Made by a program: the position numbers and the translations under genes
The notes under the pieces: generated by a model
Database searches by the model: none
What the model was told of the DNA's origin: nothing
What the model saw: the letters and a program-made list of their open reading frames with translations, nothing else
In this document: positions 1 through 32,143 of the stretch, one piece after another
How the letters are laid out: each line of letters starts with the position of its first letter
Numbering within the stretch: position 1 is the first letter of the stretch
Assembly: GCF_000718985.1 (NCBI RefSeq)
Contig: NZ_JODL01000039.1
Coordinates: 1 to 32,143, forward strand
Origin: Streptomyces megasporus
GTDB taxonomy: Bacteria > Actinomycetota > Actinomycetes > Streptomycetales > Streptomycetaceae
Direction: 5' to 3'
Length of the DNA stretch: 32,143 nucleotides

Positions 1-2
1 CG

Positions 3-68
3 TCGTCGAACGACACGCATCCACCCCCGTGGCTCGAACTGTTCGCCATCTGGCGACACAAGCTATAG
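3..68 (+). CDS. possible 3' end of a gene entering from the left
   Basis: Frame 3 is open from the window edge and ends at a TAG at 66-68, giving a 21-residue tail ending PPWLELFAIWRHKL. Most codons end in G or C, which fits the coding style of the rest of the window, and the aromatic, basic tail looks protein-like. The fragment is too short to assign a family. It could equally be a chance open stretch. Inference only. Confidence 0.25.
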   Translation, partial: SSNDTHPPPWLELFAIWRHKL

Positions 69-440
69 AGGCGGCGGCGAGGGACGCCAGTCGGAGTTCC
101 CACGACGAGCGGCGTGCCGGTGGCCCACGGGGTGTGGACGGGCGCGGGGTGCCCGATTCACGGCGATACGCTCCGGTGGAGATGCCCGAAAAAGGGAGTC
201 ATGGCGCCCTCCGCGGCACGGGCGTCCGAAGTTGTGACCACCGCGTGAAGGTCCGGTGTGCGAGACGCCGGCGACCGCCGTGCCCCCGGAACGTCCGACT
301 CCGCCCACGGACACGGGAGAGCCACGGGGAGCGACGGGGACGCGAACGGGGTGTGTTGTACTTCGGGCGACGGATGTGCCGCTTCCGCCCGGAACGCGGC
401 ACCGATGGCACCACCCGCGCAGAGAAGTGGCTCACCCGCA
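69..440. other. gap before the Lrp gene, nothing recognised
   Basis: Several frames are open here because of the high G+C, but none shows a family motif or a ribosome site with a plausible protein. I see no tRNA, no strong hairpin and no clear -35/-10 pair. It presumably holds the promoter of the Lrp-type regulator. An in-frame ATG at 405 would extend that regulator by 12 residues into this gap. Confidence 0.4.
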
Positions 441-896
441 GTGCGACTGAACCAGCTCGACGAACGCATCGTGCGCGCCCTCGCCGAGGACGCCCGCCGC
501 TCCTACGCCGACATCGGGGCCGAGGTGGGGCTCTCCGCCCCGGCCGTCAAACGGCGGGTGGACCGGCTGCGGGAACAGGGCGTCGTCACCGGCTTCACCG
601 TGCGGGTGGACCCGGCGGCGCTCGGCTGGGAGACCGAGGGGTTCATCGAGATGTACTGCCGCAGCAACACCTCGCCCGAGGACATCCGCCGCGGCCTGGA
701 GCGCTACCCGGAGGTGGTGTCCGCCTCGACGGTGACCGGCGACGCGGACGCCATCGTCCAGGTCTTCGCCTCCGACATGCGCCACTTCGAGCGGGTGCTG
801 GAGCGGATCGCGGGCGAGCCGTTCGTGGAGCGCACCAGGTCGGTGCTGGTCCTCTCGCCGCTGGTGCGCCGCCACGGAGCCGGCTCGCCGGCCTGA
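441..896 (+). CDS. Lrp/AsnC-family transcriptional regulator
   Basis: A 151-residue DNA-binding regulator of the feast/famine family, probably sensing an amino acid. The N-terminal AsnC-type helix-turn-helix is clear: LDERIVRALAEDARRSYADI, then GLSAPAVKRRVDRLREQGVV (about residues 5-50). It is followed by the RAM/ligand-binding half with VVSASTVTGDADAIVQVF. The GTG at 441 puts the HTH at the usual distance from the start. ATG 405 is an in-frame alternative adding MAPPAQRSGSPA, and neither start has a strong ribosome site. The next genes encode an amino-acid monooxygenase and an amidase in the same direction, so a role as their amino-acid-responsive regulator is likely (inference). Three phased CGCAACGA repeats lie just downstream, before the amidase gene. 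Confidence 0.88.
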   Translation: MRLNQLDERIVRALAEDARRSYADIGAEVGLSAPAVKRRVDRLREQGVVTGFTVRVDPAALGWETEGFIEMYCRSNTSPEDIRRGLERYPEVVSASTVTGDADAIVQVFASDMRHFERVLERIAGEPFVERTRSVLVLSPLVRRHGAGSPA

Positions 897-919
897 GAAC
901 GACCGGGTGGACGGGCCCG

Positions 920-980
920 CGCAACGAATCGACGCACCGGGCCGGAAAGACGCAACGAACCGATGCCCGGTGCGCAACGA
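920..980 (+). promoter_or_regulatory. three phased CGCAACGA direct repeats, candidate Lrp operator
   Basis: CGCAACGA occurs at 920-927, 951-958 and 973-980, all in the same orientation. The start-to-start spacings of 31 and 22 bp are close to three and two DNA turns. The repeats lie between the Lrp gene and the amidase gene. Lrp-type octamers commonly bind arrays of phased sites on one DNA face. Assignment to the neighbouring regulator is inference. Confidence 0.5.
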
Positions 981-1081
981 GTGTGTCTTGTGGGGCCTCG
1001 GGGACGACTCGTACCGTCGATATCGTCCCCGGTAGATCCGCCCGTGTGTCCCCGCGCGGGCGAACGAGGTGAAGAGGTTCC

Positions 1082-1894
1082 ATGTCGCCGCTGCGCACCG
1101 CGCTCCTCCAGGGTCCCGGCGGTGTTCCCGGCTCCACCGCGGACTCTCTGGCCGCTCTCGACCGCGCCGCCGACCGGGCCGCCGCCACGGGGGCCCGGCT
1201 GCTGGTCACCTCCGAGCTGTACCTGACCGGATACGCCCTCGGCGACCGGATGGCGGAGTCGGCCGAGCCCGTCGGCGGGCCCGGCGCGACGGAGGTGGCC
1301 CGCATCGCCGCCGAACGCGGGATCGCCGTCGCCTACGGCTACCCCGAGCGCGCGGGGGAGCGGGTGTACAACTCCGTCCAGCTCGTCGGCCCCGACGGCA
1401 CGCGGCTCGCCAACTACCGCAAGACCCACCTGTACGGCCCCTACGAGAAGGCCCACTTCACCCCGGGCGAGACCCTGGTCGTCCAAGCCGACCTCGACGG
1501 TGTCCGCGTCGGGATGCTCGTCTGCTACGACGTGGAGTTCCCCGAGAACGTCCGCGCCCACGCGCTGGCGGGGACCGAGCTGCTGCTGGTGCCGACCGCG
1601 TTGATGCGCCCCTACGAGGTCGTCGCGGAAACGATCCTGCCCGCCCGTGCCCTGGAGAGCCGGCTCTACATCGCCTACGCCAACCGGTGCGGCACCGAGG
1701 GCGAGGGCGAGAACGCGATCACCTTCACGGGGCTGAGCTGCCTGGCCGCCCCCGACGGAACCGTCCGCGCCCGCGCGGGAGCGGGGGAGGACCTGATCAC
1801 CGCGGACGTCGACCCGACGCTGCCGAAGGCGTCGCGCGCGGACAACTCGTACCTGCGCGACCGCCGCCCCGAGCTCTACGCGTCCCTCGTCTGA
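1082..1894 (+). CDS. nitrilase-superfamily amidase, DavA (5-aminopentanamidase)-like
   Basis: A 270-residue carbon-nitrogen hydrolase, the standard single-domain length. The Glu-Lys-Cys triad is visible: E45 in VTSELYLTGY, K114 in NYRKTHLYGP and C148 in MLVCYDVEFPENVRAHAL. From memory, it closely resembles Pseudomonas DavA (YGYPER, YNSVQL, NYRKTHL, CYDIEFPEN are shared). DavA hydrolyses the amide made by lysine 2-monooxygenase. The next gene is a DavB-like monooxygenase, so the pair should run amino acid to amide to free acid plus ammonia in the cytoplasm. The substrate (lysine, arginine or an aromatic amino acid) cannot be read from sequence alone; the arginine oxygenase route is known in streptomycetes. 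The ATG at 1082 is preceded by GAAGAGG at 1071-1077. Confidence 0.85.
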   Translation: MSPLRTALLQGPGGVPGSTADSLAALDRAADRAAATGARLLVTSELYLTGYALGDRMAESAEPVGGPGATEVARIAAERGIAVAYGYPERAGERVYNSVQLVGPDGTRLANYRKTHLYGPYEKAHFTPGETLVVQADLDGVRVGMLVCYDVEFPENVRAHALAGTELLLVPTALMRPYEVVAETILPARALESRLYIAYANRCGTEGEGENAITFTGLSCLAAPDGTVRARAGAGEDLITADVDPTLPKASRADNSYLRDRRPELYASLV

Positions 1895-1977
1895 GCGCGT
1901 CCGAGCCACCCCGAGCACGAGCACCGCCCCGGGCCACCGCCCGGGGCCGCACGCACCCTCCAGGAGAGAACCACCCC

Positions 1978-3684
1978 ATGACCTCCACCGTGCCCACCGC
2001 CGTCCGCGACGAGCAGCGCTCCGAGGCCCGGACCGAGCCGCCCATCACCATGTTCGGCCCGGACTTCCCGTTCGCCTACGACGACTACCTCGCCCACCCG
2101 GCCGGACTCGGCCAGGTGCCGGCGACCGAGCACGGCACCGAGGTCGCGATCATCGGCGGCGGGCTGTCGGGCATCGTCGCCGCCTACGAGCTGATGAAGA
2201 TGGGGCTGAAGCCGGTGGTCTACGAGGCCGACCGGATCGGCGGGCGGCTGCGTACGGTCCGCTTCCCCGGCTGCGACCCCGAACTGACCGCCGAGATGGG
2301 CGCGATGCGCTTCCCGCTCTCCTCCACCGCCTTCTGGCACTACGCGAACCTGGTGGGCCTGGAGACGAAGCCGTTCCCCAACCCGCTGGCCCCCGACACC
2401 CCCTCCACCGTCGTCGACCTCAAGGGCGAGACCCACTACGCCCGCACCCTTCAGGACCTGCCGGACGTCTACCGCGAGGTGATGGAGGCCTGGAACGCCT
2501 GCCTGGAGGAGGGCGCGGACTTCTCCGACATGCAGCGGGCCATCCGCACCCGCGACGTGCGGTGCATCCGCGAGATCTGGTCGCGCCTGGTGGAGAAGCT
2601 GGACAACCAGACCTTCTACGGCTTCCTCTGCGACTCCCCGGCGTTCTCCTCCTTCCGCCACCGCGAGATATTCGGCCAGGTCGGCTTCGGCACCGGAGGC
2701 TGGGACACCGACTTCCCCAACTCCATCCTGGAGATCCTGCGGGTGGTCTACACCGGCGCCGACGACGACCACCGCGGCATCGTCGGCGGCAGCCGGCAGC
2801 TCCCGCTGCGGCTGTGGGAGCGCGAGCCCGCCAAGCTGGTGCACTGGCCCGTCGGGACCTCGCTGAAGTCCCTGCACGGGGGCGAGCCGCGCCCGGCCGT
2901 GACCCGGCTGCACCGCACCGCGGGCAACCGCGTCACCGTCACCGACGCGGACGGGGACGTCCGCACCTACCGGGCGGTGATCTTCACCGCCCAGTCCTGG
3001 ATGCTGCTGTCGAAGGTCGACTGCGACGACGACCTGTTCCCCATCGACCACTGGACGGCGATCGAGCGCACCCACTACATGGAGTCCTCCAAGCTGTTCG
3101 TGCCGGTGGACCGGCCGTTCTGGCTGGACAAGGACGAGCGCACGGGCCGGGACGTGATGAGCATGACGCTCACCGACCGGATGACCCGCGGCACCTACCT
3201 GCTGGACAACGGCCCGGACCGGCCCGCGGTGATCTGCCTCTCCTACACCTGGTGCGACGACTCCCTGAAGTGGCTGCCGCTGAGTCCGCGCGAGCGGATG
3301 GAGGTCATGCTCAAGTCGCTGCGGGAGATCTATCCGAACGTCGACATCCGCAAGCACGTCATCGGCAACCCGGTCACCGTCTCCTGGGAGAACGAGCCCT
3401 ACTTCATGGGTGCCTTCAAGGCGAACCTGCCGGGCCACTACCGCTACCAGCGGCGGCTGTTCACCCACTTCGTGCAGGACCGGCTGCCCGAGGACAAGCG
3501 GGGTCTGTTCCTGGCCGGCGACGACATCTCCTGGACGGCCGGCTGGGCCGAGGGCGCGGTGCAGACGGCGCTCAACGCCGTGTGGGGCGTGATGCGTCAC
3601 CTCGGCGGCGCCACCGACCCCTCCAACCCCGGACCGGGCGACGTCTACGACGAGATCGCCCCGGTCGAACTCCCCGAGGACTGA
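1978..3684 (+). CDS. flavin L-amino-acid 2-monooxygenase, DavB-like
   Basis: A 568-residue FAD enzyme of the amine-oxidase fold, the size of bacterial lysine/tryptophan 2-monooxygenases. The dinucleotide-binding motif EVAIIGGGLSGIVAAYEL sits near residues 55-72, followed by VVYEADRIGGRLRT. The C-terminal FAD contact region reads LFLAGDDISWTAGWAEGAVQ. Remembered Pseudomonas DavB shares long blocks, including GPDFPFA near the N terminus, ELMKMGLKPVVYEA (one change), VGFGTGGWDTDFPNS and PGHYRYQRR. These enzymes oxidatively decarboxylate an L-amino acid to the amide, which the upstream amidase would then hydrolyse. The 83 bp gap and common direction suggest one operon. Lysine is the best guess from DavB likeness, with arginine or tryptophan as alternatives. 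The ATG at 1978 follows AGGAGAG. Confidence 0.87.
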   Translation: MTSTVPTAVRDEQRSEARTEPPITMFGPDFPFAYDDYLAHPAGLGQVPATEHGTEVAIIGGGLSGIVAAYELMKMGLKPVVYEADRIGGRLRTVRFPGCDPELTAEMGAMRFPLSSTAFWHYANLVGLETKPFPNPLAPDTPSTVVDLKGETHYARTLQDLPDVYREVMEAWNACLEEGADFSDMQRAIRTRDVRCIREIWSRLVEKLDNQTFYGFLCDSPAFSSFRHREIFGQVGFGTGGWDTDFPNSILEILRVVYTGADDDHRGIVGGSRQLPLRLWEREPAKLVHWPVGTSLKSLHGGEPRPAVTRLHRTAGNRVTVTDADGDVRTYRAVIFTAQSWMLLSKVDCDDDLFPIDHWTAIERTHYMESSKLFVPVDRPFWLDKDERTGRDVMSMTLTDRMTRGTYLLDNGPDRPAVICLSYTWCDDSLKWLPLSPRERMEVMLKSLREIYPNVDIRKHVIGNPVTVSWENEPYFMGAFKANLPGHYRYQRRLFTHFVQDRLPEDKRGLFLAGDDISWTAGWAEGAVQTALNAVWGVMRHLGGATDPSNPGPGDVYDEIAPVELPED

Positions 3685-3688
3685 TCCC

Positions 3689-3720
3689 GGCGCCGGGCGC
3701 CCGCTCGGGCGTCCGGCGCC
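3689..3720. terminator. strong hairpin after the monooxygenase gene
   Basis: The arm GGCGCCGGGCGCCC (3689-3702), loop GCTC and arm GGGCGTCCGGCGCC (3707-3720) pair over 14 bp with a single G-T type position. It starts 4 bp after the monooxygenase stop and lies before the convergent LacI gene. There is no T-run, as is common for streptomycete terminators. Confidence 0.7.
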
Positions 3721-3731
3721 CACGGCCGGGC

Positions 3732-3770
3732 CCCGTACCCGGATCCCGTACCCGGATCCCGTACCCGGCC
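3732..3770. repeat. three tandem copies of a 13 bp unit
   Basis: CCCGTACCCGGAT is repeated exactly at 3732-3744 and 3745-3757. A third copy at 3758-3770 differs only at its last two bases. It lies in the convergent gap just outside the LacI stop. It may be a slippage product; no function is apparent. Confidence 0.8.
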
Positions 3771-3787
3771 CCCCGGACCACCCGGAC

Positions 3788-4837
3788 TCACGGGCGGACC
3801 GTGCTCTCCCGGACGATCAGCCGGTAGTCCGCCTCCACCTCCCGCGCCTCCCGGTGCTCCGGCTCCGACCCGCCGGCCGCTCGACGGCCGGCCCGTTTGA
3901 CGCTGCCGAGCTGCGCGCTCAGCAGCTCCACGGCCGTCCGGGCGATCTGCCCCTTGTCGGGGGAGACGGTGGTCAGTGTGGGGGTGCTGTACCGGCCGTC
4001 CTCGATGTCGTCGAAGCCCGCCAGCGCCAGGTCCTCCGGCACCCGCAGACCGGAGGAGAGGGCGGTGCGCAGTGCACCCAGTGCCAGCAGGTCGTTGAAG
4101 CAGAAGACCGCCTGCGGCGGTTCGTCCAGCTCCAGCAGACGGCGCATCAGCGCGGCGCCGTCCGCGCGGTGGTACGAGCCGGTCGGCGGCACCAGCCGCT
4201 CGTCGTAGGGCAGCCCGGCGGCCCGGAGCGCCTCCCGGTACCCGGCCAGCCGCAGGTGGGCGGTGTTGGCGCTCGGATTCTCCTGGGCGCCGATGGCGCC
4301 GATGCGGGTGTGGCCCAGGGAGATCAGGTGCTCGGTCACCTCACGCGCGGCCCGCTGGTTGTCGATGGCCACGTGGTGGGTGGGCCCGTCCAGGATGCGC
4401 TCGCCGAGCAGCACCAGCGGGGTGTTGTCGGTGCGGGCGGCCAGCTCCTCGCGGCCGATGGTCAGGGGGCTGAAGATGAGCCCGTCGATGAGCTGCTCCC
4501 GGATGCCCTGCAGCACCTCGCGCTCGCGGTGGGCCAGCCCGTCGGTCTGGTCGATCAACACGGTCCAGCCGCGCTCGGCGGCGGCGTCGATGACGAACCG
4601 GGACAGCTCGGCGAAGTACGGGGCGTCCAGCTCGGGCAGGGCCAGGGCGATCACTCCGGTACGGCCGCGGCGCAGGTTGCGGGCGGACAGGTTCGGGCGG
4701 TAGTCCAGTTCGGCCAGCGCTCGTTCGACCTTCTCCCGGGTGTGGGGGGTCACATAGGTGTAGCCGTTGACCACGTTGGAGACGGTTTTGACCGACACCC
4801 CCGCCCGCGCGGCCACGTCCTTGAGGCTGGCGCCCAC
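3788..4837 (-). CDS. LacI-family transcriptional regulator of the arabinoside unit
   Basis: A 349-residue repressor-type protein. The N-terminal HTH and hinge are textbook: VAARAGVSVKTVSNVVNG (about residues 8-25), then VERALAELDYRPNLSARNLR. The periplasmic-binding-protein-like sugar domain includes VIALALPELDAPYFAEL, IDGLIFSPL, AGFDDIEDGRYSTPTLTTV. The GTG start at 4837 follows GGAGGTGAAC (4842-4851 on the plus strand). It is divergent from a GH51 arabinofuranosidase and sugar ABC genes, with a LacI-style operator in the gap. The likely job is to repress that unit until an arabinose-containing sugar binds (inference). A low-complexity Arg/Gly/Glu stretch near the C terminus (VKRAGRRAAGGSEPEHREAR) is unusual for the family. 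Confidence 0.92.
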   Translation of the reverse strand: MGASLKDVAARAGVSVKTVSNVVNGYTYVTPHTREKVERALAELDYRPNLSARNLRRGRTGVIALALPELDAPYFAELSRFVIDAAAERGWTVLIDQTDGLAHREREVLQGIREQLIDGLIFSPLTIGREELAARTDNTPLVLLGERILDGPTHHVAIDNQRAAREVTEHLISLGHTRIGAIGAQENPSANTAHLRLAGYREALRAAGLPYDERLVPPTGSYHRADGAALMRRLLELDEPPQAVFCFNDLLALGALRTALSSGLRVPEDLALAGFDDIEDGRYSTPTLTTVSPDKGQIARTAVELLSAQLGSVKRAGRRAAGGSEPEHREAREVEADYRLIVRESTVRP

Positions 4838-5194
4838 GTCAGTTCACCTCCACCGGCACCCGTTGGTGCCCCTCCACGAAGCGGCCGGACCACACTGGCA
4901 CATCGACGGCGGACGGCGCGGCCCCCGACACCGGGTGCCATGGGCGGCACGTCCCCGGGGCCCGCCGGAACACCCGCGGTCGAGGCTATTTACAACGCTG
5001 TTTCAACGATGTAATCGTATCAGCGCACGGCGGCTGCCCGGTGTGCCGAGAGGGGAGACCCTCCGGAGAGAGCGCGTGACCGACGCCGTGGCAGCGGAAT
5101 CGTGCGCGGTGAACGTGCTCCGCGGACCGGGCCCGCACCCCGCGCGTCCCGCCCGCCGGACACGCCCGTCCCCTCCAGCCCAGGGAGCTGCTCC
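4838..5194. promoter_or_regulatory. divergent control region between LacI gene and GH51 gene
   Basis: This 357 bp gap carries a perfect GGCACC-CGTT-GGTGCC palindrome at 4855-4870, 18 bp from the LacI start. It could be a leader hairpin or an autoregulatory site. It also carries the 25 bp operator-like element at 4990-5014, described separately. The operator region is strikingly less G+C rich than its surroundings. I see no protein gene; open frames here lack motifs. Confidence 0.6.
4990..5014. promoter_or_regulatory. LacI-type operator, TTACAACG N9 CGATGTAA
   Basis: The arms TTACAACG (4990-4997) and CGATGTAA (5007-5014) are inverted copies with one mismatch. Each arm also forms part of a CG-centred half palindrome (TTACAACGCTGTTT and TTTCAACGATGTAA), the usual symmetry of LacI-family sites. 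It sits about 180 bp upstream of the arabinofuranosidase start in the divergent gap. Binding by the adjacent LacI protein is inference. Confidence 0.65.
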
Positions 5195-6712
5195 ATGCCC
5201 ACGGCCCGACTCACCCTCGACCCCGGCTTCCGGATCGGCGCCGTCGACCGCCGACTGTTCGGCTCCTTCGTCGAACACATGGGCCGGTCGGTCTACACCG
5301 GAGTCTTTGAACCCGGCCACCCCGCCGCCGACGCCGACGGCTTCCGCACCGACGTGCTCTCCCTCGTCCGCGAACTCGGCGTCACCCTGGTCCGCTACCC
5401 GGGAGGCAACTTCGTCTCCAACCACCGCTGGGAGGACGGAGTCGGCCCGCGCGACCAGCGGCCCACCCGGCTGGACCTGGCCTGGCGCAGCGTGGAGAGC
5501 AACGCCTTCGGCCTCAACGAGTTCATGGCCTGGGCGACCCGAGCCGGAGTCGAGCCGATGATGGCGATCAACCTCGGCACCCGCGGCGTCCCCGAGGCAC
5601 TGGCCCTGCTGGAGTACGCCAACCACCCCGGCGGCACCGCCCACTCCGAGCTGCGCCGCTCCCACGGCGTCGCCGACCCGCACGACATCCGCCTGTGGTG
5701 CCTGGGCAACGAGCTGGACGGCCCCTGGCAGATGGGCCACAAGACCGCCGCCGAGTACGGGCGGCTGGCCGCCGAGACGGCCCGCGCGATGAAACGCTTC
5801 GACCCCTCCCTGGAACTGGTCGCCTGCGGCAGCTCCAACGCCCACATGGAGACCTTCGCCGCCTGGGAGGCGACCGTCCTGGAGCACACCTACGACTTCG
5901 TCGACCACATCTCGCTGCACGCGTACTACGACCCCGCCGACAAGGACGCCGACTCCTTCCTGGCCAGCGCCGCCGAGATGGACCGGATGATCGACGCGGT
6001 CACGGCCACCGCCGACCACGTCGGCGCCAAGCTGCGCAGCCGCAAGAAGCTCAAGCTCTCCTTCGACGAGTGGAACGTGTGGTACCAGAGCCGCTTCGGC
6101 GGCGAGGACTCCCTGACGTGGCAGTCCGCCCCCCGGCTCATCGAGGACGTCTACGACGTGACCGACGCGGTCGTCGTCGGCAGTCTGCTGATCACCCTGC
6201 TGCGCCACGCCGACCGGGTCGGCGCCGCCTGCCAGGCCCAACTCGTCAACGTCATCGCCCCCATCATGACCGAACCCGGCGGCCCCGCATGGCGGCAGAC
6301 GATCTTCCACCCCTTCGCGCGGACGGCCCGCCACGCCCGCGGCACGGTGCTGCGCGTGGAACCGGAGTCGCCGGTGGTGGAGACCGCCCGGTACGGCGAG
6401 GTCCCGGCCCTGTGGGCGACGGCCACCCACGACGAGGACAGCGGCGAGATCGCCCTCTTCGCCGTCAACCGCGACCGCACCTCACCCCTCACCCTCACCG
6501 CCGACCTGCGGCCCTTCCCCGGCGCCCGGGTGATCGAACACCTGGTCCTGGCCGACGACGACCCGACGGCGGTCAACACCGCCGAGCACCCCGACCGCGT
6601 ACACCCCCGCCCGGTGGCCGGCACCGGCACCGACGGCGACACCCTCACCGTGGAACTGCCGCCGGTCTCCTGGACCATGATCCGGCTCGCCACGGACCGC
6701 ACGACCCGCTGA
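5195..6712 (+). CDS. GH51 alpha-L-arabinofuranosidase
   Basis: A 505-residue glycoside hydrolase that removes terminal alpha-L-arabinofuranosyl groups from arabinan or arabinoxylan fragments. The N terminus reads GSFVEHMGRSVYTGVFEPGH. The acid/base Glu is E173 in CLGNELDGPWQMGHK and the nucleophile is E292 in LSFDEWNVWYQ, both in family-typical blocks. The C-terminal beta domain ends in LPPVSWTMIRL. No signal peptide is seen, so it acts in the cytoplasm on imported oligosaccharides. ATG 5195 follows CAGGGAG. The open frame extends to 5102, but the upstream part has no family sequence. It is the first gene of a unit with a sugar-binding protein and two permeases. Confidence 0.94.
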   Translation: MPTARLTLDPGFRIGAVDRRLFGSFVEHMGRSVYTGVFEPGHPAADADGFRTDVLSLVRELGVTLVRYPGGNFVSNHRWEDGVGPRDQRPTRLDLAWRSVESNAFGLNEFMAWATRAGVEPMMAINLGTRGVPEALALLEYANHPGGTAHSELRRSHGVADPHDIRLWCLGNELDGPWQMGHKTAAEYGRLAAETARAMKRFDPSLELVACGSSNAHMETFAAWEATVLEHTYDFVDHISLHAYYDPADKDADSFLASAAEMDRMIDAVTATADHVGAKLRSRKKLKLSFDEWNVWYQSRFGGEDSLTWQSAPRLIEDVYDVTDAVVVGSLLITLLRHADRVGAACQAQLVNVIAPIMTEPGGPAWRQTIFHPFARTARHARGTVLRVEPESPVVETARYGEVPALWATATHDEDSGEIALFAVNRDRTSPLTLTADLRPFPGARVIEHLVLADDDPTAVNTAEHPDRVHPRPVAGTGTDGDTLTVELPPVSWTMIRLATDRTTR

Positions 6713-6774
6713 ACCCCGCGAACCGCTGAACCCCGCCGCCCCCGACGGACCAACTCCCCCTCCAGGAGCAGAAC

Positions 6775-8130
6775 ATGAGCGGTACACCCCCGTACGGCAC
6801 GACGCTGCGACGCCGGTTCTTCCTCGGCCTCACCGGAGCCCTGGCCGGCACCGGCCTGCTCACCGCCTGCGGCTCGGGCACCAAACTGGGCGCCGACGGC
6901 GACGAACCCGGCGACGGGCCCGACTTCTCCGGCGGCGAGTACGACGGCCCCAAGGTCACCCTCCAGTACTGGAACGGCTTCACCGGCGGCGACGGCCCGC
7001 ACATGCGCGCCATGGTCAAGGCGTTCAACAAGGAGTACGCCGGGAGGATCGAGGTCAGGAACACCACCCGGCAGTGGCAGGACCTCTACCCGGCGCTGCC
7101 CACCGCCATCACCGCGGGCAAGGGACCCGACGTGGCCGTCATCCACAACGACTGGGTCGGCACCTTCGCCGCGCGCCGCACCCTCGTCCCCCTGGACGAC
7201 GTGGTCTCCGCCCTGAAGCTGACGGAGGCGGACTTCATCCCCGCCGTGTGGCGGGCCGGGACCTACCAGGGCAGGCGCTACAGCGTGCCGCTCGACGTGC
7301 ACTGCCTGGCCGACTACGCCAACACCCGGCACCTGGCCCGCGCCGGCCTGGAGACCGCCCCACAGGACCGCTCCGGCTACGAGGACGCGCTCGCCGAACT
7401 GCGGGACGCCGGCATCGAGCACCCCTTCTGGATGCCCAACAAGTGGCCCGCACACCTGATGTTCATGTCCCTGCTGTGGCAGTTCGGCGGCGAACTGTAC
7501 AGCGAGGACGGCACCAGGGCGCTGTGGGGCTCGGACGCGGGCGTCGAGGCGCTGAACTGGATGCGACGGCAGATCACCCAGGGGTACAGCCCCGCCCGGG
7601 TCGCCCAGGACGCCCAGTACAACGCCTTCAAGAACAACGAGGTCAGCTTCACCTGGGACGGCATCTGGCAGATCAACGACCTCAAGGGCAACGCCGAGAA
7701 CCTGCGCTGGCGGATGTCGCCGATCCCCGTCATCGGCGACGGCGCCGCCGTGTGGAGCGCCTCGCACAACTTCGTGCTGACCGCGCAGGCGGCCAAGGAC
7801 GAGAACAAGATGCGGGCCGCCAAGTTCTTCATCGACCACATGAGCAAGCAGTCCACCGAGTGGGCCAAGGCCGGCATGATCCCCGCCCGCAACTCCGTGC
7901 GCGAACAGGCCGAGGTCGCCGAGCTGCCGCAGACCGCCCTGGCGAAGGACGTGGAGGTCTTCCGCTTCCTGCCCGCCCTGCCCGGCGTCGGCGACGTCCA
8001 GTCCAAGGCGCTGGAACTGGCCGTCCAGAAGGCGGTGCTGGGCCGGTCCTCGCCCGCCGAGGCCCTGGCCGAGGGCGTGCGGACGGCCGACAAGCTGTTG
8101 GCGGAGAACAAGCAGAAGTACGCGAAGTGA
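6775..8130 (+). CDS. sugar ABC transporter substrate-binding lipoprotein
   Basis: A 451-residue solute-binding protein of the carbohydrate (SBP_bac_1) type. The N terminus has a twin-arginine-like motif (LRRRFFLGL, residues 11-19), a hydrophobic stretch, and lipobox LTAC with C32 as the lipidated residue, so export by Tat and membrane anchoring are likely. Internal blocks such as VTLQYWNGFTGGDGPHMRAM, GKGPDVAVIHNDW and NEVSFTWDGIWQINDLKG match the family. It should deliver an arabinoside to the permeases that follow. The gap to the GH51 gene is 62 bp and a ribosome site CCAGGAGCAG precedes the ATG. The ligand is inferred from the neighbouring GH51. Confidence 0.93.
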   Translation: MSGTPPYGTTLRRRFFLGLTGALAGTGLLTACGSGTKLGADGDEPGDGPDFSGGEYDGPKVTLQYWNGFTGGDGPHMRAMVKAFNKEYAGRIEVRNTTRQWQDLYPALPTAITAGKGPDVAVIHNDWVGTFAARRTLVPLDDVVSALKLTEADFIPAVWRAGTYQGRRYSVPLDVHCLADYANTRHLARAGLETAPQDRSGYEDALAELRDAGIEHPFWMPNKWPAHLMFMSLLWQFGGELYSEDGTRALWGSDAGVEALNWMRRQITQGYSPARVAQDAQYNAFKNNEVSFTWDGIWQINDLKGNAENLRWRMSPIPVIGDGAAVWSASHNFVLTAQAAKDENKMRAAKFFIDHMSKQSTEWAKAGMIPARNSVREQAEVAELPQTALAKDVEVFRFLPALPGVGDVQSKALELAVQKAVLGRSSPAEALAEGVRTADKLLAENKQKYAK

Positions 8131-8140
8131 GGCGTCCGAC

Positions 8141-9097
8141 GTGGCAATGCGGCTGACCGCACGGCCGACCGCCGAGGGAGCGGGCGGGACCTCCGCCCGG
8201 GTCGCCACCCGCTCCTACCGGTGGTGGACGCCGTACGTCTTCATGGCGCCCTACCTGGCGCTGTTCGTCACGTTCGTCCTGGCCCCGATCGGCTACGGCC
8301 TGTGGATCAGCCTCCACGAGTGGGACATCAACCTCCCGGCCAAGCCCTTCGTCGGACTCGACAACTACCGCGAGCTGCTGGACACCGGAAGCGTGGACGG
8401 GCCGCGCTTCTGGGCGGCGATGCGGGCGACCGGGATCTTCACCGCGCTGTCCCTGCCGTTCCTGCTCGTCGTGTCGCTGTTCGTCGCGCTGCTGATGAAC
8501 GGCCGCTTCCGCGGGCGCAACCTGTACCGAGCGGTGTACTTCGCCCCGTACGTGCTCGGGGTGGCCGTCGTCGGACTGCTGTGGCGCTTCCTGCTCGACG
8601 GCAACATCGGCATGGTCAACCACTACCTGGGCGTGCTCGGCCTGCCCGACGACATCCAGTGGACGACCGACACCCCCGCCGCCTGGTGGGGCCTGGTGGG
8701 CGTCACCGTCTGGTGGACGCTCGGCTTCAACGCCGTCATCTACCTCGCCGGGCTCCAGGACATCCCGGCGGAGCTGTACGAGGCCGCCCGGGTCGACGGC
8801 GCCGGCGCCTGGCACCGGTTCGCACACGTCACCCTGCCCGGCCTGCGGCCGGTGTTCCTCTTCGTGGTCAACGCCACGCTGCTGGCCTCGGCCAACATGT
8901 TCGGCCAGTCCTATCTGATCACGGCCGGCGCCCCGGCGGACGAGACCAAGACCGCGATCTTCCTGATCGCCGAGACCGGTCTGCGCCGCTTCGAGATGGG
9001 CACCGCCTCGGCGATGAGCTTCGTGCTCGCCCTGGCCCTGATGGCCACCAGCGCGGTGGTCTTCCGCGTTTTCCGCGACCGGCAGGAGGACCGATGA
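8141..9097 (+). CDS. sugar ABC transporter permease, MalF-like
   Basis: A 318-residue inner-membrane permease with about six hydrophobic segments (first one around FMAPYLALFVTFVLAPIGYG). The ABC-contact EAA loop reads ELYEAARVDGAGAWHRF followed by HVTLPGLRP, close to the family consensus. The start is GTG 8141, with an in-frame ATG two codons later. It begins 10 bp after the binding-protein stop and overlaps the next permease by 4 bp (ATGA), so translation is probably coupled. No ATPase gene is in the unit. Confidence 0.93.
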   Translation: MAMRLTARPTAEGAGGTSARVATRSYRWWTPYVFMAPYLALFVTFVLAPIGYGLWISLHEWDINLPAKPFVGLDNYRELLDTGSVDGPRFWAAMRATGIFTALSLPFLLVVSLFVALLMNGRFRGRNLYRAVYFAPYVLGVAVVGLLWRFLLDGNIGMVNHYLGVLGLPDDIQWTTDTPAAWWGLVGVTVWWTLGFNAVIYLAGLQDIPAELYEAARVDGAGAWHRFAHVTLPGLRPVFLFVVNATLLASANMFGQSYLITAGAPADETKTAIFLIAETGLRRFEMGTASAMSFVLALALMATSAVVFRVFRDRQEDR

Positions 9098-10011
9098 CCA
9101 CCGATACCACCGACTCCACCGGCACCACCCCCGTCCTTCGCTCCGGGGCGTCCACCGCGAATCCTCCCGCCGCCGGGGCGATCGCCCGGCGGAGACTGCG
9201 CCGTTCCCTGCTCCACCTGGTGCTGGCCGTCGTCGCGGCGCTCTACCTCAGCCCGCTGCTGTACATGCTGGTCACCTCCCTCAAGACCCGCGGCGAGGCC
9301 GGGGCCACCGAACCGCGGTGGATCCCCGACCCGGTCACCCTCGACGCGTACCGGCACGTACTGGGCTCCACCGACAGCCCCGTCATGCAGTGGTTCCTCA
9401 ACAGCCTGCTGGCGGCGAGCGCCCACGCGCTGCTGGTGCTGGCCACCGCGGCCCCGGCGGCGTACGCGCTGGCCCGGATGGACTTCCGCGGCCGGGGCGT
9501 GGTCTTCACGGCGGTCGTGGCCACCCTCTTCGTGCCCCCGGTGATCCTGCTGGTCCCCAACTTCCTGATCGTCAACGAGCTGAGCTGGGTGGACTCCCTG
9601 CCCGCGGTCGTCGTCCCGGCGGCGGCCAGTGCCTTCGGCGTCTTCTTCCTGCGGCAGTTCTTCGTCACACTGCCCGCCGAACTGGAGGAGGCCGCCGAGA
9701 TCGACGGCTGCAACCGGTGGCAGATCTTCGTCCGGGTGGTCCTCCCGCTCTCCCGCCCGGCCCTGGCCACACTCGGCCTGCTGGCCTTCCTGGCCAACTG
9801 GAACGACTTCCTGTGGCCGCTGTACGTGCTGCTCAGCCCCGAGTCGCTGACCCTGCCCGCGGGCCTGGCCAACTTCCAGGGCGCCAACAACATCCGCTAC
9901 GACTTGCTGATGGCCGGAGCCGTCATCGCCGGCGTCCCCGTGCTGCTGCTCTACCTCGTGGCGCAACGCTGGGTGATCGAGGGGGTGTCCCGCTCGGGTC
10001 TGAAGGGCTGA
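9094..10011 (+). CDS. sugar ABC transporter permease, MalG-like
   Basis: A 305-residue permease, the second half of the heterodimeric channel. Its first membrane segment is LLHLVLAVVAALYLSPLLYM, and the EAA loop reads LEEAAEIDGCNRWQIF then RVVLPLSRPALAT. The ending VAQRWVIEGVSRSGLKG is typical of MalG/AraQ-type permeases. The ATG at 9094 overlaps the upstream stop and follows GGCAGGAGG. A long open frame reaches further upstream, but that part is a shadow of the first permease. In Streptomyces such transporters usually use the shared ATPase MsiK, which is encoded elsewhere; that it does so here is inference. Confidence 0.93.
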   Translation: MTTDTTDSTGTTPVLRSGASTANPPAAGAIARRRLRRSLLHLVLAVVAALYLSPLLYMLVTSLKTRGEAGATEPRWIPDPVTLDAYRHVLGSTDSPVMQWFLNSLLAASAHALLVLATAAPAAYALARMDFRGRGVVFTAVVATLFVPPVILLVPNFLIVNELSWVDSLPAVVVPAAASAFGVFFLRQFFVTLPAELEEAAEIDGCNRWQIFVRVVLPLSRPALATLGLLAFLANWNDFLWPLYVLLSPESLTLPAGLANFQGANNIRYDLLMAGAVIAGVPVLLLYLVAQRWVIEGVSRSGLKG

Positions 10012-10048
10012 GGGCCGGAGGGAGAGCCGGGGGAGGGGACCGGGAACC

Positions 10049-10768
10049 TCACACCGTGCGGGAGCCGGAACGACGCCCCAGCGGCGTGAGGAGACAGCGG
10101 CCGACCAGCCCCACCCCCTCGTCCAGCCGACGGACGAACTCCTCGGCCAGCTCCGGCAGTCGTCGCACGCTCCACAGCAGGAGCGCCGCCGACCAGGCCG
10201 CCTCCCGGGCCCGCTCCATGCTCCAACTGGCGACCAGGTGGGTGAGCGGATCGGCGACGTCCAACGGGTCGGGACCGGGCATCAGCTCCTCGCGCACCCC
10301 CTCCTCCAACCCGACCAGGACGTCCCCGATCCGGTCGAACGCGTCCTGGAGGTCGGCCGGTTCGCAACCGTGGAGCCGGGCGGTGTCCACCACCGCCAAC
10401 GCCAGGTCGTGCCCGATGTGCGCGTTGATCCCCGCCAGCGCGAACTGCACCGGACACACCCCCGGATGGTGCCGCGCCAGGAACAACGGGCGCCAACAGG
10501 CGGGGACGCGCGCCCCGGCGGCGTCGAGGTCGACGGCGGCCAGATAGCGGTGGGCGAAGACCGCCGCCAGGCCCGCCGCGGTCCGCGGACGGGGGAGGAG
10601 CCCGTCGGCCAGGTTCCGGCGGAGCGTCAAGGTCACGGTCAGGTACACCCCGTTGAAGACGGCCACCCCGTCGTGGAGCGGCAGCGCCTCCTGCAGGGCC
10701 CGCATCCGCGCGACCACCTCGTCCACGGCGGCCGGTCCGACGGCGGGCCCGTCCTGCGTCGTCGTCAT
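10049..10768 (-). CDS. DUF5995 family protein
   Basis: A 239-residue soluble protein of unknown function. Visible hallmarks are ALPLHDGVAVFNGVYLTVTL near the N terminus, HRYLAAVDLDAAG, and the central ALAGINAHIGHDLALAVVDT with two His residues. These match what I remember of DUF5995. The conserved His/Asn residues suggest a metal or ligand site, but no activity is known to me. The ATG at 10768 was chosen because family homology begins soon after it. The open frame to 10885 adds only proline-rich sequence. It is convergent with the permease gene and lies downstream of the NCS2 permease on the same strand. Confidence 0.75.
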   Translation of the reverse strand: MTTTQDGPAVGPAAVDEVVARMRALQEALPLHDGVAVFNGVYLTVTLTLRRNLADGLLPRPRTAAGLAAVFAHRYLAAVDLDAAGARVPACWRPLFLARHHPGVCPVQFALAGINAHIGHDLALAVVDTARLHGCEPADLQDAFDRIGDVLVGLEEGVREELMPGPDPLDVADPLTHLVASWSMERAREAAWSAALLLWSVRRLPELAEEFVRRLDEGVGLVGRCLLTPLGRRSGSRTV

Positions 10769-10930
10769 GGACTCAGCGTGACAGGGGAGCACGGAGAGTG
10801 GTGGGCCGTGGGGAAAGTCCCCCGGATCGGGCGACGTCCGAAAGGGGGGCGCGGCCGGAGGCGGCGGCGAAGCACCGGCGCGCACCCGGCGGTTGACGAC
10901 CTCGCCGACCCGACACGGCCCCTGACACGA

Positions 10931-10953
10931 CCCCCGGCGCCGGGCGCCGGGGG
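10931..10953. terminator. perfect 10 bp GC hairpin after the NCS2 gene
   Basis: CCCCCGGCGC (10931-10940), loop CGG and GCGCCGGGGG (10944-10953) pair perfectly. It lies 24 bp beyond the stop of the minus-strand permease gene and upstream of the DUF5995 gene, so it probably separates the two transcripts. No T-run follows. Confidence 0.65.
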
Positions 10954-10976
10954 CGTCGATGCGGGACGGCCTCCCG

Positions 10977-12404
10977 TCACCGCTTGCCGGCGTCGCCGTC
11001 CGTGTCGTTCCCGGCGTCGTTTCCGGTGTCGTTCCCGACGTCGTAGGAGGAGGTGCCCTCGTCCAGCAGCGGCTCCTGCTCGCGCATGTGCGCCGGGGCC
11101 AGCGCCCGCAGCACGTGGTAGCCGCTGAGGACGACGATGGTGCCCAGCGCGATGCCGTTCAACTCGAAGGTGTCGGTGATCTCCAGGGTGACCCCGCCGA
11201 CGCCGATGATGACGCCCGCCGCCACCGGCACCAGGTTCAGCGGATTGCGCAGGTCGACGTTGCCCGCGAGCCAGATCTGGGCGCCCAGGAGGCCGATCAT
11301 GCCGTAGAGGATCACGGTGATCCCGCCCAGCACGCCACCGGGGATCGCGGCGATCACCGCGCCGAACTTCGGGCACAGCCCGAACAGCACCGCGAAACAG
11401 GCGGCGGCCCAGTAGGCGGCGGTGGAGTAGACGCGGGTCGCGGCCATCACGCCGATGTTCTCGGAGTACGTGGTGGTGGCCGGGCCGCCGACCGCGGTGG
11501 ACAGCACCGTGGCCGCGCCGTCGGCGCCGATCGCGGTGCCCAGCTTGTCGTCCAGCGGGTCGCCGGTCATCTCGCCGACGGCCTTCACATGGCCCGCGTT
11601 CTCGGCGATCAGGGCTATCACCACCGGCAGGGCCACCAGGATCGCCGACCACCGGAACTCCGGGGCATGCAGCGAGGGCAGTCCGATCCAGTCCGCCTCG
11701 GCCACCGCGGAGAGGTCCAACCGCCAGTGGTCGACGGCCTCCGCACCGCCCGCCGGAGAGTGGATCATCCCGAAGAGGCGGTCGAAGAGCCAGGAGACGG
11801 CGTAGCCGAAGACCAGCCCCAGGAAGATCGAGATCCGGGACCAGAAGCCGCGCAGGGCCACCACGGCGAGTCCGGTGAAGAGCATGGTCAGCAGCGCGGT
11901 CCACTGGTCCTGCGGCCAGTACGTCGAGGCCGTCACCGGGGCCAGGTTGAAGCCGATCAGCATCACGACCGCGCCGGTGACCACCGGCGGCATCACGGCG
12001 TGGATGACCCGGGCGCCGAACCTCTGCACCACCAACCCGGCCGCCAGCAGCACCGCGCCGACGACCAGCAGCGCCCCGGTGATCGTCGCGCTGTCGCCCC
12101 CGGACGCCCGGATCGCCGCGGCGACCCCCACGAAGGAGAGGCTGGAGCCCAGGTAGCTCGGCACCCTGCCACGGGTCAGCAGGAGGAAGAGCATGGTGGC
12201 GACACCGGACATCATGATGGCGAGGTTGGGGTCCAACCCCATCAACACCGGTGCCACGAAGGTGGCTCCGAACATCGCCACCACGTGCTGTGCGCCCAAC
12301 CCCGCCGTCCGCGGCCACGACAGTCGTTCATCGGGCCGTACGACGGCTCCGGGCGCGGGCGTCCGCCCGTCGCCGTGCAAGGTCCAGCGCAGGCCGAGGC
12401 CCAT
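10977..12404 (-). CDS. NCS2 nucleobase permease, uracil/xanthine type
   Basis: A 475-residue transporter with about 12-14 hydrophobic segments, importing a nucleobase (uracil or xanthine class) with a cation. The NCS2 signature blocks are present: LGAQHVVAMFGATFVAPVLM near the start and ENAGHVKAVGEMTGDPLDDK followed by STAVGGPATTTYSENIGVMA, which resemble UraA/RutG-type members more than purine-specific ones. The C terminus carries a short hydrophilic repeat (GNDTGNDAGNDTDGDAGK) of no known role. The ATG at 12404 has a GGAGCACC stretch upstream. It is transcribed away from the riboflavin operon. Confidence 0.88.
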   Translation of the reverse strand: MGLGLRWTLHGDGRTPAPGAVVRPDERLSWPRTAGLGAQHVVAMFGATFVAPVLMGLDPNLAIMMSGVATMLFLLLTRGRVPSYLGSSLSFVGVAAAIRASGGDSATITGALLVVGAVLLAAGLVVQRFGARVIHAVMPPVVTGAVVMLIGFNLAPVTASTYWPQDQWTALLTMLFTGLAVVALRGFWSRISIFLGLVFGYAVSWLFDRLFGMIHSPAGGAEAVDHWRLDLSAVAEADWIGLPSLHAPEFRWSAILVALPVVIALIAENAGHVKAVGEMTGDPLDDKLGTAIGADGAATVLSTAVGGPATTTYSENIGVMAATRVYSTAAYWAAACFAVLFGLCPKFGAVIAAIPGGVLGGITVILYGMIGLLGAQIWLAGNVDLRNPLNLVPVAAGVIIGVGGVTLEITDTFELNGIALGTIVVLSGYHVLRALAPAHMREQEPLLDEGTSSYDVGNDTGNDAGNDTDGDAGKR

Positions 12405-12711
12405 GAGGGTGCTCCGTTTCGTGTGGTGATGCGCTCAGGTGTGCGAGCGGAATTGACCGGTCCACATGCTAAGGGCGATCTTCGGAGGTTGTCAGTCGAC
12501 GGAACGCGACGGAAATCCCCGCCGTTTCCCCGTCGTCCTCCCCGCCGTTTTCCCCGGTGCCGCCCTCGCCGGGCTCCGGCGGTGACCTTTGGAAAGTGGC
12601 TCCGGGACACGGCTCCCGAGCGGGGAAAGGGCCGCTGTGAGTCAGTCCACAGCGAACCGAGAGCGGTACTCCGGCCCGGCATGGCACACTGGTGCTGTAC
12701 CAACGTCAAGC
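12405..12711. other. divergent gap between NCS2 permease and riboflavin leader
   Basis: This region must hold the promoters of both the permease (minus) and the riboflavin operon (plus). I see no -35/-10 pair good enough to call. Short open frames lack motifs or sensible starts. No tRNA and no strong hairpin were recognised. Confidence 0.4.
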
Positions 12712-12833
12712 GCACTCCGGGGTCGGTGAAACTCCGAACCGGCGGTTACAGTCCGCGACCCGACCGCATCCTGCGGCCGGTTGACCAGGTGAAATTCCTG
12801 GACCGACGGTCAAAGTCCGGATGGGAGGCAGTG
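12712..12833 (+). ncRNA. FMN riboswitch (RFN element)
   Basis: The conserved RFN blocks occur in order: CTCCGGGGTCGGTGAAACTC (12715-12734), ACCGGCGGTTACAGTCCGCG (12738-12757), the GGTGAAATTCC block at 12788-12798, GACCGACGGTCAAAGTCCGG (12801-12820) and the closing ATGGGAGGCAG (12821-12831). These match the FMN aptamer, with purine-rich joining segments and the GGTGAAA loops. It lies in the leader of a complete riboflavin operon. FMN binding should switch the operon off. The 170 nt between the aptamer and the ribD start would hold the switching hairpins; a small CGACG-TTCGG-CGTCG stem near 12909-12923 is visible, but no U-tailed terminator. Confidence 0.95.
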
Positions 12834-13003
12834 CGCGGCGAGCCGTGAACCGGCCGGTACGCCGCCGTCGGCGCGCGCCCACGCGTTCCTCGCGAACCCG
12901 TGGAGTCCCCGACGTTCGGCGTCGCCGCCCGGTGTGCGGGATCGCCCCGGTCGTTCTTCCGCGACCACCCCGGAGTCCGTGCCCGAGGAGGCAGGAGGAC
13001 CCG

Positions 13004-14164
13004 GTGGCCGCAGCCGCAGAGCACACCGCACGTGAGCGCGACGCCATGCGTCGCGCCATCGCCCTCGCCGCCCGCGGTCTCGGCTCCACCAGCCCCAACC
13101 CCGTCGTCGGCTGCGTCGTCCTCGACGCCCTGGGCCGTGTGGCGGGCGAGGGTTGGCACCGGCGCGCCGGCGGCCCCCACGCCGAGGTCGACGCCCTCGC
13201 CGCGGCCGGCGACGCCGCCCGCGGCGGCACCGCGCTCGTCACCCTGGAACCCTGCGACCACACCGGCCGCACCGGTCCGTGCAGCCGGGCCCTGATCGAC
13301 GCCGGCGTCGCCCGCGTCGTCTACGCCGTCGCCGACCCCGACCCCGCCGCCCACGGCGGCGCGGCCACCCTCGCCGCCGCCGGGATCGACGTCGAGGGCG
13401 GGCTGCTCGCCGCCGAGGCCGCCGAGGTCAACGAGGCCTGGCTGACCTCGGTGCGGCTCGGCCGCCCGCACGTGCGTTGGAAGTACGCCGCCACCCTCGA
13501 CGGCCGGACGGCCGCCGCCGACGGCACCAGCCGCTGGATCACCTCCGCCGAGGCCCGCGCGGACGTCCACCGGTTGCGCGCGGAGGCCGACGCCGTCCTC
13601 GTCGGCTCCGGAACCGCCCGCGCCGACGACCCCCACCTCGCCGTCCGCGACATACCCGACGCCGTCCAGCCGCTGCGCGTCGTCGCCGACACCGAGGCCA
13701 CGGCCGTCAAACCCGGCGCCCGGATCCTGGACGACGCCGCCCCCACCCTGATCGCCGTCGCCGCCGACCTGCCCGACGGAGCCACCGCCCACCTGGACGG
13801 ACACGCCGAGGTGCTGCGGGTGCCGCGCGCCGCCTCGGGACGCGGCCTGGACATCGCCGCCCTGCTCGTCGCCCTGCACGAACGCGGCGTGCGATCCGTG
13901 TTGTTGGAGGGCGGCTCGACCCTGGCCGGGGCGTTCGTCGCCGCCCGCGCCGTGGACCGCGTCACCGCCTACCTCGCCCCCGCGCTGCTGGGGGCCGGAC
14001 CCGCGGCCCTGGCCGACGCCGGAATCACCACCATCACCGACGCGTTGCGTCTCGACGTGACCGGAATCGAGCGGATCGGACCCGATTTGCGCATCGACGC
14101 CGTCCCCGCGCCCGCACCCGTCGCATCCGCCGCTCCCGCCGTCCCCGAAACCGAGGAGTTCTGA
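13004..14164 (+). CDS. ribD: bifunctional riboflavin deaminase/reductase RibD
   Basis: A 386-residue enzyme for the second and third steps from GTP: deamination then reduction of the pyrimidine intermediate. The N-terminal deaminase domain (about 1-150) carries the zinc site H59-A-E61 with C84 and C93 in EPCDHTGRTGPC. The C-terminal reductase domain has WKYAATLDGRTAAADGTSRW and VLLEGGSTLAGAFV. The GTG at 13004 is preceded by a perfect AGGAGG (12993-12998). The frame stays open to 12821, but that part overlaps the riboswitch. It is the first gene of the operon and abuts ribE directly. A short Ala/Pro-rich tail ends it. Confidence 0.96.
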   Translation: MAAAAEHTARERDAMRRAIALAARGLGSTSPNPVVGCVVLDALGRVAGEGWHRRAGGPHAEVDALAAAGDAARGGTALVTLEPCDHTGRTGPCSRALIDAGVARVVYAVADPDPAAHGGAATLAAAGIDVEGGLLAAEAAEVNEAWLTSVRLGRPHVRWKYAATLDGRTAAADGTSRWITSAEARADVHRLRAEADAVLVGSGTARADDPHLAVRDIPDAVQPLRVVADTEATAVKPGARILDDAAPTLIAVAADLPDGATAHLDGHAEVLRVPRAASGRGLDIAALLVALHERGVRSVLLEGGSTLAGAFVAARAVDRVTAYLAPALLGAGPAALADAGITTITDALRLDVTGIERIGPDLRIDAVPAPAPVASAAPAVPETEEF

Positions 14165-14809
14165 GTGTTCACCGGAATCGTCGAAGAACTGGGCGAGGTC
14201 GTCGCCGTGGAGAAGTCGGCGGACGGGACCTCCTCCCGCCTCCGACTGCGCGGACCGAAGGTGACCGAGGACGCCGGGCACGGTGACTCGATCGCCGTCA
14301 ACGGCGTCTGCCTGACCGTCGTGGACACCGCGGACGGCGAGTTCACCGCCGACGTCATGGCCGAGACCCTGAACCGCTCCGGCCTCGGCGTCCTCGCCCC
14401 CGGCGACCGCGTCAACCTGGAGCGCCCCATGGCGCTCGGCGGCCGGCTCGGCGGCCACCTCGTCCAGGGCCACGTGGACGGCACCGGCACCATCACCGAA
14501 CGCGTCCCCGGCGAGAACTGGGAGATCGTCAGGATCGCCGTCCCGCCCCACCTGACGCGGTACGTCGTCGAGAAGGGCTCCATCACCGTGGACGGTGTCA
14601 GCCTGACGGTGGTGGAGGCGGGCGACGAACACCTCACCGTCAGCCTCATCCCCACCACCCTGGACCTCACCACCCTGGGCGTGAAGAAGGTCGGCGACCC
14701 GGTCAACCTGGAGGTCGACGTCCTGGCCAAGTACGTCGAGCGGCTGCTCGGACACCGCGCCGCCCCCGCCGCCACCACGCCCGCCGAGATCGCCGAGGCC
14801 GTCCGATGA
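14165..14809 (+). CDS. ribE: riboflavin synthase alpha chain
   Basis: A 214-residue enzyme that dismutates two 6,7-dimethyl-8-ribityllumazine molecules to riboflavin. It starts with the invariant [11 protein letters not shown] and has two similar lumazine-binding barrels. In the first [10 protein letters not shown] is visible, in the second [10 protein letters not shown], each followed by a 'leaTL'-type block ([22 protein letters not shown]). GTG 14165 directly follows the ribD stop. The stop overlaps the ribM ATG by 4 bp, so the three genes are translationally coupled. Confidence 0.96.
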
Positions 14810-15534
14810 GCGTCCTGGACTGGATCGACGGCACCCTCAACGGCATCGCCTTCGAGGCGTTCGGGCAGCCCGTGAAGTGGTCCGACATGGTCGGCAACAC
14901 CATGGGCCTGGTCGCCCTCGCCCTCGGCTGGGTGCGGTCCCTGTGGACCTGGCCCGCCCAACTCCTCTCCGGCCTCATCCTGGTGGCCGCCTACGCCTCC
15001 GCCCAGCTCGGCGGCGGCGTCGGCAAGCAACTGCTGGTCATCGGCGTCGCCGTGTGGGGCTGGCACCAGTGGCGTCGGCACAGCGGCGCGTCCCCGGCGA
15101 ACACCGACGGCACCAGGAGCCACGGCGCCGGGAACGACGGCACCGGGAACGCCGACGGCAAGATCCCCGTGCGGTTCGCCACCTGGCGCGAACGCGGCCT
15201 GCTGATCGGCGGCACGACCGTCGGAACGCTCGCCGTCGGCGGCCTGTTCACCCTCTTCCCCCAACTGTCCTGGAACCCCTGGCCCGACGCCTACATCTTC
15301 GTCGGCACCCTGGCCGCGATGGTCGCCCAGGCCCGCGGACTGGTGGAGTTCTGGTTCGCCTGGCTGCTGGTGGACCTCGTGGGCGTCCCGCTGGCCTTCG
15401 GCAGCGGCCTCGCCTTCTCCGGCCTGGTCTACGTCATCTACTTCGTCCTCGTCCTGTGGGGCCTGCGCGACTGGTGGCTGCGCTCCCGCGACGGGAAGGC
15501 GACCGAGCCCGTCCTGGAAGGAGCCTCGGCATGA
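14806..15534 (+). CDS. ribM: riboflavin transporter RibM (PnuX/PnuC family)
   Basis: A 242-residue membrane protein of the PnuC fold with about six to seven hydrophobic segments. The family block [20 protein letters not shown] and [13 protein letters not shown] is close to what I remember of RibM. The position inside the riboflavin operon supports riboflavin rather than nicotinamide riboside as substrate. A hydrophilic loop rich in Gly, Asn, Asp and Thr (about residues 92-122) separates two membrane groups and looks like a lineage-specific insert. Both ends overlap the neighbours by ATGA. Confidence 0.9.
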
Positions 15535-16859
15535 CCGTGCCGTACACCTGGCAGCCGCACCACACCCTCGTCCCCGGTGAGGGTGACGAGGAGGGCCTGG
15601 CCCTGGACCCCGTCGAGCGGGCCGTCGCCGACATCGCCGCGGGCCGCCCCGTGGTCGTCGTCGACGACGAGGACCGCGAGAACGAGGGCGACCTGATCGT
15701 CGCGGCCGAGCTGATCACCCCCGAGATCGTCGCCTTCATGATGAGCGAGTGCCGGGGCCTGATCTGCGTGCCCATGGAGGCGGTCGAACTCGACCGGCTG
15801 GACCTGCCGCAGATGGTCCGGCGCAACACCGAGTCGATGGGCACCGCCTTCACCGTCTCCGTGGACGCCGCGGCCGAGCACGGCGTCACCACCGGCATCT
15901 CCGCGGCCGACCGGGCCACCACCATCCGACTGCTCGCCGACCCCGCCTCCGTCCCCGACGACTTCGTACGGCCCGGCCACGTCTTCCCGCTGCGCGCCCG
16001 CCCCGGAGGCGTGCTGGAGCGCGCCGGACACACCGAGGCCGGGGTGGACCTGGCCCGGCTCGCGGGTCTGCGCCCCGCCGCCGCCATCGTCGAGATCGCG
16101 GGCGAGGACGGCACCATGCTGCGCCTGCCGGAACTGGTGCCCTTCGCACGCAAGCACGGCCTGTCGATCGTCTCCATCGAGGACCTGATCGCCTACCGCC
16201 GCTCCGCCTCCCCGGCCACCCGCCCGGAGCCCACCGTCCGCCGCGAGGCCGTCACCTCCCTGCCCACCGCCCACGGGGACTTCCGCGCCCACGGCTACCG
16301 CTCCACCATCGACGGCGTGGAGCACGTCGCCCTCGTCGCCGGAGACGTCGACGGCGCCGAGGACGTCCTGGTCCGGGTGCACTCCGAGTGCCTGACCGGT
16401 GACGTCTTCGGCTCCCTGCGCTGCGACTGCGGCCCCCAACTGCGGGACTCCCTGCGCCGCGTGGCCGAGGAGGGCCGCGGCGTGGTGATCTACCTCCGCG
16501 GCCACGAGGGACGCGGCATCGGCCTGATGTCCAAGCTGCGCGCCTACCAACTCCAGGAGAGGGGCCGCGACACCCTCGACGCCAACCTGGAGCTGGGCCT
16601 GCCCGCCGACGCCCGCGACTACGCCGCCGCCGCCCGGATGCTCACCGACCTCGGTGTGCGCTCCCTGCGGCTGATGACCAACAACCCCGACAAGACCGCC
16701 GCCCTGGCCCGATACGGGATACACGTCACCGGCCGAGTGCCGATGCCCGTCGAGGCGGGCGAGCACAACCTGCGCTACCTGCGCACCAAGCGGGACCGGA
16801 TGGGCCACGACCTGCCCTGGCTGGACGGCGAGCCCGTCTCCGTCTGCGGCAGCCAGTGA
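15531..16859 (+). CDS. ribBA: 3,4-dihydroxy-2-butanone-4-P synthase / GTP cyclohydrolase II
   Basis: A 442-residue bifunctional enzyme supplying both starting branches of riboflavin synthesis. The N-terminal half (about 20-225) has the DHBP synthase motif [20 protein letters not shown]. The C-terminal half (about 235-440) has the cyclohydrolase II zinc ligands in [18 protein letters not shown], then [12 protein letters not shown] and [15 protein letters not shown] 15531 overlaps the ribM stop and follows GGAAGGAG. All catalytic motifs appear intact, so both activities are expected. Confidence 0.97.
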
Positions 16860-16944
16860 CCCCCACCGACCCACCCCGTCGACCCACCACCGAAGACACC
16901 CCGACCGGCGACCACCGACCGGCACACACCGCACGAGGAGCAAC

Positions 16945-17430
16945 GTGAGCGGCAAGGGCGCACCCGAACTGACCGTCAAGAACTGCGGCGACCTCCGAGT
17001 GGCCGTGATCGCCGCGCAGTGGCACCGGCAGGTGATGGACGGCCTGCTCGACGGCGCCCTGCGCGCCCTGGGCGAGCTGGGCATCGACGAGCCCACCGTG
17101 CTGCGCGTCCCCGGCAGCTTCGAACTGCCCGTCGTCGCCAAGGTCCTCGCCGGCCGCGGCTACGACGCGATCGTCGCGCTCGGCGTCGTCGTCCGCGGCG
17201 GCACCCCGCACTTCGACTACGTCTGCCAGGGCGTCACCCAGGGCCTCGTCCAGGTCGGCGTCGACACCGGCGTGCCCGTTGGCTTCGGCGTGCTGACCTG
17301 CGACACCGAGGAACAGGCACTGGACCGGGCCGGCCTGGAGGGCTCCACCGAGGACAAGGGCCACGAGGCCGCGACCGCCGCCGTGGCCACGGCCGCCACC
17401 CTGCGCACGGTCTCCGAGCCCTGGCGCTGA
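16945..17430 (+). CDS. ribH: 6,7-dimethyl-8-ribityllumazine synthase
   Basis: A 161-residue subunit, the standard length, that condenses the RibD product with the RibB product. Family blocks are [55 protein letters not shown] and [16 protein letters not shown]. The catalytic His falls in TPHFDYV. GTG 16945 follows GAGGAG at 16935-16940. It is the last rib gene, 85 bp after ribBA and before hisE. Confidence 0.97.
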
Positions 17431-17448
17431 GAGGGGCGGCGCACCCCG

Positions 17449-17454
17449 TAGGGT
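17449..17454 (+). promoter_or_regulatory. candidate -10 (TAGGGT) for a leaderless hisE transcript
   Basis: TAGGGT ends 9 bp before the hisE ATG, which would place the transcript start at or next to the start codon. There is no convincing -35. Leaderless transcripts are common in actinobacteria. The nearby AGGAAC could instead act as a ribosome site on a rib-his read-through transcript. Confidence 0.35.
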
Positions 17455-17463
17455 AGGAACACC

Positions 17464-17736
17464 ATGGCGAACAAGACATTCGAGGAGCTGTTCACCGAGC
17501 TCCGGCAGAAGGCCGCCACCGGCGACCCCGCCACCTCCCGCACCGCCGAGCTGGTGGCCTCCGGCGTCCACACCATCGGCAAGAAGGTCGTGGAGGAGGC
17601 CGCCGAGGTGTGGATGGCCGCGGAGTACGAGGGACCGGACCGGACGGCCGAGGAGATCTCCCAGTTGCTGTACCACCTTCAGGTGATGATGGTGGCGCGG
17701 GGAATCAGCCTCGAGGACGTATACGCTCATCTCTGA
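17464..17736 (+). CDS. hisE: phosphoribosyl-ATP diphosphatase
   Basis: A 90-residue enzyme for the second step of histidine synthesis, hydrolysing phosphoribosyl-ATP to the AMP form. It shows [12 protein letters not shown], the metal-binding block [15 protein letters not shown] with the paired Glu residues, and the terminal [20 protein letters not shown]. Length is normal for a stand-alone HisE. It sits 77 bp upstream of hisG in the same direction, the usual actinobacterial pairing. Confidence 0.96.
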
Positions 17737-17812
17737 ACGCCCCGGCGCACCGCCGCCACCGCCCGCACCGACCCCGAACACCACGCGACGACCGACGAAG
17801 GAAGACCACCCC

Positions 17813-18661
17813 ATGCTGCGCATCGCCGTCCCCAACAAGGGTTCACTGTCCGAGCCTGCGGTGGCGATGCTCCATGAGGCGGGCTACCGACAGCGCAAGG
17901 ACCGCCGCGAACTGGTCCTGGTCGACAACGACAACGAGGTCGAGTTCTTCTTCCTGCGCCCCCGTGACATCGCCGTCTACGTGGGCTCGGGCAAGCTGGA
18001 CATCGGCATCACCGGTCGCGACCTGCTGCTGGACTCCGGCGCCGCCGCCGAGGAGATCCTGCGGCTCGGCTTCGCCGCCTCCACCTTCCGCTACGCCACC
18101 CGGCCCGGCACGGCACGCGACGTGAACGAGTTCGGCGGCATGACCATCGCCACCTCCTTCCCCGGCCTGGTCGCCAAGCACCTGGCCGACAACGGGATCG
18201 ACGCCTCCGTCGTCCGCCTCGACGGCGCCGTCGAGACCGCCATCCAGCTCGGCGTCGCCGAGATCATCGCCGACGTCGTCGAGACCGGCACCACCCTGCG
18301 CAACGCCGGACTGGAGGTCGTCGGCGACCCCATCCTGGAGTCCGAGGCCGTCGTCATCCGACGCACCGGCGCCCCCGACGACGACCCCAAGGTGCGGCAG
18401 TTCCTCCGCCGCATGCAGGGCGTCCTGGTGGCCCGGCGCTACGTGATGATGGACTACGACATCCGCGCCGAGAAGGTCGAGCAGGCCGTGGCGCTCACCC
18501 CCGGCCTGCAGTCGCCCACCATCTCGCCGCTGCACCACGAGGGCTGGGTCGCGGTGCGCTCCATGGTCCCCGCCCGGGACGCCCAGCGGATCATGGACGA
18601 CCTGTACGACCTGGGCGCCCGCGCCATCCTCACCACCGGGATCCACGCCTGCCGGCTGTGA
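17813..18661 (+). CDS. hisG: ATP phosphoribosyltransferase, long form
   Basis: A 282-residue enzyme for the first, committed step of histidine synthesis, joining ATP and PRPP. It starts MLRIAVPNKGSLSEPA and has GSGKLDIGITGRDLL. The PRPP-binding stretch GVAEIIADVVETGTTLRNAG is intact. The extra C-terminal domain, with LTPGLQSPTISPLHHEGWV and ARAILTTGIHACRL, marks the long form that is inhibited allosterically by histidine in this family. It does not depend on HisZ. Confidence 0.97.
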   Translation: MLRIAVPNKGSLSEPAVAMLHEAGYRQRKDRRELVLVDNDNEVEFFFLRPRDIAVYVGSGKLDIGITGRDLLLDSGAAAEEILRLGFAASTFRYATRPGTARDVNEFGGMTIATSFPGLVAKHLADNGIDASVVRLDGAVETAIQLGVAEIIADVVETGTTLRNAGLEVVGDPILESEAVVIRRTGAPDDDPKVRQFLRRMQGVLVARRYVMMDYDIRAEKVEQAVALTPGLQSPTISPLHHEGWVAVRSMVPARDAQRIMDDLYDLGARAILTTGIHACRL

Positions 18662-18713
18662 GCCGCGATCCGGCGACGGCACCCCCGACCTCCCCAGCGA
18701 AGGAACCACACCC

Positions 18714-19169
18714 GTGTCCGCCTCCGAACCCGGCCTCGACCTGCCGGTGACCTTCCGCCCCACCCGGACCAGGATCGTCCTGTTGACGGTCGGCGTCGCG
18801 ATCCTCCTCACCCTCACCGTGATCGGGATGCTGCTGGAGAACGTCGGAGTGGGGGAGCGGCTGGCGTTCGTCCTCACCGGCGTGCTGTTCCTCGGCGTCC
18901 TCGCCCTCCTCAGCCGCCCGAAGGTGGTCGCGGACACCGGCGGGGTCACGGTCGTCAACCTCACCACCAAGCGTCACCTGGAATGGGCGGAGATCATCAC
19001 GGTGAACCTCCGCCCCGGCGACCCGTGGGTCCTCCTCGACCTCTCCGACGGCACCAGCCTGGCCGCCATGGGCATCCAGCCCGGCATCGCCAAGGAACAG
19101 GCCGTCGAGGACGCGCGGGCGCTGCGCGCCCTGGTCGACCGGTACGGCACGGGGGCGACGGCCGACTGA
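18714..19169 (+). CDS. PH-domain (YdbT/PrrC-like) membrane protein
   Basis: A 151-residue small protein with two hydrophobic segments near the N terminus (VLLTVGVAILLTLTVIGMLL and LAFVLTGVLFLGVLALL). A soluble domain follows with GGVTVVNLTTKRHLEWAEII, the signature of the bacterial PH-domain group often annotated next to hisG in Streptomyces. GTG 18714 follows GAAGGAAC. Its function is unknown. It is 52 bp after hisG in the same direction and may be cotranscribed. Confidence 0.82.
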   Translation: MSASEPGLDLPVTFRPTRTRIVLLTVGVAILLTLTVIGMLLENVGVGERLAFVLTGVLFLGVLALLSRPKVVADTGGVTVVNLTTKRHLEWAEIITVNLRPGDPWVLLDLSDGTSLAAMGIQPGIAKEQAVEDARALRALVDRYGTGATAD

Positions 19170-19209
19170 GGACGGCCGGCCCCGCCGCGCCCCGCGACGG
19201 AGGGGGAGG

Positions 19210-21129
19210 TCAGGCCGGGGCCGGCGGCTCCGGCCGCGGCCCCTCCGGACCGCGACCGGAGAGCACCTCCCCGTAGGCCTGCATCAGGTCCGGCAGCCGC
19301 AGCGTCGCCAACTCCTCCCGCGAGGGCGTGCCCGGATAACCGGACAGCCGCAGATCGCGGTAGGCGCAGGACTTCTCGTACAGCGTGCGCAGGAACCGCC
19401 CGTTGCCCAGCTCGTCGATCCAGCCCTGGTCCACCACGTGGCCGCTGATGCTGCGCAGTTCCTCCAGGGCCTCCTCGTCCCACACGTCACCGTTCTCGGC
19501 CGCCAGCACCTCGCCGATCGCGGTCAGCTCCAGAGGCCGGTAGCTGGGGAAGTCCACCCGGGTGGTGAAGCGGGAACCCAGACCGGGGTTGGCGGCCAGC
19601 AGCCGGTCCATGCCCTCCGGATAGCCGGCGAGGATCACCACCAGCCGGTCCCGGTTGTCCTCGGCGCGCTTGAGCAGCACCTGCAACGCCTCGTCCCCGT
19701 ACGCGTCGCCCTTGGCGTAGCCGTTGTTGGACAGGCTGTACGCCTCGTCCACGAACAGCACCCCGCCCAGCGCGGAGTCGATCAGCTCGTTGGCCTTCAC
19801 CGCCGTCTGGCCCAGGAACTCGCCCACCAGATCGGCCCGTTGGGCCTCCACCAAGTGGTCGCCGCCCAGCAGGCCGAGCGCGTAGAACACCCGCCCCAGG
19901 ATGCGCGCCACCGTCGTCTTGCCCGTCCCCGAGGGGCCGGAGAAGATGAAGTGCCGCTTGGGCGGCTGGACGGGCAGCCCCTGCTCGGCCCTCAGCCGGG
20001 CCATGTTCAACTGCGCCGACAGCGCCCGCACCTGCCGCTTGACCGGCTCCAGGCCGACCATCCGCTCCAGCTCGTCCATCGCCCGGGCCAGCAGCTCCGG
20101 ATCGGCCGGCCCGGCGGGGAACCGACCGGCCCCCTGGCGCCCCAAGGAACCCGACCGGTGCCGCGGACCGTCGGTCTCCACCGGGACGGGCCCGGCCGGC
20201 GAGCCTCCCCCGACGCCGGAGAACAGGCCCTCGGTGGCCGGATCGGCACCGTCGACGCCGTCGAGGCCGAGCCCCCCGACGCCGGACGCCGAGGCCGGGC
20301 GGTCCTCGGTGCCCGTCACCGTCACGGCAGCGGCCGGCCCCGGCACGTCGTCCAGCCCGTCGCCCTCGGCTATGGCGGTGAGCCGGGCGGAGGTGTCCAT
20401 GAACGCCGGGTCCACCCGGTGCACCGCCCGGTACAGTGGCAGCGCCGCCGCGCTGCGCCCGGTGCCCTCCCGGGCGCGGGCCAGCCAGTAGCGCAACTCC
20501 TTGCGCTGCGGCTGCTCGCTGCGGCACCGCATCAGCGCGGCGGCCAACAACGGCTCGGCCTGGCCGTACATCTCCAGTCGCACCCGCGCCATGCCCGCGA
20601 ACAGACTCGCCTCCACACCCAGCAGCGGATCGTCCACCAGCGGGTCGGTGTACCGGACCAACAGCTCCCAGTCCTTGGCCAGGTAGGCGCGGCAGGCGTG
20701 GAGGAACCGCACCTGCGGATCGGTCTCCACCGGCGGACACTCGGCCAGGGCCCGGTCCAGCTCGGCGACGTGGCGACCGTCCAACCAGTGCGAGGCGTGC
20801 GCCAACAGCAGGTCGCGCTCGGTCTCCAGGACGGGCTGCACCCACCAGCCCAACCAGTACCAGGAGTTCAAGGGCCGCCCGTGCCGGGACCGCTGCTCGC
20901 CGAAGCGGTCGCGGTGCTCGTACATCCGCAGCAGGGCGGTGGTGGTGTCGACGCGCAGGGCGTGGAGCCCCAGCCAGGCGTCCGCCATGCCCGGATCGAG
21001 CCGTACGGCGGCGCGGAACTCCTCCTCGGCGTGGACGTAACCGCCCACGGTGTACGCGTCCACACCGCGCAGCCAGGCGAGGTCGGCGGGGGCGTGCGTG
21101 CCAGGGGTGTCCTGCGTGCCGTAGTCCAT
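19210..21129 (-). CDS. EccA/CbbX-type TPR-AAA+ ATPase
   Basis: A 639-residue protein. Residues about 1-260 form a TPR-like helical region (AYTVGGYVHAEEEFRAAVRL). It is followed by a disordered Gly/Pro/Asp linker (about 270-345) and a CbbX-class AAA+ module. Walker A is GPSGTGKTTVARIL, Walker B is GGVLFVDEAYSL, sensor 1 is LVVILAGYPE and the arginine finger region is NPGLGSRFTT. This layout matches EccA of type VII (ESX) secretion, but no ecc or esx genes are in view. ATG 21129 follows GGGGGAC; the frame extends to 21267 without family sequence. It is convergent with the PH-domain gene. The partner and role are unknown. Confidence 0.85.
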   Translation of the reverse strand: MDYGTQDTPGTHAPADLAWLRGVDAYTVGGYVHAEEEFRAAVRLDPGMADAWLGLHALRVDTTTALLRMYEHRDRFGEQRSRHGRPLNSWYWLGWWVQPVLETERDLLLAHASHWLDGRHVAELDRALAECPPVETDPQVRFLHACRAYLAKDWELLVRYTDPLVDDPLLGVEASLFAGMARVRLEMYGQAEPLLAAALMRCRSEQPQRKELRYWLARAREGTGRSAAALPLYRAVHRVDPAFMDTSARLTAIAEGDGLDDVPGPAAAVTVTGTEDRPASASGVGGLGLDGVDGADPATEGLFSGVGGGSPAGPVPVETDGPRHRSGSLGRQGAGRFPAGPADPELLARAMDELERMVGLEPVKRQVRALSAQLNMARLRAEQGLPVQPPKRHFIFSGPSGTGKTTVARILGRVFYALGLLGGDHLVEAQRADLVGEFLGQTAVKANELIDSALGGVLFVDEAYSLSNNGYAKGDAYGDEALQVLLKRAEDNRDRLVVILAGYPEGMDRLLAANPGLGSRFTTRVDFPSYRPLELTAIGEVLAAENGDVWDEEALEELRSISGHVVDQGWIDELGNGRFLRTLYEKSCAYRDLRLSGYPGTPSREELATLRLPDLMQAYGEVLSGRGPEGPRPEPPAPA

Positions 21130-21587
21130 CACGTCCCCCACGAGACATCCCCCGAGTGGTGTGCGTCGGGTGTTCGCCCGACAGCGGCGGTGTTCAACGG
21201 CCCTGCTTCGTACGGGAGTTGCCGCATACGCCGAGGCAATTGCCCTGCGGTCCGCGGCATTTGGCATGGTACCCGCGCCAAGAGCCCGGTCGTAGACGGC
21301 ATATGGGCAGGCCAGGAGGGAGAAGGGGGTGACGACCGCGGAGCCGGGGGGAACGGACGATCACGCTCCGTGAAAGGAGACCGGGGGTGCGCGGGCAGAA
21401 CGAAGCCCCCGATCACGGGGGAACAACCGGGGGCTTCGTGTGGCGAGCGGCCCTTCCGGGACGCTCAGGGAGAACGTAGAACCTGCACAGGGGGCCGGTC
21501 AAGCCGGAGGGACCGGAACCCGCCACTCGATTCGACGGAGGCGCGCAAAGCTGACCGAACATCACGGAGCGTGTTCGAAAGGGACGT
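21130..21587. other. gap between the ATPase and kinase genes
   Basis: The gap contains a perfect GGCAATTGCC palindrome at 21236-21245 inside a wider TGCCGC...GCGGCA inverted arrangement, a possible operator upstream of the ATPase gene. It also contains the strong hairpin at 21400-21439 and a second smaller stem at 21445-21464 (AGCGGCCC-TTCC-GGGACGCT, one mismatch). I looked for a tRNA around 21390-21590 and found no acceptor or T-arm pairing. No protein gene is supported. Confidence 0.5.
21400..21439. terminator. 12 bp hairpin downstream of the kinase gene
   Basis: ACGAAGCCCCCG (21400-21411) pairs perfectly with CGGGGGCTTCGT (21428-21439) around a 16-base loop that itself contains CGGGGG. 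Both genes at the borders are on the minus strand; the kinase gene ends at 21588, so this most likely terminates that transcript. A small RNA ending here cannot be excluded. Confidence 0.7.
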
Positions 21588-22238
21588 TCACATCCCCTCG
21601 CGAGGACCGGGAAACACCAGGTATCCGTCGGGACACTGCCGCACCAACCAGTCCGCGTACGGACGGGAGGGGTCGACGGCGAAGTGCCGCCGTTCCGCGC
21701 GCTCCCAACCGTCCCAGAAGTCCGCGAGTCCGGGACCGTCCCGCCGTCGACCGCGCGCCCAGGACTCCTCGGGCGGCAGGTCCATCCAGAGCAGACCCGC
21801 CAGGTGGGGGCGCAGGGCGCGGCGGCCGGCGCCCACCCCCTCCACCAGCACCACGGGCGCGGGCGGCAGCACGCGCTCCTCCCCGAAGACCCGACGCACC
21901 CAGTCGTAGACCCCGTGCCGGGCCGGCTCCCCGCGCGAGAACGGGGCGATCACCTGCCCCAGGACACGATCGGTCCACTCGAAGAGGGCGTCGTGACTGG
22001 CGACGTCGTCCACATGGAGCACCGGCGCCCCGCCCAGCGCCCGCGCCAACCGGTCGGCCAGCGTGCTCTTGCCGGACCCCGCGTGCCCGTCCACCGCCAC
22101 CAGCCGCACCGGACCGCACGACGGCGGCAGGGCGCGCGACCACCGGACGAGCCCGCCGAGACCGACGGTGCCGGCGGGCCCGTCCGGGGAGGTGTCGGAG
22201 GAAACGCCCGCGGGGACGTCGGAGGAACGGAAAGCCAC
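21588..22238 (-). CDS. uridine-kinase-like P-loop protein
   Basis: A 216-residue NTP-binding protein of the uridine kinase/phosphoribulokinase class, as usually annotated in Streptomyces. The P-loop VDGHAGSGKSTLADRLARAL has its Lys at residue 57. VLHVDDVASHD and VVLVEGVGAGRRALRPHLAG give the acidic and Walker B-like parts. The tail contains DPSRPYADWLVRQCPDGYLV. The GTG at 22238 is favoured because upstream codons are only Arg/Gly-rich; an ATG at 22334 is an alternative. The substrate is unproven; nucleoside kinase activity is inferred from fold. Confidence 0.72.
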   Translation of the reverse strand: MAFRSSDVPAGVSSDTSPDGPAGTVGLGGLVRWSRALPPSCGPVRLVAVDGHAGSGKSTLADRLARALGGAPVLHVDDVASHDALFEWTDRVLGQVIAPFSRGEPARHGVYDWVRRVFGEERVLPPAPVVLVEGVGAGRRALRPHLAGLLWMDLPPEESWARGRRRDGPGLADFWDGWERAERRHFAVDPSRPYADWLVRQCPDGYLVFPGPREGM

Positions 22239-22494
22239 CGCTCCAGCGTACGACCGTCCACCGGCGCCCGGCGCCCCGCGGCGACCACCCGACCGCCTCC
22301 CGTACGGCCCCCGCGTGCCAGAGGCCGAGACCAATGATTCCGGGTGACCGACGGGCGTGAGTACTGGCCCCGGTCATCCACCGGGGGCAAGATGAGGACA
22401 CCTCGTCACGGTGCCCCGCCGCACCGCACCCGCCACACCCGCGCGGTTCCCGGACGCGGCGTCCCGCACGCACCGACTCACGGAAGGACCGGGC

Positions 22495-23877
22495 ATGACC
22501 GACAGCAGACCGGCCACCCGCCGTACAGTCATCGCCGCCGCCATCGCCACCGCGGCGACCACCGCCGTGGCCTCCTCGGCCGTCGCCTCCCCGCTCACCG
22601 TGGCCCCGACCGCCGTCCGCGCGGGCCGCCGTCCGGGGCGCTCCACCGTGGACTACCACGCCTGGACCTCCGTCCCCGACTGGCGCTCCGGCACCGCCGA
22701 GGGCACCCGGGTGGCCGCCGGACGGCGCCCCGGCGTCACGCTCGCCCGCCCCGCGGGCACCACCGCCTACACCGACCCGCACACCGGCCGCACCGCCTCC
22801 TGGGAGTACGCCGTCTGGACCTCCCCGGAACACCGCCTGCCGGTGCCCGCGAGCGAACTCGTCGCCTCCTGGAACGCGCACACCCCCGCCGGCACCTGGA
22901 TCCGGATCGAGATGCGCGGCACCTACACCGACGGCACCGACACCCCCTGGTACACCCTGGGCATCTGGGCCTCCGGCGACCAGGACATCCGCCGCACCTC
23001 CGTGGACGACCAGGGCGACGGCAAGTCCAGCGTCTGGACCGACACCTTCGCCGTCGACGACACCGACACCGGCCCGCGCCTGGCCTCCTACCGGCTGCGC
23101 GTCACCCTCCACCGCACCCCCGGCAGCGACGCCACCCCGACGGTCTGGCGGCTGGGCGCCATGGGCTCCGACGTCCCCGCCCGCTTCGAGGTCCCGGCCA
23201 CCGGACCGGGCGTGGGCGCGGGCGTCGAACTGAACGTCCCGCGCTACTCGCAGAACATCCACATCGGCCAGTACCCGGAGTACGACAACGGCGGCGAGGC
23301 GTGGTGCAGCCCCACCTCCTCGCAGATGATCATCGAGTACTGGGGACGCAAGCCCACCGCCGAGGACCTGGCCTGGGTCAACCCCGAGTACGCCGACCCC
23401 CAGGTCTGCCACGCCGCCCGCTTCACCTACGACTACCAGTACTCCGGTTGCGGCAACTGGCCGTTCAACACCGCCTACGCCGCCACGTACCGCGACATGC
23501 AGGGCATCGTCACCCGCCTGGACTCGCTCACCGACGCCGAGCACCTGATCCGCGCGGGCATCCCCCTGATCACGTCCCAGTCCTTCATGGAGTCCGAACT
23601 CGACGGCGCGGGCTACGGCACCGCCGGCCACCTGATGACCGTCATCGGCTTCACCGAGGACGGCGACGTCATCGCCAACGACCCGGCGAGCGACAGCAAC
23701 GATGCGGTCCGCCGCGTCTACAAGCGCCGTCAGTTCGAGAACATCTGGCTGCGTACCAAGCGCTACGACGCGAACGGCCGGGTCAGGAGCGGTACGGGAG
23801 GCATCTGCTACCTCCTCTTCCCGGCCCGGCCCTCTCCGGCGCAGCGCCGCGCCCTGCGCCGGCTCGGCATCCGCTGA
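22495..23877 (+). CDS. secreted C39-type cysteine peptidase family protein
   Basis: A 460-residue exported protein. The N terminus has a Tat-like TRRTVIAAAIATAATTAV stretch. The middle is a beta-rich domain (SVPDWRSGTAEGTRVAAGRR, WEYAVWTSPEHRL). The C-terminal papain-fold peptidase_C39_2 part has a catalytic Cys271 in EAWCSPTSSQMIIEYWG, His379 in AGHLMTVIGFT and Asn395/Asp396 in VIANDPAS. ATG 22495 follows CGGAAGGA; the frame extends to 22411 without signal sequence. It is monocistronic by position. The substrate is unknown; extracellular peptide cleavage is the family expectation. Confidence 0.85.
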   Translation: MTDSRPATRRTVIAAAIATAATTAVASSAVASPLTVAPTAVRAGRRPGRSTVDYHAWTSVPDWRSGTAEGTRVAAGRRPGVTLARPAGTTAYTDPHTGRTASWEYAVWTSPEHRLPVPASELVASWNAHTPAGTWIRIEMRGTYTDGTDTPWYTLGIWASGDQDIRRTSVDDQGDGKSSVWTDTFAVDDTDTGPRLASYRLRVTLHRTPGSDATPTVWRLGAMGSDVPARFEVPATGPGVGAGVELNVPRYSQNIHIGQYPEYDNGGEAWCSPTSSQMIIEYWGRKPTAEDLAWVNPEYADPQVCHAARFTYDYQYSGCGNWPFNTAYAATYRDMQGIVTRLDSLTDAEHLIRAGIPLITSQSFMESELDGAGYGTAGHLMTVIGFTEDGDVIANDPASDSNDAVRRVYKRRQFENIWLRTKRYDANGRVRSGTGGICYLLFPARPSPAQRRALRRLGIR

Positions 23878-24006
23878 GCCCACCACCGGGCGAAGGCGGC
23901 CCGCCGTGACCCTGATCGAGCAGTGCCCCAGCCACCGGGACACCGCGCGGAGGGGACCACTGTTGCTCAAGGGCACGGCGGGCCGGGTGTGCCGCAGATC
24001 CTGTGG
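23878..24006 (-). pseudogene. tyrosine recombinase C-terminal remnant
   Basis: The minus-strand frame reads QDLRHTRPAVPLSN then PLRAVSRWLGHCSIRVT. That is the catalytic end of a phage-type integrase: the consensus HDLRHT with its His replaced by Gln, the Arg kept, and the LGH-S-I block kept. The nucleophilic Tyr block (about DTYGHLVP) is degraded to AGRLRPVVG. No start, N-terminal domain or complete catalytic set is present. It reads as the scar of an integrated element. Confidence 0.7.
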
Positions 24007-24059
24007 GTGTGCTCCCGCACGTCCGGCCGCCGGATCGCGCGGCCCCCGGACTTCCGGAA

Positions 24060-24273
24060 CAGGTCCGGGCACGGCGCTCCAGACCAGGTCGGCTTGCTCG
24101 TCCGGGGCGGTGGTGAAGCCGGTGACGATCTCGGTGGGCGTGGTGTCGCTGAAAGTGGTCGCTCAGTGCGGCGGGCCGAAGGGAATGCCGTGGGCGGCGA
24201 TCTCCCACAGGGCGCCGTCCCGGCCCTCGGGCAGGTAGCCGAGGCGGACGGTGCGGTCGGGTGCGGTGACACA
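24060..24273 (-). pseudogene. DUF317 domain remnant with in-frame stop
   Basis: The minus frame reads CVTAPDRTVRLGYLPEG, ALWEIAAHGIPFGPPH, a TGA at 24163-24165, then ATTFSDTTPTEIVTGFTTA. This matches the DUF317 (SPDY) pattern of Streptomyces, where a Trp normally stands just before the 'FS..TP.EIV..FT' block. A TGG-to-TGA change would explain the stop. No intact start or second domain is visible. It continues in the same frame towards the integrase remnant. The family call is from memory of the motif. Confidence 0.6.
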
Positions 24274-24422
24274 TGCGGGGCCTTCTCCCGCATCGGCCGC
24301 CCGGTCGCTGCCGAGCTTGGAAGGTCTCGTTCCGCACCGCTCTCGCGCCACGCCGCGGGCCCGGACACCGCGAGGCGGCTCTCCGGCCCTCCGCCACGAG
24401 GTCGAAAAATCTCGGCCGGTGA

Positions 24423-24449
24423 TGTCGAGAACCCTTGACCGGCTCCGTC
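24423..24449 (+). promoter_or_regulatory. candidate ECF42 promoter, TGTCGA-N17-CGTC
   Basis: TGTCGA at 24423-24428 and CGTC at 24446-24449 are separated by 17 bp, about 50 bp before the YciI start. This fits the published ECF42 motif as I remember it (TGTCGA at -35, CG[A/T]C at -10). Self-regulation by the sigma factor encoded two genes on is the natural reading. Confidence 0.65.
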
Positions 24450-24499
24450 CCGGCAGTGAACGCGACCACAATGGGTCGCATCAGCACCGAGGAGAGACG

Positions 24500-24907
24500 A
24501 TGGCCAAGTACCTGCTGCTCAAGCACTACCGCGGTGCCCCGGCTCCGGTCAACGACGTCCCCATGGACCAGTGGACGCAGGAGGAGATCTCGGCCCACGT
24601 GCGGTACATGAACGACTTCGCGGCCCGGCTGGAGGAGACCGGCGAGTTCGTCGACAGCCAGGCACTCGCCCCCGAGGGGGCGTGGATCCGGTACGACGGC
24701 GAGGGCCGCCCGCCGGTCACCGACGGCCCGTTCGCCGAGACCAAGGACCTCATCGCCGGCTGGATGGTGATCGACGTCGACAGCCACGAGCGCGCCATCG
24801 AGCTGGCCGGGGAGCTGTCGGCAGCCCCCGGAGCGGGCGGGAAGCCGATCCACGAGTGGCTCGAGGTGCGTCCGTTCCTGACCGCGCCGCCCACCATCAC
24901 GGAGTGA
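24500..24907 (+). CDS. YciI/DGPF-domain protein, ECF42 partner
   Basis: A 135-residue small protein with the YCII fold. The DGPF signature is explicit in VTDGPFAETKDLIAGW. The start MAKYLLLKHYRG and the ending HEWLEVRPF are typical of the group. ATG 24500 follows GAGGAGAG. It lies 7 bp before the ECF42 sigma gene, the standard pairing for this sigma class. DGPF proteins are targets of ECF42 regulation; their biochemical role is not known to me. Confidence 0.92.
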   Translation: MAKYLLLKHYRGAPAPVNDVPMDQWTQEEISAHVRYMNDFAARLEETGEFVDSQALAPEGAWIRYDGEGRPPVTDGPFAETKDLIAGWMVIDVDSHERAIELAGELSAAPGAGGKPIHEWLEVRPFLTAPPTITE

Positions 24908-24914
24908 CCCCGAG

Positions 24915-26066
24915 ATGGACGAGGCCCTGCTCCGGAGCCTCACACCGAGCGTGCTCGCCATCCTCGTCCGCCGCGGAGCCGACTTCGCGGCGGCCGAGGA
25001 CGCCGTGCAGGACGCGCTGGTCGAGGCGGTCCGCGTCTGGCCGACCGACTCCCCGCGGGACCCCAAGGGCTGGCTGGTCACCGTGGCCTGGCGCAAGTTC
25101 CTCGACGCGGCCCGGGCGGACGCCGCCCGCCGCCGGCGTGAGGGCCTCTTCGACGAGGAGCCGGCACCCGGGCCCGTACCCGCGGTGGACGACACGCTCT
25201 GGCTCTACTTCCTGTGCGCCCACCCGTCGCTGACGCCGTCGTCCGCGGTCGCGCTCACCCTGCGCGCCGTCGGCGGGCTCACCACCCGCCAGATCGCCCG
25301 GGCCTACCTGGTGCCCGAGGCGACCATGGCCCAGCGCATCAGCCGGGCCAAGCGCACCGTCTCCGGCGTGCGGTTCGACCGACCCGGCGACGTCGCCACC
25401 GTGCTGCGCGTCCTCTACCTGGTCTTCAACGAGGGCTACTCCGGCGACGTCGACCTCGCCGCCGAGGCCATCCGGCTCACCCGGCGGCTCGCGGCCGCCG
25501 TCGACCACCCCGAGGTGGCGGGGCTGCTCGCCCTGATGCTGCTCCACCACGCCCGGCGCGCCGCCCGGACCGCGCCCGACGGCGGCCTGGTACCGCTCGC
25601 CGAGCAGGACCGCGGCCGGTGGGACACGAACTTGATCGCCGAGGGCGTCGAGATCCTGCAGGCGGCCCTCGCCCACGACCGGCTGGGCGAGTTCCAGGCC
25701 CAGGCCGCCATCGCCGCCCTCCACGCCGACGCGCCGACCGCCGAGGAGACCGACTGGGTGCAGATCGTCGAGTGGTACGACGAGCTCGTGCGTCTGACCG
25801 ACAGCCCGGTCGTCCGGCTCAACCGCGCGGTGGCCGTCGGCGAGGCCGACGGACCGCGCGCCGGACTGGCGGCGCTCGCGGAACTGGACGGAACGTTGCC
25901 CCGCCACACCGCGGTGGCGGCGTACCTCCACGAGCGCGACGGCGACGTGGCGACGGCGGCACGGCTGTACGCCGAGGCGGCTCGGAAGGCCCCCAACCTC
26001 GCCGAGCGCGACCACCTGACGCGCCGGGCCGCCCGGCTCAACGCCCACCGGCGTCACCCGGGGTGA
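24915..26066 (+). CDS. ECF42-group RNA polymerase sigma factor
   Basis: A 383-residue sigma factor. Region 2 occupies about residues 10-75 (AEDAVQDALVEAVRVWPTD, KGWLVTVAWRKFLDAARADA). Region 4 lies around 110-160 (LTTRQIARAYLVPEATMAQR, ISRAKRTV). The remaining 200 residues are a helical, TPR-like C-terminal extension (VVRLNRAVAVGEADGPRAGL, NLAERDHLTRRAARLNAHRR), the hallmark of ECF42. No anti-sigma factor gene is adjacent, as expected for a group thought to be controlled through its own extension. It is transcribed with the DGPF gene. Confidence 0.93.
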   Translation: MDEALLRSLTPSVLAILVRRGADFAAAEDAVQDALVEAVRVWPTDSPRDPKGWLVTVAWRKFLDAARADAARRRREGLFDEEPAPGPVPAVDDTLWLYFLCAHPSLTPSSAVALTLRAVGGLTTRQIARAYLVPEATMAQRISRAKRTVSGVRFDRPGDVATVLRVLYLVFNEGYSGDVDLAAEAIRLTRRLAAAVDHPEVAGLLALMLLHHARRAARTAPDGGLVPLAEQDRGRWDTNLIAEGVEILQAALAHDRLGEFQAQAAIAALHADAPTAEETDWVQIVEWYDELVRLTDSPVVRLNRAVAVGEADGPRAGLAALAELDGTLPRHTAVAAYLHERDGDVATAARLYAEAARKAPNLAERDHLTRRAARLNAHRRHPG

Positions 26067-26176
26067 CACTGCTCGAAGAACCCGCGGCTCCGTGGCCGGG
26101 GCCGTCGCCCCACGGTGAGGGCGGCCGGCGCGAGAAGGGCCGGGCGGTGCGAGCGGTGCGGGAGCGGTGCGCATGG

Positions 26177-26204
26177 CGGGGCGAGACCGCGAGGTCCCGC
26201 CCCG
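26177..26204. terminator. hairpin between convergent sigma and esterase genes
   Basis: CGGGGCGAGACC (26177-26188), loop GCGA and GGTCCCGCCCCG (26193-26204) pair with one wobble. It sits in the 189 bp gap between two converging genes and probably serves both as a terminator. The rest of this gap shows no gene. Confidence 0.72.
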
Positions 26205-26255
26205 GCGAGGTGGACGCGGTGCCGGGGCGGGACCGTGGGGTGTGTGCGGGAGGGG

Positions 26256-27974
26256 TCAGGGACTGGTGCAGGTGATGCCGCTCGGCGCCGTCGAGGAACC
26301 GCCGGCGACGAAGCCGAAGGTGACGGTGCCGTTGGCCGCGAGGTTGCCGTTCCACGGGTCGTTGCGCACCGTGATGGATCCGCTGGTCCCGGTGTTCCGA
26401 CCACCCCAGAGGTTGCCGATGGACTGGCCGGGGGCCAGGGTCATGCCGACGGTCCAGCCGTTGAGCGCGCTGGTGCCGTTGTTGCGGACCGACACCTCGC
26501 CCTGGAAGCCGCCGGACCAACTGTTGACCGTGCGGTAGGTGGCGGTGCAGGTGCCGTCGTTCGTGCCGCCGCTGCTTCCGCCGCTGCTTCCGCCGCTGGT
26601 CCCCCCGGTGGTGCCGGCGCTGGTGCCTCCGGTGTCACCACCCGTGCCGCCTCCGGTGGTGCTCCCTGTGGTGCTTCCGGAGGTGCCTTCGGAAGTGCCT
26701 CCGGAGGTGCCGCCGTCGGCGAGGGTCGGGGTCTGCCAGGTCCTCCACTCGGAGAGGTTGGCGGACTTCTTGCTCGAGATCCTGAACGTGCCCGAGCTGC
26801 TGCCCGTCTTCAGCAGGAACTTCTGGATGTGCTGCTGGATGGGCGTCCGCCACTCGGACCTGACGGCGCAGTGGTCGCCGCTCTGGACGTCGGACCAGTA
26901 GGTGATGTTGCCGCCCGCGCCGAGCGCCTTGTAGATCTCCGCTCCGCCCAGGGCCGCCACGGCCCCGGACCTGGCCCCCAGCCAGTCGATGTGGGGGTTG
27001 TCCATGATGAGCAGCCCTCGTGGCGCGACCATGCCCACGATCTGGTGGGTGTCCACCGGCAGCGAGCTGGGGTTGCCCGTGTAGGAGCCGAACGCGTCGC
27101 CCAGCCACGGCTGTTCCGAGTAGGCGCTGCTCAGGGGTTGGGCTCCGCTCTCCCTGGCGATCGAGCGGAAGGCGCCGACGCCGCCGCTGCCGGATTCGAT
27201 CGGCATGGTCAGGGCGATGCGCTGGTCGAACGCGCCGGCCACGAAGGCGCCCTTGCCGTACCGCGAGCATCCCGTGACGCCGGTGGCGTCCGCCGTGAGG
27301 ATGGTGCCGCCCGACTGCTCGATGACGTCGATGATCCGGCTGACTCCCCAGGCCCAGGCCGCCAGCAGCCCCGTGCCGCTCTGGGCGCCGTAGACGCTGT
27401 AGAACGCGCCCTGCTTGTTGTTCCGTGCCGTGCCCTCCCGCCCGACGGAGAAGGGGTCGTAGCTGATGACGGCGGCACCGGAGGTCTTGATGGTGGCCGT
27501 GTCCGCTCCGAATCCCCCGTAGACGACGACGGCGGGGAAGGGGCCGGAGCCGCTGGGCAGGTCGACGCTCGCCGAGAAGCCGGCGCTCTTGCCCTGGTGC
27601 CGCACGTTCACGGTGATGCCGGTCCTCGTGACCGTCCCGGTGACGCTCTCCGGCTTCCCGGGCTTCTCGCCGTAGACGGACCTCTCCGCCAGCTCCCTGA
27701 TCTCCGCCCGCCTGCACCGCCAGTCGGACTTGGTGGAGACGCGCGTGCCGTTCAGCTTCCGGAAGGGGTCGGGAAGCATGGAGTCGGCGGCGGGAGAACC
27801 GGGGTCGGGCACCGGGCAGTCGGCGCCGTCGTCCTCGACGGGGAGCGCCTGCGCGGCGGCCACGAGGCGGTCGGTGGCGCCCGCCTGTGGGACGAGGGCG
27901 GCGGTCGCCAGACTCGTGACGGCCACGAAGACCGCGGCTGCCCACACCCGCGGTCGATGTCGGTGGAAGCGCAT
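26256..27974 (-). CDS. secreted CE15 glucuronoyl esterase with CBM2
   Basis: A 572-residue exported enzyme that cleaves ester bonds between glucuronoxylan and lignin. A signal peptide is visible (RVWAAAVFVAVTSLATAALV, residues 9-28). The alpha/beta-hydrolase domain runs to about residue 410, with the CE15 nucleophile S237 in GCSRYGKG, the acid E260 in MPIESGSGG and H368 in SGDHC. A Gly/Ser/Thr linker of repeated GGTSGG-like units follows. The last 100 residues form a CBM2 cellulose-binding module (WSGGFQGEVSVRNNGTSALN, TFGFVAGGS). The start at 27974 follows GGAGG. A CebR box lies over its promoter. Confidence 0.93.
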   Translation of the reverse strand: MRFHRHRPRVWAAAVFVAVTSLATAALVPQAGATDRLVAAAQALPVEDDGADCPVPDPGSPAADSMLPDPFRKLNGTRVSTKSDWRCRRAEIRELAERSVYGEKPGKPESVTGTVTRTGITVNVRHQGKSAGFSASVDLPSGSGPFPAVVVYGGFGADTATIKTSGAAVISYDPFSVGREGTARNNKQGAFYSVYGAQSGTGLLAAWAWGVSRIIDVIEQSGGTILTADATGVTGCSRYGKGAFVAGAFDQRIALTMPIESGSGGVGAFRSIARESGAQPLSSAYSEQPWLGDAFGSYTGNPSSLPVDTHQIVGMVAPRGLLIMDNPHIDWLGARSGAVAALGGAEIYKALGAGGNITYWSDVQSGDHCAVRSEWRTPIQQHIQKFLLKTGSSSGTFRISSKKSANLSEWRTWQTPTLADGGTSGGTSEGTSGSTTGSTTGGGTGGDTGGTSAGTTGGTSGGSSGGSSGGTNDGTCTATYRTVNSWSGGFQGEVSVRNNGTSALNGWTVGMTLAPGQSIGNLWGGRNTGTSGSITVRNDPWNGNLAANGTVTFGFVAGGSSTAPSGITCTSP

Positions 27975-28180
27975 GGGGGGACCTCCGGAGGAAGGCGCGT
28001 GGTCGGCGGGAACGGCCCTTGGCCGGACGGCGGGGAGCCGGTGCCTGCCGGGGCACGCCGGACGGTGGGAAGTGCGCCGGTCCGGCCGGGCAGGGATGCC
28101 GCCGCGCGCGGTGGCCGAGAGGGCGTGCGCGGATCCCCGGCGAGGAGGCTGCGCGGGTCGCGGGGCACCGAAACCGGACC

Positions 28181-28194
28181 TGGGAGCGCTCCCA
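28181..28194. promoter_or_regulatory. perfect CebR box
   Basis: TGGGAGCGCTCCCA is a 14 bp perfect palindrome identical to the operator of CebR, the cello-oligosaccharide-responsive LacI repressor of Streptomyces. It overlaps the last base of the esterase -10 hexamer. That is a position where repressor binding would block initiation. Binding is inferred from the exact match. Confidence 0.9.
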
Positions 28195-28222
28195 GGCTAG
28201 GAGGGGGTTCGGGGCATGACAA
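28194..28222 (-). promoter_or_regulatory. promoter of the glucuronoyl esterase gene
   Basis: On the minus strand TTGTCA (28217-28222) and TAGCCT (28194-28199) are separated by 17 bp, a good vegetative-type match. The CebR box begins at the final base of the -10. Confidence 0.7.
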
Positions 28223-28389
28223 CAGGGCGGTGCGGACCGGCTCAGGTTGGCCGTTTTCGTGCTCCCGTCGACGAGTGCGGCGTCCGCCGCGACCGGGTGG
28301 AACGGTGGAAATCGACCATGTGACAGCCGTTCGCGCCGCGCCTGACGGAAGCTTCCGGCCACTTTCCGGTAAGGAAGCGAGGTCTTTCG

Positions 28390-28399
28390 GAAGCGCTTC
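28390..28399. promoter_or_regulatory. GAAGCGCTTC palindrome
   Basis: A 10 bp perfect, CG-centred palindrome within CGGAAGCGCTTCGG, about 190 bp upstream of the ferric-reductase-like gene. The symmetry resembles LacI-family operators. The cognate regulator is unknown and chance occurrence is possible in high-G+C DNA. Confidence 0.35.
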
Positions 28400-28582
28400 G
28401 GCGGCCATGGGGCACGGCAACCGGGGACGGCGATCGCTGAACGTGTCCTTCCGCCCGGTGGAGCTTTCCGGGCGAGGTGCTTGTGGATACTCTCGGGCGT
28501 CCGTGCCGGCGCCGTCGTGTGTGCGGACGTCCGGTCGGGAGAACCACCGTTGCCACCCCCCACAGGAAAGCGGTGTCCCGCC

Positions 28583-29698
28583 ATGGCAGGAATCCCGAGC
28601 CCCACCGTCCCCGCGGCTCGCGGGAGACGATTCGACCGACTCGCGCTGAGAGAGGACCTGCGCGCCGCGCTGCCCGACGCCACCGCGGCGCTGGTGATCA
28701 CCGCCGGGATCTTCGCGTGGCTGTACGCGCGCGTGGCCTCCGGCGCCTCCATGACGCTCCAGGTGATGCCCGAGCTGGCCGACGCGGATCGGTACTGGAT
28801 GTACTGGCTGTGCCAGGCGTTCGGCTGGTCCGGGCTGCTGTGGGCGTGGATCACCATCATGCTCGGCCTGGTCAGATCGAGCACCCGTCCCGCGTGGCTC
28901 GGGGTGTCGGTGGCCCGGATCGAACGGCTGCACCGCACCACCAGCCTGACCACGATGGGTCTGATGTTCGCCCACGCCCTGATGTTCTTCGCCGAGCTGG
29001 TGCGGGCCGACGAGGACGGGGCGGGGTGGCCGGGACGGCTGTTCACCTCCTTCGCCGAGGTCTTCGTCCCCGGCTTCTACTCCTCGGGAACGGGCCGGAT
29101 CGCCATCCTGATCGGTCTGCTCGCCCTCTACCTCGCGGTTCCGCTCGGGCTGGCGTACTACCTGCGCCGGGCCACCGGAGCCCGGATGTGGCGGGCCCTG
29201 CACCGGTTCGTGATCGTGGTCTACGCGCTGAGCGTGTGGCACACGCTGCTGTACGGCACGAACGTCTGGTACGACGGGACGTTCCGCACCCTGGTGTGGC
29301 TGCTCCAACTGCCCGTCGCCGCCCTGTTCCTGGTCCGTCTGCTGGCGCCCGCGCGACGCGCCGAGCGCCTGCGTCCGCGCGGTGCGGGCACGGGGTCCGG
29401 TCCGCTGTGGACGGCGGCGCGCCTGGCCGGCCGGATCGCCGTCGCGGCCGGTGTCGTCGTGCTGCTCGCGGTCGCCGTCACCGGGCGGGACGGGGGCCGC
29501 ACCCCCGGCGTCGCCGGCGCCGGCCTGAACGTCACCCAGGCGCAGGTGTGGATGGGGCTGGCGGTGCTGCTCGCCACCCTCTGCGCCGTCGCGTACCGGC
29601 TGCGCCCCGCGCGTCTCGCCGCTCCCGCTCCCGCGCCGCCGGCCCCGTCGGCCCCGTCGGGCCCGGCGGCGAGCGAGGACGGCGGCGCCGGCCGGTGA
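28583..29698 (+). CDS. ferric-reductase-like transmembrane protein
   Basis: A 371-residue membrane protein with about eight hydrophobic segments. The core resembles the ferric-reductase-like heme-binding domain: RLHRTTSLTTMGLMFAHALM and MWRALHRFVIVVYALSVWHT give spaced His residues that could ligate heme. No FAD- or NAD-binding domain follows, so it would need a partner for electron supply. The C terminus is an Ala/Pro-rich tail. ATG 28583 is chosen because family sequence begins after it; AGGAAAG lies 12 bp upstream. Substrate and partner are unknown. Confidence 0.72.
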   Translation: MAGIPSPTVPAARGRRFDRLALREDLRAALPDATAALVITAGIFAWLYARVASGASMTLQVMPELADADRYWMYWLCQAFGWSGLLWAWITIMLGLVRSSTRPAWLGVSVARIERLHRTTSLTTMGLMFAHALMFFAELVRADEDGAGWPGRLFTSFAEVFVPGFYSSGTGRIAILIGLLALYLAVPLGLAYYLRRATGARMWRALHRFVIVVYALSVWHTLLYGTNVWYDGTFRTLVWLLQLPVAALFLVRLLAPARRAERLRPRGAGTGSGPLWTAARLAGRIAVAAGVVVLLAVAVTGRDGGRTPGVAGAGLNVTQAQVWMGLAVLLATLCAVAYRLRPARLAAPAPAPPAPSAPSGPAASEDGGAGR

Positions 29699-29850
29699 CA
29701 CGGGCCGCGGCGCGCGTGGACCTCGGTCGCGCCGGGGCGACGGACGGTGTTCGCGGGGGGGCTCCTCGCGTTCCCGGCCCGCGCGCCGCGTACGCCGCGG
29801 TGAGGGGGCGACGGCCGCGCGGGCGGTGCTCGACCGGCGGTCGGGCCGGC

Positions 29851-29856
29851 TAGACT
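29851..29856 (+). promoter_or_regulatory. candidate -10 (TAGACT) for the methyltransferase gene
   Basis: TAGACT lies 8 bp before ATG 29865, with no ribosome site between. This would give a leaderless or nearly leaderless transcript. The -35 region (GCTCGA-like) is weak. Confidence 0.4.
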
Positions 29857-29864
29857 TCACGCCC

Positions 29865-31139
29865 ATGGCCAACGCAGAACCCCGTCCGCTCCACTCCGGA
29901 CGGATCCGTGTCATGGATCTGTTCGCCGGAGCGGGCGGGTTCTCCGCCGGGTTCGCCGGTTACCGGCCGGCCCGTGGCGAGAACCCGTTCGTCTCCGTGG
30001 CGGCGGTCGAGTTCGACCCGGCGGCGGCCTCCACCTACGCCGCGAACTTCGGCGGCGCGCACGTCCACGCCGGGGACATCGCGGACTTCGACCCGACTCC
30101 CTTCAAGGGAGAGGTCGACGTGATCCTGGGAGGGCCGCCCTGTCAGGGGTTCTCCGGCCTCGGCAACGAGGACCCGAACGACCCGCGCAACGAGCTGTGG
30201 CGCGAGTACGTGAACGTCGTCGCCAAGGTCCACCCCAAGATCTTCGTGATCGAGAACGTCGACCGCTTCCTGAGATCGGGCCAGTACCGGGAGTTGAAGG
30301 ACGCCTCACGGCGTCGCGGCCACCCGCTGTACGACTACGACGTGGCCACCGCGATCCTCAACGCGGCCGACTACGGCGTGCCGCAGGCCCGCCGCCGCGC
30401 CATCGTCATCTGCACCCACAAGGACTTCGACACACCCCTCGAACACCCCGCCCCGACGCACGACAGACGCGGGTACGCGCCGCCGGAGGGGGACGGAGGG
30501 GAGGCGCCCGCCCCCGCGCCGCCGGGCGTCCTGCCGCGGTGGATTCCGGTGTCGCGCGTCTTCGACGTCTCGGCCCGTCTGCCGGTGGCGGACCGGATGC
30601 CCGAGTCGCGGGGAGGCGACGCCCACGTCGCGGGCGTGCCCGGCCACTACCTCACCACGGACCTGCACTTCGGGCGCAACCCCGAGATCCTCTCCCGCGC
30701 CCGGTACCGGGCGATTCCCGAGAACGGCAACCGCAACGACCTGCGCGGGAAGTACTTCAAGATCGACCGGTCGGGCCGCATCCGCCTGTCCACCGAGGAG
30801 GGATACCGGCGGATCAAGGGCCCGGAGACGTACCTGTCCACCGCGAGCTGGGACAGGCACGACAAGGGATCCGGCGACGTCATGGGCCGGCTGCGGAGGA
30901 ACGAGCCGTCGGTGACCATCCGCACCGAGTTCTACAAGCCGGAGAAGGGCCGGTACCTCCACCCGACGGAGGACCGACCCATCACCCACTACGAGGCCGC
31001 GCTGATCCAGGGCTTCCCCGAGGACTTCAAGTGGTACGGGTCGAAGATCCAGATCGCCCGCCAGATCGGCAACGCCGTGCCGGTGGGCCTCGCCGCGCGA
31101 CTCGCCGAGGCCGTCCACGACTTCCTGTCCCGCCGATAG
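29865..31139 (+). CDS. DNA (cytosine-5) methyltransferase
   Basis: A 424-residue C5-cytosine methylase. Motif I is DLFAGAGGFSAGF, motif IV is GGPPCQGFSG with catalytic C93, motif VI contains FVIENVDRFL, motif VIII is QARRRAIVI, and the late motifs IX-X include YEAALIQGFPEDF and IARQIGNAVPVGLA. The region of about residues 200-320 should hold the target-recognition domain; its sequence does not reveal the site. A Vsr gene lies immediately downstream in convergent orientation, which suggests the methylated C is guarded against deamination. No restriction endonuclease gene is visible in the window. Confidence 0.95.
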   Translation: MANAEPRPLHSGRIRVMDLFAGAGGFSAGFAGYRPARGENPFVSVAAVEFDPAAASTYAANFGGAHVHAGDIADFDPTPFKGEVDVILGGPPCQGFSGLGNEDPNDPRNELWREYVNVVAKVHPKIFVIENVDRFLRSGQYRELKDASRRRGHPLYDYDVATAILNAADYGVPQARRRAIVICTHKDFDTPLEHPAPTHDRRGYAPPEGDGGEAPAPAPPGVLPRWIPVSRVFDVSARLPVADRMPESRGGDAHVAGVPGHYLTTDLHFGRNPEILSRARYRAIPENGNRNDLRGKYFKIDRSGRIRLSTEEGYRRIKGPETYLSTASWDRHDKGSGDVMGRLRRNEPSVTIRTEFYKPEKGRYLHPTEDRPITHYEAALIQGFPEDFKWYGSKIQIARQIGNAVPVGLAARLAEAVHDFLSRR

Positions 31140-31214
31140 CCCGGCAGGACCAACGGCGGTACCAGCGGCGGAACCACCGGCCGGGCCACGGGCGCGGGCC
31201 GCGGGCCGCACGGC

Positions 31215-31646
31215 TCAGAAGCCGGGCCCGCCGCGGCGCCGGCTCGCCACCAGCGCGGCGATCCTCGCCGCGGCCTCCGCCGGGTCCTCGTGCTCCCACA
31301 CCCGCACCGACGCCCAGCCGGCCTCCGCCAGCCGGGTGTCGGTGTCGAGGTCGCGGGCACGGTTCCCCTCGATCTTCCGGCGCCAGAACTCGGCGTTGTT
31401 CCTCGGCCAGGTCGCGTGCTCCGGACAGCCGTGCCAGAAACAGCCGTCGACGAACACCGCGACACGGGCCGGACCGAAGACGATGTCGGCCTCCCGCCGC
31501 ACGCCCTTCACCGGTCGGCGGTGGACGCGGTACCGCAGTCCGGAGGCGTGCAGCACCCGCCGCAGCGCCAACTCCACCTCGGTGTCGCGGCTCCGCTGCC
31601 GACTCATCCGGCTCCGGGTCTCCGCGGTCGTCTCCAAGCGCCTCAC
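31215..31646 (-). CDS. vsr: Vsr very-short-patch mismatch endonuclease
   Basis: A 143-residue endonuclease that nicks next to the T of T:G mismatches arising from deaminated 5-methylcytosine. N-terminal RSRMSRQRSRDTEVELALRR, metal-binding D54 in READIVF, and VAVFVDGCFWHGCPEH with conserved His follow the family. WPRNNAEFWRRKIEGNRARD and WASVRVWEHED complete it. The GTG at 31646 keeps the needed N-terminal helix; an ATG at 31607 would cut it. It faces the methyltransferase gene across 75 bp, rather than following it as in E. coli. Confidence 0.93.
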   Translation of the reverse strand: MRRLETTAETRSRMSRQRSRDTEVELALRRVLHASGLRYRVHRRPVKGVRREADIVFGPARVAVFVDGCFWHGCPEHATWPRNNAEFWRRKIEGNRARDLDTDTRLAEAGWASVRVWEHEDPAEAAARIAALVASRRRGGPGF

Positions 31647-31724
31647 ACGCCCATTCTGCCGACCCGCACCGACACCACGAGCCCCACCGGAACCACAAGA
31701 ACCACCGGCCTCACACGACACCGT

Positions 31725-32143
31725 TCACGCGCGGTCCGCCGGGGGCGGTTCGGCCGGCAGCTCCCAGGAGATCGCGGCCGTGCCGCTCCCGGCACCGACG
31801 CACTGCCGGCCGTCGTCGGAGAACTCCAGCCGGTACGCGTTCGGCCGCCCGACGCGTACCCACCGCCGGTGAACCGCCTCGACCTCGCCCCAGACGTCCC
31901 GTTCGCCGCCCGACTCGACCCGAGGGGGGCCGGGACCGTCGGAACGCGCCACGGCCCAGGACTCCTCCTCGGGGGCGATCAGTGTGAGGTGCTCGGCCTG
32001 GAAGTCCCGCACCAGGCCGGGGGCGAGGTGGGACAGGGCCGACCATTGACATCCTCCCCGACCTAAAGGCCGGGGATTCCCGCCTGCTCCCACCGGATGG
32101 GTGAGGGCTTCGGGTGGGTTCCTGCTTCGCTGCGCGGTGCGGG
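31725..32143 (-). pseudogene. methyltransferase-like C terminus, interrupted by an IS200/IS605 end
   Basis: The minus frame is open from the window edge to a stop at 31725. Its last 100 residues (WGEVEAVHRRWVRVGRPNAY, preceded by EESWAVARSDG) resemble the C terminus of the protein-L-isoaspartate-methyltransferase-like proteins of Streptomyces, from memory. From about 32046 rightward the frame becomes the end of the insertion element (AQRSRNPPEALTHPVGAGGN), which looks like a TnpB tail. So the native gene has lost its 5' part, and TnpB may run in frame into it. A GTG at 32093 is an unlikely start. Confidence 0.55.
32046..32143 (-). mobile_element. right end of an IS200/IS605 TnpB-type element, partial
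   Basis: On the minus strand the sequence runs AATCCCCGGCC, TTTA, GGTCGGGGAGGATGTCAA. The 8 bp stem (32056-32063 with 32068-32075, one G-T pair) and the terminal TCAA are typical of the subterminal hairpin and end of this family in actinobacteria. The element lies to the right, so its tnpB should be on the minus strand beyond the window. The same stretch is expected to encode the 3' scaffold of the omega RNA. Only the last 98 bp are visible. Confidence 0.75.

Follow-up and report, generated by a model that had tools for sequence, protein, structure and literature searches.

The window analysed here comprises all 32,143 bp of contig C39, one of the 195 contigs of a 5.85-Mb Streptomyces genome. 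An IS200/IS605-type element with tnpB has its right end (RE) at the end of this contig, and we are highly confident, from sequence comparison, of the anatomy and kind of element described below. The RE occupies the last 98 nt of the contig (32046-32143, minus strand), where it is cut by the contig end; it is 100% identical to two further contig ends of the same genome (C29:1-98 and C18:107002-107099), and complete relatives with tnpB and an RE occur in other genomes of the genus. Read on the minus strand, the element stops at the right cleavage site TCAA (32046-32049), as the initial annotation had proposed, and the frame-restoring joint described below fits this end. The same annotation had placed tnpB to the right of the window, and its last 26 codons and TAG stop, PAPRSEAGTHPKPSPIRWEQAGIPGL (32063-32143, minus, frame 0), already lie inside, so that tnpB ends at the right end; 25 of these 26 residues are shared with P0034, a full-length TnpB of 409 aa from Streptomyces phaeofaciens annotated as "RNA-guided endonuclease InsQ/TnpB". 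The tnpB stop codon sits in the loop and 3' arm of the terminal RE hairpin, TCCCCGGCC-TTTA-GGTCGGGGA (32055-32076, minus), 5' of which lies GAAT (32076-32079, minus), whose letters are those of the right guide sequence GR of IS608 (PMC5934647). Upstream, within tnpB codons, is a second, variable hairpin (32086-32108, minus) that would belong to the presumed omega-RNA scaffold. Subterminal hairpins are present at both element ends, the left one reading ACCGGGC-TTCA-GCCCGGT. Across the genus, the RE was matched at E<=1e-3 in 35 of 150 Streptomyces genomes, our own included, often over part of its length.

The left ends of the element are found at three other contig ends (C31, C26 and C24). The three right-end contigs share exactly 99 terminal nt, the 99th being a T beyond TCAA that is common to all three flanks by chance, while the left-end contigs C31 and C24 likewise have precisely their last 99 nt in common, C26 extending for another 12 nt; the left end on C26 lacks one base relative to those on C31 and C24. 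We read these contigs as broken at three near-identical copies that collapsed in a k=99 assembly graph, which would account for the end of C39 at the RE. The right ends of the copies are 100% and their left ends 98-100% identical, which argues for recent movement.

Joining the contigs across the missing element restores the genes into which the copies had inserted. The initial annotation had stated that a gene is interrupted here, and both the discovery of its other half and the existence of uninterrupted homologues confirm this. The window retains the 3' part (106 codons and the stop, 31725-32045, minus) of a PCMT-family methyltransferase gene; the homologues of this flanking protein (31728-32045, minus) at 23 loci all match from residue 1, and at all nine of these loci that were inspected upstream the frame runs on N-terminally unbroken. 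When a full-length homologue was used as query against the genome, the N-terminal half was located at the beginning of C31 (query residues 11-301, 44% identity), and the C31|C39 joint restores the methyltransferase in frame, as ...GACGCCCACGGCTAC|TGGTCGGCC..., with ...GGCTAC|TGGTCGG... at the joint. The joined protein matches PF01135 (PCMT) at 94.7 bits and TIGR04188 at 223.8 bits, the latter being below the cut-off of 380. At the second joint, C24|C29, an SDR oxidoreductase acquires a continuous frame (...CGGCGCTAC|TTCGAGGTG...), and at the third, C26|C18, a pairing made by elimination, a TsaC/YrdC gene regains its own stop, the insertion altering only the final E-stop to D-stop. This last copy, which lies on the stop codon (L039 5906), supplies a new one and represents a nearly neutral insertion. 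All three joints read CTAC|T, two of the three close a reading frame, and at each the insertion is precise, 3' of a fixed short target and without target duplication.

Several other genes were recorded in the vicinity of these copies. Next to the interrupted methyltransferase, the window encodes a C5-cytosine DNA methyltransferase of the dcm family (29826-31139, plus; 164.7 bits) and, after it in convergent orientation, a Vsr mismatch endonuclease (31215-31661, minus; 113.1 bits, cut-off 97.85). On contig C18, a few kb from the third copy, there is an ATPase gene of an ABC transporter, assigned to the DrrA (daunorubicin-resistance) subfamily (L039 2981-4069, minus).

The tetranucleotide seen at the three joints also precedes the left ends of related elements. 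CTAC was found before 14 of the 15 left ends, comprising all three of our own and 11 of 12 from relatives (E<=0.0014); seven of these 12 had seeded the profile, but the seeds contained neither the flank nor the first 11 nt of the element. The exception was L120, one of the plasmid elements; this exception and the shorter left end on C26 count against our reading. Seven of 19 left-end matches, at E 0.012-0.098, were dropped as right-end hairpins, other places or a different TnpB subtype on contig C6, and none of them had CTAC. Because the frames at the first two joints do not close unless CTAC is counted as host-gene sequence, the motif is part of the target and not of the element. Its presence before 14 of 15 left ends makes CTAC the probable insertion target and hence the probable target-adjacent motif (TAM). 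In ISDra2 of Deinococcus radiodurans, according to Karvelis 2021 (PMC8612924), the 3' end of the reRNA derives from the flank and acts as the guide, and the motif targeted for insertion is also the TAM. By that rule, the predicted guide of this copy is TGGTCGGCCCTGTCCC(ACCT) and its predicted TAM is CTAC. The presumed flank-encoded guide, at full length TGGTCGGCCCTGTCCCACCT (20 nt, from 32045 down to 32026, minus), is the reverse complement that the initial annotation had pointed to, and its register proves right, being set by the TCAA end and by the CTAC|TGGTCGG joint. On balance, we lean towards a Streptomyces IS605 lineage whose TnpB uses a CTAC TAM, in which the three copies would produce three different guides, each directed at the donor site of the copy that encodes it.

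The half of the element that is missing from the window can be partly reconstructed. Contig C31 carries, between the methyltransferase gene and the contig end, the left end with its hairpin and, on the opposite strand, the last codons of a reading frame, SVGGAPLSIVKQYIEQQNRPL followed by a stop, which we take to be the 3' end of a tnpA frame. These C-terminal 21 codons are identical at 21 of 21 positions to the left end of L105, a complete relative whose element of 1826 bp also carries tnpB, and a related element on plasmid NZ_CP109170.1 is annotated with tnpA and TnpB in opposite orientation. From such complete relatives, we infer an element of about 1.8 kb with divergent tnpA and tnpB. The TnpBs of two relatives carry the expected Pfam domains; at least 8000 TnpB homologues were scored, and, among the matches listed, 117 of 120 fitted a crude RuvC/zinc-finger pattern. 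Residues 6-380 of P0034 match the solved TnpB 8bf8_A (E 9.3e-72), which we take to be ISDra2 TnpB, so that the related Streptomyces protein resembles that system over this range. Such an element is of an ordinary kind that is common in Streptomyces, and the InsQ/TnpB elements represented by P0034 and by plasmid NZ_CP109170.1 show no essential difference from it: they have the same protein family, the same tail and, in L118 and L119, the CTAC left flank that the third plasmid element lacks, and the element described here is another copy.

In the assembly itself, the bodies of the two genes were not recovered. A PF07282 profile search found one other TnpB only, on C6, and not the tnpB body of this element; PF01385 found the C6 TnpB and a partial one on C18 only; and PF01797 found no tnpA. 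The element DNA of a complete relative, compared with the assembly, matched nothing but the right ends and a single stretch of 29 nt on C8 among the 40 of 205 candidates that were scored. A full-length element would be expected to leave a contig of its own, and its absence, which counts against such an element, may be due to bubbles or filtering. The C6 protein is a second, different TnpB (416-aa open frame; C6:187097-187666, L040) with a partly similar right end; before its left end, matched weakly (E 0.012), stands TCAC, unlike the CTAC of the present element. The partial OrfB/TnpB stretch on C18 lies in a 204-aa frame (C18:100189-100350) and is a probable remnant.

Since the tnpA and tnpB bodies were not found, the TnpB of this element may be dead, and the three copies could be short non-autonomous relics, in which a left end with the tnpA tail and a right end with the tnpB tail are joined with no working genes between them and no TnpB in cis. 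This would be a special case of the same element and is compatible with its anatomy. Neither a tnpA match nor a tnpB of this type was found in the assembly, which retains contigs as short as 200 bp, and deleted relatives do exist, such as L100 (approximately 1240 bp), in which tblastn matches only residues 167-395 of the tnpB query. However, 176-187 nt of the element are present on the left-end contigs, which terminate within the tnpA frame, and 98 nt, read through by the tnpB frame, are present at the right ends; all of these contigs stop at k=99 graph breaks, as would be expected for a longer collapsed interior; moreover, the near-identity of the copies at both ends indicates that they have moved recently. 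Because the contigs of both ends break at exactly k=99 within coding frames, we retain the relics as an unlikely alternative and not as our main reading. We favour copies with a longer, collapsed interior, and the TnpB of this copy is itself somewhat more likely active than not.

The structure of the right end was examined by folding and by comparison with related right ends. The initial annotation had called for a fold of this region; the window's own fold is by itself not beyond chance, with z -1.48 for RNA (17 of 200 shuffles as good) and z -1.17 for DNA (23 of 200), and the support for structure is comparative. In the 8-bp core of the terminal hairpin (32056-32075, minus), five of eight pairs are changed on both sides and 96% of cells are paired across 19 right ends. 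Its covariation score of 0.502 was reached by 0 of 500 shuffles and in no slid register (slid controls <=0.112), and the observed values of two coarser measures were reached by 32 and 29 of 500 shuffles; the shuffle comparisons are inflated by the relatedness of the sequences, but the slid controls agree nonetheless. The second hairpin forms in each of the 18 right ends that could be anchored (z between -0.09 and -2.63, mean -1.4, against mononucleotide shuffles), this count excluding one of the 19 aligned right ends, L112, because of an anchor mismatch. An alignment of 10 variable hairpins was gappy and was left unused.

The terminal hairpin is also needed by TnpA for single-stranded DNA binding, and for this reason covariation alone is no proof of an RNA; it supports a working element end more than it proves an RNA. 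This raises the possibility that the structured right end serves TnpA only and that no guide RNA functions at this locus, which we regard as quite improbable. Such a role would be in keeping with TCAA and GAAT having the letters of CR and GR of IS608 (PMC5934647), and with the requirement of TnpA for a terminal hairpin in any case. It is opposed by the second hairpin, which lies inside tnpB codons and is retained, with changed letters, in 18 of 18 anchored right ends even though its single z-scores are modest, and by weak matches of the right end to the RNA families HgcC and sot0042; a right end that would also yield a guide RNA remains our preferred reading.

These two RNA-family matches (32037-32128, minus) fall below the gathering scores, HgcC at 20.1 against 50 (E 0.006) and sot0042 at 18 against 88 (E 0.005). 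HgcC also gave sub-threshold matches at the right ends of four relatives. The matches are hints only, and the two families could possibly be TnpB right-end RNAs; a literature search found no paper that names HgcC together with TnpB. In an Rfam scan of the window, no family reached its gathering score apart from an FMN riboswitch located elsewhere (12708-12838, plus; 98.1 bits against 66.2).

The initial annotation had further supposed that, in sister genomes, the guide is directed at the uninterrupted form of the gene, and this was contradicted by the comparisons for the genomes examined. Among the 34 homologous sites compared from other Streptomyces genomes (11 plus 23 loci, two of them on one contig and some perhaps from one species twice), CTAC was present at none, 25 read GGCTTC or GGATTC, and all 34 mismatched the guide at 5-10 of its first 16 bases. 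An exact match to TAM plus guide occurred in none of 392 Streptomyces genomes, our own included. With one mismatch, matches were found in two of the 392 genomes, as compared with 17 for a reversed-pattern control; one of them alters the TAM itself and the other is in a genome (G033) where the homologue search recovered no copy of the methyltransferase gene. With up to three mismatches, 377 of 392 genomes had matches, and the reversed pattern was mostly commoner (2 versus 7 in our own genome; the rest judged by eye). Targeting of sister species is thus ruled out, for the genomes examined, by the 34-site comparison and the 392-genome search. That the guide directs cutting of uninterrupted methyltransferase genes in other species of Streptomyces and so spreads the element between species has nothing in its favour beyond the general TnpB model and, with no CTAC at the 34 sites, 5-10 of 16 guide mismatches and no exact site in the 392 genomes against it, is scarcely credible. 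The predicted target of the guide is instead an empty allele in the strain itself or in another member of its species.

Taken with what is established for known systems, these data would fit the following course of events. The element inserted 3' of CTAC in the methyltransferase gene, from where TnpA would excise it as single-stranded DNA, the end sequences pairing with the cleavage sites. The tnpB transcript would run through the right end and be trimmed to an omega-RNA (reRNA), the last 16-20 nt of which would be the flank TGGTCGGCCCTGTCCC(ACCT). On the sister chromosome, TnpB with this omega-RNA would then cut the site CTAC|TGGTCGGCCCTGTCCC that is resealed once the element has left, and the element would be restored by repair that uses the intact copy as template. 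The steps that follow insertion, from excision and omega-RNA to cutting and repair, are drawn by analogy with those systems.

Among characterised elements, IS608 has CR TCAA, GR GAAT and the target TTAC (PMC5934647). The present element resembles it in the TCAA right cleavage site, in GAAT and in inserting 3' of four nucleotides that are retained and end in TAC, but differs in that this tetranucleotide is CTAC and not TTAC. ISDra2 has a TAM of TTGAT (PMC8612924), as against the left-flank CTAC predicted as TAM here. This is therefore a known kind of system in which the CTAC motif is the sole mildly new detail; in the text of the papers searched, none prints CTAC together with TnpB. The TAMs of characterised TnpBs are described as of limited diversity, AT-rich in almost every case apart from a small subset rich in G (PMC10278001), and for that reason a CTAC motif could be useful. 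The locus also provides a fully read case, in which one insertion, both of its flanks and the restored target gene are in hand and the motif and guide can be predicted from them.
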